A DNA stretch of 64,000 nucleotides from a virus (IMGVR_UViG_3300043774_000656:1-64000), one strand, 5' to 3'. Shown: positions 1-64,000, numbered from the stretch's first letter. Numbers and translations: made by a program. Notes: a model not told the origin generated them from the letters alone.

Positions 1-524
1 ATTGCATTTTTAGCAATGGACTCAAGTTCAAAGTCAAGAAAGTTTTCAGTTACATAGCCATCAGCATATTTCTGAAGAACTTTCTTGATATAATCGTTCA
101 GACGGTTTTTATAAATTTCAAGTATGAAATCTTTCTCTGTGCCCTTCCATGTAGATTTTACAAGAGCTTCCTCAAATGATAAGTAACATGAGTCTGTATC
201 GATATAGATAACAACTGGCTTAAGAACTGGACCTTTAACCTCAATACCCATTTTCTCGTGAAGCTCTTTATCCTTGTGCCAAAATTCAGTGAAATATAAG
301 TTCACCATCTTTTCAGTATACAGGATAGCATTCTGACCTTGCAGTGTTATGCTTTCAGCGATGTTAATGTTGAAGAAATAAAAATACTCGTTACCGAATG
401 CACCATAGATCGAGTTAAGTATTCGCTTAACAGATTGCTCTTGGTTGTAGTACTGGTTAACTAGATCTTCGGTATCTTTGTACTTTTGTTTTAATTCTTC
501 AGCAGTTAGGTTGTCTAAGTTCAT
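1..524 (-). CDS. DNA polymerase, family B, C-terminal fragment (split polymerase; cut by window edge)
   Basis: Translated by hand from the ATG at 524; 174 residues are visible and the frame is still open at base 1. It carries polymerase motif B (K33 with NSIYG at 37-41) and motif C (YIDTDS at 107-112, the two catalytic metal-binding Asp), but nothing of the exonuclease or motif A, which lie in the separate gene at 3535-4938. The first 30 residues are charged and helical and would form one fingers helix. The ATG lies one base after the TAA of the clamp gene, so translation is probably coupled to the clamp. Inferred role: the catalytic palm/thumb part of the replicative polymerase, assembling non-covalently with the N-terminal fragment. 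Motif identity is very clear; assembly is inference. Confidence 0.93.
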   Translation of the reverse strand, partial: MNLDNLTAEELKQKYKDTEDLVNQYYNQEQSVKRILNSIYGAFGNEYFYFFNINIAESITLQGQNAILYTEKMVNLYFTEFWHKDKELHEKMGIEVKGPVLKPVVIYIDTDSCYLSFEEALVKSTWKGTEKDFILEIYKNRLNDYIKKVLQKYADGYVTENFLDFELESIAKNA

Positions 525-525
525 A

Positions 526-1287
526 TTAGTCATTTGAACAAACTGATACTGTTAACAGTGTGTTGCTATCTTTTGATTTGAAAACCAGCTTATTTGGACA
601 AACAGATACTGTATATGATTCCTTGTCAAGTAGATTGAAATACTTTTTATAAAGCATAACTTCAGAACCACTTTCAACTGAAGACTTATCAGTCTCTGTA
701 ATCTTTGCGTCATAAGAGTCACCTTTAACTCTAACAGAATCTTCAATGTACTGGATCTTAAATGTATCTGAGTCTTTATCCAGATTGAAAAGTGAACTTA
801 GTTTACTTTGCATAAATGGCTCAAGATCAAAATCAAACATCACATCTTTTTTATTAAAGATTTGCTTTACCTGATCTGCAGTCAAATCAATAAAGCCGAG
901 TGAAGGATCGCTGCATGCTAATGAGAGTGTAAGACTGGGGCTAGAGATTTTAACTCGAGTTGCAATAAGCTCACCTTCCATTTCTGCACATTCAACAACA
1001 CCAGTTAATTCATTAGAATCGGTATCGCTAAAATTTCTAAGTGCTTCATTGATTTTAGACCCATTGAAAAACGAAATCTTCAGATTCATTTCAGGTTGCT
1101 TTTCAAATGTAAAGATTTCGTCAACAGGAACTTCTTGTACCTTAACTGCATCTCTTTCTGGTAAGTAAACACTTGAAACTAGGTTTTCACCTTTTATTTT
1201 AAGGTAAACGAATTTATCGATTGAAGTAAGCTTTGAAATGAAAGATGTTAATGCTTCAACATCGACTCTTGTTAGTTTTATTTCCAT
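526..1287 (-). CDS. Putative DNA polymerase sliding clamp (gp45/PCNA-like)
   Basis: 253 residues, near the 228 of T4 gp45. No catalytic motifs. The sequence alternates short beta strands and amphipathic helices as in DNA clamps, with a C-terminal strand pattern (LVFKSKDSNTLLTVSV) resembling the last clamp strands. The assignment rests mainly on size, fold pattern and position: it sits directly before the C-terminal DNA polymerase gene, separated from it by a single base. The role would be a ring on DNA that tethers the polymerase and, in T4-type phages, also activates late transcription. The start gives an AT-rich leader without a Shine-Dalgarno sequence. A structure prediction would settle it; another beta-rich replication accessory protein is the alternative. 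Confidence 0.55.
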   Translation of the reverse strand: MEIKLTRVDVEALTSFISKLTSIDKFVYLKIKGENLVSSVYLPERDAVKVQEVPVDEIFTFEKQPEMNLKISFFNGSKINEALRNFSDTDSNELTGVVECAEMEGELIATRVKISSPSLTLSLACSDPSLGFIDLTADQVKQIFNKKDVMFDFDLEPFMQSKLSSLFNLDKDSDTFKIQYIEDSVRVKGDSYDAKITETDKSSVESGSEVMLYKKYFNLLDKESYTVSVCPNKLVFKSKDSNTLLTVSVCSND

Positions 1288-1337
1288 ATAAAATTGCTTT
1301 TTAGTTATACTAGACAGTACTTAATAGTTTCAACACT

Positions 1338-1369
1338 AAAAAGCCTCAGTCAGAAGACTGAGGCTTTTT
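1338..1369 (-). terminator. Rho-independent terminator
   Basis: A perfect 14-bp stem (1338-1351 pairs with 1356-1369) with an AGAA loop; the GC-rich core GCCTCAGTC/GACTGAGGC is flanked by A5 and T5. It follows the Hc1-like gene on the minus strand and precedes the clamp gene. The A/T flanks make it potentially bidirectional, but there are no plus-strand genes to terminate. Confidence 0.9.
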
Positions 1370-1389
1370 ATAACCAGTAATTAAAAAGC

Positions 1390-1572
1390 TTATGCTTTTT
1401 CTGTGTTCTTAATTTCTTGAACTTCAGTACGTACCTCTTGGGCCAATTGCTTCAAAGTTTGCATTGCACCACGAAGACGTGTACCTGCAGACTTATTACC
1501 TTTTGCATAGAAAGATTCTGCGTCCTTTTCTACTGACTCAAGCAAAGATTTAATGTTGTTAAACTTTTCCAT
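1390..1572 (-). CDS. Histone H1-like (Hc1-type) small DNA-binding protein
   Basis: 60 residues. The core (DAESFYAKGNKSAGTRLR, then AMQTLKQLAQEVRTEV) closely resembles, from memory, the short histone-H1/Hc1-like proteins found across Bacteroidota, which are about this long and bind DNA as nucleoid-associated proteins. Those proteins are normally chromosomal, so this looks like a gene acquired from the host lineage. It follows the RNR gene and ends at a strong terminator, so it can be made at high level without reading into the clamp gene. Possible roles: compacting or protecting phage DNA, or mimicking the host nucleoid protein; the sequence cannot decide. The leader has no Shine-Dalgarno sequence. 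Confidence 0.8.
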   Translation of the reverse strand: MEKFNNIKSLLESVEKDAESFYAKGNKSAGTRLRGAMQTLKQLAQEVRTEVQEIKNTEKA

Positions 1573-1619
1573 TTTTCTTAGATTTTAGATTTATATTGTT
1601 TGTTATAATTATGTTTCAA

Positions 1620-3476
1620 TTATTTTATCTCACAGGCACCTCCTGCACAGGCTACTTCACCTTTAAGATCTGTATTGTCATCTATTTCAATTACTTTAGA
1701 TAGATCAACTTTAGTAAGAGATTTCATCATTTCATGATATTTCTCTTCAGTACAGTCTTCAAATGGAGCTTGAATGTAAGTACCACCGTCATAAGGTAGA
1801 ACAGAAAGGCCGTTATAGCAATTTCTATTTTCCCACATCCAGTCTCCTACTCCTTCCCATTCTTCTGGCTTAATACTTACAGTAGCTGAGATATTATGGG
1901 TGTTCATACCGCTTCTATGTCCTGCTTTGATCCAGTTATTATAGAACCATTTAACTCTTTCCAAAAGATCGTAAGCTGATTCATGTCTAAGAATAGAACC
2001 TGCTGGTGATTTTTGAGGAATAGAGATAACAGCTGTATCATGAGGTCTGAAGTACTCATCTTCTACTAATTCAGGATGGTAGATAGCAAGATACTGGTAG
2101 ATAGCCTCATTCTTTCCTACTCTGATTCGGCGAATATAGTAATCATTATGCCATGCATGTATACCAGATGAGCAGCCTAAAGCTAAAGAACTAGTACCTG
2201 CTGGTTTAATGGTAGTAACACGTGCAGCTTTATTGATACCAAGCAGATCTGCCACTTTAGCATTTTCTTCCTTAGCACATTCTGCAGCCTCTTTAAGAGA
2301 GAACTTTTGTGCTTGACCGCTACCAATACCTGTTAAGCCGATTCCAACAAGTGCATCTTTCTCAGTAGTACGTTGCCATACTGGACGTAAATAATGGAAG
2401 TCTGTATAACCGGCTTGTAATGTACCAATAAATGTAGCTGCTGTTACTCTAGCATTAAGATCTTCCTGTGACTTAACATCTGATACATTAACTTCAGTTA
2501 AGTTACAGAACTGATAAGGACGTAATGCAATTTCGCAACAAGGATTAGTACCCCAATCTTTGTCATTAGTAAAGTAGATACCTGGTTCACCAGAGCCAGA
2601 TGCTTCAATTTTCTTCCATAGATCTAAGAAGAACTCTTTGGTTACTTTGTTTCTAACAAGTACTGCAGAGTTATTAGCACGACCTCTTTGTGGATTTAAT
2701 TCCCACCAGCTACCTGCTTTACAAGATATCATATCTTCGTCGTCAGCGCTAAATAAACTAATAAGAGCTGCTCTACGAATACCACCTGCAAGTACTGCAT
2801 CGGCAATATGGCAGATAATATCATGTACTTCAATTGTTGAAAGCTTTTCATTGTTTTCTTTTTGTGATAAGATACCCTCAATTTTAATCAAGCATTCTTT
2901 AAGTGGCTGAGGACCTGGGGCTTTACCACCAGATGTAATAAGTTTAGCACCCTTTGGTCGAATGTCTCTAAAGTCAAAGTCGATTGTTGAGCCACCTGCA
3001 AAATAAGATTTCATTAGGACTTTGATTGAATCAGCCCAACCTTCAATACTGTCTGCAACCAAAAACCTTCTTTTACGATTTGGATTTGGCTTATTGATTT
3101 CAGGTAGTTCTTCAACGTGGTGTTTCTGTACACTAAAACCAACTCCTGTTCCACCTAACAATAAGAACATTACTTCACCAAATGAGCGCCAATCGTCAAT
3201 AGGTAAATAGGCACAATTGTAAATACGGTTTGGTGAAATTTCAATAGGTTTACCACCGAATTGTAAAGAACGCATTGACGGTAAAACTTTTTTATCGTAT
3301 ACCGCTTTGTACTTATCTCTGATCAGATCTTCTATTGCTGGATATTTTTTAATATGCATTTCCATATTTCGGGTAACCAACTCTTCCCATGTTTCTCGCC
3401 TTTCAAATTCAGGTAAGTATCTTGAGTACTTCATGTAAACCGTGATGTCACTCAGGATCTGATTAGATAATTCCAT
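1620..3476 (-). CDS. nrdJ: Adenosylcobalamin-dependent (class II) ribonucleotide reductase, monomeric RTPR type
   Basis: 618 residues. It reduces ribonucleotides to deoxyribonucleotides using a B12-generated radical, so no small radical subunit is needed. The cysteines match the Lactobacillus leichmannii RTPR set (C119, C408, C419, C731, C736) in both order and spacing: C88, C313, C324 (11 apart), then C610 and C615 (5 apart) as the C-terminal redox pair; E315 matches the catalytic Glu of the C-x-E motif. Segment LLLGGTGVGFSVQ is typical of this class. It is shorter than the 739-residue Lactobacillus enzyme. The gene lies between the two polymerase-half genes. It implies reliance on host or environmental B12. 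Product supply fits with dUTPase and dCMP deaminase in the same window. Confidence 0.93.
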   Translation of the reverse strand: MELSNQILSDITVYMKYSRYLPEFERRETWEELVTRNMEMHIKKYPAIEDLIRDKYKAVYDKKVLPSMRSLQFGGKPIEISPNRIYNCAYLPIDDWRSFGEVMFLLLGGTGVGFSVQKHHVEELPEINKPNPNRKRRFLVADSIEGWADSIKVLMKSYFAGGSTIDFDFRDIRPKGAKLITSGGKAPGPQPLKECLIKIEGILSQKENNEKLSTIEVHDIICHIADAVLAGGIRRAALISLFSADDEDMISCKAGSWWELNPQRGRANNSAVLVRNKVTKEFFLDLWKKIEASGSGEPGIYFTNDKDWGTNPCCEIALRPYQFCNLTEVNVSDVKSQEDLNARVTAATFIGTLQAGYTDFHYLRPVWQRTTEKDALVGIGLTGIGSGQAQKFSLKEAAECAKEENAKVADLLGINKAARVTTIKPAGTSSLALGCSSGIHAWHNDYYIRRIRVGKNEAIYQYLAIYHPELVEDEYFRPHDTAVISIPQKSPAGSILRHESAYDLLERVKWFYNNWIKAGHRSGMNTHNISATVSIKPEEWEGVGDWMWENRNCYNGLSVLPYDGGTYIQAPFEDCTEEKYHEMMKSLTKVDLSKVIEIDDNTDLKGEVACAGGACEIK

Positions 3477-3500
3477 AAAAATTCTGTCTTTTTTTAATTT

Positions 3501-3522
3501 ATTTTGTAGAGTATATAATTTT
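3501..3522 (-). promoter_or_regulatory. Possible promoter upstream of the RNR gene
   Basis: The minus strand reads AATTATATACTCTACAAAAT about 25 nt upstream of the RNR start, in the 58-base gap after the N-terminal polymerase gene. It shares the TATATACTC core of the better-supported late-type promoters at 44436, 52116 and 56936, but with different spacing. In an AT-rich genome this could be chance. Confidence 0.35.
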
Positions 3523-3534
3523 TTTCCAGCAATA

Positions 3535-4938
3535 TTAAGCCTTTTCTTTCAGTTTTTTCGAAATTTCTTCGAGTTCCATTTTGTACTCGAACATTTTCTT
3601 TTTGTATTCCTTTCTCTTTGAATATAAATCTGTAAGAACTCGCTTAAGGATTGAAGGCTCTTTTACATAAACAGCTCCGGTAGAAGTAACTGTATATTCA
3701 TTTTTATCGAATGAATCAACCTTTGAAGATGGTGCGATTTCAATAAAAGAGTCTGGCGAGATATTGAACTGTCTCATAATGGAGGGGTATAGAGATGCAA
3801 AGTCAAAGCAGGCTACGGCTTTATGCTTACCAACAACAGGCTGCTTAACAAAGGCACCAGTGTACTGTTCATTCTTTTCTTTCTCTTTCTGATATGGTTT
3901 AACGGCCATAACTTTGCCTTCAGCAAGTAGGTTTCTGGCTATAAGCGATTCAGTGATTGCCACTGGTGAACCAGCTTTATAAAAACTAATCTTACAGATA
4001 TTAGAAAGTGTAAGAACCACTTGAAGTGTTTTAAGCTTTTGGTCTATCAGATAAACAAGAATACTATCGACTGCATTATAGTAAAGATATTTTTGATAAT
4101 CATCTTCGTATAATTGTTGAAGACCACCGTCATATTTTATTTTACCGACACCGATAGTTTGCATTGCAGCAGTATTCAGCTGGTTGTTTTCTTTCACTGA
4201 TACGCTTCTATCCCAATTAGAATAAAGGTCCATGTAATCGACTATACCTATATGGTATGGCAGACCATCTCTTGTTAGGGCACATGTTGGCGATGCTTCA
4301 GCTGGATCTATCTGTAGGCGTTTACATCTATTAACTATGTACTTCCAGTCAAAGTTAATACAGTTCCATCCGCTAAGCATTGGAAACTTAGGCATAAACT
4401 TATGGATGAATGTATAGACCAGATCATACTCTGTATTAAACCTAATATACTTGATATCCCAGTTGATACCAAATTTCTCAAAGTATTTGTTGGTATCTTC
4501 TTTAACTTTATCTTGTGATTTTTGTGTAAAGTCTTTTAGACCTAGTACAATAACCTGATGATTAGGGGTAACTATAGATATGGTTAAGATTTTTGAATCT
4601 GCCCTTTCAGGTTCAGGAAAGTTATCAGTTACCTCAACTTCAATATCGAAGAAAAATGTCTTTGGGAAATTATAACCAAAGATCTTATCACTATCTTCTT
4701 TTGGAAGACGTTCAATAAATTCAATTAAACCATGTTTTGAAATTTTCTTTTCAAAAGAAGCCCTAACCGTTTTACCATCCCAGTTTATATTATGGACACT
4801 TCTGCGTCGATCATTGTCTTCGCATGTATACCAGTTTGGGAAATCAGTTGTATCATATGTCTTTAATTCAACTTCACCCTTGTCGTTGAAAAAGCTAAAT
4901 GTAACCTGATTTTCAAGTTGTTCAATATCTAATAGCAT
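3535..4938 (-). CDS. DNA polymerase, family B, N-terminal fragment (3'-5' exonuclease plus palm motif A)
   Basis: 467 residues. Exonuclease motif I is at D98/E100 (FFFDIE), motif II around N195-D197 (NFD), and motif III at Y287-D291 (YNAVD). Polymerase motif A is DFASLYPS from D379. The protein stops after a charged helix (LYSKRKEYKKKMFEYKMELE), which matches the first fingers helix; motifs B and C are absent and found in the separate gene at 1-524. So the split is at the tip of the fingers. The C-terminus shows no intein-like sequence, and no homing endonuclease lies between the halves. The gene starts 5 bases after dUTPase and is probably in the same operon. Known T4-type precedents exist for split gp43 polymerases. 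Confidence 0.95.
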   Translation of the reverse strand: MLLDIEQLENQVTFSFFNDKGEVELKTYDTTDFPNWYTCEDNDRRRSVHNINWDGKTVRASFEKKISKHGLIEFIERLPKEDSDKIFGYNFPKTFFFDIEVEVTDNFPEPERADSKILTISIVTPNHQVIVLGLKDFTQKSQDKVKEDTNKYFEKFGINWDIKYIRFNTEYDLVYTFIHKFMPKFPMLSGWNCINFDWKYIVNRCKRLQIDPAEASPTCALTRDGLPYHIGIVDYMDLYSNWDRSVSVKENNQLNTAAMQTIGVGKIKYDGGLQQLYEDDYQKYLYYNAVDSILVYLIDQKLKTLQVVLTLSNICKISFYKAGSPVAITESLIARNLLAEGKVMAVKPYQKEKEKNEQYTGAFVKQPVVGKHKAVACFDFASLYPSIMRQFNISPDSFIEIAPSSKVDSFDKNEYTVTSTGAVYVKEPSILKRVLTDLYSKRKEYKKKMFEYKMELEEISKKLKEKA

Positions 4939-4943
4939 AATAA

Positions 4944-5387
4944 TTATTTAGTACCTGTTGAGCCAAAACCACCTTCACCTCTTTCTGAAACCAAATCTCC
5001 GAATAGTTCATCTTCACTTTCTGCAATCTGTACAGGCACATAATTCATTTTAATACAAAGCAGTTGGATGATTTTATCACCAGGTGTAATTACCTGTGCA
5101 GTATTACCTACATTGTGTAGATCTATATGGATTTCACCCTGATATGATTCATCAATCACACAGGCTCCTACTAATAGGTTTTTCTTTGCTGCAACACCCG
5201 ACTTATTAAATGCAATAAGCGCATGACCTTTAGGTACTTTAGCTTTAATACCAGAAGGTATTAGAACCGATTGACCTGGGTTCAATACCTGTGCTAGGAA
5301 ATCTTCTGGAATATACAGGTCAAAGCCTGCATCGTTGGAATGAGCTCTTGTTGGAGTTTTAACCTCTCTTGTTTTGTATATCTTCAT
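4944..5387 (-). CDS. dut: dUTPase (deoxyuridine 5'-triphosphate nucleotidohydrolase)
   Basis: 147 residues, the usual length for trimeric dUTPases. Motif 1 (NDAGFDLY), motif 2 (FNKSGVA), motif 3 (VIDESYQGEIHIDLHN), motif 4 (GDKIIQL) and the C-terminal glycine-rich motif 5 (RGEGGFGSTG) are all present. It hydrolyses dUTP to dUMP, keeping uracil out of DNA and feeding thymidylate synthesis; the dCMP deaminase at 56952-57440 supplies the same dUMP pool. It lies immediately before the N-terminal polymerase gene. Confidence 0.97.
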   Translation of the reverse strand: MKIYKTREVKTPTRAHSNDAGFDLYIPEDFLAQVLNPGQSVLIPSGIKAKVPKGHALIAFNKSGVAAKKNLLVGACVIDESYQGEIHIDLHNVGNTAQVITPGDKIIQLLCIKMNYVPVQIAESEDELFGDLVSERGEGGFGSTGTK

Positions 5388-5432
5388 AACTGTAATTTAT
5401 GAATTTATACTGAATACAGAGCCTATGTTTTA

Positions 5433-6296
5433 TTATTTGTCAGATTGTTTAAGAAACTCGTTAAACTTATCTGGTGTAAAAGAAATTGGTGTTACACCTT
5501 TTTTCTTACCCTTCTTCATGAGTTCTTTATCCTTTTTTGAGTAAGGTGCAGGAATATCACCAGAGCCTGTAGCACCGTATGGGCCAACCTCAGGTATAAC
5601 TATAGGACCCATGCCGCCGACATTCATGCCAGGATTAGGATGAACTCTGGCGTAATCCTCGTTTAATTCACTTACATCCATTATGTATAATTTACCGTTA
5701 AATTCTACATCTACGGATGGGTTTATGCTTTTTGCTAAAAGGCTATATAGTGCATTTCTTTGTATTGACTTTTTAGGATTTTCTTTACCTAAAGCATCAG
5801 TAAATGAAGGTGACCATGCTATTCTGTTTACTTTATTGTCTTTAATAAACTCTTTGCATATAACACCTACTGTTGCCAGTATTCTAAATGGTATGTTTTC
5901 ATTTGTAACTATAAACTCGTTATCAGTTTCATCGTTAGGCTCAACATAATACTCTACTTCATACTCACCTTCACCTCTATCCTCAAAATCTACAGTATAT
6001 TCATTTTTACCTGTATCAAAACCATAGCTTCTTTTGCTTATTTTAAAATGTTCAAATGGTTTTGATGAACTGATACTTATTTCATTTATAAAACTCTCGA
6101 ATGTTGGCACAAAGCTTTCTTTAGTATCAGGTAGACCCTTATGTTTAGTTGAAGCAAAATCTTTAAGTTGCTTTTTGGTCATGCCCTGAGCTAACTGAGC
6201 GACTTTATCGCTTACCTCATCTGGGTCTTTTTTACCAGTCTTAACCGCATAAGCTTGACCCATTAGACGCTGTTGCGCTTTACTTTGTGCCGGCAT
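5433..6296 (-). CDS. Fusion of a DUF3008-type N-terminal domain with a capsid-targeting motif and an unknown domain
   Basis: 287 residues. Residues 1-56 (MPAQSKAQQRLMG ... FASTKHKGLP) match, from memory, the small stand-alone DUF3008 proteins common in marine T4-like phages. A capsid-targeting-like motif follows (TFESFINE, about residues 65-72), then about 130 residues of alpha/beta sequence and a Gly/Pro-rich, Lys-rich tail. Read literally, the prohead protease could cut after the Glu near residue 72 and separate the two parts. It is the last gene of the capsid-targeting cluster, 2 bases after its neighbour. Function is unknown; packaging in the head is inferred from the motif and neighbours. 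Confidence 0.7.
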   Translation of the reverse strand: MPAQSKAQQRLMGQAYAVKTGKKDPDEVSDKVAQLAQGMTKKQLKDFASTKHKGLPDTKESFVPTFESFINEISISSSKPFEHFKISKRSYGFDTGKNEYTVDFEDRGEGEYEVEYYVEPNDETDNEFIVTNENIPFRILATVGVICKEFIKDNKVNRIAWSPSFTDALGKENPKKSIQRNALYSLLAKSINPSVDVEFNGKLYIMDVSELNEDYARVHPNPGMNVGGMGPIVIPEVGPYGATGSGDIPAPYSKKDKELMKKGKKKGVTPISFTPDKFNEFLKQSDK

Positions 6297-6298
6297 TA

Positions 6299-6739
6299 TT
6301 AGTCTTCGTTTACTTTACTTTGCTTAACAGTGTATGTCTTACCGTTAAATTCAAAGGTCTTTTCACCTTTCTCTCTTGCTTCTTTAAGGGCCATTAGGAA
6401 TGCATTACCTTCACTTATCATACCACCATCTTTTACTTTCTCCCATATTTTAAGACCATAGCTTGAAAGTCTTACACCTTCTTTAGTGATGGAGAAATAT
6501 TGTTTGTTTCTAGAAGACCATCTGTCATGTGCTCCAGTACCAGATATGATAGAATTAAATTCTTCCTCAGTTATAACACCATCTTGAATAGCATCAAGTA
6601 TTTTGTTTCTGATAGCTGCCTTCTCGTTGGTAGATCTTGCAGGATATTTTTCAGTGTAGCCTCTTTTGTAAATTACTTTACCTTCATTTACTTCGAAGTT
6701 TTCATTTACGAATTGATTAAATGTTTGAAAGTTTTTCAT
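6299..6739 (-). CDS. Putative packaged head protein with N-terminal capsid-targeting sequence
   Basis: 146 residues. The N-terminus MKNFQTFNQFVNE resembles the T4 internal-protein signal MKTYQEFIAE, with a phi-x-E cut site (VNE) near residue 13 and a second NE at about residue 19. The rest is a compact, charged alpha/beta sequence with no recognised enzyme motif (segments SGTGAHDRWSSRNKQYFSIT and FEFNGKTYTVKQ). It sits in an unbroken minus-strand run with the other capsid-targeting-type genes. The family was not recognised; targeting is inferred. Confidence 0.65.
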   Translation of the reverse strand: MKNFQTFNQFVNENFEVNEGKVIYKRGYTEKYPARSTNEKAAIRNKILDAIQDGVITEEEFNSIISGTGAHDRWSSRNKQYFSITKEGVRLSSYGLKIWEKVKDGGMISEGNAFLMALKEAREKGEKTFEFNGKTYTVKQSKVNED

Positions 6740-6751
6740 TTTATGTTTTAT

Positions 6752-9700
6752 TTATTTCTTCTTTACAGAACCGGACGTTATTCCGATTTTAGCATTAAAT
6801 GGGTTTGGAACTGATCCTTTAGCCTCAAACTTAAATTCAGCAACTGAAAAAGATTTACTAACAAAGGACATACTGTTTCCTTTCACATCAAATATAAGGT
6901 ATATCTGAGCTAAGTCTTGTGACTTATTTATTAGAGAAGTTAGGGGCTCTTGATATAGATTATTTAGATAATCAACAACCGTAGTAACTAAAGGATAGAA
7001 AACAGCACCGAATACCGTCTCATCTTTTAGACTATCCCATTCATCATACATGTCTTTTGCGGTCATATCCTTTGGTTTCGTGCCGCATAATTTCCAAAGT
7101 TCTTCATAGAATGTTATGAAGTTTTTCTTATCCTTATGTAATTTGTACAACCATTCTATGATAACTTCTTTAGTAAGTGTGGTTGATTCAAGACCTGAAG
7201 TTTTTATAAGGTAGTTATATGGTGTACCGGCGCCGCTCAGGTATGATGAAAGCATTTCATTATAAAAATCAAAAATACTCAGGTCTACTATCTTCTTAAG
7301 TATGTTATCGTATAGATCTTGTTCATCTTGTGACATTGTTAATTCACCAGAATCTTTTAAAGTTGTTACAGCTTTCACTAGACCAGTTGCTGCAGGTGTT
7401 CCACCTTTACTACCGGCTTTAGAAGATATATGCATGCTATCAAAAATAAAATCTACAAGCTCTGCGTTAGAAGCAGTAGGGAACGAAACACCCGATTTAT
7501 ATGTTTTAATTATATTGAATAGATGCAGACCTCCTAAAACTTCACCGAAATCATTTGCGATATTTGATATCGAAATTAGATCTATGCCTTCTGCTAAACC
7601 TTTATCGAATTTATATTCATATGACGTACCTGTACCATTTTTTAAGAAATCTAACATGTCGGTATATGAATTAGCATGACCACCGCCGCTGGTAACGGCC
7701 TCTATTAAACCTTTTAGAAAATCTTTATAGTTATCTGGATATTCAGTCATGTCTATTCCTGACTTAATTGCAGATTCATAAACTTTACTAGATTTATAAG
7801 AACCTGTTGAAAGACCCAGTGCATCAGGTGTTAATTTCTTTTTACCTACAACTGCGACGTCGCCTGATTTACTTTCCTTTGTTGCATCGACAATTTCTAT
7901 AGTACCACCTCTTGTATATGAAAATTTATTTAGCAAGGTAACTTGCTTTTTGAATTTTATAATATAGGTATAGTAATCGCCTGAATTGCCTTGCTTCGGT
8001 GGTAAAATTGAGTCAAACACATAAGTACCTTCTGGTGCACCTATACTATTTAAGTATGATGTTATGTTCTGTTCAGCTACTGTAGTTCCTCCGAATGAAG
8101 CTCTAAGTACTTCACCTTCACCTTTACTTGGTTTACCTCTACCTTTAGTTCCTGCTACAACTCTATCAGCTCTTACTCCTGAAGATTCCGCCCAGCTATC
8201 ATATGCTAAATCCCAAGGTGTACCTTCTTTTTTAGCTTCATTTATCCTGGCTGATTCAAAAATAAAATCATTAAATGTAAGAAGTGAAAAATTTTCTTTA
8301 ACTTCTTGCATGATAGTCTTAAGTTGGTCATACAATTTATGCATACCCTTAGGTGTCATTCTCTTGAATGTTGCCTCATCATCTATCTTTAAAGCTTCTC
8401 TTACTTTGGTAGCACTGATATCTTCATCTGATCTCTTAATTTCAAATGCATCAAGCTCAGGAAGAGCATTCAGCTCTTCTTTATACTTGTCAATCTGGTA
8501 CTTATAGGCTTTAAGTCTATCTGTACCTGCTCCCCATAGAACCGGTTCATATGCAGGTCTAACAGCATTATAAATTGTATCGATACCTGCAGTATTGATA
8601 ACTGCGGCACCTTCAATCATATTACTCTGTATAGCACCAATCATTGCCAGTTGTGTATCTTCATCAAAAGGATTCTTAGCAGGATCTGATTTACCACCTC
8701 TTACAATTAAGATGAATGTAGGTAAACCATTTTCTTTATAAAGTTGTTCAACAACTTTCATGTGACCTTCAGTAAAAGGCTGGAATCGACCTGCAAAGAT
8801 ATTAACCTTCTTAGAACCATGTTCAGTAGTGTTTAATTTCAAAGCCTCATTGATGATGCTTTCAAACACTGAAGTTACATTTTCTATTTGAGATCTCTTT
8901 AAGTAGTTATTAAAGTCTAGTATTTGATTTTCTTCTGGTACCATTTCAACCTTCTTTTGTATCTTCTCAATGATACCATTAAGGGTATCAACTATTTGTT
9001 GTGTAAGTATTGGTGTAGTGTTCTTTCTATATCTTCTAAATGAACTGATAATAATTTTGAATAGATCGCTAAGCTTACTATTCTTTAATATCTCTCTGGT
9101 TCTTTCATTTGGTATAGTGGCTAGATTGATTTCAAACTCAGGCTTCTTTGCAAAGTCTGGTGTTTCAAAATCAACTCCAATATATTTATGACCATTCTTT
9201 TGGATATAGTCATTGAATAAAACAGACATAAGTTCAATGTATCTCTCATCAGGTGACTCACTATTAAGTTGTATACCTGTCATATCTACGAGCTCCATAA
9301 ATTCAATTATGTCAAGCATTGCGATTTGATACATGTCATTAGCTTTTCTATCTACAGGCTTAGTGATATTTTTAGAATGCTGCTGCATTACTGGATCAAT
9401 CAATCTAGCTGAATAGACTTCACTTTCACCAGGTGTAATAAATTTGAATATGATACCCTCGATTGGTTTATCAATATCATTCATTAGAGAACTGGTTCTT
9501 ATGTCTGGGTTAAGAACACTTATAATATAACGTGTAAAAGACTGGCTCTTAAATGTAGCCATAAGATCTGATTCTGGAGTACTTAAGTAGTCCATTATTC
9601 TATCTTTCTGTACTGATGTTAAATTGCCATTATAGATAATTGGGGGTCTTTCAACATCTAATGTTTTAGACCAATCTGAAAGAACTCTAGGGTCTGAAAT

Positions 9701-10096
9701 TGTTTTTAAGATTCTACCTTCACCATTACTGATTTGAATATCTGTAAGTACTAGATTATTCTTTGGTAGTCTATCATAAACAATGTTAACTGGTGCTAAA
9801 GATGGGAAATACTGAAAGCCAAAAACCCAATTGTCTGGCATTTTGATTACTGTCTCCAATCCAAGCTCATGAAAATGCTCTATAGCTTTTTCGTAAAAGA
9901 CCATCATAGTTCTATCTATAAAATTTATAGGTGAACCGTCTTTCTTCATAAACACAATTGTACCATCGGTGTTCTTCATTACCATAAGTCTAGAACCATC
10001 TAGCTGTTCAGTAACTATAACATACTTGGTAAAAAGGTTTTCAATAAAGCTTCGACCTCTGTCTTTGTATATTTGCTTGAGATTGGTAAGTGCCAT
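6752..10096 (-). CDS. Large putative packaged polyprotein: degenerate polynucleotide-ligase domain, cytidylyltransferase-like domain, unknown C-terminal domain
   Basis: 1114 residues in at least three parts. Residues 1-300 have the outline of an RNA/DNA-ligase adenylation domain: motif I reads TEQLDGSR at 29-36, with Gln31 where the catalytic Lys should be; motif III reads FGFQYF, with Gln where Glu is usual; motif IV is normal (EGIIFKF, E214); motif V lacks its Lys. Residues 430-600 form a nucleotidyltransferase of the T/HxGH class (GRFQPFTEGH at 436-445, ISATKVR at 560-566), the NMN-adenylyltransferase / phosphopantetheine-adenylyltransferase superfamily. Residues 620-1114 were not recognised. 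Capsid-targeting-like motifs lie between the parts (FESIINE|A near 417; LLTFNDFIFE|S near 614; INE|A near 620), so prohead protease could release each module. It overlaps the previous gene by TAATG. Confidence 0.8.
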   Translation of the reverse strand: MALTNLKQIYKDRGRSFIENLFTKYVIVTEQLDGSRLMVMKNTDGTIVFMKKDGSPINFIDRTMMVFYEKAIEHFHELGLETVIKMPDNWVFGFQYFPSLAPVNIVYDRLPKNNLVLTDIQISNGEGRILKTISDPRVLSDWSKTLDVERPPIIYNGNLTSVQKDRIMDYLSTPESDLMATFKSQSFTRYIISVLNPDIRTSSLMNDIDKPIEGIIFKFITPGESEVYSARLIDPVMQQHSKNITKPVDRKANDMYQIAMLDIIEFMELVDMTGIQLNSESPDERYIELMSVLFNDYIQKNGHKYIGVDFETPDFAKKPEFEINLATIPNERTREILKNSKLSDLFKIIISSFRRYRKNTTPILTQQIVDTLNGIIEKIQKKVEMVPEENQILDFNNYLKRSQIENVTSVFESIINEALKLNTTEHGSKKVNIFAGRFQPFTEGHMKVVEQLYKENGLPTFILIVRGGKSDPAKNPFDEDTQLAMIGAIQSNMIEGAAVINTAGIDTIYNAVRPAYEPVLWGAGTDRLKAYKYQIDKYKEELNALPELDAFEIKRSDEDISATKVREALKIDDEATFKRMTPKGMHKLYDQLKTIMQEVKENFSLLTFNDFIFESARINEAKKEGTPWDLAYDSWAESSGVRADRVVAGTKGRGKPSKGEGEVLRASFGGTTVAEQNITSYLNSIGAPEGTYVFDSILPPKQGNSGDYYTYIIKFKKQVTLLNKFSYTRGGTIEIVDATKESKSGDVAVVGKKKLTPDALGLSTGSYKSSKVYESAIKSGIDMTEYPDNYKDFLKGLIEAVTSGGGHANSYTDMLDFLKNGTGTSYEYKFDKGLAEGIDLISISNIANDFGEVLGGLHLFNIIKTYKSGVSFPTASNAELVDFIFDSMHISSKAGSKGGTPAATGLVKAVTTLKDSGELTMSQDEQDLYDNILKKIVDLSIFDFYNEMLSSYLSGAGTPYNYLIKTSGLESTTLTKEVIIEWLYKLHKDKKNFITFYEELWKLCGTKPKDMTAKDMYDEWDSLKDETVFGAVFYPLVTTVVDYLNNLYQEPLTSLINKSQDLAQIYLIFDVKGNSMSFVSKSFSVAEFKFEAKGSVPNPFNAKIGITSGSVKKK

Positions 10097-11361
10097 TATC
10101 TGCCGTATTTAATAATTCCCATTAGTTGATTGATAGCTGCAAAAGTACCAGTAAGCTTGTACATGTTACCTTTGTATTTGAATACAAGGCCTTCAGTTGG
10201 TATGATAGATTCAATACCACCAATTCTTGCAAGTCTAGCTAATTCAGCTTCAACCTTTTCTATTTGTTTTGTATCACCATTTAACTTGATGGCTTCAGCC
10301 TCTTTTCTAATGGTATCATGTAGTCTTCTCTTTTCTGCATCAGGAGAAAGAGCTAGGAAGTTAGAAGCGTTCTTCAACACAACAGAACCTAATTCTAGGA
10401 ATAGATCCTCAAATGGTCTAATGTTTTCTTTAAACTTCTTTTTAAGATCTCCCTTTTCGTATTCCTTGATCTTTTCTACCTCTTTGGCATCAACCATTTT
10501 GGCTAAAGCTCTCATATCAAGGGCTTTCTTATCATCATAAGCCCATCTTTGTACAAGACCATCTTTAACCCATTGTTCAAGATTTGGGAAGTTAGAATCA
10601 ATTTCCTTTCTCCACCATGCTTCATGATATTTAGAAACAGGATCATTTAATTGTAGATTAAATTCATCCTGTAACTTGAAAACCTTGTTCATGAAGTAAT
10701 CGATGTTAACATCGAAGTCCATGTCTTTAGCAACCTTTAAGGCTTGTGGAGGAATGATCTCAAAAACTTGACCGATATGGTTGTTTGCATCTTTGATAAT
10801 CTTGGCAAGATCTTTAGCAGGTTTAGAATCTTCACCAGTTATATTTCCTTGGCCGTCAGTTTGCTTAATACCATGGAATTGAATAACATCTCTATCATAG
10901 TTGATAACGTTTGAATTTTTGGAATATATCAATTCCATATTCATAAAGTTTTTACCGTTATCAAAGTATGCTTCTTGATCTTCTTTAGAAAGTGCTTCAA
11001 GTGCTTTTGCTAAATCATTAGCAGCAAGCGTAAATGTTGCTCTAACTTGTTCAGATGGGTGATCAGCAAACATCATTTCAATACCTGAAAGATCTATAGG
11101 ATTCTGAAGCTGGCCTTTATTGCGGGCAAACATTGCTTTACCATCTTTAACGGTTGCAAATATATTTTGACCATCGGTCTTCTCAGTAGGATCTTCCTCA
11201 AAGTTTAATTCACCTGAAAGACCTGCTTCGATCATTTTTCTAAAATCATCAAAGGTCAAACCTGCGTCATCGAAGGGGTGCATCATATGTCCTGCAGCAC
11301 CGCCTTCGAGGATCGGTTCATATTGTTCATTTATAAATGAGTCAAATGAGAGAAGCTTCAT
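10096..11361 (-). CDS. Capsid-targeted polynucleotide-ligase-like nucleotidyltransferase
   Basis: 421 residues. The N-terminus MKLLSFDSFINE is capsid-targeting-like, with a second phi-x-E (ILE|GG) near residue 19. Ligase-superfamily motifs follow: motif I EKTDGQN with K61 as the expected adenylated Lys, motif III NMELI near 141-145, motif IV EGLVFKY (E390), motif V YKLTG (K402). About 240 residues separate III from IV, more than usual, and contain a helical insertion. The likely activity is ATP-dependent nucleotidyl transfer (RNA or DNA joining or end adenylation), but the substrate cannot be read. The neighbouring 1114-residue protein carries a degenerate version of the same fold, so the two may be paralogues, possibly one active and one scaffold or binding partner. 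Similar proteins occur in other T4-like phages, as far as I recall. Confidence 0.75.
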   Translation of the reverse strand: MKLLSFDSFINEQYEPILEGGAAGHMMHPFDDAGLTFDDFRKMIEAGLSGELNFEEDPTEKTDGQNIFATVKDGKAMFARNKGQLQNPIDLSGIEMMFADHPSEQVRATFTLAANDLAKALEALSKEDQEAYFDNGKNFMNMELIYSKNSNVINYDRDVIQFHGIKQTDGQGNITGEDSKPAKDLAKIIKDANNHIGQVFEIIPPQALKVAKDMDFDVNIDYFMNKVFKLQDEFNLQLNDPVSKYHEAWWRKEIDSNFPNLEQWVKDGLVQRWAYDDKKALDMRALAKMVDAKEVEKIKEYEKGDLKKKFKENIRPFEDLFLELGSVVLKNASNFLALSPDAEKRRLHDTIRKEAEAIKLNGDTKQIEKVEAELARLARIGGIESIIPTEGLVFKYKGNMYKLTGTFAAINQLMGIIKYGR

Positions 11362-11363
11362 GA

Positions 11364-11786
11364 TTAAGCTTTATTTAACATTCCGATAAGTGGACCGTAG
11401 TCATTACCCTTCTTCTGTGCCAAAAGACCATCTGCTACTTCTTTAGCTTTAGCCTCATCAAAATCATCAGGGTGCTGTTGCTTAAGAATAGTATTCACAT
11501 ATTCTCTAAACTCATCATCATTTTTAATATCAGATTCGTTTACTTGACCACCTGATACTGATTTAGAAAGTTCATTCATTGCATCTACGCTGAAAAGCTT
11601 TTCCAAGAAAGCAGGTTTTTGATCTTCAGAAATTTCTGATGGGTTAACCACGTCAAATTCTCTTAGAAGATTTTCAAAAGCCATACCCATTGATTTCTGA
11701 GTCTGTACTTTCTTTTCTGTCATTTTAGCATCAGACTGTGATTTAACGTGCTGAGTAAAACTTTCAAATGATAATAGATTTTTCAT
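11364..11786 (-). CDS. Putative packaged head protein, capsid-targeting-like N-terminus
   Basis: 140 residues, acidic and helical. The N-terminus MKNLLSFESFTQHVKSQ follows the cluster pattern (x-F-x-S-F) but lacks the canonical phi-x-E cut site at the usual place, so removal of the signal is uncertain. The body (MAFENLLREFDVVNPSEI ... DDFDEAKAKEVADGLLAQ) looks like a small helical bundle. It lies 2 bases before the ligase-like gene. No family recognised. Confidence 0.6.
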   Translation of the reverse strand: MKNLLSFESFTQHVKSQSDAKMTEKKVQTQKSMGMAFENLLREFDVVNPSEISEDQKPAFLEKLFSVDAMNELSKSVSGGQVNESDIKNDDEFREYVNTILKQQHPDDFDEAKAKEVADGLLAQKKGNDYGPLIGMLNKA

Positions 11787-11798
11787 TTTTATTTGTTT

Positions 11799-12083
11799 TT
11801 ATTTTGGATTTTCGTCTTTATTATCTAAGCGACTCTGCATATAACTGTGTACAGTTTCTATGTAATCAGCAGCTGTAGTAATTTTACTTTGTACCCAGGC
11901 TTCTAGATCTTTAACGTTACCGATAAGATTGATTAGTTCACTGGCATGGTCGATAGCACTTTTCAATTGACCTATAGCCATTTCTTGTTCTTCTGACATA
12001 TCGCCGTTAGCCATCTCCTTAGGCACTATACTAAGATCACTGGTTTCTTCACTTACGAAGTCTTTATAATTCTTTACAGGCAT
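11799..12083 (-). CDS. Small capsid-targeting-type protein, T4-like phage family
   Basis: 94 residues. The N-terminus VKNYKDFVSE|E is capsid-targeting-like. Residues 30-85 form helices (QLKSAIDHASELINLI, then LEAWVQSKITTAADYIETV) that resemble a short conserved protein of T4-like cyanophages and related phages whose function I do not know. It is the first gene of the capsid-targeting cluster, with a promoter-like TATATA element about 10-25 nt upstream, inside the end of uvsW. Late expression and head packaging are inferred. Confidence 0.7.
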   Translation of the reverse strand: MPVKNYKDFVSEETSDLSIVPKEMANGDMSEEQEMAIGQLKSAIDHASELINLIGNVKDLEAWVQSKITTAADYIETVHSYMQSRLDNKDENPK

Positions 12084-12091
12084 AACCCAGG

Positions 12092-12108
12092 TTTTTTGTT
12101 ATATATCA
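12092..12108 (-). promoter_or_regulatory. Possible late-type promoter of the capsid-targeting gene cluster
   Basis: The minus strand reads TGATATATAACAAAAAA, ending about 9 nt before the ATG at 12083. It resembles the repeated motif TAAATATATACTCAAAATA found upstream of 44424 and 56922, at similar spacing. It overlaps the uvsW stop. Suggestive only, given the base composition. Confidence 0.4.
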
Positions 12109-13605
12109 GAATTTAACTTGTTTAACTGCGTATGCAAATTTCTGCTCTTTATAAATTTTCTGACGCTCTTTACCGTGTTTATAGAGATAACCGTCCCAGC
12201 CGTCATAACTAAAGTTATCTACAAAGTCGATAATTGTAAGAAGATCTTTGTCTTTATGTAGCCTTAATCCTCTACCGATACTTTGTCTTACTATGACTTC
12301 AGACTTGAATGATTCTGTAAAGAAAATATTGTGTATGTTTTTAATACTAATACCTGTACTGAATGTACCAAAGCTGGCTATCAAGATAACATTTTCACCT
12401 TTCTCCATTTTGTCTTTATAGACGTCTCTGATTTCAGCATCTGTTCCTCCATCTACATAGTAAATAGGTCTTGCAAATTTTTCACGTAGTAATTTATAGA
12501 GCTTTTGACCATGTTCAATTCTATGAAATAGAACAAGACTACTTTTCGTTGATCTACCTATGATGTTGGCTATGAAATTAAGACGTTCATCGTTTTTAAC
12601 GATAAAGTCTTGTTCCATTTGGTATAGCTCCTTTCTATTTGGTGTTCTGCTTAGACTAGAAAAAGCCATCTTTACTTCTTCTGAAGCATAGTCCATTTCA
12701 ATAACTTGTACTCGACATTTGGTAACAAAGCCTTCTGATGCTAAATAATTGGCACTAACCTCAGTGATCAGCGGACCAGTATAACTCATTAGGGTCAATC
12801 TGTCAAGTGTCTCTGGTTTTGGTATAGTACCTGAAAGACCAAATCTGTAAACTGAATTAGTACATTTCTCTAGGATCTGTTTAATAGACTGGGCTTTTAC
12901 CTTGTGTGTCTCATCGACAATAACCGCATCAAAGCCCTCAAAGTATTCCTTTGGCTTTTTCGATAATGATTGATATGTACCTATTACAAGGTTATACTCT
13001 GGCTTCGGTGCTTGACCTGAATAAATCTCTTGATATTTAATCTTAACTGGATTTTCAACGAATCTAGTGTAACTCTTAAAGTCACTTACACCCTGTGTAA
13101 CAAGACTAACACTGGGTACAATAAACAATATCTTTTGAGCTTTTTCTTTTTGTAAAAGATATGAAACAATGATATATGAGATTAGTGTTTTACCTGCAGA
13201 TGTTGCAAGCTCTGCTACACATAGTCTATTTTTAAGGATTTGATATGCTGCTTCAATTTGATACTGACGTATCTCCATGTTAAAGCCATTGAAATACTCT
13301 TTAACCCAGGCCTCAAACTCTTCCATTTTTATAGAGTTATCAAATAATCTTCTGATACCTTCTATTTCAATTTCATAATTAAACTTCTTGCATATATCTA
13401 AAATCTCTCTCCATAAACCTGCAGGTATGAATCTATCTTTAAGGAAATAGGAAACATTTCCATCCCAGTGCCCTTGCTTAACCAGAGGGTGGAAGCGCCA
13501 GCCATTCACCTTTCTGGTTAAACATATTCGTAGTTGCTCGATTTCTATATCAGATGCTTCAACTACGATTAGATACTTGTTATCTTCACTTAGTTCAAGT
13601 TTCAC
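12106..13605 (-). CDS. uvsW: UvsW-like recombination helicase (SF2)
   Basis: 499 residues, close to T4 UvsW. An N-terminal DNA-binding region of about 110 residues (as in UvsW) precedes the helicase core: Walker A ATSAGKT (134-140), motif II DETH (231-234), motif III SGT (258-260), motif V region ASFGTFSTGISIKN, and motif VI RQSIGRGLRL. In T4, UvsW unwinds R-loops and branched DNA, moving replication from origin-dependent to recombination-dependent. It lies directly after the UvsY-like gene, the same partnership as in T4, with a one-base gap. Confidence 0.92.
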   Translation of the reverse strand: MKLELSEDNKYLIVVEASDIEIEQLRICLTRKVNGWRFHPLVKQGHWDGNVSYFLKDRFIPAGLWREILDICKKFNYEIEIEGIRRLFDNSIKMEEFEAWVKEYFNGFNMEIRQYQIEAAYQILKNRLCVAELATSAGKTLISYIIVSYLLQKEKAQKILFIVPSVSLVTQGVSDFKSYTRFVENPVKIKYQEIYSGQAPKPEYNLVIGTYQSLSKKPKEYFEGFDAVIVDETHKVKAQSIKQILEKCTNSVYRFGLSGTIPKPETLDRLTLMSYTGPLITEVSANYLASEGFVTKCRVQVIEMDYASEEVKMAFSSLSRTPNRKELYQMEQDFIVKNDERLNFIANIIGRSTKSSLVLFHRIEHGQKLYKLLREKFARPIYYVDGGTDAEIRDVYKDKMEKGENVILIASFGTFSTGISIKNIHNIFFTESFKSEVIVRQSIGRGLRLHKDKDLLTIIDFVDNFSYDGWDGYLYKHGKERQKIYKEQKFAYAVKQVKF

Positions 13606-13606
13606 T

Positions 13607-14044
13607 TTAGGCTAGTTCATTAATGTTAAGTCTATTCTTAATAGCCCATCCAACATTGTCTAATGTTTTGATACATTCCTTAAAATACTCGATCTGAGCA
13701 GTTAAGAAACCTATCTGTCTGTCTAATACCGACAGATCAGCTTCAACCATATTGACCTTTTGTTTGTCATTAAGTTTATAGTCATAGTTAAAGTACTCCA
13801 GAAATTTATTCTTGTACTGGATGTTATATGACGACTCTCTTTTCTTTAGAGTGATATTGATCTTAGCTATCTGATCTATTATCATGTGGCGATAACTAAG
13901 CATAGTAACTTGCACTTCTGCAAGGTTTTCAAACTCTCTGATCTTGGATATCAATTCTACTATTCTATCTCCCCATTCACTTCTCTGTTTTTCGAGAAAT
14001 TTATCCAGGTCATTAAGTTTATCGAGTTCTGTTTGATTTTCCAT
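13607..14044 (-). CDS. uvsY: UvsY-like recombination mediator
   Basis: 145 residues, against 137 in T4 UvsY. It is almost wholly helical. The C-terminal half (EADLSVLDRQIGFLTAQIEY ... TLDNVGWAIKNRLNINEL) resembles the UvsY pattern, where a V-D-x-x-x-x-Y helix is followed by a short I-K-x-R segment before the end. UvsY loads the UvsX recombinase on gp32-covered single-stranded DNA. The gene lies between primase and uvsW and close to the gp32-like gene, strongly supporting the assignment; UvsX itself is not in the window. Confidence 0.75.
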   Translation of the reverse strand: MENQTELDKLNDLDKFLEKQRSEWGDRIVELISKIREFENLAEVQVTMLSYRHMIIDQIAKINITLKKRESSYNIQYKNKFLEYFNYDYKLNDKQKVNMVEADLSVLDRQIGFLTAQIEYFKECIKTLDNVGWAIKNRLNINELA

Positions 14045-14045
14045 C

Positions 14046-14261
14046 TTAGAATAATTTACCTTCGCTATCTATATCCTTTTTGTATACGATAACATTTCTT
14101 TTCTTAGTTTTTACTTGGAAATCAGAAATTGTTTTACCTGTATACTCATAGTTAGCTGAAGGTAAATCCTCTAACAATAACTTAAACTTCTTAAGGTGGT
14201 TATCATGGTCTTGATTAAATTTATCAAGCTCTTCCATTATCCATTTATTATTTTTATACAT
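14046..14261 (-). CDS. Small protein of unknown function
   Basis: 71 residues, highly charged. It has a helical N-terminal half (KWIMEELDKFNQDHDNHLKK) and a basic C-terminal half with short strands. It overlaps the end of the primase gene by 8 bases and ends one base before the uvsY-like gene, so it is part of this replication/recombination operon. No family recognised. Confidence 0.6.
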   Translation of the reverse strand: MYKNNKWIMEELDKFNQDHDNHLKKFKLLLEDLPSANYEYTGKTISDFQVKTKKRNVIVYKKDIDSEGKLF

Positions 14262-15330
14262 AGAAACTATCTAAACTGTTAGAAGAAAAGTAGCTGCCAA
14301 TATATTTATATGCATCTAATTTGTTTTTGTAACAAATTAAAATCAGGTCATTAAGATCTTTTATTTCATATTCATTTAGATTAAAGGTTGAAATAAACTT
14401 AGACCATAGGAATACTTCTTTACCAGTCTTCAGCAAATCTCTCATGGCATTCTTACCTGCTTTATCGTTATCGAACATGTATCTGATAGTTGGTATATCT
14501 TGAAACTGTTCGACATTTCGGCCAACTGTACATAGGGCTAGGCTGTTACCCATAAACTTGGCATCAATTGGTCCCTCAAATATAGTAACAGGTCTTGTAA
14601 AGTCTATGTCAAGTATACCAAAAAGTGTAGACACATCATTCAGCTTTTCAACTTCACTGCCTTCAGGTAATTCTAGACCACAGAAGCCATAAAGCTTTTC
14701 TATATTATATGTTTGATATTTAGATCCACTGCGACCTAGATTTCTCATCTGAAAGCCAACAACCCGCTTTCTATCATTGGTTAAATTAAGTATGTACAAC
14801 TTATTATTACCATATGTAAAGCCATCAGCTGATCTGACCAATAACCTGTTCTTCAGGTATTCATAACCTGGGCTATTTTCATTTATCTTTTTAGTACCTG
14901 TTCTTTCCATAAACAGATCAAGTGGTACTGCAAGCTTATATAGGTTTTCAAAGATTTCATATCTGACACTCTGTCTTACCGTCTTTCTGCTATGTGATTT
15001 GATATAATCGATTACACCAATTCTTTCAGTGCTGTTAAGGCCATTGGGTATGTAATCGTTAATTAGTTCACTGACAGACTTATGTATATTACAACCATAG
15101 TTATAACAGTGATAGTAAAGAGTGTCCCAAAATAAATTACCGCGCTTCTTAAGCATGTCAGTACTACTATCACCGCAATAGGGGCATGCAAAGTTTAAAC
15201 GATTGTGCATCTTCTTGATTCTGGCCTTAGCACCCTTGCCATGCGCAGAAACAAGTATATCCTCAACCAGGCCTTCTACTTTATTTCTAAATGCTTCGTC
15301 TATTTCAAATTTATTATCCAATGATACCAT
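14254..15330 (-). CDS. DNA primase (T4 gp61-like)
   Basis: 358 residues, near the 342 of T4 gp61. An N-terminal zinc-binding motif is visible (CPYC at 49-52, HCYNYGC at 74-80). The central TOPRIM region includes TIFEGPIDAKF and YMFDNDKAGKNAM (the D-x-D). It makes RNA primers for lagging-strand synthesis with a DnaB-type helicase, which is not in the window. The gene follows the terminator after the gp32-like gene, so it is either read through or has its own promoter in the 55-base gap, where I see nothing convincing. Confidence 0.93.
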   Translation of the reverse strand: MVSLDNKFEIDEAFRNKVEGLVEDILVSAHGKGAKARIKKMHNRLNFACPYCGDSSTDMLKKRGNLFWDTLYYHCYNYGCNIHKSVSELINDYIPNGLNSTERIGVIDYIKSHSRKTVRQSVRYEIFENLYKLAVPLDLFMERTGTKKINENSPGYEYLKNRLLVRSADGFTYGNNKLYILNLTNDRKRVVGFQMRNLGRSGSKYQTYNIEKLYGFCGLELPEGSEVEKLNDVSTLFGILDIDFTRPVTIFEGPIDAKFMGNSLALCTVGRNVEQFQDIPTIRYMFDNDKAGKNAMRDLLKTGKEVFLWSKFISTFNLNEYEIKDLNDLILICYKNKLDAYKYIGSYFSSNSLDSFYV

Positions 15331-15342
15331 TTAGTTAAATGT

Positions 15343-15370
15343 AAAAAAGGGAGCACTGAGGCTCCCTTTT
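15343..15370 (-). terminator. Rho-independent terminator after the gp32-like gene
   Basis: Stem GGGAGC (15349-15354) pairs with GCTCCC (15361-15366) around a 6-base loop; A6 on one side and T4 on the other extend the pairing. On the minus strand it ends in a T run and lies between the SSB stop (15386) and the primase start (15330). It would give an abundant monocistronic gp32 message, as in T4. Confidence 0.88.
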
Positions 15371-15385
15371 GATTATAGATAGTTA

Positions 15386-16336
15386 TTAAATACCTAGACC
15401 ATCGAGGAATGAATCCAGGTCTTCATCATTACTTGACTGCTTAGCAGGCTCAGGGCTTGATTTAGCAGATTCCTTTTTAGGAGCAGGTGCATTAAAGAAG
15501 TCATCGTCTTCAGTATTACTTGCCTCGAATGTAGATTCTGCTTTTGGCTTAGAATTAACTACTGCATCGATTGAAGAACCGCGTGAAGTGTAGTATGAAA
15601 GAAACTTCTCAACTCTTGAACGATCTTCATCAGTCCATGATTGGTATTCAAATGTGCTCAAATCTGGAGCAGCATTTAATTCTTTGAGAATAGCCTCTTT
15701 AGATTCTGGGCTGTTATCAGCAGGCTCACCATTAATGATAACTGCAGTTTTCTTACTTTGGAACTTAGACGTGTCATAGTTGTTATAATCACCTTGCTTG
15801 GTTACAATCAATTCGAAATTCTTACCTGTAAGTGGGTTAAAGATCTGAGTTGGCTCATCAAAGCTTGGTGACATTTCATCATCAATCTTTTGCTTTAATT
15901 TAGTACCATACTTCAAGATAAAGTAACGTCCTTCATTTTCAGGCTTCTGTGGATCTTTAATGACTTTAATCAAAGAATAGAATTGCTCTTTTCTTTTAAG
16001 CTTTTCCGCCATTCTACGATCTGCAGCTGACTCGCTATTTTTCAAGCGATAGAAAGCCTGTTGAATTGGACACTTTTCACCAACAGTAGAAGGACTATCA
16101 AAGTTAGAACCTTTACCATCTGGACCTTCAAGCCAATAGGTGAATTTACGAACAATAGGTTGTTTTGGATTTTTGATGTTCGGCATGAATCTGATCAATG
16201 CCTTATAAGTACCATCTGCGCCGTCTTTTGCTTTAGGAGAATAGAATACACTGTCTTTCTTTTCTCTCTTGTAGAGATCGATATCGCTGACGCTTGTTGA
16301 AAAGATATCGAAATCTTCTTGTGGTTTTTTTGCCAT
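15386..16336 (-). CDS. Single-stranded DNA-binding protein (T4 gp32-like)
   Basis: 316 residues (T4 gp32 has 301). The layout fits gp32: a basic N-terminal segment (YKREKK), a core binding domain with aromatic/basic strands (RKFTYWLEG, RYFILKYGTKL, FELIVTKQGDYNNY), then a long Ser/Ala/Glu-rich linker and an acidic tail (NDEDLDSFLDGLGI) for partner proteins. It coats single-stranded DNA in replication, recombination and repair. Only one Cys is visible in the zinc-subdomain region (GEKCPIQQAFY), so the His/Cys3 zinc site of T4 gp32 is lost. The gene is bounded by its own terminator and a 223-base upstream region with a tandem repeat. Confidence 0.9.
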   Translation of the reverse strand: MAKKPQEDFDIFSTSVSDIDLYKREKKDSVFYSPKAKDGADGTYKALIRFMPNIKNPKQPIVRKFTYWLEGPDGKGSNFDSPSTVGEKCPIQQAFYRLKNSESAADRRMAEKLKRKEQFYSLIKVIKDPQKPENEGRYFILKYGTKLKQKIDDEMSPSFDEPTQIFNPLTGKNFELIVTKQGDYNNYDTSKFQSKKTAVIINGEPADNSPESKEAILKELNAAPDLSTFEYQSWTDEDRSRVEKFLSYYTSRGSSIDAVVNSKPKAESTFEASNTEDDDFFNAPAPKKESAKSSPEPAKQSSNDEDLDSFLDGLGI

Positions 16337-16346
16337 AATAATTAAA

Positions 16347-16370
16347 TTTTAATTTGCCTTTTAATTTGCC
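16347..16370 (-). repeat. Tandem 12-bp repeat in the gp32 leader
   Basis: Two perfect adjacent copies on the minus strand of GGCAAATTAAAA, 10-34 nt upstream of the SSB start codon. T4 gp32 represses its own translation by binding an unstructured A/U-rich leader; an A-rich tandem repeat at the start site is a plausible operator of this kind. No hairpin or pseudoknot was evident nearby. Confidence 0.6.
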
Positions 16371-16413
16371 TAAAATAACTTGAAACTGGCCAGTAAACTT
16401 GTTAAATCAGTAT

Positions 16414-16429
16414 GGTTTATATATCGTTC
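16414..16429 (-). promoter_or_regulatory. Possible promoter of the gp32-like gene
   Basis: The minus strand reads GAACGATATATAAACC about 80 nt upstream of the SSB start, in the 223-base gap after the RuvC-like gene. ATATATAA could serve as a -10 box. The rest of the gap (16430-16559) shows no gene, tRNA or strong hairpin. Confidence 0.35.
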
Positions 16430-16559
16430 AAATAGAAAATAGTTTATGAGAAATACCGCTAGCAAGCAATATCATAGAAAAACCAGTAGGTCTTGAAACA
16501 ATACCCCTATAGATGTGTACAATATTTAAGTAGCTTAAATCCAGAGGTGGATCCAAACT

Positions 16560-17237
16560 CTAGGTAGCCAGGCTGACATACTTTCCCATCAGAGCATTGG
16601 CTACAAAATAAGAGTCTATTAGATCGTCAGTCGGCTTTGGTAACTTCTTCAGGCCCTTTATAGATTGAGATAGGGTCCAGAAGTCAGACTGTTCTAGCTT
16701 AGTATCAGAGTGCCTATTTTCGGCAAAGACCTCATACATCTCCTTTTTATTGTATCGACCAGAGCCTGCATGCTTCTTAATAGTACCAGGTGCCATAACA
16801 TCAAGTGTCATATCTATTGAATGGCTAGCACAATAGTCAATAAGCCTTTCTTTTAAAAAGCCGGTGGCTATAGCTATATCTATAATGTTATTGGTATTTG
16901 AGCCATAGGAAAAACCTTCAAATCCAAAATGGATTGGCCCTTTATAGTTTAGTCTCTGTACTGTGTCAAAGATTATTTCCTTGATTTGATTAGCCCTGTT
17001 GATATAACGAATGATCTTACGATATTCTGTATCACTGTAGCTGTCTATACTTTCTTGTGATGAGACATCAGCATCGAATTGGATATACGATACATCTGAA
17101 CAGGCTTTTATTCTCTCGACATAAGCTGATTCTGCTTTAGTCTTTGGGCCTATTGAATTACTAATCCAGTGACATTGTTCCTCATGGATAATGCAAATAC
17201 CTGGTGAGTTAATAGAAAAGTCGATACCGACAAACAT
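16560..17237 (-). CDS. RuvC-like Holliday junction resolvase / RNase H-fold nuclease
   Basis: 225 residues. The acidic residues of the RuvC fold are in order: D6 in GIDFS at the N-terminus, E107 in FGFEGFSYG, and the DDLIDSYFVANAL segment (D204, D205, D208) near the C-terminus. A basic motif (APGTIKKHAGSGRYNKKEM) matches the RuvC pattern before the last helix. Length is greater than bacterial RuvC (about 170) because of an insert at about 40-75. It would cut branched DNA before packaging, the job of gp49 (unrelated fold) in T4. It is followed 223 bases downstream by the SSB gene. Confidence 0.82.
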   Translation of the reverse strand: MFVGIDFSINSPGICIIHEEQCHWISNSIGPKTKAESAYVERIKACSDVSYIQFDADVSSQESIDSYSDTEYRKIIRYINRANQIKEIIFDTVQRLNYKGPIHFGFEGFSYGSNTNNIIDIAIATGFLKERLIDYCASHSIDMTLDVMAPGTIKKHAGSGRYNKKEMYEVFAENRHSDTKLEQSDFWTLSQSIKGLKKLPKPTDDLIDSYFVANALMGKYVSLAT

Positions 17238-17258
17238 AAAAATTAGATTAAAGGGTTA

Positions 17259-17621
17259 TTAAACACGTGAACCAAGTGCAGAACCTAAAGCTGCACCGAC
17301 AAGACGACTGGTAAGCATATCATATAAAATACCTGGGCCTACACCAAGAACTCTGGCAATAATTTTACCTACAGAGCTGCCAAGTGCAAATCCTGCTAAA
17401 CCACCGAGAATAGATCCGAGAAAACCTTCATTCATAATATCTTGCTGTAGGTCTTCCATAGTTTTACCTTTACTTAGATATTCAGATACGAATCTATCAA
17501 TAGCTTCATCGATTTGGGCCTCCTGTTCAACTGTAAGTTCAGTAATCAAACTTTCATTTAAAGCTTTCCATTCTTGGCTATCAATTGTGCCTTCAGTAAT
17601 AAATTCGTTGAATGTTTTCAT
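17259..17621 (-). CDS. Capsid-targeting-type protein with glycine-zipper hydrophobic C-terminus
   Basis: 120 residues. The N-terminus MKTFNEFITE|G is almost the T4 internal-protein signal. Residues 11-62 are acidic and helical. Residues 66-120 are hydrophobic with repeated small-residue spacing (GFLGSILGGLAGFALGSSVG, then LVGAALGSALGSRV), a glycine-zipper pattern seen in membrane-inserting or channel-forming peptides. Further phi-x-E sites occur at residues 26-28 (ITE) and 63-65 (MNE), the last exactly before the hydrophobic part; cutting there would free a 55-residue membrane-active peptide. A promoter-like CTAATATATAG lies about 17 nt upstream. Role in genome or protein entry is inference. 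Confidence 0.7.
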   Translation of the reverse strand: MKTFNEFITEGTIDSQEWKALNESLITELTVEQEAQIDEAIDRFVSEYLSKGKTMEDLQQDIMNEGFLGSILGGLAGFALGSSVGKIIARVLGVGPGILYDMLTSRLVGAALGSALGSRV

Positions 17622-17644
17622 CTGTCTGTTTCTTTATCTATATA

Positions 17645-18196
17645 TTAGTCCAGCTCGATTCTGATCTCTAACTCATTATAGGCTATATTAAGATCAAACG
17701 TTTTGAACTCAGCTACATTACTTGCAAAGCTCATCTGTAGGTCACTTATACTTCTTAATAAAGTATCTTTCATTGTCGCAGAAACAAGTGCATTACCTTC
17801 ACTATCAAGCATACGTAAATTTAAGGGTTCAGCATATGTATTTTCATTACTAAAATCATAGTAATATTGTAGAGTTTCAAGTAGAATCCAATAGTTAATG
17901 TAACCATCTACAAGTTGGAATGTTACAGTAAGTTCCTTTTGGAATAATTCCTGTACAGGCTTGCTAGCTCTAAAGAGTATATTTCTACCTGGATATTGAG
18001 CCTGCTGTACAGGATCGAAACCAACTCCCGGGAAATTTATAGATTGAATTGTGTAATTGATAAAATCAATTGGTTCTTCAATCAGGTTACCTGGTATTCT
18101 ATTCAAATAGGGTTTATACTTTTCTGAAATAGATCTAGGTATAAAGTTTCTTGGAAAGCCAAATTGGAATAAATTATCTCTAGCGTTTAGTAGCAT
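17645..18196 (-). CDS. Putative tail-tube / baseplate tube-type protein
   Basis: 183 residues. Segments such as INYTIQSINFPGVGF, KELTVTFQLVDGYINYWIL and a C-terminal FDLNIAYNELEIRIELD show the strand pattern of tail-tube-fold proteins, where one strand carries an L-T-V-T-F type motif followed by a helix with aromatic residues. T4 gp19 (163 residues) and the tube-initiator gp54 share this fold. The gene ends the long run of virion genes. A tube or tube-initiator role is plausible but not proven. Confidence 0.45.
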   Translation of the reverse strand: MLLNARDNLFQFGFPRNFIPRSISEKYKPYLNRIPGNLIEEPIDFINYTIQSINFPGVGFDPVQQAQYPGRNILFRASKPVQELFQKELTVTFQLVDGYINYWILLETLQYYYDFSNENTYAEPLNLRMLDSEGNALVSATMKDTLLRSISDLQMSFASNVAEFKTFDLNIAYNELEIRIELD

Positions 18197-18208
18197 TGTC
18201 TTTTATCT

Positions 18209-20605
18209 TTAGTTACCTTTAGTAGTATCAGATTTACTATTACTTGGATTTCCGGTACCTTGGTTTATTATAACCTGTGAGCTTGATATACCCTGTTGCT
18301 TTTGTAAAATATATTCAAGTTCAGCTTCATTTGGTTTAGAAGCAGTTGAATTATTTGAATTACCAGGATAGTTAGGATTTGGACTTACAGGATTTCCGTT
18401 TATGTAAATTGTATCAGTCTCCTTTAGTGCAGTAGTTGAACCGCCAGATATAATGCTTTGTATTATACTATTACTAGAATTTGTGATACCTGCAATAGCC
18501 TGCTGATATGCTGTCTGCTGTTGAGCTATAGCGTCTTGTGCCTGTGATAAATTACCTTGTACTGCAGCTAAGTCTCCACCTAATTCAGAAACGTTAGCTT
18601 CAAGGCTGGCAATGTATTGTTTCTGATAATCTATTTCAGCTTTAAGTGAATTGATCTCAGCATCTCTTGAATTTATAATAGCAGCTGAAGCTTCACTCAG
18701 AGAATCAAATGATTGTTGTAAATCATCAATAGTATCTGAGGCTACTTTGTCAACCTTTTCTTCTACACTATACCAAGTACCATTATACATCAAAGTCTCT
18801 TCACTTGTACCACCACCTGTTTCTAAAACAGTGGATATATAATAATTTTTATCTGTCATACCTAGTATCTTACTAGATTCTTCAGATGGTATTTTAAAAA
18901 CAACTTCACCGTCAGCAGGATCTAAATCTTTGATATTAGTATAGCTTCTAAGTTTAATTTTTAAACCTGTCTGCTTATCAAAGAAGTTTATGTATACTGT
19001 ACCAACCTGTGTAAGATCTACTAATTGAGGTTCACCTACACCTGATGCGTTTGAAACAGCATTATTATAAATTATAAATTGATAGAAGTTATCAAACGGT
19101 GATATACCAATGGGAGCTTCACCCTGTTGATACACTTTATCTGTTTCTGAAATCTGCTCAATCCTTAAAGGTATATCTGCAAAGCTAGTTGAATCGTCTG
19201 CTGCCGTAGGTATTACATCACCTTGTTGTTTAATTGCAGGTATTATCTTAACAGATGATACACTAGCACTAATTCTATTTCTGTCTACAAAACTGGTTAC
19301 AAACTCTGTCTGTACTACAGTTGTACTAGAACCCTGATCAAGATTCATGTTATTGTAAGTTTTCAAATTTACAATAGGCTTATTGTCAGGTAAAACGTTA
19401 TAGACTTTAGCAACATTAGGCTCCAGTCCCAGGTTTATCTTACGTATTCTTCTTCCGTATTTCTTAACATCAAAGCTAGTAAACTGAGCCTGTCTAATTA
19501 TTTGAGAATTATCATACGTGTTATAAATCCTAAGAGTATATTCAATTCTATAAGAAGTTGCTATAGATGAATTAAGTACAATTGGTCTAAACTTATATGG
19601 TATACCAAAGTCTTCAGTCTGTATAAAGTTTTGCTCACTGGTTTTTAAGAAGTCTGAACCGACTTGCTCAATAACTCTTACATCATGGAATATAGCAATC
19701 TTGGTATTAGGTTGCTGGTCAAGTGTTACAATAAAATCCTCATATATGTCGCCATTATAAGACCCATACAATTCAAAGTAATCACCAGCAGTTGACTCTT
19801 GTATTACAGCACTTAAACCAGAATACTCATCTGTTCTACTTATACTAGTTTTAACATCATTACCTGTATTGAAAAACTTATAACCATTAACTGTATCAGT
19901 CGAAGATATTATCTTGAATGAAAAGTCAATCATGGTAGTAGGATGAACTCCTTTACCATAAGTCATCAAATAAGATAATGTAGTAGGAACAGTTGGGTTA
20001 GATATAGTGACATCATTAAGATAGCTAATAGCAGGAATCTTAAGCTCAATATATCTGGTATAAAGCTTCTCACCCATTACAAATTCGTCCGGGTTAAGAA
20101 CTTCGTAGCTATCACTATTCAGATAGGCAATCGAGGTTAAGTTTTGCTTTTTACCAGCCTTATCTGTAAACTGTACTTCAAATATAAAACCGTCACCCTG
20201 TGTTGCTATAGAATAGCCAGAAACAAGGTGTAATCTAACAGTGTCATACTGTAAAGCTTCTACAGGTATGTTAGGCGGTGTAGTAAGCTGAGCTAAAAGA
20301 GCAGTAACATCCGTTAAATTAGCGTCATAGTCTAGATAATTTAAAGGTACATTGGTTGTTAAGTACGCATACTTATTTCTAGCACTATTAACGGGTACTG
20401 CACTGAATTTTCTATAGTTACCAGTAGGTACATAAGGGTTATCTTCAGTAAATAGGAATTTAGTTCCCGTATAACCATTATTCAATATCATACAACGTGC
20501 ACCATTAGTGTCTGTATCAATTACAGTTGGTGCCGCAGGATCTTGGTAGATATACTCAAGTAAAACCTGTGAGTTAAGTTGTAGATATTTAGATGTAGAT
20601 GCCAT
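18209..20605 (-). CDS. Large virion protein with C-terminal coiled coil (unknown)
   Basis: 798 residues. About 600 residues of beta-rich sequence are followed by a clear heptad coiled coil at about 630-710 (INSLKAEIDYQKQYIASLEA) and an Asn/Ser/Pro/Gly-rich flexible tail. This design, globular beta domains plus a trimeric-type coiled coil, is typical of fibre, whisker or fibre-connector proteins. It overlaps the preceding small coiled-coil gene by TAATG, so the two may work together. No family recognised. Confidence 0.6.
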   Translation of the reverse strand: MASTSKYLQLNSQVLLEYIYQDPAAPTVIDTDTNGARCMILNNGYTGTKFLFTEDNPYVPTGNYRKFSAVPVNSARNKYAYLTTNVPLNYLDYDANLTDVTALLAQLTTPPNIPVEALQYDTVRLHLVSGYSIATQGDGFIFEVQFTDKAGKKQNLTSIAYLNSDSYEVLNPDEFVMGEKLYTRYIELKIPAISYLNDVTISNPTVPTTLSYLMTYGKGVHPTTMIDFSFKIISSTDTVNGYKFFNTGNDVKTSISRTDEYSGLSAVIQESTAGDYFELYGSYNGDIYEDFIVTLDQQPNTKIAIFHDVRVIEQVGSDFLKTSEQNFIQTEDFGIPYKFRPIVLNSSIATSYRIEYTLRIYNTYDNSQIIRQAQFTSFDVKKYGRRIRKINLGLEPNVAKVYNVLPDNKPIVNLKTYNNMNLDQGSSTTVVQTEFVTSFVDRNRISASVSSVKIIPAIKQQGDVIPTAADDSTSFADIPLRIEQISETDKVYQQGEAPIGISPFDNFYQFIIYNNAVSNASGVGEPQLVDLTQVGTVYINFFDKQTGLKIKLRSYTNIKDLDPADGEVVFKIPSEESSKILGMTDKNYYISTVLETGGGTSEETLMYNGTWYSVEEKVDKVASDTIDDLQQSFDSLSEASAAIINSRDAEINSLKAEIDYQKQYIASLEANVSELGGDLAAVQGNLSQAQDAIAQQQTAYQQAIAGITNSSNSIIQSIISGGSTTALKETDTIYINGNPVSPNPNYPGNSNNSTASKPNEAELEYILQKQQGISSSQVIINQGTGNPSNSKSDTTKGN

Positions 20606-20850
20606 TATTCAGTTATGTATTCTAAGGTCATAGTGTCAAGTTTACCAGGACCGTATTTTTCTTTTAGATAATCTCCAAACTCTTTTTCGCTGGTTCTAGT
20701 ATTATCAAGTTCTACAGAAAGCTTTTCTTGTTTTTTACTAAGCTTACTTAACTTGCTTTCTACTTGATTGATCTGCTCATGTATTTTTCTATATCCATCC
20801 ATGAGACCAGCTATAGTTAATTGATCTTCTAAATCTAATTGCTTTTTCAT
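20605..20850 (-). CDS. Small coiled-coil protein
   Basis: 81 residues, a single long charged coiled coil at about 15-60 (INQVESKLSKLSKKQEKLSV) with a short C-terminal extension. It sits between two very large virion genes, overlapping the next by TAATG. It may be a fibre chaperone or a minor structural protein; the sequence does not decide. Confidence 0.6.
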   Translation of the reverse strand: MKKQLDLEDQLTIAGLMDGYRKIHEQINQVESKLSKLSKKQEKLSVELDNTRTSEKEFGDYLKEKYGPGKLDTMTLEYITE

Positions 20851-20867
20851 ATATTATTTATTACAGA

Positions 20868-23800
20868 TTAAACGAACCAACTTGCAGGATCTAATTCATA
20901 TGTGCCTGACACTATTAAATCATATGTCATATATGAGTTCCAGTTATATGAACTTGCATTTGAAATCGGCATAAATGGTTGACCAGTAGAATCTATTAAA
21001 AATCTGGTTAGATGTTGCTGATATGCAAAAGAAGCATATACGTTAGTTACTGGATTCCCAACACTTATACCAAGAAATGGTGCACCGCCTATATTTGCGT
21101 TTATAGTAACATAATCACCTAATGTAGCCACACCAGTTCTCTTAAAATAAAATCTTTCAAATTCTGGGTCATAAAACATAGCAACCGGCTTCTTTAATAG
21201 AATTGCATTATCACCAGGATTGTTACTACCCATAATATAATCAGATATTCTACTTCCACTTATATTTCGATTTCTTAAATATAAAGTACCAGTGCCATAG
21301 AAAGATGCAGACGACGTATGATCAAAATCACTATTATTATACCACTGATAAGCATCTTTCATCTTTGGTTTAGGTATTCTACCTGTCATTGAACCACCAC
21401 CTGTAAATATTGCTGGATTAGCTATCTCAAAAAAGTCCGACCAGTTAGCCGCGTTATACGAGCCAGTTATTTGCCTCGCAGTTCTAAAGTTTAGATTAGC
21501 CATGAATAATCTAAAATGAACGGTGTACCCAATTACTTTATAATAAAATTTCCAATTAGAAAGAAGATCCGGCAATCCTGTGTTCATATATGAGGCTGCG
21601 ACTGTTCCGACGCCTGAAGCACCTGAATAATAGTTTATTGCATTTGAGAATACGCCACCGACGCTTGCGCCTCCAGTACCTGCAGATCTCAGAGCAGTCT
21701 GACCTAAATCAAATTCTATCCAACCTGCATCAGCATCATTAGTTACAATATCACCGTGTTGTATATTCAAGGCTCGACTGTTTGAATTTTGACCAGTTGA
21801 ATCTCTACTAGACTGTATTGATTCAGGCGCAGCTGATACATTAAGCGATGCACGTCCCTTAGGGTGGAAATTACTTGATGTATCATAAACATTAGTAGAA
21901 TCATTAAAATCATAACCAACATATACTAAACCTGCTCTCATTACACTATTATCTACATATGTAGAGCTGGATGGATTAGTTATTCTTGATCCTAAAAATA
22001 CATTACCAAACAAACCCCAATCATAATCTTGTAATTCACTTGCTGCGTTACCATATCCACCTGAACCAAGTGTATTTTCATAAATCTGTCCACCTGAAAT
22101 ATAAACGTCACCTGCATACCATGCTTTTTGCGGCCTATCTGTGACATAAATCATATCGCCACCTTCAATAATAACATCTGTACCTTTAACCATTGCCGGC
22201 TCAAATGTACCAGGTCCATTACTATCATAGATTGTCTGACCGGGTTTTATACCTAATGGATTAGCAACACCGGCTGCGTATGCAGACGAGTTTTTCTTAA
22301 ATAAATATACAGGTGTTGTTATTGTTAAATTTTCAGGGCTGTTATTAGCGGTATAAGAATCATATATGTCAGAAACGCTAGAGTTATTATTACCAGGTAA
22401 TGCATATCCAGCAGTGTCTATTGATATACCAGCTCTTATAAATCCTGTATTCTGATCATAATTATATTGTGCTAGAGCTTCATTTCCGGTAATTTGACCT
22501 ATAACCAATGATCTATTTGTAAAAGTAGTCGCAACAGCCGATGCATTTGATATATTAAACCATCTACCCGCATTTTGCGCACTAAGTGCATTAGTAGTAC
22601 CAATATTGCTTGCCCAGTTGGTAGTAAGAGTTGTTGTTTTACTTGTGGTAATACCTGTAGCTACAGCTAGGTCTGGAAATCTAACAGGTTGTCCTATACT
22701 AGTATTACCCTGTGGTGTAATTTCAAAAAGTATAACAGAATCAGCAACTGTATTACTCGCAGATCTTTTAGTTATAAGAAGTGGTCTATTACCTGTAATT
22801 GCAGCACCTGTGTTATCTCTTACAACAGGTGTTCTAGTAGTACTAATATTACTACTTGGAGTTACAGCCCAGTATCTTGACTCTATTTCTAAACCTATAC
22901 CGGTATTATAAGGATTCTGAATTGAACCAAGTATGCTTCCGCCGTCTATTTTACCATGTACTATCTTTGTTTGAGCATACGCTGAAGGGTAATATAAAGC
23001 ATATATAGAACCTGAATAAGAAGTCCTAGATGTATTTGTTGCTGTTGCAATTTCAGAACCCTGTACAAAATTCATACTTCCTATAAATATAGGTGTTCCA
23101 ATATACGTATGATTTGTTCTACTATCAGTTAATGTGTTACCAGGAAGTGATGTTATAATTCTAGGTGAAGTTGATGTAGAACCTAATGGATAACCAATTA
23201 TTATATTCTTATTAGTAATTGCATCCTCATGTCCAAAAATCAATGTCGGTATATTATTCGGTCTAACTCTACCTATTATAGCGCCGCCATGTGAAATAAA
23301 GTTAGGCATCCTGATAGTACCTGCAGGTGTAAATCTAGCTTGAGCATTTAATAAAACCTGCTGTTCTATAGTGTCTATCATTATAGACGTCCTAAGATCA
23401 GTATATGTAGTAGCCTGTGTTGTACTATTAGCAGTATTACCTCCTATGACAAGGCTGTTAATAAGGTTATCAGTTGTACCTGGCGCAGGTATGTACTGAT
23501 GAAGCCATGAACCAGGTCCTATATACCAGTTACCACCAGCGTCTGTACTTCCCATTGATGCCAACTTCGATGTGCCGCCAGGTTTATAACTATTAAAACC
23601 TATCATACCCTGTTGTATGTTTATCGAAGAGTAAACATTTATCGAATTAAATGCAGATGTACCAAGCGTTAAAAGAGAGGTCGGTGTACCTATATTTCTA
23701 GCAGAAGATAATTGACCTTCAAAGAAAATAGAATTACCTATAATACCTGGTTCGAGTGAACCACCTGGGTTATTAAAAGTAATTGATGTAGAATTTGACC

Positions 23801-25205
23801 ATGTGTTACCAACTATAATACCAGGAAAAGTTACGTTAGACACACTATTACCTGAAGGGTAACTAGATCCTCCGTTTATTGCTAATTTACCATTTACATT
23901 ATTAATGCCTGCTGCACCAAAATAACCTATACCTACTCTACCATTAGTAAATGTCTGTAAATTTAGATATGTTTGGTTTGCACCAGTAATCTGGTCGGTT
24001 GTTAATAATCTAATACTTTTACCCTGTGAACCTACAAGCCAATAGCCAGCAAAACTAGAAGATAGATTGCTATTATGGGTGATATTTAACTGTACACTCG
24101 TGTCTGTAAGACTATGTGTAACTATAGACCCACTTGAAGCAGCAGATGATGGTGTAACAGGTGGCACAGATATGTATAAAGCGCCATTAGTTATTTCAAA
24201 TCGTCTAGAATTAGTATTTAATAAAGCTGTCTGTGTAATCGGAAGAATAGGGTTAATAGCCTGTAACTGTACATTACCAGATCTAGCGGTAACATTAACA
24301 TTCCAGTTATCATTAGTTGCACCAGCATCATTAAAACCAAATAAATTAAAAGTATTGTTTACAGTGTAGATGTTAGCATAATCATATGTGCTATTAACAG
24401 GTGCCTGTATCGAAAATTCATCAGTAAGTGCAATCTGAGATCTGTAAGATTCTGGATTACCGGGTGCAGGAGCTTCACTAAAAAGAGTTAAGACGTTATC
24501 TGTATAACTACCGCCTTCTGTTATAATATCTTCAGCCTGTATTGCATCACCTGCACCTAAAACTATTCTAACAACAGGATCATTAGCAGTTATAATCTCA
24601 GGTCTCAAAAAATCATTAAGAGCTGGGCTGGCATCATTAGTTCTAACCCATTCCGTAAAACCTGTAGCTCCTGTACCACCTGTATCACCCTTAATGTTAA
24701 CACCTGTATAGGTCCATGTTTCATTTACACCATTAAATTCCCATACATCACCATCTAAAGATGAGAAAGAATCAAATGTGTCATCAGTTTCCTGTAGATA
24801 TAAATCACCTGATCTAGGTGACTTACCTGTAGTGCCTATAATAAACGAGTTTTCAGGATAAGTTCCTGTAACAGTTACTGCAGCTGGCAAATATCTATTA
24901 GGATCTCCTGAAAATTGAGGATAACCAGGTAGTGAAATGTTATTTACCTTCAACGGTGTACCAGTCCATAAAGGGAATACAAGAGGAGGGTCTGGCGTAG
25001 TAGTAGTTGAAGTGTTATAGATGTCATTCGCGGTAAACCATATAGAACCTCTAGGACCTAATGGACCAGCTGGACCTGATCCTCCTAGTGGACCGGCAGG
25101 TCCACCTCCATTGAGTAATAGCTGATCGAAATTAAAATTGACTTTGTCTACTAAATCTGATACTGTATCAGACGCTAATATCTCTCTAATTACTATATTT
25201 GCCAT
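20868..25205 (-). CDS. Giant tail-fibre-like protein with N-terminal collagen-like segment
   Basis: 1445 residues. The N-terminus (residues 1-32, including KVNFNFDQLLLNGG) resembles fibre attachment segments seen in several phage fibres. It is followed at about 33-53 by G-x-x repeats rich in GPA and GPL (GPAGPLGPRG), a short collagen-like trimeric neck. The remainder is Ser/Thr/Asn/Gly-rich and beta-strand-rich, as in long fibre shafts. It is likely a host-recognition or side-fibre protein. No endosialidase-type or intramolecular-chaperone domain was recognised at the C-terminus. Confidence 0.7.
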   Translation of the reverse strand: MANIVIREILASDTVSDLVDKVNFNFDQLLLNGGGPAGPLGGSGPAGPLGPRGSIWFTANDIYNTSTTTTPDPPLVFPLWTGTPLKVNNISLPGYPQFSGDPNRYLPAAVTVTGTYPENSFIIGTTGKSPRSGDLYLQETDDTFDSFSSLDGDVWEFNGVNETWTYTGVNIKGDTGGTGATGFTEWVRTNDASPALNDFLRPEIITANDPVVRIVLGAGDAIQAEDIITEGGSYTDNVLTLFSEAPAPGNPESYRSQIALTDEFSIQAPVNSTYDYANIYTVNNTFNLFGFNDAGATNDNWNVNVTARSGNVQLQAINPILPITQTALLNTNSRRFEITNGALYISVPPVTPSSAASSGSIVTHSLTDTSVQLNITHNSNLSSSFAGYWLVGSQGKSIRLLTTDQITGANQTYLNLQTFTNGRVGIGYFGAAGINNVNGKLAINGGSSYPSGNSVSNVTFPGIIVGNTWSNSTSITFNNPGGSLEPGIIGNSIFFEGQLSSARNIGTPTSLLTLGTSAFNSINVYSSINIQQGMIGFNSYKPGGTSKLASMGSTDAGGNWYIGPGSWLHQYIPAPGTTDNLINSLVIGGNTANSTTQATTYTDLRTSIMIDTIEQQVLLNAQARFTPAGTIRMPNFISHGGAIIGRVRPNNIPTLIFGHEDAITNKNIIIGYPLGSTSTSPRIITSLPGNTLTDSRTNHTYIGTPIFIGSMNFVQGSEIATATNTSRTSYSGSIYALYYPSAYAQTKIVHGKIDGGSILGSIQNPYNTGIGLEIESRYWAVTPSSNISTTRTPVVRDNTGAAITGNRPLLITKRSASNTVADSVILFEITPQGNTSIGQPVRFPDLAVATGITTSKTTTLTTNWASNIGTTNALSAQNAGRWFNISNASAVATTFTNRSLVIGQITGNEALAQYNYDQNTGFIRAGISIDTAGYALPGNNNSSVSDIYDSYTANNSPENLTITTPVYLFKKNSSAYAAGVANPLGIKPGQTIYDSNGPGTFEPAMVKGTDVIIEGGDMIYVTDRPQKAWYAGDVYISGGQIYENTLGSGGYGNAASELQDYDWGLFGNVFLGSRITNPSSSTYVDNSVMRAGLVYVGYDFNDSTNVYDTSSNFHPKGRASLNVSAAPESIQSSRDSTGQNSNSRALNIQHGDIVTNDADAGWIEFDLGQTALRSAGTGGASVGGVFSNAINYYSGASGVGTVAASYMNTGLPDLLSNWKFYYKVIGYTVHFRLFMANLNFRTARQITGSYNAANWSDFFEIANPAIFTGGGSMTGRIPKPKMKDAYQWYNNSDFDHTSSASFYGTGTLYLRNRNISGSRISDYIMGSNNPGDNAILLKKPVAMFYDPEFERFYFKRTGVATLGDYVTINANIGGAPFLGISVGNPVTNVYASFAYQQHLTRFLIDSTGQPFMPISNASSYNWNSYMTYDLIVSGTYELDPASWFV

Positions 25206-25210
25206 TACTA

Positions 25211-28200
25211 TTATTTTTTATTTAATCTAAAGCTAGGTGCAATAGAATAATTGAATCCAGCTGTCTTATTATATATCAATCTTACATTAAAGTTGTTAAT
25301 ACCATTAAGTGGTACATACTGAACATTACTATCAATTTTATAACCATTGATAATCTTTTGAGCATCAGTTAAAGTTGAATTGATAATAGGAAACTGTTGA
25401 TTAAGTTTAACATTACCTGATTTAAGAACGTACAGAGATAAGTTTCCTAGTTTATATCTAGGAACTATGTTAGATTGGATATATCCATTTACGTCATCAA
25501 CTATATCCTCTTCGCTTCCAAAGCCATAAATCGGATTGATGTATTTGTTAAAGAAATCATAAACACCAAGTTCAGATATAAGTTGAATTATTCTTTTTTC
25601 TAGATATACATCCAAGATAAATCTTCTACTATCTTCATAATAGACAATCTCATACGGATTATCCGGCTTTAGAATATCTCTACCTAGTGTATTTAATTCC
25701 TCTTCACTGTTAGCTCTAATAGCATCAAATGTTTCAGCAGTAATAGAATCCTCTATCTTCATGATCTTAGAACCAAAGAATGATCTTTTTTCTATAACAC
25801 TTCTAGTTCCAGCAATATTGGTTTTTGTATTTTTCTCAAAAAACTTCTGGAAATAGCTAGCGTCCCAATTTGTTTTAAATGTATAGAAATCTTTATAGTC
25901 AATTGAGATCTGACCTGACTTTGGATAAACAGGTAAGAAAGATGACTTTAATGAAAGCTGTGTAATAGAACTAGGATTAACGTCATTCACTTTATGTAAA
26001 TAGAAATTAGGTATAACACCGAAATCATTTATAAACATGAACTGTGTGTTTTTATCTTTCATTCGTGTTTTTATCAAATACTCTTTACTGTCTATAGCAA
26101 GATCTAGTTCTACAGTATAAGGATCTAAGAAGTAAAGAGTGTCATTAAACTTAGGTTGATAATAACCTATATGCCTGTAGATAGGTGATATCTTAGAATC
26201 AGTTCTGCTAAATTCTAACTTATTACCTACAAGTACGTCAATCTCCGTAGTCGTATTAGATCTATCAATAGTTTCAAATGGTCTAAGATAATTAGACTTC
26301 ATTACATAATTCGCAGACTGCAACTCAATAATAAACATATTCTGAATTATACTGCAATCTTCCATGATAGTTGTATACTTTATGGAAGGATCGCCTTGGT
26401 TAACAAGATCTTGTATTGCAGCAAATGATACTTTATTCAATCTGTTTGTCCAGAAATTATAACCACCTTCTAGGTAAGTATAAGTACCTGTTTCCTTAGC
26501 GAAGTCGGTAAGGAACGACCACCCATCAGTGAATGAAGGATATTCAGATAATAAATCAACAACATTTACTATGCTATTGTTTAGTACATTTTTAACCTGG
26601 AAGAGCTGTGCTCCACTACCTGCAGGTTCTACAGATATTTTATTATAACCACCGTCCTTATTATTTAAAACCTCCTCAATAAAAAGTGTTTCTTGACCTG
26701 CTACGTTTTGAATACCTCTTAAAAATGAAGCATTCGCATTTGCCATAAGATATGATCCTGTTGCTGAAGCTGGGTTACTTGTTCTTACACCATCTATAGC
26801 ACCGGATAAAATGATATCATCATATGCTGTTGGTATAGAAGAATCCAAGGATGTAACTTTACTCTTTAACGCATATAATATAGTTCTATCTAGATAATCA
26901 TTCCTTACTGTAGAGTATTGATTATTTTCAAAATACTCAGTCGTACAAAGCAGGTCGTCTATTTTCAAGTAAATCAAAAATGTAATAGACTTGAATTTTC
27001 TATTTTCGAGAAACTCATATTCTATAGTCTTTCTAGGAACTCCACCGTATTGACCATCATGTGGTATTAAAACACATGAAAACTTGTAATCATTATAACG
27101 AGTACTGTATTTGGTTTTTATAGAAGAGATATCATAATCAATTACTATTTGATTTTCAACTCTTTCTTTTACTAAAACTTTTATACCTCTGAAAAGAGTA
27201 GAAGCAAAATTCTGGCTACTTGCACCTTCAAACGTAGAATATCTAAGCTGTTTAACAACAGGTACTGGTACCTCGTCAAACACTGTAAATGGTTGTATTA
27301 AATCACCTGTAGCTATAGCTGTTACACCTGTCGCAGTTCCATCAATAATTGGATATTTAAGATAATCGACAGTAAAATACTCTGTGAAATAATCACTGTT
27401 ACAGTCTAATAAACCGGTCGATGTTACATCTATAGGATCTGGAAAATAACTAAAAACTTTATCCAATCTTTCCGCAGGAAATAAACCATAATATCTAGGT
27501 AACTTCTGGAGATAATACCATTCATGTGTAAAATAATTTACATTTCTATTTTTCTCGTCTGATGCCGGAGAAAAATTAGTTATACCAAAAGCTTCAGATA
27601 CAGTAAGCCTATAATCTGTCTCTCTTACATTTTTACCATTTCTGTATACCCATTTATTGATATAAGGTACTGTTCTAGACGGAACAGACGTTTCTATCAA
27701 ATCATTTTCCTTAAGTCTTTCGTACTCGCTTTCAATATTAGGTGAAGATATAGCCTGCTGACCCTTTTGAAATGATATAACCTCAGAAGTAAGAGTATTT
27801 AATAAAGTCGTGAAACTGGTTCTATTATAAAAATCAAATACATCTTCCTGTGTGACAGGGAATGTAGGGGCCGTTGAGTTAGGATCTGGAAATTGTGAAT
27901 AATAATCTATCTCAGTATTCAGCTCTTTCTCATCACCATACTCTGTACTTAAAAAATCAAAGTCCATACTTCTCATAGGAAATATAGAAAATCTACCAAA
28001 TGGTATATCATACAATTCATACAGGTATATAGAACCCATTGAATCTCTGAACACATCAAACTTATCGTTTATTGCAACAACGCAATACTTATCAAAATCT
28101 TTAAAACCTATTAACTTACCATTTCTATCTCTGATTTCCTCATCTGTATAATAGAATACACTTTTAATCTTTGTTATTGTTTCTGTGATATTCTTATCAT

Positions 28201-30283
28201 TATTAGTTCTCAGATATCTATTCGGTACACTGAATGTTGTAAAAAGATCAATGTCAACTATGCTCTTGCTTCTAGGGTTATCAGTACCTCCTAAAAAATA
28301 ATAAAGAAAATAATCAGGATGTGTAAATGCAGGTGAAGTGGTTATCAGCTGGACTTGATTTGCAGACATGAATGTATTTCTACCTACAACCAAACTATTA
28401 AATCTAGGTCCTGCGACCTTGGCAATTATAATTACCTTATTGTCTATTGAAGTTGCTTCATATAGAGTATCTTCCATATTACTGATAGCTGTAGCCATTG
28501 CTTTTGCAATTTCACTTGTAGTTCCAGTTGGGCAAAATGAAAGACCATTTGCTTCACCTGGTGTAGTAACAGTGGAATCAGCTACAATTGTATTCGGGAA
28601 GAAGTCAGACGATACAGTTTTAGTAATTATAATATCACTAGTTCCTGTAATAATTATATCAAAATTATCATCAATACAAGATAATTGTTTTTCAGCCAAA
28701 AGCAAAACGCCATTCTTAACAGTTGCTGAATATCTTTCGAAAATAGGTAAGCCTGAAACTTCTATTTCATATTCGATTTGATCTAAAACATCTTCAGGAT
28801 TTGAACTGACTACGGAAATAGGTAAAGAAAATGTACCAGCTTCATCAGTTAAAGTAAGAGTATCACCACCATCTGCAGTGATAACTTCTATTTCATATGA
28901 TTGTTTTTTGGGTAAAGCAATTACATAACTATCACCATCTGGTATTTCAGTTAATACTTCTATGTATGATGATGCTTTACTAGCTTTATCTGGGACTTTA
29001 CCGTATGTTGTTAATATAGTTTCTTCAAATCCTGTAAAATCTAAAAGATCTATTGAAGTATTTTGTAATCTTACCTCATCTGATAACCAACTGTTATCGT
29101 AGTTTAAATTATAGAAATTACCGTTCTTATCTTTTACATAGAAAATACTATCCAATGTACTAGCATCTGAAAAGCTAGGTATAAAACTATTCGCAGTTAA
29201 ATTTGAACCAACGGGTATGTCATATGACGTTGTAGTAAATTCAGTATCTACATAAAGCTTCACACCATTTGCATTTGCTATAGTGTAGGTATTCTCATTG
29301 TTAGCCGCAAACTGAGTATCAGTTTTAGGTTTAGTTTGTTTATCACCCTGTGATCTTAAATAAAACTTGTTACCATCTAATCTAAATGTACCTTCTCTTT
29401 CTTCATTTACGAATAAACCAAAATATCTGTTGATCTCAAATGAGCTAGCATCTGGGTCATCAAATAAAAATTCAAGGTTGATTATATTTGCACTAGTCAA
29501 TCTATTTCTTTCAAATCCATTTGTAATAAAAAAGTCATTCTCTAGAATAGTTCTGTCTGTAACAAATAAAGTATCATAAACATTTTCAGATTTACTTGTG
29601 AATCCACCTGGCTTATCAATACTTATACCATTAAAATAAGTACCCTGATCGGATCTGGTTGTAAAATTGATTGATGAGACTGGGAAGCCTTCAGATGTTT
29701 TATAATTTCTCAAATATCTACCGATGTTTGTAGAGTTAGTGAGATCAAACGTCTTTATGATCTTAGCCTTTGAAAGAAAAAGATCTTTTATGTTTGCAGG
29801 ATTATCAACAGTAGCAGCATTCGCATTCTCAGTCGCTGCATCTTTATTATTTACGGTAACTGGACCATCGACTCTAAAAATTATAAAATAGTCCGGTATA
29901 TTATTCTCTAACCAAATAGGTGCAAAGATACCAAATTCTTCTTTATATGAATCTGAGTTTACTGAAAAGGAGCCATAGCAATAGTCCAGATCGAACTGTG
30001 CGCCATAGTTATCTAATACACTATAATCTGAACTTGGCTTTTTAACATCATAGAATAAATCAGAAGGAACATTGCTAAAAACTCTAGCCACATCGAACTG
30101 ATATGAAGAAGACGCAGACGTCTTTACAGCCTTGTACTTTGACTTAGCCAGCTCATCATTTGCGTCGATACTTTCGATGAATGTATTATTAGAACTATCT
30201 ACAACAACCTTAACGTTACCGGTTATTTTAGGGTTAGTTCTAAGTATTCCGAATGAAGCATCTTGTAAAATCTTAATACTCAT
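25211..30283 (-). CDS. Giant virion structural protein (unknown)
   Basis: 1690 residues, the longest protein in the window. It is beta-rich throughout, with no signal peptide, membrane segment or catalytic motif recognised. It lies in the continuous run between the gp7-like wedge gene and the collagen-like fibre gene, each separated by a few bases. By position it may be a peripheral baseplate or fibre-network component corresponding to the T4 gp8-gp12 block, but no sequence match to those could be seen. Confidence 0.6.
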   Translation of the reverse strand: MSIKILQDASFGILRTNPKITGNVKVVVDSSNNTFIESIDANDELAKSKYKAVKTSASSSYQFDVARVFSNVPSDLFYDVKKPSSDYSVLDNYGAQFDLDYCYGSFSVNSDSYKEEFGIFAPIWLENNIPDYFIIFRVDGPVTVNNKDAATENANAATVDNPANIKDLFLSKAKIIKTFDLTNSTNIGRYLRNYKTSEGFPVSSINFTTRSDQGTYFNGISIDKPGGFTSKSENVYDTLFVTDRTILENDFFITNGFERNRLTSANIINLEFLFDDPDASSFEINRYFGLFVNEEREGTFRLDGNKFYLRSQGDKQTKPKTDTQFAANNENTYTIANANGVKLYVDTEFTTTSYDIPVGSNLTANSFIPSFSDASTLDSIFYVKDKNGNFYNLNYDNSWLSDEVRLQNTSIDLLDFTGFEETILTTYGKVPDKASKASSYIEVLTEIPDGDSYVIALPKKQSYEIEVITADGGDTLTLTDEAGTFSLPISVVSSNPEDVLDQIEYEIEVSGLPIFERYSATVKNGVLLLAEKQLSCIDDNFDIIITGTSDIIITKTVSSDFFPNTIVADSTVTTPGEANGLSFCPTGTTSEIAKAMATAISNMEDTLYEATSIDNKVIIIAKVAGPRFNSLVVGRNTFMSANQVQLITTSPAFTHPDYFLYYFLGGTDNPRSKSIVDIDLFTTFSVPNRYLRTNNDKNITETITKIKSVFYYTDEEIRDRNGKLIGFKDFDKYCVVAINDKFDVFRDSMGSIYLYELYDIPFGRFSIFPMRSMDFDFLSTEYGDEKELNTEIDYYSQFPDPNSTAPTFPVTQEDVFDFYNRTSFTTLLNTLTSEVISFQKGQQAISSPNIESEYERLKENDLIETSVPSRTVPYINKWVYRNGKNVRETDYRLTVSEAFGITNFSPASDEKNRNVNYFTHEWYYLQKLPRYYGLFPAERLDKVFSYFPDPIDVTSTGLLDCNSDYFTEYFTVDYLKYPIIDGTATGVTAIATGDLIQPFTVFDEVPVPVVKQLRYSTFEGASSQNFASTLFRGIKVLVKERVENQIVIDYDISSIKTKYSTRYNDYKFSCVLIPHDGQYGGVPRKTIEYEFLENRKFKSITFLIYLKIDDLLCTTEYFENNQYSTVRNDYLDRTILYALKSKVTSLDSSIPTAYDDIILSGAIDGVRTSNPASATGSYLMANANASFLRGIQNVAGQETLFIEEVLNNKDGGYNKISVEPAGSGAQLFQVKNVLNNSIVNVVDLLSEYPSFTDGWSFLTDFAKETGTYTYLEGGYNFWTNRLNKVSFAAIQDLVNQGDPSIKYTTIMEDCSIIQNMFIIELQSANYVMKSNYLRPFETIDRSNTTTEIDVLVGNKLEFSRTDSKISPIYRHIGYYQPKFNDTLYFLDPYTVELDLAIDSKEYLIKTRMKDKNTQFMFINDFGVIPNFYLHKVNDVNPSSITQLSLKSSFLPVYPKSGQISIDYKDFYTFKTNWDASYFQKFFEKNTKTNIAGTRSVIEKRSFFGSKIMKIEDSITAETFDAIRANSEEELNTLGRDILKPDNPYEIVYYEDSRRFILDVYLEKRIIQLISELGVYDFFNKYINPIYGFGSEEDIVDDVNGYIQSNIVPRYKLGNLSLYVLKSGNVKLNQQFPIINSTLTDAQKIINGYKIDSNVQYVPLNGINNFNVRLIYNKTAGFNYSIAPSFRLNKK

Positions 30284-30296
30284 TTATACTTTGAAC

Positions 30297-33200
30297 TTAT
30301 TTATTCCCTGTTATCGGATTCTTTGTAGCTAAATTTATATTTGGTTGTGTACCAGGTATATTCTTAGTAAGATCTTTAATAGCGTTAGAGATCGATATCG
30401 AAGGTATGTTATTTATACTCAAGTTATCTACAGAATACTTAGCAAATATCTCAAGGTCGAATGAAAATCTTTCACCGTCTATATCAAATAGATCAAAACC
30501 CATTTGCTTTGAAAAAACAACATCTGTAGTTACACCAGTATAATCTCCACCTACTGCACCAAATCCTTTAATACCTATACCATAATAATCTGTCATTCTG
30601 TATTGGAATACAAGTGGTATTGAAATTGAATTTGCTTCACCGACTACAATAGCTTTAGTAGAAAGAGCATCATCACCATCTACTAACAAAGTATCTTCAT
30701 CTCTAGGTAATAAGAACATATAGCTTCCGCAGCTTGCTCTACCTAAAAGAAACTGATCATTATTTTCAAATGCAGACTTTATTGTATTACCAAAGCCAGA
30801 CTGATCATCATAATAAAAACCTGTTTGTCTTTTACCGTCAGCAGCTGAAGAAATCAAAGTAGCCGTTTTAGCCATTCTGATTCTGTTAACCATTGTATCA
30901 CCTGCGCCGGTCAATGGTAAATTATTGATAGCAACTAAAGGGTGATCGACATGGACAAGTAGAGTATTACCTGATGTATAATCTGTTGCAACAGCTGGGA
31001 TAGTTGTCGATGTTGTATTAGGCACAGTGGCACTATAACTACCATTCCATATAAATTCTGTTGCATTAGTACCGATCAGCGTGTAACCTACCGTATCTAC
31101 AGTGTATTCATAATCAGCAGCAGTAGGAGGCGCTGGTACTAAACCTGTATCAATATTGTAGTCAATATAAAAATCTTCAGTGTTACCTATATTTCTATAT
31201 CTACAATAAACGTATTGACCTCTTGATTGGCTTGATTGCCTAGATGAACTAGGGTTTTTAACCATATCATTGATTGTATAACCAGCAATCGGTAAAGTAG
31301 TTGGTGACACGGGCTGTGAGAAACCAATAGGCACAAAATCATACTTACCTCTTGTTGTGTAATAGGTATCATTAATCACAAACGGGTCAATTGTAGTAAA
31401 CCCAAATTTACCACCTGATTGATATGCTCTTCTTAATCTATCTCCTGAAAGTCTAGATATCAATTCAAGCGAAGTAGCTTTAATGTTACTTAATCTAACA
31501 AAGTAGTTCTTTGATACAATTGCACCTTTTCTTATATTCAAGTTCTGTACATCCTTCTGGTAATAACCTGCAAATAGAGTAGTAAGTGTGTCCTTTTGGA
31601 TAGGAGTTGATACACCGTTATTATCAAGTATGGAAACTGAAAGTTCTCCTCTAGATCTCTGTATGAATTGTTCTAAGACATCAATTCTATTTTGAAGACC
31701 AACAAGGGCATCGAACAAAGTAATTGGTGTTTGTTCAGCTGAAAGGAAACCAGATGCAATCGCTGTACTAGCATGTGCAAAGTATTTGCCATTAGAACTA
31801 AATGATGAAGACAAATGGGTATCAATACCTTTAGATTGTAGATCTTCATTTAATTGAACTCTTGCAAGCTCTCTTTCATTCTGCTTAACTATATCTGTTG
31901 TTGTATCAGGTTGTATAAGTTCCTGTGGGAACTCTACTGTAACAACTTCACTGTAATCAGACTCTAATGGATTTGAAGGATAGCCAGCTTCAGAAAGAGA
32001 TTTTATTCTAATCTGTACTGCTTCTCCCTGTTGAATTGCAATATCTAACTGGTTGATATTTATAGTATCAGCATTCTCTACATTTTCAATAGCCCATGAG
32101 TACTGACCTGTAACTTCATCCATTACTCTCTTTCTAACAACAGTAGGTGATACTACCCAGTTGGTGAAAGCACCTCTTCTTTCTGCGCCGTTTTTATCTA
32201 CAAAAGATAATTGCTCTACATTATTAGCCGTACCTGATGTGTCTACATATCTGTATTCTACAATGAATTGTACAACTTCTTGATTACCTGTAAACTTAGA
32301 GAATTTAGGGTCCGGTATTTGCCAGAAACCTCTTACTCTATATTTAGGCTGCGCATTTAATAGGTCCTGTGACGTAGACTTAGCTTGTATATCTTGTACA
32401 GTTGAAGCAAAAAGCTGAGCAGTAGAAGCTCTCTGATCTACTAATGATTGCAATTCATTAAGATCCTTTTCTCTTTCTACATCACTGCTATATTGCTTAG
32501 TATTGATAGTAGTTCTCTTAACTGATATAGCAGAGTCCTTCTCTTTAATTTCAGAAGCTAATCTATTTCTATCATCAGCCAATCTTTTTATATCACTGAT
32601 AACAGGATTATCTGTAATGTGATTATTGATTTGAACTACTTTAAAATCACCTGCAGCAATAGAAGGTGAATCTGGATTTATACCATACGCAGAAGGTACC
32701 ATCTTATCTTTAGAATATGATAGCATCATCTGACCAAAGTCAACTGCTTGATTTCTATAGAAAGTATCTAAAGAAAGTGTCTGACCATTTGCCAGAGTAG
32801 TTGAAAGTTCATTAGTTAAGAATGCAGTACCAGGAGACCAAAGCTCAGCTGGCAGTTTTGAAGTAGGGCTTATAGGTTTAATGAATGTAACTAGATATTC
32901 ATCAAATCCTACCGGTATATCAATTGAGATAGACTCTTCTAAACCTTTATAAATTGAGAGAACATTTGCTCCAATTGTTACAGCGTCATAACCTTCAATT
33001 ATTTCAAGTACAATAGTATTACTACTAGCGTCAATCTCAGTAACTCTATAACGTGTGTTTTTATTATCATTATTAACCATTAACTGGTCGCCAATCTTAA
33101 GACTGAGCGTATCTGGGCTGCCAGAAAGTACATCAGTATACGTTAACTTATTAAGCTTATACGTCTTACGTCTTATATCTGTAGTTACACCATTTGATAA

Positions 33201-33878
33201 TACCTGCTTGGTAACATCTGATATTTTAATAACATCGAATTTACCAATATAGTTAATTGTTCTAGGAGGTGTATCTAAAATTTCCTCATCTAAGACAAAG
33301 GATATACTTTGTGAAAGAAGATCACTTATAAGTTGTGTAAAACTAATGTCTGATCTACCTTTTAAGTTCTTATTAAAGTATCTTCTTTTCTCTTCATTAT
33401 CGATCTGTAAAAGATATCTTCTTACCAGGATGTTTTCCGTATCAATAGGAATTTGGCCAGAAAGATCTAAGCTAACATACATCAATGGGTCAATAAAAGA
33501 CTCAAAGAAATAATTACTTTTTATGTTAAACGTAACAGGTGCTGCAACTGAATTTATATTATCTGCAGGTAGTTTAAGCCTAGATGCAATTATCTTTCTA
33601 TAGCTACCATCAGACAGTCTGACATTAACGTCAGTATCTCCAGTTCCTGTTAAATTTTTGATGTTATTCTCAGCATCTGTAATCCTCTTAAGAAGGTGGC
33701 CGAAACTAGGTACCTGTATACTTTTCAGAGTATCATTATCATCGAATAATTGAACTGTTACCGATTCTCTGTTAGTGGTAATAGCTTCATTTAATCTTTG
33801 AAAAACTTCAAGGGCATTTCTGTTCAGTCTAATAAACTGAGACATCAATGTTGATAATGAATTTTTAGTATTACTCAT
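30297..33878 (-). CDS. Large virion protein with fibronectin-III-like domain
   Basis: 1193 residues. An FN3-like stretch is visible at about 525-660, with the typical sequence pattern VQFIVEYRYVDT and IRIKSLSEAGYPS followed by SDYSEVVTVEFP. Helical, coiled-coil-like segments precede it (about 430-500, DRNRLASEIKEKDSAISV). FN3 domains are common in phage tail tip and fibre proteins and help surface attachment. It is likely part of the baseplate periphery or a fibre; which one is unclear. The gene ends 13 bases before the next gene. Confidence 0.6.
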   Translation of the reverse strand: MSNTKNSLSTLMSQFIRLNRNALEVFQRLNEAITTNRESVTVQLFDDNDTLKSIQVPSFGHLLKRITDAENNIKNLTGTGDTDVNVRLSDGSYRKIIASRLKLPADNINSVAAPVTFNIKSNYFFESFIDPLMYVSLDLSGQIPIDTENILVRRYLLQIDNEEKRRYFNKNLKGRSDISFTQLISDLLSQSISFVLDEEILDTPPRTINYIGKFDVIKISDVTKQVLSNGVTTDIRRKTYKLNKLTYTDVLSGSPDTLSLKIGDQLMVNNDNKNTRYRVTEIDASSNTIVLEIIEGYDAVTIGANVLSIYKGLEESISIDIPVGFDEYLVTFIKPISPTSKLPAELWSPGTAFLTNELSTTLANGQTLSLDTFYRNQAVDFGQMMLSYSKDKMVPSAYGINPDSPSIAAGDFKVVQINNHITDNPVISDIKRLADDRNRLASEIKEKDSAISVKRTTINTKQYSSDVEREKDLNELQSLVDQRASTAQLFASTVQDIQAKSTSQDLLNAQPKYRVRGFWQIPDPKFSKFTGNQEVVQFIVEYRYVDTSGTANNVEQLSFVDKNGAERRGAFTNWVVSPTVVRKRVMDEVTGQYSWAIENVENADTININQLDIAIQQGEAVQIRIKSLSEAGYPSNPLESDYSEVVTVEFPQELIQPDTTTDIVKQNERELARVQLNEDLQSKGIDTHLSSSFSSNGKYFAHASTAIASGFLSAEQTPITLFDALVGLQNRIDVLEQFIQRSRGELSVSILDNNGVSTPIQKDTLTTLFAGYYQKDVQNLNIRKGAIVSKNYFVRLSNIKATSLELISRLSGDRLRRAYQSGGKFGFTTIDPFVINDTYYTTRGKYDFVPIGFSQPVSPTTLPIAGYTINDMVKNPSSSRQSSQSRGQYVYCRYRNIGNTEDFYIDYNIDTGLVPAPPTAADYEYTVDTVGYTLIGTNATEFIWNGSYSATVPNTTSTTIPAVATDYTSGNTLLVHVDHPLVAINNLPLTGAGDTMVNRIRMAKTATLISSAADGKRQTGFYYDDQSGFGNTIKSAFENNDQFLLGRASCGSYMFLLPRDEDTLLVDGDDALSTKAIVVGEANSISIPLVFQYRMTDYYGIGIKGFGAVGGDYTGVTTDVVFSKQMGFDLFDIDGERFSFDLEIFAKYSVDNLSINNIPSISISNAIKDLTKNIPGTQPNINLATKNPITGNK

Positions 33879-33879
33879 A

Positions 33880-35949
33880 TTACTTTATAATGTCTATTGC
33901 GAAGGTATAGTTTACGTTATCCAAACATATAAGTTCAAATATAGGCTTAGTACTAAGATCAACCGATGTGATAGTTCCTATTGCTAAACCTAAAGATCCT
34001 TGTCCGAACTTATCAAGCTTGTCAGTGTATATAATCACGTTCTTACCGTTAATGTTGAAGTCTGTATCAAATGAAAATCTAATTGCTTGACCTTCTTTAA
34101 ATGATACAGCACTGTCATCTATATAAATTTTAATATCTGCTAATGCTGAATTTTGGGTATTCATTCTAATCATATTCGTAAAAGTTTCAAGCTTAATATA
34201 AGCCCTGATTACGTTCTGATTTAGATCTAATGGTGCTGCACCTGTTATCGGGAAATTAAAGTTGATATCAGTGAATATACCATTTATGTTATATTGCTGT
34301 ACAGTATTGAAAACTCTTACTATGTTAGGTGTAGATTTATCTAACTGTATACCGTCTCCTGCTTTAAGAACATCTACATTGTATTGCAGATTAACAGGAA
34401 CTGTACCATTAAGTATAGAAGTTATAGTATCGTTTGTACTAGCAATCAGGTCAATAATAGAATTTGAATTAGACAAAGCTAACTGTGCATTATTAACCTG
34501 TGCTTCAACTGCCGTCATTCTACTTTTAAGCTCATTGACATCTTCCTGTGAGAAGATCATCGTCTCTAGCTCATTAACTCTATTGTTGACATCAATTAAA
34601 CTATTCTGTGACTGTAAAAGAATCCTTGTAGCTTCTTGTAATTGGACACTTGTGTCAATAAACAAGTCCATTGAAAACTGACTATAGTCATTGATGATAC
34701 TTTCGATAGTTGAATTATCAACACTGGTATCAAAATTCAAATTAAGTTTAAGGCCATATGAGTTACCATTAAGACCTGTAACCAAGTTAGGTTTAAACTT
34801 CTCGAATCTTTGGATATAGCTTGTGCTAGCAGTATCTGTTACGTTATCAATAAAGATAACACCATATAGATTTGTTGCTCTGTCATCTGGATTTGATACA
34901 TCATACAAATCATAATAAACTAAGATAGCATTAAAACTAAAATTCTTAGCTTTATAGCTAGAGTTGTATTCCTGTATAGTGCTTATTTCTGGATCAACAG
35001 CTATATCATAGTAGTCATCAGCATTCCAGTCTACAGTAATACCATCAAGTCTATTTCTTAAATAGGTTATTGGTGTAAACGCATCGGCACCTGGATAATC
35101 ACCTGGGTATTTAGTTATTTCAACTGTAGTCGCATCTGCAAATGTAGTAGGTGCTGTAAAATAACTATCTGGGTTTGATACAGCCCACCACTGTGCTAAC
35201 GGGTCTGTGTATGTTATTGCAACATCTTCATCATAGAATGCAAATAGGCTAAGACCATCTGGCTGCAGAGTTGAAGAATTTCTACCATAGATATATTCAC
35301 TATTACCTGGTGATATAATCATATCAGGCATATAGTTAGTATCTGAAACTGTGTCAAATAAAACTACTGGTGTATTACCAACCCTTGTAGGTACATTGAA
35401 ATAGATTTCAGTATAAGCCTGTCCACCTTTATCTACGTTATTAGTTACATCAATATCGCCAAGATATTGTACAACTCTGTCATATCTTCTAGTACCAGAT
35501 GAAACCTGGTTTTCTTCAGTGAATAGTGTTCCAGTATTAGGACCCTTTTCGGTTGCTGTAGCCTCTCTAAATCTTATTGCACCAAGCTCCTTAAGCCACT
35601 TAAAGAAAACTCTTTCAGATACTGATCTCTTTAAAGATGTATCATAGTCATTATCAGCCTGTAATAAAGCTTCTATGTTTAATGCATAGTTCTGAAATGA
35701 CTCAGCTAAGTTTACGTTATTATCAGAGTTCAGACCATTGAAAATAGCACCATCAATAGTTCTAAACTGGATATAGTTTTCTTTATGTAAAGGTACCTCG
35801 ATGTTAGGTATATTCAGGAGCGCATACTTCGAAAACTGGAATTTAAGCTGATCATTGTTAAATGTTTTCGATAAATCTTTTGCAGCGGATGCAAATGCAT
35901 AGAATACGCCACCACTTATCTGGGGTGTTCTAATTAAAGGTGTTGCCAT
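33880..35949 (-). CDS. Virion structural protein with central coiled coil
   Basis: 689 residues. A mostly beta N-terminal two-thirds is followed by a helical coiled coil at about 455-540 (VNNRVNELETMIFSQEDVNE), then a C-terminal beta domain (about 560-689). The N-terminal region (GGVFYAFASAAKDLSKTF) has no catalytic motif. It lies one base from the FN3-type gene and shortly after the gp7-like gene. Probably a baseplate or fibre-connector protein; family not recognised. Confidence 0.55.
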   Translation of the reverse strand: MATPLIRTPQISGGVFYAFASAAKDLSKTFNNDQLKFQFSKYALLNIPNIEVPLHKENYIQFRTIDGAIFNGLNSDNNVNLAESFQNYALNIEALLQADNDYDTSLKRSVSERVFFKWLKELGAIRFREATATEKGPNTGTLFTEENQVSSGTRRYDRVVQYLGDIDVTNNVDKGGQAYTEIYFNVPTRVGNTPVVLFDTVSDTNYMPDMIISPGNSEYIYGRNSSTLQPDGLSLFAFYDEDVAITYTDPLAQWWAVSNPDSYFTAPTTFADATTVEITKYPGDYPGADAFTPITYLRNRLDGITVDWNADDYYDIAVDPEISTIQEYNSSYKAKNFSFNAILVYYDLYDVSNPDDRATNLYGVIFIDNVTDTASTSYIQRFEKFKPNLVTGLNGNSYGLKLNLNFDTSVDNSTIESIINDYSQFSMDLFIDTSVQLQEATRILLQSQNSLIDVNNRVNELETMIFSQEDVNELKSRMTAVEAQVNNAQLALSNSNSIIDLIASTNDTITSILNGTVPVNLQYNVDVLKAGDGIQLDKSTPNIVRVFNTVQQYNINGIFTDINFNFPITGAAPLDLNQNVIRAYIKLETFTNMIRMNTQNSALADIKIYIDDSAVSFKEGQAIRFSFDTDFNINGKNVIIYTDKLDKFGQGSLGLAIGTITSVDLSTKPIFELICLDNVNYTFAIDIIK

Positions 35950-35952
35950 CTA

Positions 35953-36597
35953 TTAAGAGAATGATACGTTATGATAAGCTACTGCGTACCAAGCTCCATT
36001 ACCTGAAGAGTCAACCATGAATCTGAGTGTAATGTTAGCTCCAACTTCAGATAAACTTACCGTTTGGTTTGTGTAACCTGAGCTTGAACCAAATACAAAC
36101 TGACTGGTACCAGATGCTGCTATATCAATAGCACCTGCAGCTTGTTCGCAGAAGAAAGTAACTTCTTGTCCAAAATATCCATCATCTACCGCAATTGTAT
36201 ATCCGCCGGTAGTAATGTTTTTAATTGCATAGTTTCTGCTACCTGTTGTAGGATCTACTGTAACTGTAGCACCTGTAATACCTGAATCAAGTACTGCAAA
36301 ACTATCATGTGCAACCAAACCGTTTATTGTCGTTACTGCAGAAGATGAAGTAAGAGTAAGGTTTGTATTGATATTAAACACTGAAGATGTTATCTCCATG
36401 AAATATGAAGAAACCGGTCCAACTCTAAGTTCACCGGTCTGTAATGAAACTAAACCATCAATGGTTCCAGCATCTGGATCAATATAAGCTTCAATAGCAT
36501 TGATCTCATCTTTAAGAATGTTAAAGTTGTCATTGATGATAGGTCTAGAAGCAGTTAATGAATCTGTTCCTAAGATATTGGTTACAGTTATTGCCAT
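35953..36597 (-). CDS. Small fibre-like virion protein
   Basis: 214 residues. The N-terminal segment (LTASRPIINDNFNILKDEIN) resembles the baseplate/fibre attachment region also seen, as KVNFNFDQLL, at the start of the 1445-residue fibre; the two may share an attachment mode. The rest is Thr/Ser/Gly-rich beta sequence ending in a compact domain (GNGAWYAVAYHNVSFS), as in short tail-fibre tips. Likely a minor fibre or decoration protein. Confidence 0.55.
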   Translation of the reverse strand: MAITVTNILGTDSLTASRPIINDNFNILKDEINAIEAYIDPDAGTIDGLVSLQTGELRVGPVSSYFMEITSSVFNINTNLTLTSSSAVTTINGLVAHDSFAVLDSGITGATVTVDPTTGSRNYAIKNITTGGYTIAVDDGYFGQEVTFFCEQAAGAIDIAASGTSQFVFGSSSGYTNQTVSLSEVGANITLRFMVDSSGNGAWYAVAYHNVSFS

Positions 36598-36604
36598 TTT
36601 GGTT

Positions 36605-39600
36605 TTATTTTATTATTAGTATGTTTTTGGTAGTTTTCTTTTTATTACCATTAGTATCTTGTAACTGAAGGCTTAATTCATACCTACCTGATCGCTTAAA
36701 AAGATAAGTGAACCAGCGTCCAGTAAAGTATATATCATCGGTACCAGGGCTGTCAAGATTCCTTAAATTCCATATAGGAAGATCTTTACCGGGTATCTTA
36801 GACATGTCATACGTGAAAGTTAGATGTGTCAATCTAGGTAAGAATATACCATCTGTCAAGAATCTAGTATCATTGTATGTCGGATTGTTAAGCTCAGTAA
36901 GCTGTTCATATCTTATATCAATTGCAGGATCTTGCCATGTAAAATCAACCCAGTCACCATTCTGACCTGTGTATTTAGCAACGGCTTGTACAAATTGTAG
37001 TATTAAATTATTACCTGAATCTACGTCGTACACCTTATTATAGATAAATTTACTAAATACAGGGTCTGTAGTATTATTCAAATCGTCTGCAGCTGTATCT
37101 AAATTACTGGTAGTAAATAAAAATGTACTAGTGTAAGGATATGGATATGACTGTTGCATAGTCATGCTTGAACTCGCAGTAACATTATAAATTCTAAAGT
37201 TAGCAGGTGTGTCACCGCTTACTTTACATGATTGCCACCATAAGTGATATGAATCATCCCATGATCCAGCTCCTAAATTATTCCAGAAATATGGACCAGG
37301 TGTATACAGATCTTTATAGACATCTACTTCAGGGTTAGTAAAGTGGTAACATAAAGACTGGTCAGGATTACTATTGTTCAATATGTAATTAGCTCTATCA
37401 AGAGACTCATATAAACTGGCTTCACCTTGGAAGTAACTTGAACTAGGTGCTATAGGTAAATCCCAGCTAGAACCGTATTCATTCCAGATATACTGTGGGT
37501 AATATGGACTAACTGGTTGACCAGGTAGAATAGGCTCACTTAATACAGGTTGCTTCTTCATACCAAAGATACTATTCCATGTATATTGAAGCTCTCTGAA
37601 TTTATAGAAACCTACAAACTCAACTTCTCTAGATAAAACTTCTACATAGTCTTTATAGATTTTAGAAGATAGATTATTATATGTGTCAAACAATCTAAGT
37701 TCTACGTTATAAAAACCGACATACGGTAAATTTATAGCTACTGTATTATAAGTTGCTATATCACCTCTTATTTTAAATTCATACGCAGGTGACTCATCTG
37801 TTTTATCTTTAAAGACTCTCCATTCAAGTTCATAGAAGTTACCTTGACCAAATGTGTCCCAACTCAATAATGTATTACCTGAAGCATACGACTGTGAAAG
37901 AGTAGGATTATTTCCAAATGCACCATTATCTTGAGTAAATGGTTTAAGCTCTATTCCAAAGTTACCTGCTATAACCTGACGTAATCTAAATGTTTCAAAG
38001 TTAGAATCATTATCTTTATCAACTACAGTACCTTCAAAATAGGTCCATGGTTTACCATCACCGATATTATACTCTGCGTTAAATGAGGCTAAAAGACCTG
38101 CAGCAACCTGAGAAGGTGTATCACCAAATGAAGCAGTATACGATATCTCTTTACCACTCTGTACATCTTTTACAATGAACACATCACCAGAACCTATGTT
38201 ACTGGCTATAAAATCCATAATTAAAACACCATTAGCCCAGAGTTCATCCCATTGAACTTCTGCATCTATCCAAGTCTTTGTAAAACTTTTATTTTCTAGA
38301 ACTACTGGAAAGCCAACAGGTATTCCAGGTTTATCTGGCAATTGTGCAATCGTATTTAGATTAGGACCATAGTCTTGGAAATAAGCTAACAGTACAGGTC
38401 CGATATCACCTAAAATTTCAGGATTTAAATCGTTAAGTGTAACGAATCTATCCAAAAAGTAAGGTGTAAATTCTGGATCAAATAAAGAATTTAAAGGTCT
38501 CAAATCTTGGATATAACCAAACTTTGGTGTAACTTCAAATACCGGGTCTATACCTATTTTTAAATAGTCAATTCTCTGTTGGTCATTCCAAGCAGACGTT
38601 ACAGTTTTACCGAAGTAGTCAGCTTCACCAATAATATCTATAATTCTAGAACTTGACGGAAGGAATCTCTTTCTTAAAACCTCTTTAAGACCATACAGCT
38701 TTATTAAAGCTTCTTCTAATGTAAATTCATCAGTCTCTGTTACGACAGGTATATCATATTGATCTAGCTCATTTGTAACCTGGTTTATTCTATAAACTAA
38801 AGAAAACAGTGCAGTTTTCTTGTAGATTTTATTAGGTACGTATGTGTTAGGATCGTTTACATTAACTGTTCTATCAAATACGTCTATTACAGTAGTAGTC
38901 TTATACTTACCGTAGTTGGGTGAAGTGCTATCGACATTAAGCCAGTATTCCCTAAGCTTAACGTTATTATATCCAAAGAACTTTATAGCATTGATTACAC
39001 CTTTATATGAGCCGATGAAGTTTTGGATATTTTTACCCTCAAGCAACATCTCCTTTCTCTTCTCGTTTAGAAGCATAAAGTCAGGAAGTGCCTCATTAAT
39101 GTCTGAAGTTCTAAATACAGGAGAGTCTTCTTCAAATAAACTATATCCTAAATTCTGAATCAGAGTAGTTAAACGTTCATCTTCACCAACAACCTCACCA
39201 TAGAATTTAATTCTGGCTATCATTTTATTAGTGCCATCTTCCTCTATAATAAGATATCTTTCAAAGACACCTTCCATTTCTGAGACTATACCTATATTAA
39301 ATTGTATGCTCTGGCTGGTGATATCATCAGTAATTATCTGGCCAAATGATGTGTACGATTGTGTAGGATCTATATCTACGTCTACTATAGCCGTATTAAC
39401 TACATTGAGTTTAGGTTTACTTTGTGCTAGATTAAAAGTAAACAATATGAATTTATCATTCTCATCCGTTTCGTCTTCCCAATATGCTCTCCATGTGGAG
39501 CCATCATATGAACCTGTAGCCTGAAACGTTGCATTAGGATCGCTGTAGTGTGGTACACCCCATCGTGTAATACCACCAGTAGTTAAAAACTCTTCTAAGA

Positions 39601-39754
39601 TTACTAGCGTTGCAGTCTCATATAAGCCTACTGAAACTTCAGGTAAATTTACACTACCTGTCCATATACCCAACATCTCATCATATGAGAAGTTAAGATC
39701 GGTTCCGTTTTTATCAAAAAAGCTTACGTATTTAAAATCTGTTGTAGCAGGCAT
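36605..39754 (-). CDS. Putative baseplate wedge protein (T4 gp7 position and size)
   Basis: 1049 residues, close to the 1032 of T4 gp7. It follows the gp6-like gene with one small gene between, as gp7 follows gp6 in T4. A segment at about 225-280 (LEGKNIQNFIGSYKGVINAI and KLREYWLNVD) resembles the helix-rich gpI/gp7-type tail-protein core. The C-terminal part is beta-rich and ends in an Ig-like stretch (SGRYELSLQLQDTNGNKKKT), perhaps a surface domain. It overlaps the preceding small gene by TAATG. The assignment leans on size and synteny. Confidence 0.55.
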   Translation of the reverse strand: MPATTDFKYVSFFDKNGTDLNFSYDEMLGIWTGSVNLPEVSVGLYETATLVILEEFLTTGGITRWGVPHYSDPNATFQATGSYDGSTWRAYWEDETDENDKFILFTFNLAQSKPKLNVVNTAIVDVDIDPTQSYTSFGQIITDDITSQSIQFNIGIVSEMEGVFERYLIIEEDGTNKMIARIKFYGEVVGEDERLTTLIQNLGYSLFEEDSPVFRTSDINEALPDFMLLNEKRKEMLLEGKNIQNFIGSYKGVINAIKFFGYNNVKLREYWLNVDSTSPNYGKYKTTTVIDVFDRTVNVNDPNTYVPNKIYKKTALFSLVYRINQVTNELDQYDIPVVTETDEFTLEEALIKLYGLKEVLRKRFLPSSSRIIDIIGEADYFGKTVTSAWNDQQRIDYLKIGIDPVFEVTPKFGYIQDLRPLNSLFDPEFTPYFLDRFVTLNDLNPEILGDIGPVLLAYFQDYGPNLNTIAQLPDKPGIPVGFPVVLENKSFTKTWIDAEVQWDELWANGVLIMDFIASNIGSGDVFIVKDVQSGKEISYTASFGDTPSQVAAGLLASFNAEYNIGDGKPWTYFEGTVVDKDNDSNFETFRLRQVIAGNFGIELKPFTQDNGAFGNNPTLSQSYASGNTLLSWDTFGQGNFYELEWRVFKDKTDESPAYEFKIRGDIATYNTVAINLPYVGFYNVELRLFDTYNNLSSKIYKDYVEVLSREVEFVGFYKFRELQYTWNSIFGMKKQPVLSEPILPGQPVSPYYPQYIWNEYGSSWDLPIAPSSSYFQGEASLYESLDRANYILNNSNPDQSLCYHFTNPEVDVYKDLYTPGPYFWNNLGAGSWDDSYHLWWQSCKVSGDTPANFRIYNVTASSSMTMQQSYPYPYTSTFLFTTSNLDTAADDLNNTTDPVFSKFIYNKVYDVDSGNNLILQFVQAVAKYTGQNGDWVDFTWQDPAIDIRYEQLTELNNPTYNDTRFLTDGIFLPRLTHLTFTYDMSKIPGKDLPIWNLRNLDSPGTDDIYFTGRWFTYLFKRSGRYELSLQLQDTNGNKKKTTKNILIIK

Positions 39755-40035
39755 TAGTTAATATGTTGATAATCTTTATTTACGCTAAATACTCTAAAAA
39801 TTCTAACCACCTTTGTAGTATTTATTAGATTAACAAAGTAGTCATTCATATAAATCGTAAAGTAATAGATTATTGGTACTCTGAGTAAGTGCTTAGATAC
39901 ACTTTTAGATGCCACAGTTTCCCTGTAGTCGTATGCTACATTTATTCTATATTCACCACCTGTTTTAGCTATAGAATAAAGACTCTTCTTTTTATAACCA
40001 AATCTGCCGTCAAGCACACTATTATTCCAAGCCAT
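39754..40035 (-). CDS. Small unknown protein between gp6-like and gp7-like genes
   Basis: 93 residues, rich in Tyr, Val and basic residues. A short hydrophobic segment (VPIIYYFTIYMNDYFVNLI, about 53-71) is too polar for a confident membrane helix. It is co-transcribed with the wedge genes and overlaps the gp7-like start. Probably a minor baseplate component or chaperone; not recognised. Confidence 0.55.
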   Translation of the reverse strand: MAWNNSVLDGRFGYKKKSLYSIAKTGGEYRINVAYDYRETVASKSVSKHLLRVPIIYYFTIYMNDYFVNLINTTKVVRIFRVFSVNKDYQHIN

Positions 40036-40041
40036 TAGATA

Positions 40042-41922
40042 TTATTTTTTTAATTTAGCGTAATCGTCTCTGTACACGTTTTGACCTTTGTACTTATCCT
40101 TAATCTCTTGTTTAGCAGCATCCATTCTAGCCATGTTTAAAGTCAAATCTGCTTGATTTTTGAAGTATATGCCCAATGAAGAAGCTCTACCCTGTACAGG
40201 TGTAGGTTCATAGTACACACCGTTTCTATCAGTCCATCCACCTCTTATGACTGCAAGATCTCTCAGACCGGTTACAATATCACCAAACTCATCTAGACCT
40301 AAATTAGGATCTTCGTTTGGTGCAATAGGTATCTTAGTTTCAATAAGCTCTTTGTTAAAGAACACGTATCTCTTTTTATTACCTTCACCTTCCTGTAAGA
40401 ATGGTGTAGTAGGTGTAACTTTGTATGTCTTCTTTATATAGTAGCCATTTCTGATAGCTGTTTCGTTCTCTTCAGAAACAAAGAACACGCTTACAGAATC
40501 TACACCTTTGATATCTTCGATTATAGAAACTATATCGCTCTTTGGTGTTCTATCTCTGCGTCTAATTTTTATGAAATAGTCATTAAGCTTAGATCTTATT
40601 TCATTTTCTATAACACCTAGATCATAACCTTCAAATGTTCTTAAAACTATATTCAGTGCATACTTTTTAATTGTAGGATCAACGAACTGAAGTTCAGTGC
40701 TGGTCATTTGTCTACCACTTTCATTAATTACAGCTTTTAGCATTCTTTTCTCATCGTCTGTGAGTGTAAACTCTTCAAGATCGATTGTAAAATAATCATT
40801 GTCTGTAGTAACCTTTCTCTGTATGTCAGGCACTAAAAATAAATAAATGATGTTGTCGTCATCTAGATAATCATCTCCTGTTTCGTTGAAAGCATCAATG
40901 TAAGAGAAGTAATTAAATTTAGAAAGATAATACTCGTAGTTTTCTGGGTTAGCTAATACAAATGACCTGCTAGCCATAGGCGCTATAAGCTTTGTGAAAA
41001 ATGGACTTTCTTCATTTGAACCCAATGTTGGATTCTTTGAAGTTTCAATAAGTAAAAATTCGTTTAGGTCTACTTCTTCACCGTTAACATCACTACCTGG
41101 ATCTATAAATGTAAATTCAACAGGTTCTGATCTAGAGCTAATGTTACCTCCTGCACCTGCTGTAGCAAGATATTCAACATCTATGAATGCACCCCTTTCT
41201 GGGGCTTTACCAAAAAAGCCATTACCGAAAAATAGATCTAAACCTCCGGCCAAACCTGTTCTAACAATAACACCCTTTGTATCTAAAGCCATGTCATACA
41301 ATGAATCATATAATTGCCATAACTCGCCATTTACATAAACTTTCACGTTATCATTATCTACCATACCAGGTGTGTTAACGTTAAATGATTGCATAGCTTC
41401 ACCTGTTCCAACAACTCTCTGTGTCTCAAATTCACCCTGTATTATAGCACAGTATGTAAAATCTACAGTGTTCTTTTCAGCTCTGATAAAATCACCAGAA
41501 AAAGTCATGGTATACTTTATGCCATTGTCTTTGCATCTAAGTATAGTTCTATTTGAAATCAGGATGTATGGTCCTGGAAATTGAGACTGCTTACCTGGTT
41601 TAAACTTAAATCTTACTTCACCCAGTGCACTTATAGGTCTGGTTGGATTATGACCAGTAAGAGCAGCTAAACCATAAATAGATTCAAGGTTGTTTGCAGT
41701 CATGATATTGTTTTCAGTAACTGCATCTGTAATATAAAACATAATCAATTCACCGATATTTGACATTACCTTAAGTAATTGACCAAATGGTGAAGATACT
41801 GTAAAAACCTTTAGAGAACTTTGATAAGCACCTACAAGAAAGCTTATTGAGTCTTCATATATTTGCTCACCTAGTATTCTAGTTTTATGTAGAAAGTTAT
41901 AATTATCTTTAACTGTTGACAT
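40042..41922 (-). CDS. Baseplate wedge protein (T4 gp6 / gpJ family)
   Basis: 626 residues (T4 gp6 has 660). The diagnostic region is GLDLFFGNGFFGKAPERG followed by a tyrosine- and glycine-rich strand (VEYLATAGAGGN), the G-x-G-F/G-x-x-P pattern of gpJ-type baseplate proteins. The N-terminal helical part and the C-terminal segment with KSDIVSIIEDIKGVDSVSV also fit. It forms the ring connecting baseplate wedges around the hub. It sits directly after the gp25-like gene, the conserved pair of contractile tails. Confidence 0.82.
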   Translation of the reverse strand: MSTVKDNYNFLHKTRILGEQIYEDSISFLVGAYQSSLKVFTVSSPFGQLLKVMSNIGELIMFYITDAVTENNIMTANNLESIYGLAALTGHNPTRPISALGEVRFKFKPGKQSQFPGPYILISNRTILRCKDNGIKYTMTFSGDFIRAEKNTVDFTYCAIIQGEFETQRVVGTGEAMQSFNVNTPGMVDNDNVKVYVNGELWQLYDSLYDMALDTKGVIVRTGLAGGLDLFFGNGFFGKAPERGAFIDVEYLATAGAGGNISSRSEPVEFTFIDPGSDVNGEEVDLNEFLLIETSKNPTLGSNEESPFFTKLIAPMASRSFVLANPENYEYYLSKFNYFSYIDAFNETGDDYLDDDNIIYLFLVPDIQRKVTTDNDYFTIDLEEFTLTDDEKRMLKAVINESGRQMTSTELQFVDPTIKKYALNIVLRTFEGYDLGVIENEIRSKLNDYFIKIRRRDRTPKSDIVSIIEDIKGVDSVSVFFVSEENETAIRNGYYIKKTYKVTPTTPFLQEGEGNKKRYVFFNKELIETKIPIAPNEDPNLGLDEFGDIVTGLRDLAVIRGGWTDRNGVYYEPTPVQGRASSLGIYFKNQADLTLNMARMDAAKQEIKDKYKGQNVYRDDYAKLKK

Positions 41923-41936
41923 TTATTAAGTTTTAT

Positions 41937-42299
41937 TTACGCGAACACCATACCCATGTAGGTTTGACCATTTATTACTATATCTAAAACAGCCAAATCT
42001 CTTGAACCATCTTTATAGAATTTACAAGAACAGTCTACATTATATCTATTTGCCAGCATTCTACTGTATTGTTCTATCTGTGTATTAACCATACTTTCTA
42101 TTGTAGAAGCCGACATATTAGTACTAAATACTAAATCGTCTAGATTCGCACCAATGTATGGTTCACCTAGAACATCCGTTCTTCTGGTAAATAATATAAC
42201 CTCGATCTGTGTAAGAAGTAATTCTAAATCACCAAGCACTTCAATTTTGTCATTAACAAAACCAGGATCGCCTTCGATTTTAGTGTAAATGTCTGCCAT
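41937..42299 (-). CDS. Baseplate wedge protein (T4 gp25 / gpW family)
   Basis: 120 residues (T4 gp25 has 132). Features of the family are the segment LGDLELLLTQIEVILFTRRTD, the GEPYIGANLDDLVF loop (normally R-x-x-P-x-x-G), and a C-terminal strand pair ending DIVINGQTYMGM. gp25 joins the wedge to the sheath and tube and starts sheath polymerisation. The next gene is the gp6-like wedge protein, exactly as expected. Confidence 0.85.
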   Translation of the reverse strand: MADIYTKIEGDPGFVNDKIEVLGDLELLLTQIEVILFTRRTDVLGEPYIGANLDDLVFSTNMSASTIESMVNTQIEQYSRMLANRYNVDCSCKFYKDGSRDLAVLDIVINGQTYMGMVFA

Positions 42300-42302
42300 T
42301 CA

Positions 42303-43118
42303 TTAACTTGTTAAGAAGTAATCTACGCCTTCGTCTCCCTTAATCTCTTCCTTGATTGCATCAAGTTCTTCCTGACCAGCATCTCTGATCATGTCAGCAT
42401 TGAGAGTAACGTTACCCGGCATTTGATAACTAAATGTCATCAACATTGTGCCCAGTTGAGTTTTACATTTTGCCACAACATATCTGTGGAAAATCTCATC
42501 TGAATATAAAGCACAGTCTGATATAGATTCATACACACTAAGCACACAGTTGTGCTTTGGTGTTTCACCTTGTATCTTTAAAATTCTATTTAATCTATTA
42601 TAGTTGTATGATACCTTGGAATTAAGTACCTGTCTGGCCATATCAAATAAATTCTCGTTTGCTACATAATACATAAGGTTTTCACCGAGTACTGTTGTAC
42701 CTCCACCAAGGGCATATGCATTTGCAAATATGAATTTATCTAATGTAAAATCCGCGTCTAGACTAAAACCATTATTACCAGATCCAATCAAAAATTCACC
42801 TGCCTGTGTCAATTCATTTACACCGACAATATATCCTGCACCATCTGGTCTCGCAGGAGGTAGTGGTATTTCTCTTTTAGCCTTAAACAGATCTGTTGTA
42901 AACGTAGATCTAGGTATTACATAATAACCTTCCTGTACTGAGTCTTCATAGTTCTTATAAAACCATTTTTTAGTCTCAGTAATAATACGAACCATTTCCT
43001 TTTTAGGTATGGTAATAGGTATCATACAAGCGCTTGTCAATTCTGAATTGACATTGCTGATCAGCTGATCTAAACATCTACCAGCGTTTGCCGCTAATTC
43101 ATCGTTAATACTTGGCAT
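42303..43118 (-). CDS. Conserved virion-associated protein of unknown role
   Basis: 271 residues. The N-terminal helical region (IPKKEMVRIITETKKWFYKN) is followed by a strand-rich middle with low-complexity loops, and a C-terminal helix-strand region (RLNRILKIQGETPKHNCVL) preceding an acidic tail. Position directly before gp25 suggests a tail-completion, neck or wedge-assembly role. It overlaps the amidoligase-like gene by 14 bases. I recall similar proteins in T4-related phages of Bacteroidota but do not recognise a named family. Confidence 0.55.
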   Translation of the reverse strand: MPSINDELAANAGRCLDQLISNVNSELTSACMIPITIPKKEMVRIITETKKWFYKNYEDSVQEGYYVIPRSTFTTDLFKAKREIPLPPARPDGAGYIVGVNELTQAGEFLIGSGNNGFSLDADFTLDKFIFANAYALGGGTTVLGENLMYYVANENLFDMARQVLNSKVSYNYNRLNRILKIQGETPKHNCVLSVYESISDCALYSDEIFHRYVVAKCKTQLGTMLMTFSYQMPGNVTLNADMIRDAGQEELDAIKEEIKGDEGVDYFLTS

Positions 43119-44424
43119 TTATACCTGGGATTATTTTCTCAAATTTAACTACTTCAGTGCCATCAAATTTAGATAGATCTGTAATCTTACCTTCTCTGAA
43201 GATACCGTTAATCATAGTACCGTTCATAACACCATTATTACCACAGAAGTATGAATCATTCAAGGTTACACTTCTGTTGACATATGAATCTTTAAGCTTA
43301 CAGTTAGTAGCTTCACATCCGTCAAATAGGTTAGACTCATATATTTCTGTTCCTGTAAGTTCTGATGCAAACACATCGCACTTATTTAGAATACCTCTAA
43401 CCTTTGTACAGTCCACGATATCAACCTCTTCTAGCTTAAATGAACCACTTAGATCTGCATCCTTGATCTGTATCTTACCAGTGTTGGAGTCATAGTTAAT
43501 TATACCTGAAGCCATTGCGCCTTCAGTAAGTATATCAAATATCTTATCTCTGATCTTAGACCAGAATGATTTAATGTTTCTGTCATCGGTGTCTAAATTA
43601 ACCAGCAATCCAATCTTTGGGAAATTTTCTTTAAATTTCTCAAATGATCTATAGGCTTCTAGAATGTTCTGATGTTTTTCAAGTATCTTCTTGAGTTTCT
43701 TTTTATCATCCTGTGTAAATACTGGATTGGCTGCAGTCTTATAGAGTGATTCTATGAATTGATCCTGTGTAGCTAAAAGCTTATCAGTCTTCTTTTCATA
43801 ACCATCACCGCCTAGATATCTAAATTCAAGATAGTTCTTTTCAAGCTTGAGGAAGTTTACACCATAATACTTTTCGGTAGGAAATATAAAATCAGACTGA
43901 CTAACATTCTTAGCAGTATCATAGCTAAGTTTATCTACAGGTACTACAAACTTTATAGACTTGGCATATACAGAATCTTTACGATCAGGATAATCTTTAA
44001 AGATCTTATCTTCGTCAAAATCCAAAATGAATTTAAGCCTGTTTAATCTAACTAAAAAACTAGAACCTAGCTTCTCGTCATTAAATGATATATTGAAGTG
44101 TAGACCACATCTGCTATTAGTATAACCGTTCTCTTTTATCCATTTAAGAACTTTGATTAAAGTAATTCTGGCTTCCTGATATGGTTGTGATGCTGTTACT
44201 AATTCAATAAGCTTCTTACCGCCTGAATAATCCTTCTCTATCTTATAATGATCAGGTGTTACTTTAAAATCACTATGTGACTCATCAAACACGCTTATCT
44301 TTTTACCTAAATATCTGGCCAGCATTTCAGCTGTTTCCTCGGTCTTATAATTAGAATAGAACTCAAATTCATAACCAATCTTAGAGTTCATCAAGACATT
44401 TATTGTCTGCTCATTTAACAACAT
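43105..44424 (-). CDS. Amidoligase-like (COOH-NH2 ligase) enzyme with C-terminal pentapeptide-like repeat region
   Basis: 439 residues. The N-terminal domain has the sequence features of the glutamine-synthetase-fold amidoligase family: IGYEFEF (16-22, the G-x-E-x-E metal ligands), DYSGGKKLIELVT (65-77), CGLHFNIS (106-113, the G-x-H-x motif) and YLEFRYLGG (198-206, with the E-x-R). Such enzymes form amide bonds between a carboxylate and an amine using ATP. Residues 310-400 have pentapeptide-like beta-helix sequence (DADLSGSF, CDVFASELTGTEIYESNLF). It stands at the head of the wedge operon behind a promoter and terminator pair. The substrate could be a protein, cell-wall or polypeptide tag; the sequence does not tell. 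Confidence 0.75.
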   Translation of the reverse strand: MLLNEQTINVLMNSKIGYEFEFYSNYKTEETAEMLARYLGKKISVFDESHSDFKVTPDHYKIEKDYSGGKKLIELVTASQPYQEARITLIKVLKWIKENGYTNSRCGLHFNISFNDEKLGSSFLVRLNRLKFILDFDEDKIFKDYPDRKDSVYAKSIKFVVPVDKLSYDTAKNVSQSDFIFPTEKYYGVNFLKLEKNYLEFRYLGGDGYEKKTDKLLATQDQFIESLYKTAANPVFTQDDKKKLKKILEKHQNILEAYRSFEKFKENFPKIGLLVNLDTDDRNIKSFWSKIRDKIFDILTEGAMASGIINYDSNTGKIQIKDADLSGSFKLEEVDIVDCTKVRGILNKCDVFASELTGTEIYESNLFDGCEATNCKLKDSYVNRSVTLNDSYFCGNNGVMNGTMINGIFREGKITDLSKFDGTEVVKFEKIIPGINAKY

Positions 44425-44435
44425 AGTGAAGCCAG

Positions 44436-44454
44436 TATTTTGAGTATATATTTA
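44436..44454 (-). promoter_or_regulatory. Late-type promoter of the amidoligase/wedge operon
   Basis: The minus strand reads TAAATATATACTCAAAATA. The identical 19 bases occur at 56936-56954, and a close copy at 52116-52134; all three end 12-14 nt before a start codon. Here it sits between the terminator of the S1-like gene and the amidoligase start. The leader would be very short, under about 20 nt. Confidence 0.7.
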
Positions 44455-44464
44455 AGACAAAAAG

Positions 44465-44485
44465 AAAGGGGCTTGATGCCCCTTT
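44465..44485 (-). terminator. Rho-independent terminator after the S1-like gene
   Basis: Stem AAAGGGGC (44465-44472) pairs with GCCCCTTT (44478-44485) around a 5-base loop; on the minus strand the stem is followed by CTTTTTGTC. It starts 3 bases past the S1-like stop codon and is followed directly by the promoter at 44436-44454. Confidence 0.88.
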
Positions 44486-44487
44486 AA

Positions 44488-45639
44488 TTATTTTTGCGTA
44501 TCTGCAGCTAAGCTCAAGAATACCTTCTTATTGACTTTGTCAAGCTTGTTTATCCTTACTCCTACTGTATCACCTTCTTTGAATTTACCTTTTAATTCAC
44601 TTACGTGGATTAGACCGGAAATACCTGGTGAAAGTTCAACAAACGCACCATACTCTTTAATGCTTGTAATTCTACCAACAACTACCGATGATGGCTTATA
44701 AACCTCTTCAGCTTTCTCCCAAGGGCTTTCTTTATAAAACTGGGTAAGAATGATCTTGAAGTTGGTAATAATTTCCTTTACATAGAACTCGAGTGTATCA
44801 CCTGGTTTAATTTGACCTGCTTCATGTTTAGCTTTCAGATCATCTGTAAGATCACTGGAGTGTATCATACCTGTAAGACATTCACTAAACTCACAGAATA
44901 CTCCATACTTTGTAGTACCTGTCACGAAGCCTGTTTGTAATTGTGCAGGATTCTCCTTTATCTTCTCTATTGCAGAAGGTATGAGCGAGTGTAAGTATTG
45001 TCTATGTGAAACAACAACTGTACTCTTTTCTTTAGAATAGTTAACAACCATTACAGGTAATTCCTTTCCAAGAAGAACTGTAAAGTCATGTAACTTATTT
45101 AGACCAGCTAAAGATCCTGGCATAAAAGCTTTAATACCGTCAATATCGACCATGTAACCAGCTGAAATCAATTCTTCAACTCTAGCTATATAGGCAACGT
45201 TGTCTTTACCAATTGCATCAATAAGCTCTTTTGTTTTCATTTCATTTACACTATCTGTGAATGATGCTGAAATGAAATCTTTAGTTTTATTCTCTCCGAT
45301 TTTTACAGAAAGTCTAGTACCAACTTTGAAAAGCTCTTTAAATTCTGCAGCTTCTTTTTTCAGGTCCATATAAGCATGTTCACGATATCCTATATCGAAA
45401 ATTGCATCATCTCCTGTAATACTAATAATTTCTGCTTCGACCAGTTGACCTTTTACTGGCTCTCTGTAATTGCTTGATCTCTTTTCATAAAGATCATAGA
45501 GTTCTTGTGCGTCTTCTCCATAATAGAATACTTTATCACCGGCTACGGTTTTAACTTTTCTATTTGGTTTTCTTTTGATTTTAGCCTGTTCTGATTCGAC
45601 TTCAAGCCAAAAACTTTCTTCGGTTTGGAAACCTGACAT
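44488..45639 (-). CDS. Ribosomal protein S1-like RNA-binding protein with four S1 domains
   Basis: 383 residues. Four S1 (OB-fold) domains are visible at about 45-110, 125-205, 220-290 and 310-380; the third and fourth are the most canonical (GTTKYGVFCEF ... GMIHSSDL; ITSIKEYGAFVEL ... GLIHVSEL). Bacterial S1 has 4-6 such domains and recruits mRNA to the ribosome. The phage genome shows no Shine-Dalgarno sequences at the starts I checked, so an S1-like factor could favour phage messages, bind RNA for stability, or join a virion or replicase complex as S1 does in Q-beta. It has its own promoter region with a palindrome and a strong terminator, i.e. is a stand-alone gene in the tail region. Confidence 0.9.
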   Translation of the reverse strand: MSGFQTEESFWLEVESEQAKIKRKPNRKVKTVAGDKVFYYGEDAQELYDLYEKRSSNYREPVKGQLVEAEIISITGDDAIFDIGYREHAYMDLKKEAAEFKELFKVGTRLSVKIGENKTKDFISASFTDSVNEMKTKELIDAIGKDNVAYIARVEELISAGYMVDIDGIKAFMPGSLAGLNKLHDFTVLLGKELPVMVVNYSKEKSTVVVSHRQYLHSLIPSAIEKIKENPAQLQTGFVTGTTKYGVFCEFSECLTGMIHSSDLTDDLKAKHEAGQIKPGDTLEFYVKEIITNFKIILTQFYKESPWEKAEEVYKPSSVVVGRITSIKEYGAFVELSPGISGLIHVSELKGKFKEGDTVGVRINKLDKVNKKVFLSLAADTQK

Positions 45640-45673
45640 AAAATAATTTTTAAAGGGTTAAACAATATACTAT

Positions 45674-45690
45674 TATACTATCATAGTATA
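45674..45690. promoter_or_regulatory. Palindromic operator candidate in the promoter of the S1-like gene
   Basis: TATACTATCATAGTATA is a perfect palindrome with 8-base arms around one central base, 35 nt upstream of the S1-like start. It overlaps a promoter-like minus-strand ATATATACTAT. It could be a repressor or autoregulation site. Palindromes of A and T arise by chance more often in this AT-rich genome. Confidence 0.5.
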
Positions 45691-45700
45691 TATCCGTCTG

Positions 45701-46084
45701 TTATACGATTGTAGCAGGTGCAGAAGGGGTTGAAGTTGCTCCACTGCCTGCACCTGAATTGGTAACTACATTAACTACCTGGCCAGGTGGTATAGTTATA
45801 GTAGCAGACTTAATGTATCTGTCTATATTGTTTACAAGTACTGGTGCAAGCTTAACAGCCATTGCTTTACCAAAAACTTCTGAAGCTTTTTCTAGATCTA
45901 CAGTCTTATTACCCTTCCTTGTATTTAGGTTTATAGGTACATCAATGCCAAAACTGGTTTGTACATTGACAACAACGTTGTCTTTAGGATCTAAGGCTCT
46001 ATTGTAAAGAACCATTGCTTCAGCTGCTGATTTAGATATAGCATCAAATAGTGATACGTAAAATGTAAGAGGTACTAATGGCAT
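45701..46084 (-). CDS. Small tail-region protein (unknown)
   Basis: 127 residues. An N-terminal amphipathic helix region (FYVSLFDAISKSAAEAMVLY) is followed by strands (KDNVVVNVQTSFGIDVPINL) and a Gly/Ser/Thr/Pro-rich tail. It directly follows the gp5-like spike gene in the hub operon, 11 bases on, so it may be a spike or hub accessory protein. No recognised family. Confidence 0.5.
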   Translation of the reverse strand: MPLVPLTFYVSLFDAISKSAAEAMVLYNRALDPKDNVVVNVQTSFGIDVPINLNTRKGNKTVDLEKASEVFGKAMAVKLAPVLVNNIDRYIKSATITIPPGQVVNVVTNSGAGSGATSTPSAPATIV

Positions 46085-46095
46085 AATTTAAGTTT

Positions 46096-46905
46096 TTATA
46101 ATTGTGATGGACCGTCTATTGAAACGGAACTACTTCTTGTTTGAGGTATGGTTGCAGCTTTAATCGGCGCAGCTATTTGTGTTATTACAGGTTGTGCTGC
46201 AGTACCAAGCGCAGTCAGTGCCGCAGATAAAGGTGCTAATGGAAATATAGCACCACATACGGTAGCCTGAGCAGTAGCATACGTCTGTACAGCAATAGCT
46301 AAATTATTTATCTGATCAGCTAAAGCATTAAGTGCATCTACATTTTTATTACCTAACACTGCTGGCTCATCTGATTCATTTTCTTTGCCTATGCTTATAC
46401 TATCCTGTTGTACATGTATTACTTTACCACCGGAGTGTTGTATGAAAACAGTATTATCAGGTCGTATGTTTATTTGACTACCGTTATAATCCAACATTAA
46501 ACCTGTTTCTTCAGTAAAGAAAATCTTAATTGGACCCGGTTGAGCTTCAGTATCGTATATTATAGAATGAGCATTCGTATAAGAACCTTCTATCTCAGCT
46601 TTCAATTCATCTGAGATGTGTTGATGATAAAAGTATTCCGGTTCATACATATCACCATTATCAAAACTAATACCAACAACTGAATCGACCTTAGGCACAG
46701 AATGAAAACCAGAACCAGTTGCTGAACCTCCTGTTACCATGTTTAAAGGTCTAGCCCAAGGTAAGTCTTCGTCTAAGACATCGTCAAATTTACCAAAAAT
46801 TCTAACTTTAATCTTACCCTCAAAATCAGGATCTTGATTATCTATTACTTTACCTAACCAATTCGATGTTTTTAAATCGTCTTGAAATAAATTATTTAAT
46901 GCCAT
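46096..46905 (-). CDS. Baseplate spike protein (T4 gp5 / gpV-like) without lysozyme domain
   Basis: 269 residues. The N-terminal OB-fold of gp5/gpV/VgrG proteins is clear (WLGKVIDNQDPDFEGKIKVR, then DEDLPWARPLNMV and GISFDNGDMYEPEYFYH). A middle section with strand repeats (INIRPDNTVFIQHSGGKVIH) matches a short beta-helical spike. The C-terminal 100 residues are Ala-rich helix. There is no lysozyme domain as in T4 gp5, so cell-wall digestion must be provided elsewhere. It follows the hub genes at 46908-52103 and is likely the central puncturing spike, with the gp27-like protein at 48163-49680 as its base. Confidence 0.78.
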   Translation of the reverse strand: MALNNLFQDDLKTSNWLGKVIDNQDPDFEGKIKVRIFGKFDDVLDEDLPWARPLNMVTGGSATGSGFHSVPKVDSVVGISFDNGDMYEPEYFYHQHISDELKAEIEGSYTNAHSIIYDTEAQPGPIKIFFTEETGLMLDYNGSQINIRPDNTVFIQHSGGKVIHVQQDSISIGKENESDEPAVLGNKNVDALNALADQINNLAIAVQTYATAQATVCGAIFPLAPLSAALTALGTAAQPVITQIAAPIKAATIPQTRSSSVSIDGPSQL

Positions 46906-46907
46906 AG

Positions 46908-48161
46908 TTATGATCGATAAATGTTACCTAAAGCACTAGGTGTAGCATCAGCGGCCCTATTGTTTTGTCTATTCTGTGATAATACGTCAGCCTGTTGTCC
47001 TAATGAGAGTAAAGAACCCTGCTGTAATGCACTTAAAGCATTTGATGCAGAAAATCCATATACATTACCTAATAGTAATCTATTAAATCTAGCAGCAAGA
47101 CCTTCTGTAGCATTTCTTGCTAATTGTTCTGCTGTGTTTAGGGCAGCACCTGCTAATGCAGCACCTGCATTTTTAGCCGCAGATTCCATTAAATCTCGAC
47201 GTGCATCAGGATCTTCTGCCAACTGCTTTAATTTCTCAATCATTCCAACACCATCACCTGTTTCAGGTGCTGGAAGATCACCTAGGAATGAATAATTCAT
47301 ACCTGTACCTTCATATCCTGGAGGAAGATTCATTATAGTTGGATTGATATAACTTTCATCAATGCTATCATACGTAAACTCTATTACCTGTGATGCTGGT
47401 TCAGGTGCTACATTAGATACTGAAGCAAAATTACCAAACGACTTATCCGAATCAAATTCACATTTCTTAAGTGTAAACATAATGTTTGCACCAAATTCAT
47501 TTACAACTTTTGCAGTTTCCATTGCAGCTTTTTGTGCAGGTGTTTCAATCGTGGGTAAACTTATAGGTGTAGCACTTGGGTATAGTGATGTAAGTTGATT
47601 AAATGTATTTACAGCAGCATCAAGTGCACCGGCATTTGCCTGTATGTTTCTTATTTCCTGTATGAATATAGTTACCTGGAACTTCCTTAAATTACTTGGG
47701 ATAATCTCTCTTCTAAATTCATAATCAAAGCACGCCTTTCTGTATAAGTCCATTAGAGCAGTTATCCTAAGGTCAATAGATTCAAGTGTAGTAACTTTAA
47801 GTCTAGACTCGTCTCCACCTTTATATGGATCTGAAAGTTTTTTATAGTCCCAAACTTTATCTATACCCTCAACTGTTTGCCAATACCACGGCATCCAATA
47901 ATTAGTGTCCAGTAATAATTCCTGAAACATTTTAAGATATTCAAATCTAGCACTCTGGTTATTTGCCGCTAAATAATTTAAAGCACTGCCTACCTTCAAA
48001 GAGTCTCTTACTAAGAGTGGGCTTTCTTTTGTGTCAAAGTCATTAAATAAAAGTACAAACCCTAAATATGTAGGATCATTATACTTGCCATAATCGGCCT
48101 GTAGTCCCTTTCTGAACCTTTCAATGGTCGATAAATCAAATGTTCTAGTTGCTACTGCCAT
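46908..48161 (-). CDS. Putative baseplate/tail-tube initiator protein
   Basis: 417 residues. The central region (FDYEFRREIIPSNLRKFQVT, then FIQEIRNI and IMFTLKKCEFD) has the alternating strand pattern of tail-tube-fold proteins. The C-terminal part is Ala-rich helical (ALAGAALNTAEQLARNATEG). By position between the gp27-like hub and the gp5-like spike it may be a tube-initiation or tube-cap protein in the manner of T4 gp48/gp54. Low to moderate support; no diagnostic motif. Confidence 0.45.
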   Translation of the reverse strand: MAVATRTFDLSTIERFRKGLQADYGKYNDPTYLGFVLLFNDFDTKESPLLVRDSLKVGSALNYLAANNQSARFEYLKMFQELLLDTNYWMPWYWQTVEGIDKVWDYKKLSDPYKGGDESRLKVTTLESIDLRITALMDLYRKACFDYEFRREIIPSNLRKFQVTIFIQEIRNIQANAGALDAAVNTFNQLTSLYPSATPISLPTIETPAQKAAMETAKVVNEFGANIMFTLKKCEFDSDKSFGNFASVSNVAPEPASQVIEFTYDSIDESYINPTIMNLPPGYEGTGMNYSFLGDLPAPETGDGVGMIEKLKQLAEDPDARRDLMESAAKNAGAALAGAALNTAEQLARNATEGLAARFNRLLLGNVYGFSASNALSALQQGSLLSLGQQADVLSQNRQNNRAADATPSALGNIYRS

Positions 48162-48162
48162 G

Positions 48163-49680
48163 TTACGGTGTATTTGGCCACTCTCTTCTAAAGAGGTGCA
48201 TTTTTTGTCTCATTCTACCCTCGACTTCATCATAAGTGATGAATATCCTAGCTATAGTATATATGCCGGTTAATCTTTCATTTACTTTCAAATTAAGATT
48301 ACCGTTTTTAAGATCACCTTCATCACCTTTTTTATCTTTCATTTCTTCACCTCTTTCCTGGTTCAGAACCTCTTTCTGCTCCTGTACAGCAGAGTTTACA
48401 GGGCTCTGCTCATAGATAATAACCGGTAGTAGTTGATATCTATACAATGATAAATTGGTTGTTTCAAGCTCTACTTCTAAATACATTTTTTCAAGCTCAA
48501 CATTGTTCTTATAGTTAAGCATCTGTGCATAGTAATAGTTACGGTGAACATTTTTACCCTGTTTACCTACATACTTATACTTCTGTTGCTCATTATAGAT
48601 TCTTTCACCTTCAGCTGTAAGCTTACCTTTTAATGGAGCCTGATCTGGTGGCAAGTTTTCAGTAGTAAGAGGTTCAACAGTAAATGTTCTATACTCTTTA
48701 TCTACATCATCATAATATTGAATAATTCTTCGATACCCATCATTCAGGGTAATAGTAGCAGCGTTGTTGATTAGTTTATACTTTTCAATATAAAGATTAC
48801 TACCTCGCTTTGCATACTGGTTTGTTAAGTACAACTTAACCTCACTTTGCGTAACAGGCGTATCATTTTCAATGTGATTAGATATACTTGGATCTTGTAT
48901 CAAGCTACTTAAAGTATCTTCTAGTTTTTCATCAAACGTCACCTGTTTATTGACATTAACCAATGTAAGATAATAATATGGATCTATGTATGCTTTAAAA
49001 AAACTATTGTCATCTTTATACGCTGAGTCTAGTGCATCACCTAATAGTTTAAACTTAGTATCAAACGGGCAAAGCCTTTTCATTAAATCATCTGTTCTGT
49101 CTTCATTTGATGCAAAGCCTAATTGCAACTCGTCTGCAAGCGTTATAAAAAAATCATATGAATTTGCTTCTGGATATGTCTTACATGTTTCAGCATATAA
49201 TCCAGGTAATCTTAAAACACCGGTTATGTTAATTGAAACCGTGTCACTACCTCCTCCTTTTTCATCACCTCCGCCTCCACTGTATGCTTCTGAGTTACCA
49301 GCATCTGATGATACTTCGGTTATATCAAAGTCCATTCTAATAGGCTTGTAAAGAGTTTCATCTTTGCTTTTAATGTAAAGCATGACTACATCACCATCTG
49401 ATGGGTATTGACCTTTTGTAAAAGTACCTTTACTGTCTCTTACTGTAGCCTTCATATAAGGAACTATACCATCTAGATTTAGTTCAAAGTCAACTACATC
49501 TTCTTTATTAAAATCAAATCTGTTTATTCTAATTGCAGGATATTGGTCACCTGCAAATTTACTCATCCTATCATATTGCTTATCATATTCTTGACCCTCT
49601 TCTATGTTAGCCATATCAAAACTTTCAAGGCTAATCGTAGGTTCAGTAACTGTTAAAATGTTATTAGATAATGAAGGCAT
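48163..49680 (-). CDS. Baseplate hub protein (T4 gp27 / gpD-like)
   Basis: 505 residues (T4 gp27 has 391). A gpD-like core is seen in segments such as FELNLDGIVPYMKATVRDSK, a SYDFFITLADELQLGFASN helix-strand region, and FFKAYIDPYYYLTLVNVNKQ, the typical second barrel preceding a charged helix. A Gly/Ser-rich loop near 130-148 is an insertion. It forms the ring on which the gp5-like spike sits. Neighbours are gp53-like at one end and the tube-initiator candidate at the other, as expected in a hub operon. Confidence 0.72.
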   Translation of the reverse strand: MPSLSNNILTVTEPTISLESFDMANIEEGQEYDKQYDRMSKFAGDQYPAIRINRFDFNKEDVVDFELNLDGIVPYMKATVRDSKGTFTKGQYPSDGDVVMLYIKSKDETLYKPIRMDFDITEVSSDAGNSEAYSGGGGDEKGGGSDTVSINITGVLRLPGLYAETCKTYPEANSYDFFITLADELQLGFASNEDRTDDLMKRLCPFDTKFKLLGDALDSAYKDDNSFFKAYIDPYYYLTLVNVNKQVTFDEKLEDTLSSLIQDPSISNHIENDTPVTQSEVKLYLTNQYAKRGSNLYIEKYKLINNAATITLNDGYRRIIQYYDDVDKEYRTFTVEPLTTENLPPDQAPLKGKLTAEGERIYNEQQKYKYVGKQGKNVHRNYYYAQMLNYKNNVELEKMYLEVELETTNLSLYRYQLLPVIIYEQSPVNSAVQEQKEVLNQERGEEMKDKKGDEGDLKNGNLNLKVNERLTGIYTIARIFITYDEVEGRMRQKMHLFRREWPNTP

Positions 49681-49682
49681 AG

Positions 49683-50222
49683 TTATACTTTTCTAGCGGT
49701 TTCTGGTTTTTTAACTTTTAAATTAGCTCCCAGAAGTATAGCATTTGGTTTAATTTCCTTTGACTTCTGGTCTGACTTTAGCATATTAGGTGGTAGATTC
49801 TCAGTTGAGCCGTTTGGGTTAGCCTTTGATTTTTCTGCAAGAAACTCAAGTCTCTTTTTATCAACAGGTGTAATCCTTTTCTTGTTTTCAAAATTAGTTC
49901 TAGGCTTCAAGTTCTTTTTGATAGGTTTATAACTAGAGAATACTGAACTGAGATCAGGTATCATAAGATTCATACCTTCCTTTATACAGAATGGATTTGA
50001 AATACCATTTGCTTTTAAAATAACATCCACAAACTCAACTGTTCCATAGTAAATAAATGAAATGATATCAGGTCTCATTACCTGATCTGAGTTTACATAA
50101 TGCATTTTAATTATCCTCGCATTCTTCGATATCATGAATGGAGGTACTGCAATGTTAATCTTCATATCACCGGTTAGGTCATCGACCACCTTAGACATAT
50201 TCTGTAATGTTTTAATTCTCAT
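49683..50222 (-). CDS. Baseplate wedge protein with LysM-like domain (T4 gp53-like)
   Basis: 179 residues. Residues about 45-95 resemble the LysM-type domain of T4 gp53: MRPDIISFIYYGTVEFVDVI, then NGISNPFCIKEGMNLMIPD. In gp53 this domain joins wedges to the hub rather than binding peptidoglycan. The C-terminal 80 residues are basic and look disordered (KKNLKPRTNFENKKRITP). The gene is followed 2 bases later by the gp27-like hub. Confidence 0.7.
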   Translation of the reverse strand: MRIKTLQNMSKVVDDLTGDMKINIAVPPFMISKNARIIKMHYVNSDQVMRPDIISFIYYGTVEFVDVILKANGISNPFCIKEGMNLMIPDLSSVFSSYKPIKKNLKPRTNFENKKRITPVDKKRLEFLAEKSKANPNGSTENLPPNMLKSDQKSKEIKPNAILLGANLKVKKPETARKV

Positions 50223-50234
50223 AGTACTAGATTT

Positions 50235-52103
50235 TTAAGAGAAGCCAACAGCTTTAGCAAAGTTTGCATATCCTGCTTTCAAATTATCATTGAGCTTAGG
50301 GTACTTACTCACTATCTGTTCTTGGTATACCTCACCTACAGCTCCCTGTATTGTGTCAGGACCTGATAATTGAGCAGCAGCGTTGTGTCCAATATTAGAA
50401 GCATTTCTATTTGTACTACCTGTACCATTTATACTACCTGTCTGTTGAAAACCATTTGCAGCATTAGGTGCAGGTAGTTTATTGTAACCTGTACCGACGT
50501 ATGGTTGTTTACCAGCAACGTTTGTAAAATCTTCTTCACCTTCAGGTACTTGATATAATCTACCTCTACCTGCGTTAAACATCATTTCAAGATCGACTTT
50601 ATCACGATCTCGACCACTCTTTAAAGTTGTTGTTACTGTAAGTTCAGTTGGGAAGTCATCTTTACCTAGAGGTCCACCGAACTTAAATTCAGCATTCGTA
50701 CAAATAAGATTACCTATCATTGCGATTGGATTCAATGGGTTACCTACTGTAAGGTGCCATTGTCCTGTAGCAGATCCTGATAGTAATGCAGCTGCTGCTT
50801 GACCTCCCTGCGGTGTATTAAAGTTTTTCATAATCCAACCTCCAACCATGTCTGAAGCCACTTTACCGACACCTTCAACTGCACTTGCCAGTGTAAAACC
50901 ACCTGAACCGTCTCCGAATACATTGCTTATTATACCACCTAGGTCGCTGATTACACTATTGAAATACTCTCCTAGATTACCACTTCTTAATAGTTCGTGA
51001 TTACCTATAGGTTCACCAAAACCTTGACCACCGCCTCCACCGTAATATCTAGTACCTCCTCCCCAGAATGGAGCCGAATTATATGTAAGTACCAGCATGT
51101 TAGCTAGCACATCAAGCATCGCTATCTTAGGATTGATATTACCATAAGATCTTAATGAATAGTGAAAATTTATCTTAAATTCAGGAGCACAAAAAATACC
51201 ACTGTCTTTAATCATAACTCTTTTAATCACGTATAATGGACCTTCTACGAAGTTAGGATAAGTTGTCTTAACAGGATCATAACCTGCGGCAGGTGTTGGA
51301 TTTACGGCATTGGCTGAAGTATTACCAGTACCTAGTGTTGCAGCACTTGAAAAGAATGATGCTGGACTAAATCCTGTAGTACCTATTCCCATGAAACCAT
51401 TACCACTGACTGAATGTTGGGCAGACTGTAATGCTTGCATTTCAGATTCTACTTCTTTAAATTTCAACTCTGTTTTAAACTGTATAATGTCTTCAAGTTT
51501 ATTACCTGTTGCTTCACTCATCCATGTCACGGCTCTTGCCATGTCCATTTGTCTAGTATCAACAGCTTGACTTGATTTCCAGTCATAGGCAGACGGTGAA
51601 ATAATATCATCAAGTACTGGAGCATGAAATCTTCTCAGGGTAAGCATATAGTTATTAGGTATCTTACCGTGATATTTAGCATATATGAAATCGGCATAAC
51701 TATAAACCATAGCCGTATTATCTGGCAAATCATTAAAATAATTTATAATGTTTGCGGTTGTAGGTACCATAGCGAGCTTAAACTGCTCATCTGTTATAAA
51801 TCTAGATTCGGGATTGTCGCGATAGTCTTCTCCTTTAATAGCGCCACCTGTAAGCGTCTTATATTGTAACAAGACGTATCTGTTAATCATAGAAGCAGGA
51901 GCTAAACCCTGTTCACCGACTTCAGTATCTAGTACCTCAAACTTTTTAATAGGATAACCATTATCGTATTGTGAGTTTAAGAAATCACTAATGTTTTCAG
52001 ACCTATATTGATTATTCAGCTTTGCTTCTAGAACAGTAGCTGCATCATTAGACTGTGATTTAGGGCTTAAACTTGGACCTTTTGCCCCTGTTACTCTTGC
52101 CAA
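50235..52103 (-). CDS. Large baseplate/tail structural protein, TTG start
   Basis: 622 residues. The C-terminal half includes PTELTVTTTLKSGRDRDK then VDLEMMFNAGRGRLYQ, a pattern seen in tube-type baseplate proteins of T4-related phages, and a Gly-rich loop (GTRYYGGGGGQGFGEPIG, about 355-372). The N-terminal half is strand- and helix-mixed. The start is TTG: no ATG lies near, and the TTG is 13 nt past a late-type promoter at the same spacing as in the other two copies. It is the first gene of the hub operon; its exact T4 counterpart is unclear. Confidence 0.6.
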   Translation of the reverse strand: MARVTGAKGPSLSPKSQSNDAATVLEAKLNNQYRSENISDFLNSQYDNGYPIKKFEVLDTEVGEQGLAPASMINRYVLLQYKTLTGGAIKGEDYRDNPESRFITDEQFKLAMVPTTANIINYFNDLPDNTAMVYSYADFIYAKYHGKIPNNYMLTLRRFHAPVLDDIISPSAYDWKSSQAVDTRQMDMARAVTWMSEATGNKLEDIIQFKTELKFKEVESEMQALQSAQHSVSGNGFMGIGTTGFSPASFFSSAATLGTGNTSANAVNPTPAAGYDPVKTTYPNFVEGPLYVIKRVMIKDSGIFCAPEFKINFHYSLRSYGNINPKIAMLDVLANMLVLTYNSAPFWGGGTRYYGGGGGQGFGEPIGNHELLRSGNLGEYFNSVISDLGGIISNVFGDGSGGFTLASAVEGVGKVASDMVGGWIMKNFNTPQGGQAAAALLSGSATGQWHLTVGNPLNPIAMIGNLICTNAEFKFGGPLGKDDFPTELTVTTTLKSGRDRDKVDLEMMFNAGRGRLYQVPEGEEDFTNVAGKQPYVGTGYNKLPAPNAANGFQQTGSINGTGSTNRNASNIGHNAAAQLSGPDTIQGAVGEVYQEQIVSKYPKLNDNLKAGYANFAKAVGFS

Positions 52104-52115
52104 TTAAATAAATCT

Positions 52116-52134
52116 TATTTTTAGTATATATTGG
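52116..52134 (-). promoter_or_regulatory. Late-type promoter of the hub operon
   Basis: The minus strand reads CCAATATATACTAAAAATA, differing at 3 positions from the motif at 44436 and 56936 and ending 13 nt before the TTG start at 52103. It supports both the TTG start and a shared phage promoter type. Confidence 0.65.
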
Positions 52135-52137
52135 GGT

Positions 52138-52701
52138 TTACAGTTTTTCCGTATAATCTAGCCATTGCTTATCATCACCGGCAACTTTATCTCCAATAAA
52201 TCTTCTGAGTCTTATAAAGAACTCGGCATACGTAGGTATTCTATATTTACCCTTATATGAAGTTCTGCTTGCATGTTGCATCACAGAACGTAGTGACTTT
52301 TCAATAACATGATCTTCAACTTTATTGAAAAGGTCAAACATATCCTGTTTATATTGCTGCGTCATTATAGAATCAACAACAACCAGGAACCTTCTTTCTT
52401 TAGGACCGTTCATGTCTCTAAAGAAGTCGTCATGTGTTTTAAGCGGATTGTCTTCTGAGAATTTTAAGCGTCTAGGTTTTGAATTAAAGCTCTGTACGTA
52501 ACTCATCTTTGAAAAATGCATTCTCAGAAAATCAGATGAGTCGTAGAATTTAACAATCTTAATTAGATACTCTGGGTTAATCTCATCATACTTCACATCT
52601 TTAATTACGCCCTTGACAGGTATAAGTATATTAGGATGTGAATGGGATATTAAGAGAGAATAAACCCTTTCACCTTTTACAAAAAGCTTATGATTGAGCA
52701 T
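52138..52701 (-). CDS. Unknown protein, baseplate-assembly candidate
   Basis: 187 residues, basic. The sequence has short strands at the N-terminus (NILIPVKGVIKDVKYDEINP) and an alpha-helical C-terminus (AEFFIRLRRFIGDKVAGDDK). It overlaps the preceding gene by 14 bases. It precedes the hub promoter. In T4 this area holds hub-assembly chaperones (gp26, gp51, gp28), but no sequence match was recognised. Confidence 0.55.
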   Translation of the reverse strand: MLNHKLFVKGERVYSLLISHSHPNILIPVKGVIKDVKYDEINPEYLIKIVKFYDSSDFLRMHFSKMSYVQSFNSKPRRLKFSEDNPLKTHDDFFRDMNGPKERRFLVVVDSIMTQQYKQDMFDLFNKVEDHVIEKSLRSVMQHASRTSYKGKYRIPTYAEFFIRLRRFIGDKVAGDDKQWLDYTEKL

Positions 52702-53095
52702 ATTCTACTAAAACTACTTCATCAAATCGTGAAACAACTTCTTCTGGTATTTCTACACTATTCTTTTTATGATTGACTATAGTTAACATAAAAACTATTT
52801 CACTTTCATAGACCTCAGAGATCAACGACCTAATAGAGTCTACAGTTTCGCCGTCTAGGTTTTTTAATGCATACAGGATATAATCAGCATCTGTTACCGC
52901 CTTAAAAAGCTTTTTACGGATATATGAATTTATGACAAGCTCACTGGGTTTTATTCCATCTATGTCATTCTTAATAAGTTTAGATATAATGTCATGGTAA
53001 CTTACAACCTCTTCAGCTGAAGAGTTCTTGCAGTACTTCTTAAAGTCTAACTTATTTTTAGCGTAGATACAGTTAATCTTTTTCATTGAGCTCAT
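52688..53095 (-). CDS. Unknown protein
   Basis: 135 residues, mostly helical (KPSELVINSYIRKKLFKAV, ESEIVFMLTIVNHKK). No zinc or nucleotide-binding motif. It overlaps neighbours on both sides (14 and 23 bases), the sign of a coupled operon of small genes. An alternative start three codons later (MKKINC) is possible. No family recognised. Confidence 0.5.
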   Translation of the reverse strand: MSSMKKINCIYAKNKLDFKKYCKNSSAEEVVSYHDIISKLIKNDIDGIKPSELVINSYIRKKLFKAVTDADYILYALKNLDGETVDSIRSLISEVYESEIVFMLTIVNHKKNSVEIPEEVVSRFDEVVLVEYAQS

Positions 53096-53420
53096 CGACT
53101 TCCTTTTTTAAGGTTTTCAGATATCTTAGTTCGGCACTAAGCACTTTTATTTTATGTTCAAGTTCTTCCTCATCTGGCAGATAACTTTTACCCCAGTCTG
53201 TCTTCATTACCAGGTTTAATTTATCAAATTTATTACCTGTCTCGATGTCAAGTTCTTCGCACAGCTCATACAAGAAGTTTATTTTACTCTTAAACTCTTT
53301 ATCGTTTATAAAGTCATAAACCACTTTCTTTTCATACTTGTCACCCGCCCCATTGATGTTATCATCGACTACAGTCTTGATAACACCATTTGAGGCTACT
53401 TCTAAAATAACTTTAACCAT
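53073..53420 (-). CDS. Unknown protein with C-terminal coiled coil
   Basis: 115 residues. The N-terminal half has short strands (VILEVASNGVIKTVVDDN), then a helix and a heptad coiled coil at about 85-112 (LEHKIKVLSAELRYLKTLKK). The start overlaps the previous stop by TAATG. It may be an assembly chaperone by position; not recognised. Confidence 0.5.
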   Translation of the reverse strand: MVKVILEVASNGVIKTVVDDNINGAGDKYEKKVVYDFINDKEFKSKINFLYELCEELDIETGNKFDKLNLVMKTDWGKSYLPDEEELEHKIKVLSAELRYLKTLKKEVDELNEKD

Positions 53421-53758
53421 TAGTTATTAGGCCAAGGTTTGATAGTTTCCATCCAGCTTTCAATGTGCTTATCGGTTTTTTCTTTATCAAAACCCATTTC
53501 AGCACAGCTTACACGGAGTCTTTGTTCTATTGAAGACAACTGCGACTCTAGATCACTCAGAATAATCTTTTCATACTCACCATGTCTTCTACTACCATCT
53601 GTCTGATTATTTGCAACAACTTTACCCCAGTCTGAAAGTGCTAGATTTCTTTTAGCCTTGAGAATACCTACACCTTTCATGTAAGCTCTACGTTGTCTTC
53701 TGTTCATCCATACTTTCTGCTGCTTGTTGACCTCTAGATTGTTTTGGTTCTCTTCCAT
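53420..53758 (-). CDS. Small basic protein (unknown)
   Basis: 112 residues. The N-terminal segment NRRQRRAYMKGVGILKAKR is strongly basic, a pattern I recall in Bacteroidota phage proteins; the C-terminal half is a helix (LESQLSSIEQRLRVSCAE) followed by a short tail. Its first 71 bases overlap the end of the preceding gene in another frame. Possible nucleic-acid or assembly role; not established. Confidence 0.5.
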   Translation of the reverse strand: MEENQNNLEVNKQQKVWMNRRQRRAYMKGVGILKAKRNLALSDWGKVVANNQTDGSRRHGEYEKIILSDLESQLSSIEQRLRVSCAEMGFDKEKTDKHIESWMETIKPWPNN

Positions 53759-54218
53759 GATTATAGAATTTAAGAATTTGTGTTTTTATTTGTTCTCTAA
53801 CTTGTTTATGTAATTCGTTTTTATCTATGTGAAGCATAAGCATATCAACTACAATTGAGTCGACATCTGCATCAAACGAGTCCTTAATAAGATTATATAC
53901 TGTGGCCTTAGGGATATCTAAATCAAATCTATAAGCAAACTGTAATTTCTCCTTTGTTGCTTGATTAAGTAAAGCTTTAATAGGATTAGGATCTTCTTTC
54001 TTCTGTACAGGTTCTTTCTGTCTAGGTTCTGGCCTAGTTTTAGTAATAGACATATCCATTGCAATTTCACCTTCTACTTGTAACATAAATTCTTGTAAAA
54101 GGTTAACGCTGATACGTCCACCACTTTTGAAATAAACCCATTCCTCGTCATGTGAGTGATATAACTCTACATTACCAGACTTTTCTCCTTTAATCCATTG
54201 ATACTTTTCAGCGAACAT
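53688..54218 (-). CDS. Unknown protein of the tail region
   Basis: 176 residues. The N-terminal domain is beta-type with several aromatics (NVELYHSHDEEWVYFKSGGR), followed by a Pro/Lys/Glu-rich linker (about 60-80) and a helical domain (FDADVDSIVVDMLMLHIDK). The last 71 bases run over the start of the next gene in a +1 relative frame. Presumed baseplate-assembly or tail protein by location; family unknown. Confidence 0.55.
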   Translation of the reverse strand: MFAEKYQWIKGEKSGNVELYHSHDEEWVYFKSGGRISVNLLQEFMLQVEGEIAMDMSITKTRPEPRQKEPVQKKEDPNPIKALLNQATKEKLQFAYRFDLDIPKATVYNLIKDSFDADVDSIVVDMLMLHIDKNELHKQVREQIKTQILKFYNHGREPKQSRGQQAAESMDEQKTT

Positions 54219-54251
54219 AAAGGTTATATGCTAAAAGAATTAAATGTTTAA

Positions 54252-56183
54252 TTACAATTGTGTCGTAATAAGATTGCCATAGTCATCCACTGTTATGGCA
54301 AATCTAGTGCCATTAGGTGAAGCTAAGATAATACAACCTTCAGGTGCTGAAGGGTTTGTTACATCAGCAGGTTGTGTTAGTTCTAAATAAGTTGCACTTC
54401 CGGCAATTTCAATAGGAGTGGCTGTAGAAAAACCATTTTGACAAACATCATTCAAATCTACACTGATATCTATTGCAACAGAATTTGTACCGCCTGTCGA
54501 AGGTGATGTATTTACTGTTGTTCCAATACCATCTACGAAATCTATACCGGTAAATGAGCCATCTAGTGAACCGTTTGCATATATGTCGATCTGATTAGGT
54601 GTTGCAATATTAGCCTCAACCGCTACAGTATCTGTGCCAGCCTGGTCTGTTACAGTCCAGGTTATTTCAGTATTGTCTTTAAACGCTAAATTAAGACGAG
54701 GTGCATTCAATACTGTTATAACCGCAGGCGCAGGATCCTGTACACCTACTATAACCTTTGATTCAGCTTCTACGGTTACATTATCACCGGTACCAAGAGT
54801 TGCTGTAAATATAACATTACTAGTATCTGTAAAATCCAGATTATGTACAGTACCAACACTTGAAGTATTAGATTGCACTGTTATCTTCGGGTCTACAAGC
54901 TCAACAGTAGCTGCACTTGAAGTTACACCTGTCACTGTAAAGCTACCAAAGCTATTTGCAATAAAATCTAGACCAGCATATGCTCCTATAAGTGTGCCAT
55001 CTTCATATACATCTATGATGGCTGAACTAGCCGCAGAAAGGTCTATTACGTTAGGTGTAGTTGTATCAATGGTAATACTACCATCAGTTGATGATAAAAC
55101 TCTATAAGCCGTGTTTGTAAATGGGCCACCATAAGTACTAGCTATTATATAGTCACTTGAATCAGTCGGTTTACTAGTTACATTATTCCAGTGTACTTGA
55201 CCGCCACCGCCAGATGTTGTTAACTGTGTTTTTGTAAAATATCTAGTATCGTGATTATGGGCAAATGGCGCGGTTGCGAAACCCGTGTCAAGACTATAAG
55301 TCATTGCTACGTTATTCCATTTACCGGTGCCAAAATTATATCTAAGCAATTGATTATTAGCTAATGCTGAAAATTGTACATCACTTAAACCTGAAAGTGA
55401 AGCAGAGACTGCAGCCTGGTTTTCCCATTTCTTTGTACTGTTATTCCAAACTAATGTATGACCAGTTGCAAGAGTACCTGTATTTATAGTTACGTCTTCT
55501 AATTGATTATTAGAGTTAGGATAAAGTATAGAGTAGTTAGTTAATGTAGTAGGAACTATAGTATGGGTATGTACATTGTAGTCAGCAGCAAGTGCGGAAA
55601 TATCAACACCATCTACAGTTATGGCATTTGCAAGTGTGATATTACCAGTAAAATATGATGTGCCGTATACAGTTAATTTATAAAGGCTATTTACATTACC
55701 ACTCCCTATAATAACCTGCCCGGTATGTATGGCTTTTGCATTATTTACACCAGCTCCAATGCTTGGATCACCCACTGGCAACCACCACTTAACAGCATTA
55801 TCTTTTATACTTAGGTTTGCATTAGCTCCTACAATTGAAATATTGAAGTCATCAGGTGCAACTGTAAGTGTATTAACTGAACCTGATGTTGTACCATCTG
55901 TTACAGTGATGTTAGTACCAGCTGCAGCAGCTGCACCAATTGCCTCCCATTGTGCAGGATCCCATGCACTTACAGGACCATTATCAACTAAAGCTCTATA
56001 CCATGCTAGACCTGAAGCACTTCCTGTATCATCTGGATCGTGATAAACAATATAGCCTTCTTTATAATATCTGGTTGGTACCCAAGGATTTGCAACATAG
56101 AGGAAGTTGCTATCTACTTCACCCCAAGATAATTCTCTTTGTTGCTCGGTCCTTAGTTTAATATATTCTGATAAATGCGCCAT
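54252..56183 (-). CDS. Tail fibre protein with HxH metal-binding-type motifs
   Basis: 643 residues. A fibre-type N-terminal region (LSWGEVDSNFLYVANPWVPT ... AWYRALVD) precedes Thr/Asn/Gly-rich repeats. Segments VHTHTIVP (about 205) and FAHNHDTRYFTKTQL (about 312-326) are typical of fibre shafts, where HxH or HNHD motifs in trimers coordinate iron or other metals, as in the T4 long-tail-fibre tip. The final 200 residues are beta-helix-like. Likely receptor-binding or a shaft, though the receptor cannot be predicted. The gene sits at the start of the tail block. Confidence 0.75.
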   Translation of the reverse strand: MAHLSEYIKLRTEQQRELSWGEVDSNFLYVANPWVPTRYYKEGYIVYHDPDDTGSASGLAWYRALVDNGPVSAWDPAQWEAIGAAAAAGTNITVTDGTTSGSVNTLTVAPDDFNISIVGANANLSIKDNAVKWWLPVGDPSIGAGVNNAKAIHTGQVIIGSGNVNSLYKLTVYGTSYFTGNITLANAITVDGVDISALAADYNVHTHTIVPTTLTNYSILYPNSNNQLEDVTINTGTLATGHTLVWNNSTKKWENQAAVSASLSGLSDVQFSALANNQLLRYNFGTGKWNNVAMTYSLDTGFATAPFAHNHDTRYFTKTQLTTSGGGGQVHWNNVTSKPTDSSDYIIASTYGGPFTNTAYRVLSSTDGSITIDTTTPNVIDLSAASSAIIDVYEDGTLIGAYAGLDFIANSFGSFTVTGVTSSAATVELVDPKITVQSNTSSVGTVHNLDFTDTSNVIFTATLGTGDNVTVEAESKVIVGVQDPAPAVITVLNAPRLNLAFKDNTEITWTVTDQAGTDTVAVEANIATPNQIDIYANGSLDGSFTGIDFVDGIGTTVNTSPSTGGTNSVAIDISVDLNDVCQNGFSTATPIEIAGSATYLELTQPADVTNPSAPEGCIILASPNGTRFAITVDDYGNLITTQL

Positions 56184-56208
56184 GGCTTTATATTTGTTTA
56201 TTTATTGA

Positions 56209-56922
56209 TCAGGGTGTTGTACGTAAATACATTTTACGCAAAGGTGCAGTGCTAATACCTGCTGTAAGCGGGGTCTTGTTTATAACAAAGAAAAGCTTGT
56301 AAAGTTCAAACGTAAACTCAACATAGCCTATAGCGGCATAGCATAAATTAACATACTGACCCTGTATGAATAATCTATTCAGTCTACCAAATATCTTATT
56401 GTAAACATCTATAAAACCAGCTACAGTATTTTTAAATCTTTCTATTACTACTGCTATCTGATCTTGTCTTCTAAGGTCAAATCTGCTACTGTTGATTATC
56501 TTAAGTGCACTGGTTACATCCTTAACAGTAAAGGACATTTGATATTCTTTTATGTAGCTATTGATATTAAAACTTTCAAGTGCTACAAGGTTACCTACAT
56601 TACAGAAAAACTCAGATGACTCAAAGTACACCTGAAATGGGTCATAGGTATTATAAAGAAATTGACCAACCGTTGTTGTAACAGGTTCCTGTATAGCTAA
56701 TCTTGGATCGTCTGTGTAGGGACTTCTTTTAGACTGGACCTTTTTAAGATACTTATTGGTATATTCCAATTTAAGTGCCTCAAGTGTCGGATAGGTGACA
56801 TATTGTTTTTTAGCACCCTTTTGAGTATAACTTACTCTTATTTCAGTAGCAGTAAATGAATTTTTACGTAATGACTCCAGTAAATCAATAATAGTCTTAA
56901 CCGAAGTAGACTCAATAACCAT
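56209..56922 (-). CDS. Unknown protein at the head of a late operon
   Basis: 237 residues, helix-rich with many aromatics (FEFNGKT-like features absent). Segments such as LYNTYDPFQVYFESSEFF and FVINKTPLTAGISTAPLRK show no catalytic motif or membrane helix. It is the first gene after the perfect copy of the late-type promoter, so it is probably expressed late with the tail genes downstream. Family not recognised. Confidence 0.55.
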   Translation of the reverse strand: MVIESTSVKTIIDLLESLRKNSFTATEIRVSYTQKGAKKQYVTYPTLEALKLEYTNKYLKKVQSKRSPYTDDPRLAIQEPVTTTVGQFLYNTYDPFQVYFESSEFFCNVGNLVALESFNINSYIKEYQMSFTVKDVTSALKIINSSRFDLRRQDQIAVVIERFKNTVAGFIDVYNKIFGRLNRLFIQGQYVNLCYAAIGYVEFTFELYKLFFVINKTPLTAGISTAPLRKMYLRTTP

Positions 56923-56935
56923 TAAGTATGTGCGC

Positions 56936-56954
56936 TATTTTGAGTATATATTTA
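56936..56954 (-). promoter_or_regulatory. Late-type promoter (perfect copy of motif at 44436)
   Basis: The minus strand reads TAAATATATACTCAAAATA, identical over 19 bases to 44436-44454. It ends 14 nt before the start codon at 56922 and overlaps the stop of the dCMP deaminase gene by three bases. It separates nucleotide-metabolism genes from the tail block. Confidence 0.7.
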
Positions 56955-57440
56955 GCACTGTTGGCACTGTATGCCAGCTCTCATCAAAAGTTCCAAACCA
57001 TCTTTCTGTCTATACTCTTCTCTATAGAAAACTCTCTTAATTCCAGATTGGATTATAAGCTTTGCGCATTCAAAGCACGGGGAAAGTGTAACATATAAAT
57101 CTGCGTCTTCTGAGCTGTTTGAAGATTTTGCAACTTTACTGATAGCATTTGACTCAGCATGTAGAACCTCTCTTTTTGTAATAAGCTTTTTTGCTATACC
57201 GTTATCCAGTTCATATCCATAATCTATCAAAAGTTCTGCAGCATCAGGATTGTCATAATATCTTTCTTCATATTCCTCACAATCATTACCAAATCCATTA
57301 GGTGTGCCATTATAACCATGGCTTATAATAGCCCCATCCTTGACCAAAATACATCCGACCTTTTTACGTTCAGCATATGACAACTGAGAAATTTCCTCAG
57401 CGATATTCATATAGACTTTATTTATGTCGATTCTTGGCAT
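56952..57440 (-). CDS. dCMP deaminase
   Basis: 162 residues. The zinc-dependent deaminase signature is complete: HAE at 94-96 and PCFEC at 121-125. An N-terminal YAERKKVGCILV and an HGYNGTPNGF loop are typical of phage and bacterial dCMP deaminases. It converts dCMP to dUMP, feeding thymidylate synthesis with the dUTPase at 4944-5387. T4-type enzymes are allosterically regulated by dCTP and dTTP. The gene lies right after the ATP-grasp gene. Confidence 0.95.
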   Translation of the reverse strand: MPRIDINKVYMNIAEEISQLSYAERKKVGCILVKDGAIISHGYNGTPNGFGNDCEEYEERYYDNPDAAELLIDYGYELDNGIAKKLITKREVLHAESNAISKVAKSSNSSEDADLYVTLSPCFECAKLIIQSGIKRVFYREEYRQKDGLELLMRAGIQCQQC

Positions 57441-57469
57441 AAGTCTTATATTCTATAAAGTAAAATGGT

Positions 57470-58567
57470 TTAGAGATTGACGCCGTACCAGAAAGCAGGA
57501 TTGTCATACAAACACTCAGGTATCTTATAGCCTAAGATGTATTTGCCGGTGGCAGTGATTGCACTATACATAGAAGTCTTCATTTTATCTATGTCAGATC
57601 CTGATATCTTTAAGCCATAAAAATCTTGAACAAGATTCAGATACATTAAATGTGATGTAATACCATTTTGGCCAGGTTGAGTATTGACCTCAATTAACCA
57701 ATGTTTACCTTCTACATCTACTGCAACGTCAATTGCAAACATATTCATACCTGGACTAACAGATAAAACGTCCTTGACCATATTTGAAATTTCATCTATG
57801 CTTGGGCAATTCTCATCACCATTGTAAATATCAACAGCAGTCCATGTAAATTTAGAACTTTCATTATCTGCAATCTCATCATGTGATGAACCTTCTGCAA
57901 CACGTAGAGACATTGCTTTTTCGTTTGCTGGTGTTCTAAGTGACAGGGAAAGTAACTTAGGCGTCTGATCTTTTTTACCTTTAAAGATTATCGCCCTGTA
58001 CTCTTTATCAATCTTGAAAGCTTCTTGATACAGATCATAACTATCTTCAGTAGCTGTAAGCTCTTCATAGGTATCAAATTTCTTGACGCCTTTTGATTGC
58101 CATGAAGCTTCTGCTTTCGCTATGATTGGAAATTTTAAAGTTTTAGTTTCAGCAACACTGAATACTGTCTTAGCAACATACTTACTACCTGCAATATTTA
58201 GTTCCTTATACAGATTGACCTTTCTTAATTTAAGAGAGTCTTCCGGTAAATTATACATTAACTGCGGATTGTAACCAGAGTCAAGCACAGATTGTGTATA
58301 TGTAGTAACGTAGCCTAGAGCAGGCAGACCGTCATTTATCTTTTTAGTATTACCTATAAAATCAAGTTGCTTGATAACATTGAAAAGATCATGTTGAGCT
58401 ATGTCATAAATTTCATCTATGCCAGTTGCTTTATCAATTCCGAACCAGTGTTCACCAGAAAAGCAATTAACCTTTTTGGCAATCAGCATGTCGAACCTGT
58501 TATCAGGAGCCTCTCTCATATGTGAAAGACCCTCATTTACGAATTGTTTAAACGAATGTAATTTCAT
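57470..58567 (-). CDS. Capsid-targeting-type ATP-grasp ligase
   Basis: 365 residues. The first 12 residues, MKLHSFKQFVNE|G, are capsid-targeting-like with a phi-x-E cut site. ATP-grasp features follow: FPIIAKAEASWQSKGV (146-161, the nucleotide-binding Lys loop), QEAFKIDKEYRAIIF (181-195), and the metal-binding strand pair FAIDVAVDVEGKHWLIEVNT then QPGQNG (287-312; acidic E303 and N305). Such enzymes make amide or related bonds between a carboxylate and an amine or similar nucleophile via an acylphosphate. Residue 12 cleavage would leave the catalytic domain intact. It overlaps the previous capsid-targeting gene by TAATG. Substrate unknown. Confidence 0.78.
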   Translation of the reverse strand: MKLHSFKQFVNEGLSHMREAPDNRFDMLIAKKVNCFSGEHWFGIDKATGIDEIYDIAQHDLFNVIKQLDFIGNTKKINDGLPALGYVTTYTQSVLDSGYNPQLMYNLPEDSLKLRKVNLYKELNIAGSKYVAKTVFSVAETKTLKFPIIAKAEASWQSKGVKKFDTYEELTATEDSYDLYQEAFKIDKEYRAIIFKGKKDQTPKLLSLSLRTPANEKAMSLRVAEGSSHDEIADNESSKFTWTAVDIYNGDENCPSIDEISNMVKDVLSVSPGMNMFAIDVAVDVEGKHWLIEVNTQPGQNGITSHLMYLNLVQDFYGLKISGSDIDKMKTSMYSAITATGKYILGYKIPECLYDNPAFWYGVNL

Positions 58568-58830
58568 TAGTACTCTGCGCCTTTTATGTCACCATACATG
58601 ACTTCGACCTGCTTACCTTTTTTATCTAGAGCTTTGAAGCCAACGTTGTTGCCATCATGTATGATGCCATTCTTGTCGTGCATAAAAGATGTGATGAAAT
58701 ATCTCTCATTATCTTTAGTGATAATATCTACCTCATCATGTTTTTTAAGCAAATCTTGTATTATCTCCTGGGTAAAATCAACATCCTTTGTTGATTTTTT
58801 TTCCAAAATAAAATCTCTAAATTTCTTCAT
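58567..58830 (-). CDS. Small capsid-targeting-type protein
   Basis: 87 residues. The N-terminus MKKFRDFILE|K is capsid-targeting-like. The rest is a small alpha/beta fold of unknown type (ITKDNERYFITSFMHDKNG, FKALDKKGKQVEVMYGD), similar in size to other DNA- or protein-binding modules. It is coupled to the ATP-grasp gene by TAATG, so the pair may be packaged together. A GATATATAC sequence lies directly upstream of the start, possibly a promoter. Confidence 0.65.
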   Translation of the reverse strand: MKKFRDFILEKKSTKDVDFTQEIIQDLLKKHDEVDIITKDNERYFITSFMHDKNGIIHDGNNVGFKALDKKGKQVEVMYGDIKGAEY

Positions 58831-58840
58831 GATGTATATA

Positions 58841-59182
58841 TCATTTCATGAAAACCTGTATACAGATGATACCACCGGCAAGCAATAAAGAAAGACCGGT
58901 CTTCAGGTTTACATTTTCACCCATGTAGTAATAAGCCAGAATAGTAAACACAAAAACACCGGTAGCAAAACCTAACATTCTGCCAGGCCATGTGGCACCA
59001 AATCCTTCATAGCTCATTCTTGTTGCATGGATAAACAGATAAGAAATAGGTACACCAAATAGAGATACAAGTAAAGTATTGCTCTTAAACCAGTTAGAGA
59101 TAAACTGACCATTTGATTGATACCAGATAAGTATTTGACCTATCGTAAATAGAGTCATTGAGAGCAAAATGTTCTTATTCAT
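58841..59182 (-). CDS. Small membrane protein with about four transmembrane helices
   Basis: 113 residues. Hydrophobic helices lie at about 5-22, 37-52, 69-84 and 93-111, with small polar loops (e.g. MGENVNLKTG). The C-terminal helix pair resembles the drug/metabolite-transporter (SMR/EamA) style, but no specific motif was seen. I recall similar phage membrane proteins. It starts 8 bases inside the end of the glycosylase gene. Could affect host membrane or lysis, but no holin feature can be claimed. Confidence 0.65.
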   Translation of the reverse strand: MNKNILLSMTLFTIGQILIWYQSNGQFISNWFKSNTLLVSLFGVPISYLFIHATRMSYEGFGATWPGRMLGFATGVFVFTILAYYYMGENVNLKTGLSLLLAGGIICIQVFMK

Positions 59183-59999
59183 TATTCATAAATTTCTTGT
59201 GGTACCAAAATCTACGGCCTTTACTATCTTCAACACTTTCCATTTTACCATAACATTGAAGCCAGTCTCTGAATGATGTATCTGCAAGTCTACCCATCTT
59301 TTCATTGATACGTCCTCTACCATAGCCACGTTTAAATGGATTATCCCAATCTTTAAGTTCACCACCTCCTACTAGATAAGCTTCCTGGCAAACATCATGA
59401 CAAAGCTCAAGCAGGTCATCACTTAAAATCTTAACTGCTGGTAAAAATGGATTGACTCCTGATCTATAAAGGATCTCAGCTCTTAGATAGTTGCCGATAC
59501 CGTTAAAGTATTTTTGATCCATCATTATTTCATAGATGGGCTTTTCGAAAAGCTTTTTATTTGAAGATGACTTGACGTGTTCTACGAAGCCTTCATACTC
59601 TGAAAGCGGGCAAGGGCCTCTCTTATTACTCCAACTTTCAGTCCAGTCCCATTTTGCAAATCGACGGACGTCTACCATCATTAGACTATATCCATCTTCT
59701 CTATAAAATTTAAGATGTGCATGTTTAACCATTTCACCGGGACTGGCAAGATACCAGTTGCCGCTCATGCCCATTGCAAACTTAATGCTACGTTCCTCAC
59801 CTGCCATTGATATTAAGGTAAGCATTAATTCCTTACCTCGGCTTTGGGCCTCAATTGTAAAAGGCATTCCTCCAAATGGATCTTCCATTTGAGTTTTAAC
59901 TTTAGTCTCAGGTGACTTTCTGATGTTAGTGTATATCTGACCTTCTGAAACTGAGTTAATGTACTCAGACATGATTTTGACTTCTGCTAATTCAGGCAT
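59175..59999 (-). CDS. Formamidopyrimidine/endonuclease VIII-like DNA glycosylase (Fpg/Nei family)
   Basis: I place the start at 59999 (275 residues) rather than a longer 292-residue reading from 60053. The family needs an N-terminal Pro as the catalytic nucleophile after Met removal, and the sequence there reads MPELAEVK; the ATG also overlaps the previous stop as ATGCCTGA. The Lys and Arg of the beta-loop (SRGKELML) and the H2TH motif (FNGIGNYLRAEILYRSGVNP) are present. The C-terminal Cys4 zinc finger is absent; the end (YGKMESVEDSKGRRFWYHKK) looks like a zinc-less finger. It excises oxidised bases, protecting phage DNA. Confidence 0.87.
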   Translation of the reverse strand: MPELAEVKIMSEYINSVSEGQIYTNIRKSPETKVKTQMEDPFGGMPFTIEAQSRGKELMLTLISMAGEERSIKFAMGMSGNWYLASPGEMVKHAHLKFYREDGYSLMMVDVRRFAKWDWTESWSNKRGPCPLSEYEGFVEHVKSSSNKKLFEKPIYEIMMDQKYFNGIGNYLRAEILYRSGVNPFLPAVKILSDDLLELCHDVCQEAYLVGGGELKDWDNPFKRGYGRGRINEKMGRLADTSFRDWLQCYGKMESVEDSKGRRFWYHKKFMNNE

Positions 60000-60192
60000 C
60001 TGCTTCTTTGCTAGTGAAAATGTAGGTGTTATCAAAATCACCATAAGGTTCACCTAGCGTCACATTAAAATGTTTTCTTAGTTCGGTCAATTCAGACTGA
60101 AGCAAGTTTACACCTAATCTATAAGACGCTTGTGTCTTAAGTCTTTCGTTTACGTGATTGATGATAACTACCAACTTTTCTGGGTTAAACAT
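59992..60192 (-). CDS. Small unknown protein between ligase and glycosylase
   Basis: 66 residues, helical N-terminus (VVIINHVNERLKTQASYRLG) and a short C-terminal strand region. It overlaps the DNA ligase stop by TAATG and the glycosylase start by 8 bases, so it is co-translated with them. No family recognised. Confidence 0.5.
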   Translation of the reverse strand: MFNPEKLVVIINHVNERLKTQASYRLGVNLLQSELTELRKHFNVTLGEPYGDFDNTYIFTSKEADA

Positions 60193-61517
60193 TATTTGAC
60201 ATTATTTATATTGTCGGCTTCTGACTTATCATTCCTGATCTCAATAAACCTAGGTAAGAAAAGGCTATGGTTGCCATGCTTATCCGTAATGCTCAAGTTA
60301 TATTGAATGGCTACGATTTTGCCGATCAGCTCATTCTTATTTATCAAACCATTGAACATTTCAAGATCAGCATCAGTAAAGCCAGAACCAACGTCTACTC
60401 TCAATTTGCCAGTAGAGTCAGATACACAGAGACTGCCAACATAACCTGTACGTCGACCTTCACCTGGGATCCAGCCTGTAACAATTAAGTCACAGTCATT
60501 AACTTCCTTAAGCTTGATCCAGTTTCTGCTACGTTTACATTCATACACTGCATCAGTTTTGCAGATAACACCTTCACCGCCGTTCTTAACAATTTCTTTA
60601 TACTGATCCATCATCTCATTGACGCTATTGAAAGTCCAACGCTCTGATAGACAAATATGCTTACAGTTTTCTGTCAGATGTAACCACAGCAAATCAAGAA
60701 CATTTCTACGATCAGTATACTTTATTTTACCTTTACCTGCAGTAAGTACCTTTTCTTCCTCAAAGTCAAATATGTTGAACATGAACTCTTTAGAAATTTC
60801 TCCATCTACTTTACCCTTGAGCATTCTGTTCAGTTTACCTGATACTGACTTGCGATCATGGTCAGTTAGCTCACCATCAAAGAACCAGCCTTCAAAATCA
60901 AAGTTAGGATTTGAGGCTACCATCTTATGAAGCTCGATATTCACATACTTCATATGTTCAGTAGGTACCTGATTGAAGTTTCTGGTAAAATACTGGAAGT
61001 CACCGTCTTTATAGATTGCAATAATACGAACTCCGTCATATTTATGCTCACAGTAGATGGTGTCCCATTTTTCAATAAGCTCTACGTCATCTTCTGAAAG
61101 CATCAAGCTTGGGTTAGGTATCAGCTCACGTCCTACAGCTTTATTGATAGACTTAGCCTGTATACCTATGTTGAGGTTCTTAGTAAGTACATCATAAAGT
61201 GTTTGTTGCAATTCAGATGGGAAACTAGATATAACCCAGTGTGCCTCTTCGCGCAATTCTTTATTTGCAGACTTAGCGTCTTTAAGTTTTTGTACTAGAT
61301 CTTTAACCGCCTTAAATGTATCTGAAGTCCCAAATACAATTCCTACTTCCATGTCTAGCTTATTAAGCTTGGTAGTAATAAATGGGTTGTATGCAACCTC
61401 AAGTAGAAACTCCAATTCAGGAGTTAGATTCTGCTTAAGTATACGCTGCATCTGGTCCTGTGAACCTTTACCAGTACAGGCTGCAATTTTTTGCAATGTC
61501 TCTAATGCTTTAATCAT
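60192..61517 (-). CDS. ATP-dependent DNA ligase (T4 gp30-like)
   Basis: 441 residues (T4 gp30 has 487). Motif I is EHKYDGVR with the adenylated Lys at 159; motif III is FDGEL near 220; motif IV EGVICK; motif V WIKLKEV; motif VI lies in the OB-domain end (RPR-like region FLPRFIEIRNDK). An N-terminal helical domain of about 140 residues contains NLNIGIQAKSINKAVGR, typical of ATP-dependent ligases. It seals nicks in replication and repair. It follows the small gene at 61519 by one base and precedes the base-excision glycosylase, a sensible repair cluster. Confidence 0.95.
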   Translation of the reverse strand: MIKALETLQKIAACTGKGSQDQMQRILKQNLTPELEFLLEVAYNPFITTKLNKLDMEVGIVFGTSDTFKAVKDLVQKLKDAKSANKELREEAHWVISSFPSELQQTLYDVLTKNLNIGIQAKSINKAVGRELIPNPSLMLSEDDVELIEKWDTIYCEHKYDGVRIIAIYKDGDFQYFTRNFNQVPTEHMKYVNIELHKMVASNPNFDFEGWFFDGELTDHDRKSVSGKLNRMLKGKVDGEISKEFMFNIFDFEEEKVLTAGKGKIKYTDRRNVLDLLWLHLTENCKHICLSERWTFNSVNEMMDQYKEIVKNGGEGVICKTDAVYECKRSRNWIKLKEVNDCDLIVTGWIPGEGRRTGYVGSLCVSDSTGKLRVDVGSGFTDADLEMFNGLINKNELIGKIVAIQYNLSITDKHGNHSLFLPRFIEIRNDKSEADNINNVK

Positions 61518-61518
61518 A

Positions 61519-61818
61519 TTATGCGTGTGTATGTTCTAATTGAAAAGTTAACTCTAATCCCCATGGGAGTTTATAAGCAGTGAAACCGCCTGTGCCTACG
61601 TTTGTAACGTCTGCTTTATCATAGATAGCCCTTGTCAAAAGATCCCTTGCCGTAAAGCGTAAATCGTCCATATCTGGTACTTCCATTCTTCCGTCACCCT
61701 TATACCATTTCCAGTCCTTTTCCTGCATGTGGTTTAACACCGCTTCGAAGTTAAAGCTTTTCATAATGTCGTAAGCTTTTTTCTCAAGTTCAGAATCTGT
61801 GAATTTTTCGTGTGCCAT
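61519..61818 (-). CDS. Small conserved phage protein (unknown)
   Basis: 99 residues, Trp/Met-rich: EKDWKWYKGDGRMEVPDMDD, then RAIYDKADVTNVGTGGFTAY and LTFQLEHTHA. I recall similar short proteins in large phages, but no function is known to me. It starts a run with DNA ligase. The promoter-like GTTATATTTACAC lies about 20-35 nt upstream. Confidence 0.6.
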   Translation of the reverse strand: MAHEKFTDSELEKKAYDIMKSFNFEAVLNHMQEKDWKWYKGDGRMEVPDMDDLRFTARDLLTRAIYDKADVTNVGTGGFTAYKLPWGLELTFQLEHTHA

Positions 61819-61837
61819 GTTGATTATGTTTATTGTT

Positions 61838-61853
61838 ATGGTGTAAATATAAC
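61838..61853 (-). promoter_or_regulatory. Possible early promoter of the ligase operon
   Basis: The minus strand reads GTTATATTTACACCAT, nearly identical to the element before 62458. TATATTTA fits the -7 TAnnTTTG pattern of Bacteroidota; a TTTC about 20 nt further upstream is a weak -33 element. Confidence 0.45.
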
Positions 61854-61888
61854 TAGACTAGGTTCAATCTGAAAGTTATTTGCAGATT

Positions 61889-62458
61889 TTACTTTTTCCA
61901 GTTATTGAAAGCCCATGAGACATCTTCTGAAACATGAGCTTTAGGTTGAGATGGTTCGTACTTACTATAAGGATTGTAGACAGGCTTGCTGGTCTGTTCA
62001 GGCTTTAAGCTTGCAGCCATTGATTTCAGTATACTGAATAGTCTGTGCGACTGGCCTATACTGATAATACTGTCTCTAACGTTTTTATAAATGAAAGCAC
62101 TTGCTGATTCATAACCTTCGTTTTCCAGCAAGTCAATTACTTTAGCACCGACTTCATTGAATACGTCTTCAGAAGGATTAAGGACTGGAGCAACTTTGCA
62201 AATACCAATACCGCTAAGCTTCTGTTTATCGGATTTGCCGGACATCATTCCTCGCATTACACCAAAGCCACTACGTCTTGAGGCTTTATTGATAAGCTCT
62301 GCTGTCTGCTTATCTACTGGTTGAACTGTGTTGCCGGTTTTGTGATATACGATATCTACACAACCATAAGACTCTACTGTACTACAAGTTACGCAAACTT
62401 TATAGCCAAGTTCTGCCCTTTTTACAGGCATGTCGTTTTTACATTTCGCACATTTCAT
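61889..62458 (-). CDS. Zinc-ribbon protein of Bacteroidota-phage type (unknown)
   Basis: 189 residues. Two CxxC pairs at the N-terminus (MKCAKCKNDMP and YKVCVTCSTVE) form a zinc ribbon; the following segment GCVDIVYHKTGNTVQPV is, as I recall, commonly seen with it in phage proteins. The C-terminal half is helical (VIDLLENEGYESASAFIYK) with a Ser/Pro/Lys-rich tail. Possibly nucleic-acid binding or a transcription modulator; function not known. It has the best host-type promoter in the window. Confidence 0.65.
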   Translation of the reverse strand: MKCAKCKNDMPVKRAELGYKVCVTCSTVESYGCVDIVYHKTGNTVQPVDKQTAELINKASRRSGFGVMRGMMSGKSDKQKLSGIGICKVAPVLNPSEDVFNEVGAKVIDLLENEGYESASAFIYKNVRDSIISIGQSHRLFSILKSMAASLKPEQTSKPVYNPYSKYEPSQPKAHVSEDVSWAFNNWKK

Positions 62459-62463
62459 AGTGT

Positions 62464-62493
62464 AAATATAACAAGCATCTTTTGCCTGTCAAA
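62464..62493 (-). promoter_or_regulatory. Bacteroidota-type promoter, near-leaderless transcript
   Basis: The minus strand carries TTTG (62493-62490), a 19-nt spacer, then TATATTT (62470-62464), fitting the -33 TTTG / -7 TAnnTTTG pattern of the Bacteroides primary sigma factor. Transcription would begin at or within a few bases of the ATG at 62458. Confidence 0.6.
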
Positions 62494-62500
62494 GAAATCT

Positions 62501-63130
62501 TCAGAAAAGTGAGTTGCTGTTATTTTTAGATATAACATAGTTGGAAATAAATGTAGTCCTGTGATGAACAGTAGGCCCATTTTCCAATAGGGCTTCACGA
62601 TGATCTGCAGTGCCATAACCTTTATTGCTTTCCCATTTATAAACAGGAAACTGTTCAGCAAGTCTGGTCATATAGCCATCTCTTTCGACTTTAGCCAAAA
62701 TAGAAGCTGCAGCAATTGAATAGTAGTTAGCATCACCTTTAACTACACAGGTATGCGGTATACTTCTGTAACCGTTAAACTTATCACCATCAACTATAAT
62801 ATGCTCAGGTGTTTGACCAAGACCGTCAAGAGCTTTATGCATAGTTTTAAAGGTGGCCTGAAGTATGTTGAAAGTATCTATTTCATGAACAGAACCATAG
62901 GCTACAGAATATGCTATGGCGTTCTTCTTAATTATTTCCACTGCCTCTAACCTTTGCTTCTCTGAAAGCTTTTTAGAGTCTTTAACCAGAGGATGGCTAA
63001 AATCTTTAGGTAGGATAACAGCTGCGGCAACTACAGGTCCAGCAAAGCAACCTCTACCTACTTCATCAACGCCTGCTTCTATACAGTCCTGTAAAAATGG
63101 CTTAAGTTTAGTCAATGTTTTTTGTGTCAT
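62501..63130 (-). CDS. rnhB: Ribonuclease HII
   Basis: 209 residues, normal for RNase HII. The active-site motif DEVGRG is at 22-27 and includes the first two acidic residues; a third acidic site is in IIVDGDKF and a final one in the ASILAKVERD region (the characteristic type-2 S-I-x-A-K-V-x-R-D). It removes RNA from RNA-DNA hybrids, including single ribonucleotides and primer RNA. T4 uses an unrelated 5'-3' nuclease/RNase H, so this is a non-T4 addition. The start overlaps the helicase gene end by 23 bases. Confidence 0.96.
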   Translation of the reverse strand: MTQKTLTKLKPFLQDCIEAGVDEVGRGCFAGPVVAAAVILPKDFSHPLVKDSKKLSEKQRLEAVEIIKKNAIAYSVAYGSVHEIDTFNILQATFKTMHKALDGLGQTPEHIIVDGDKFNGYRSIPHTCVVKGDANYYSIAAASILAKVERDGYMTRLAEQFPVYKWESNKGYGTADHREALLENGPTVHHRTTFISNYVISKNNSNSLF

Positions 63131-64000
63131 ACATCATAAAATAAAGTTCATGCTTAGGTCGGGTAATAGCAACGTAATGTACATTCATAGACTCTTGGTC
63201 CTCAACATCACCTGGGTCAAATGAAACACTCTTAAGTTCCTTTTCATCTAGTTCAAGACCATTATGTTGTATGATGTCAGGTGAAATTGAATTGACTACA
63301 ACACAGGTTGGAAACTCTCGACCTTTGCTCTTGTGAATGGTAGTAATGAAAGTTTTGCTCTCACTGTTCTCGTCTATAAACTGTATCAGCTCACTACCTT
63401 TACCAAAATCTGGCAAGATTCTTTTAAGCTTCCTGTTTAACTGAGGTGTCACACCTTCCTTTTTTCTAATAACATCTAGTTCATCTTTTGTAAAAACGTT
63501 CTGATACTTCATAGGTATCTTTTTAAGCAGGAACTTTTCTTCAAGACTTCTGATAACACTATTTGTTCTGGCCAATATCACAACCTCTTTCTTCTTCATT
63601 AACTTAAGAAGTTCATTTTCATCTATAAGATTCATGTGTACTTTACCTGGCTTATCAGAATGTGCCACTGCTTCAAGCGAACTGTAAGAGTTAGAATGCT
63701 CTACAATATTATAATCTGATCTGAAGTTTTTAGACAGACTGTACTCAACTGTAGTCTTATCTTGCTTAAGTAGCTTTTCAATCATATCACAATTAGAACC
63801 AGAGAAAGCGTATATGCTTTGGTTACGATCACCGATAAGATGGTAGATTTTTGCTTTAAGCTTTAGTAGGATCTTAAGCTGAAGTGCTGAAGTGTCCTGA
63901 TACTCATCGACGAACACATAATCATATCGCTTATGCATCTCATCATCCCAAGTTTTACTATCAGTAAGACGTAGTGTTTCAACCAGCATGTCAGTAAAGT
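63108..64000 (-). CDS. UvrD/Rep-type SF1 DNA helicase, C-terminal part (cut by window edge)
   Basis: About 297 residues are visible; the reading frame remains open to base 64000 (F-T-D before the first inner Met), so the N-terminal ATP-binding motif I lies outside. Visible SF1 motifs: motif II VFVDEYQDTS, motif III LIGDRNQSIYAFSG, motif IV region YSLSKNFRSDYNI, motif V TTIHKSKGREFPTCVVV, motif VI HYVAITRPKHELYFM. This 3'-5' helicase would unwind DNA in replication fork restart or repair. It precedes RNase HII with an overlap. Confidence 0.93.
   Translation of the reverse strand, partial: FTDMLVETLRLTDSKTWDDEMHKRYDYVFVDEYQDTSALQLKILLKLKAKIYHLIGDRNQSIYAFSGSNCDMIEKLLKQDKTTVEYSLSKNFRSDYNIVEHSNSYSSLEAVAHSDKPGKVHMNLIDENELLKLMKKKEVVILARTNSVIRSLEEKFLLKKIPMKYQNVFTKDELDVIRKKEGVTPQLNRKLKRILPDFGKGSELIQFIDENSESKTFITTIHKSKGREFPTCVVVNSISPDIIQHNGLELDEKELKSVSFDPGDVEDQESMNVHYVAITRPKHELYFMMYDTKNID

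Follow-up and report, generated by a model that had tools for sequence, protein, structure and literature searches.

Bacteriophage T4 carries about four internal proteins of the capsid targeting sequence (CTS) type, IPI, IPII, IPIII and Alt, which are processed by gp21. The T4 internal proteins are small and basic; neither trait is required for targeting, since the T4 CTS carries foreign proteins as well. Mutagenesis of the 10-residue CTS of IPIII assigned targeting to residues 4 and 7 and processing to residues 8 and 10, and Asp at position 10 blocked processing while targeting stayed intact (review, PMC9026906). In phage P1, an N-terminal signal takes the large anti-restriction protein DarB into the head (PMC9024508). 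In the giant phages SPN3US and phiKZ, a large bolus of head proteins is cut by a gp21-related protease at a short motif that ends in Glu (PMC5694885). Cyanophages form a further point of comparison, since virions of S-SM1 contain the cytidylyltransferase T4-GC190 (PMC3037559). Cytidylyltransferase or NMNAT-like proteins were detected by mass spectrometry in virions of S-CREM2 and S-SCSM1, with citations of a like finding for S-CBWM1 and S-SZBM1, while the authors of the cyanophage proteomics cautioned that co-purification is possible (PMC10665884, PMC9602691).

The 64-kb window analysed here opens a linear record of 123,304 bp from a marine bacterial virus. We sought the pattern [FY]xx[FY][ILV]xE at protein N-termini and found 13 confident genes with such a tag in the whole 123-kb record, besides two proteins with an internal tag (starting at 5433 and 6752). 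At least 15 proteins of the record thus share a T4-like tag, and several of them are enzymes. The resemblance to the T4 internal proteins lies in the MK-x-[FY]-x-x-F-[ILV]-x-E logic with its targeting (4/7) and processing (8/10) positions, in the S77-family protease, which is here found in relatives, and in cargo bodies that are mutually unrelated. However, T4 makes do with about four such proteins, whereas a relative of this virus reaches 28. Several identifiable cargos are enzymes here, tags or sites also stand between domains, and the tag core may start anywhere from residue 4 to 19. The protease ORFs, at ~550–730 aa, are also much larger than in T4. Unlike the Dar N-termini of P1, which have no common consensus (PMC9024508), many unrelated proteins have one consensus here, and the propeptides of SPN3US and phiKZ are mostly longer than 100 residues, without a shared tag of 10–13 residues (PMC5694885). 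We consider it quite probable that the virus encodes a greatly expanded protein-loading system of the T4 CTS type, with polyproteins processed in the prohead and injection of the cargo as a kit for the next infection. Such a kind of system is known; its scale, the enzyme cargo, the tags between domains and a capsid mimic are, to the extent that we could check, new.

Two aromatic residues, an aliphatic residue and Glu are kept in the tags of the record at the relative positions critical in T4, while the other residues vary. As read from the tags, conservation coincides exactly with the four positions identified by IPIII mutagenesis. With the strict pattern, 170 ORFs had 17 matches within residues 1–30 versus 8 in the six-fold larger remainder, a 13.7-fold difference, and shuffled sequences gave on average 1.2 and at most 5 N-terminal matches against the 17 observed. 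A Met-anchored regular expression returned 16 genes of the record (shuffled mean 0.53, maximum 4); the gene at 58567 is absent from these 16, having been dropped by the simple gene caller. A looser expression admitting L and I at the aromatic positions was abandoned as too permissive. In T4, which served as control, the Met-anchored expression returned only ipII, ipIII and gp61.1, and missed ipI, which starts with MKTFKEFTSTTTPVSTITE.

According to the original prediction, genes in a cluster at 5433-12083 hold a T4-type signal at the N-terminus or inside, and indeed the tags are present in all genes that it named. Its count of five cluster genes stands for the N-terminal tags at 6299, 10096 and 11799 and the internal ones at 5433 and 6752, but a sixth gene on the minus strand (11364..11786), encoding 140 aa, has only a decayed tag, MKNLLSFESFTQHV, without Glu. 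All window features described in this and the next three paragraphs lie on the minus strand. The gene at 6299..6739 encodes a tagged protein of 146 aa (tag MKNFQTFNQFVNE at 6701-6739, kept in the relatives L005, L006, L007 and L009), and that at 11799..12083 one of 94 aa (tag MPVKNYKDFVSE at 12048-12083, kept in L006 and L007). Similar tags had been proposed for three genes outside the cluster, and all three were found. The first (17259..17621) encodes a glycine-zipper protein with the tag MKTFNEFITE at 17592-17621 and tagged orthologs in L006, L007, G008 and G012; a tagged relative matches the Pfam family Gly-zipper_Omp at 1.5e-3, and a second site, DIMNE (17427-17441), directly precedes the zipper GFLGSILGGLAGFALG. 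The second (57470..58567) is an ATP-grasp enzyme (Pfam 6e-7) with the tag MKLHSFKQFVNE at 58532-58567 and a tagged ATP-grasp homologue in G008, and the third (58567..58830) is an 87-aa protein with the tag MKKFRDFILE at 58801-58830. Searching the rest of the record, as had been proposed, added seven further confident genes with N-terminal tags beyond the window (65769, 68050, 68501, 71687, 81454, 119834 and 121180). The activities that had been claimed, namely a ligase-like nucleotidyltransferase, a T/HxGH nucleotidyltransferase fusion, an ATP-grasp enzyme and a glycine zipper, hold at the level of motifs or profiles.

The gene at 10096..11361 encodes a tagged, RNA-ligase-like covalent nucleotidyltransferase (tag MKLLSFDSFINE at 11326-11361). 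By our own motif identification it has KTDGQN (motif I, KxDG), NMEL, EGLVFK (motif IV, EGxVxK) and YKLTG, which are conserved in 22 orthologs. The top Foldseek matches of its predicted fold are T4 Rnl1, Rnl2 and other ligases, with weak support (E 0.04 at best, low TM), and a profile search of the protein against solved structures gave no match. More than 570 IMG/VR stretches encode relatives, and 69 of the 87 ORFs from the loci that were fetched, some of them redundant, match the tag pattern. An alignment of 22 orthologs shows F9 and E12 conserved to at least 90% and E19 invariant, while the linker behind the tag is 3–15 residues long and free to vary in sequence. Roughly the first 25–30 residues of the predicted model are poorly ordered except for a short helix (mean pLDDT 42–49 for blocks 1–30). 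A second cleavage-like site, PILE (11305..11316), stands directly before the invariant GGAAGHM, and this second [ILV]-x-E site, followed by GG, occurs in 64/64 parsed orthologs, whether position 10 of their tag is Glu (51/64) or Asp (13/64). The tag columns of the parsed orthologs were partly selected by the regular expression; the second site was not.

The neighbouring gene (6752..10096) encodes a fusion of 1114 aa with a ligase-like domain (~1–390), an NMNAT-like domain (~430–600), a tag and a C-terminal domain (605–1114). The NMNAT-like domain holds the motifs GRFQPFTEGH (HxGH-type) and ISATKVREAL (SxTxxR-type), matches Pfam CTP_transf_like at 8e-8 and has MJ0541 as nearest solved structure (9e-5). 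The ligase-like domain, which shows EQLDGSR at residues ~30–40, lacks the nucleotidyl-accepting Lys in all relatives inspected; close relatives have Gln or Asn in place of this motif I residue, and in the distant L035 a KxDG is missing altogether. Because this Lys is replaced, the domain is probably inactive and apparently a conserved pseudo-enzyme. Between nucleotidyltransferase and C-terminal domain lies the internal tag LLTFNDFIFE (residues 605–614; 8255..8284). Flanked by variable linkers, LL[TS]FNDFIxE is kept in five of five aligned fused proteins, and the internal tag lacks Glu in L142, L167, L187 and L207. A divergent and weaker tag, SVFESIINE (residues 409–417; 8846..8872), stands between the ligase-like and nucleotidyltransferase domains and is not kept in L010 or L013. 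We know of no experimental precedent for internal tags as targeting signals. The C-terminal domain also occurs as a stand-alone gene elsewhere. Its conserved E248, D278 and K289 in a helix-strand-strand layout are suggestive of a PD-(D/E)xK-like nuclease, which is no more than a motif-level guess; neither fold nor Pfam searches of the domain gave a convincing match, and a search for it in annotated phages gave none.

A different arrangement is found in the protein encoded at 5433..6296, which combines a DUF3008 domain (Pfam 5e-11), a tag, an inserted cargo of 141 aa and a capsid-arm mimic. The internal tag FESFINE (residues 66–72; 6081..6101) forms the first site of the cargo slot, and a second cleavage-like site, SELNE (5658..5672), precedes DYARVHPNPGMNVGGMGP, a stretch resembling the N-arm of a mature major capsid protein. 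The cargo thus sits exactly between FESFINE and the second LNE, i.e., between two x-N-E sites. In L006 and L007, the homologue has only 146 aa, composed of DUF3008, FESF[LI]NE and then DYARVHPNPGMNVGGMGP, so that the tag is joined directly to DYARVHPNPG. The stretch after the second site resembles what directly follows the NE of the gp23-like capsid protein in relatives (alignment score 85–87; best of 2000 shuffles 58–61), and the homologue in the 462-kb huge phage LR756500 resembles, by eye, the capsid protein of that phage. T4 gp61.1 (NC_000866 18966-19130, L253), annotated as hypothetical, has 54 aa that consist of a tag and then a stretch that looks like the N-terminus of mature gp23; it scores 69 against T4's own capsid protein, with a shuffled maximum of 52. 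As far as comparison of the proteins can tell, the 5433 protein and gp61.1 are of the same design, a tag joined to a look-alike of the capsid N-arm.

The nucleotidyltransferase domain of the fusion is related to that of cyanophage T4-GC190 (PHROG 395), and all six GC190-type members that were inspected start with a tag, each followed by Ala. These starts are MKKFNAFLIE in P-RSM4, MKKFSAFLSE in Syn9, MKSFFQFLSE in S-SM2, VKSFGQFLTE in S-SSM7, MKSFSKFFSE in S-SCSM2R and, after two residues, MRSFLTFLTE in ACG-2014f. This evidence concerns T4-GC190 relatives of the virion proteins; the exact virion proteins of S-SM1 and S-CREM2 are not among them. In P-RSM4 (152191-154333, L028) and Syn9 (148771-150883, L248), a ligase-like gene with KWDGAP or KYDGAP lies directly beside the tagged cytidylyltransferase, and this cyanophage pair corresponds to the two that the clade studied here has either fused or as neighbours. 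The present fusion differs in that its ligase-like domain lacks the catalytic Lys and in the added C-terminal domain. The tag could explain a puzzle known from the literature, the recurrence of NMNAT-like cytidylyltransferases in cyanophage virions. Among titles and abstracts of the literature since 2021 that contain 'capsid targeting sequence', we found no report of a capsid tag on cyanophage cytidylyltransferases.

Beyond the window, the protein encoded at 121180-121935 is a 2H phosphoesterase like Acb1, with a Pfam Acb1 match (E 5.5e-5) of 23.4 bits, under the curated cut-off of 27. Its two HxT motifs are HVT and HMT, those of its tagged homologue in G008 (Pfam Acb1 E 2e-7) HCT and HMT. Both proteins are 47% identical over 169 residues and keep the tag, although one of them has ~75 residues from tag to domain and the other has next to none. 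The anti-CBASS protein Acb1 of T4 (gp57B) is likewise a 2H phosphoesterase with two HxT motifs; it is made after infection and is not known to be tagged, whereas the Acb1-like proteins here carry the capsid tag. Further tagged proteins include an AAA ATPase (119834) and a GNAT enzyme. Several tagged enzymes measure 250–1114 aa and do not meet the description of T4 internal proteins as small and basic.

To speak of an injected arsenal, as the original prediction did, is an inference, and factors of head assembly may be among the tagged proteins. The alternative that survives best goes further: the tag would be a genuine T4-type docking and cleavage signal, but most cargos would be components of head assembly or of the core that act or are degraded in the prohead, rather than injected effectors. 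The T4 prohead core also holds gp21, gp22, gp67 and gp68, and most of their fragments do not stay in the head (PMC9026906). Moreover, the tagged proteins include small, charged ones (65769 and 68501), and the likeness of the 5433 protein to the capsid N-arm suggests an assembly role. However, many tagged proteins are folded enzymes without obvious assembly role (Acb1-like, ATP-grasp, GNAT, NMNAT-like), and cytidylyltransferases were detected in mature cyanophage virions (PMC3037559). We regard this alternative as rather unlikely.

We give much less credence to the idea that the tag is another N-terminal signal, e.g., for docking to a different assembly or compartment, which resembles that of T4 by convergence. 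What speaks for it is that tag and protease do not always occur together, as some phages with S77 lack a tag excess, and that the tag varies by lineage, with MKHIKLFEQFVNE in G008 and MKYIKEYEEFLNE in LR756500. On the other hand, conservation falls on the four positions critical in T4, all parsed ligase orthologs possess the second protease-consensus site, and S77 is present in 11/15 large contigs of the clade. phiKZ and SPO1, the two tested phages without S77 match, gave zero tag matches with the same regular expression. 

The original prediction would have been refuted by the absence of a gp21-like protease from the complete genome, and neither S77 protease nor head genes were found in the 123-kb record. 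The refuting condition thus appears to hold for the record itself, though only because the contig stops short of the head genes: syntenic relatives continue past its end, and in G002, G007 and LR756500 S77 has portal-like and gp23-like (capsid) genes as neighbours in that region. The capsid-targeting reading itself gained support from the matching mutagenesis positions, the recovery of T4 internal proteins by the regular expression and the tagged family of virion cytidylyltransferases. S77 alone was rejected as predictor of tags, for PTm1, HTVC008M and Mel-JY01 have it without tag excess; the protease of PTm1, an isolated relative, is known by annotation (prohead core scaffolding protein and protease). 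Mel-JY01 was also discarded as tagged relative, as it shares the ligase-nucleotidyltransferase fusion, yet not the tag excess. Therefore, the tag expansion belongs to certain lineages.

Two large contigs of the clade are among these: G008 (236 kb) carries 28 tagged genes, where shuffling gave 1.2 on average (maximum 5), and G012 (150 kb) has 10 against 0.4 (maximum 3). LR756500 has 24 against 2.5 (maximum 9). That tags are mere chance or low-complexity N-termini is practically untenable and already refuted for the whole set, because counts exceed every shuffle in four genomes and the tag is conserved across dozens of orthologs with hypervariable linkers, even though a few loose Met-anchored matches of the record (1620, a ribonucleotide reductase, 99504, 106839 and 115607) are probably chance and were set aside from the 16. 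By eye, the tagged set of LR756500 contains, among others, a HAD-like phosphatase, a VWA/metallopeptidase-like protein and several proteins with leucine-rich repeats. Many of its tagged proteins have a common C-terminal motif like KYEHLxNADDFGFFDN (e.g., 13446-14282, 180972-181730 and 331856-332545); it is possibly a second signal, and several carriers are leucine-rich-repeat proteins.

Under the expanded loading system that we prefer, a cargo protein would dock to the prohead core by the aromatics of its tag, and cleavage after hydrophobic-x-Glu by the S77 prohead protease would set the cargo free inside the head. DNA would then be packaged around the freed cargo, and when the next cell is infected both would pass through the tail, providing a ready-made kit before any phage gene is expressed. 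Tags or sites between domains suggest polyproteins, in which case the product of one gene would be cut into separate cargos in the head. Packaging and processing of the tagged proteins are likely and well supported by comparison, while virion proteomics of this phage is lacking. Injection with the DNA is inferred from the T4 precedent. Host functions, such as NAD and nucleic-acid metabolism, a block of CBASS signalling and membrane passage, are inferred too and individually mostly open. There is, in our judgment, an even chance that a large uncultured T4-related group delivers 10–30 different proteins per virion by one tag, including counter-defence enzymes such as the Acb1-like anti-CBASS protein and NAD-related enzymes, and in part as polyproteins whose cargo slots are cut by the prohead protease within the head. 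If true, what seemed a small curiosity of T4 would prove to be a way of protein injection that is general among marine and huge phages and very large in scale, and a sequence rule would predict the phage proteins that accompany the DNA into the cell. Candidate injected counter-defence proteins could then be picked from sequence alone, and many tagged proteins of unknown function would become candidates for counter-defence or host takeover.

Two further observations concern other parts of the record. A leader, TATATTTACACCATAACAAT, is repeated before or at gene starts of the record (G000) at 61849(-), 86106(-), 88259(-), 90727(-), 91963(-) and 93580(+), and is possibly a promoter or leader of the Bacteroidota type. 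The window also encodes the first part only of a family-B-like DNA polymerase (3535-4938), which appears to be split; in relatives, the apparent second part (L005, 9808-10962) lies several genes away, with ribonucleotide reductase in between.
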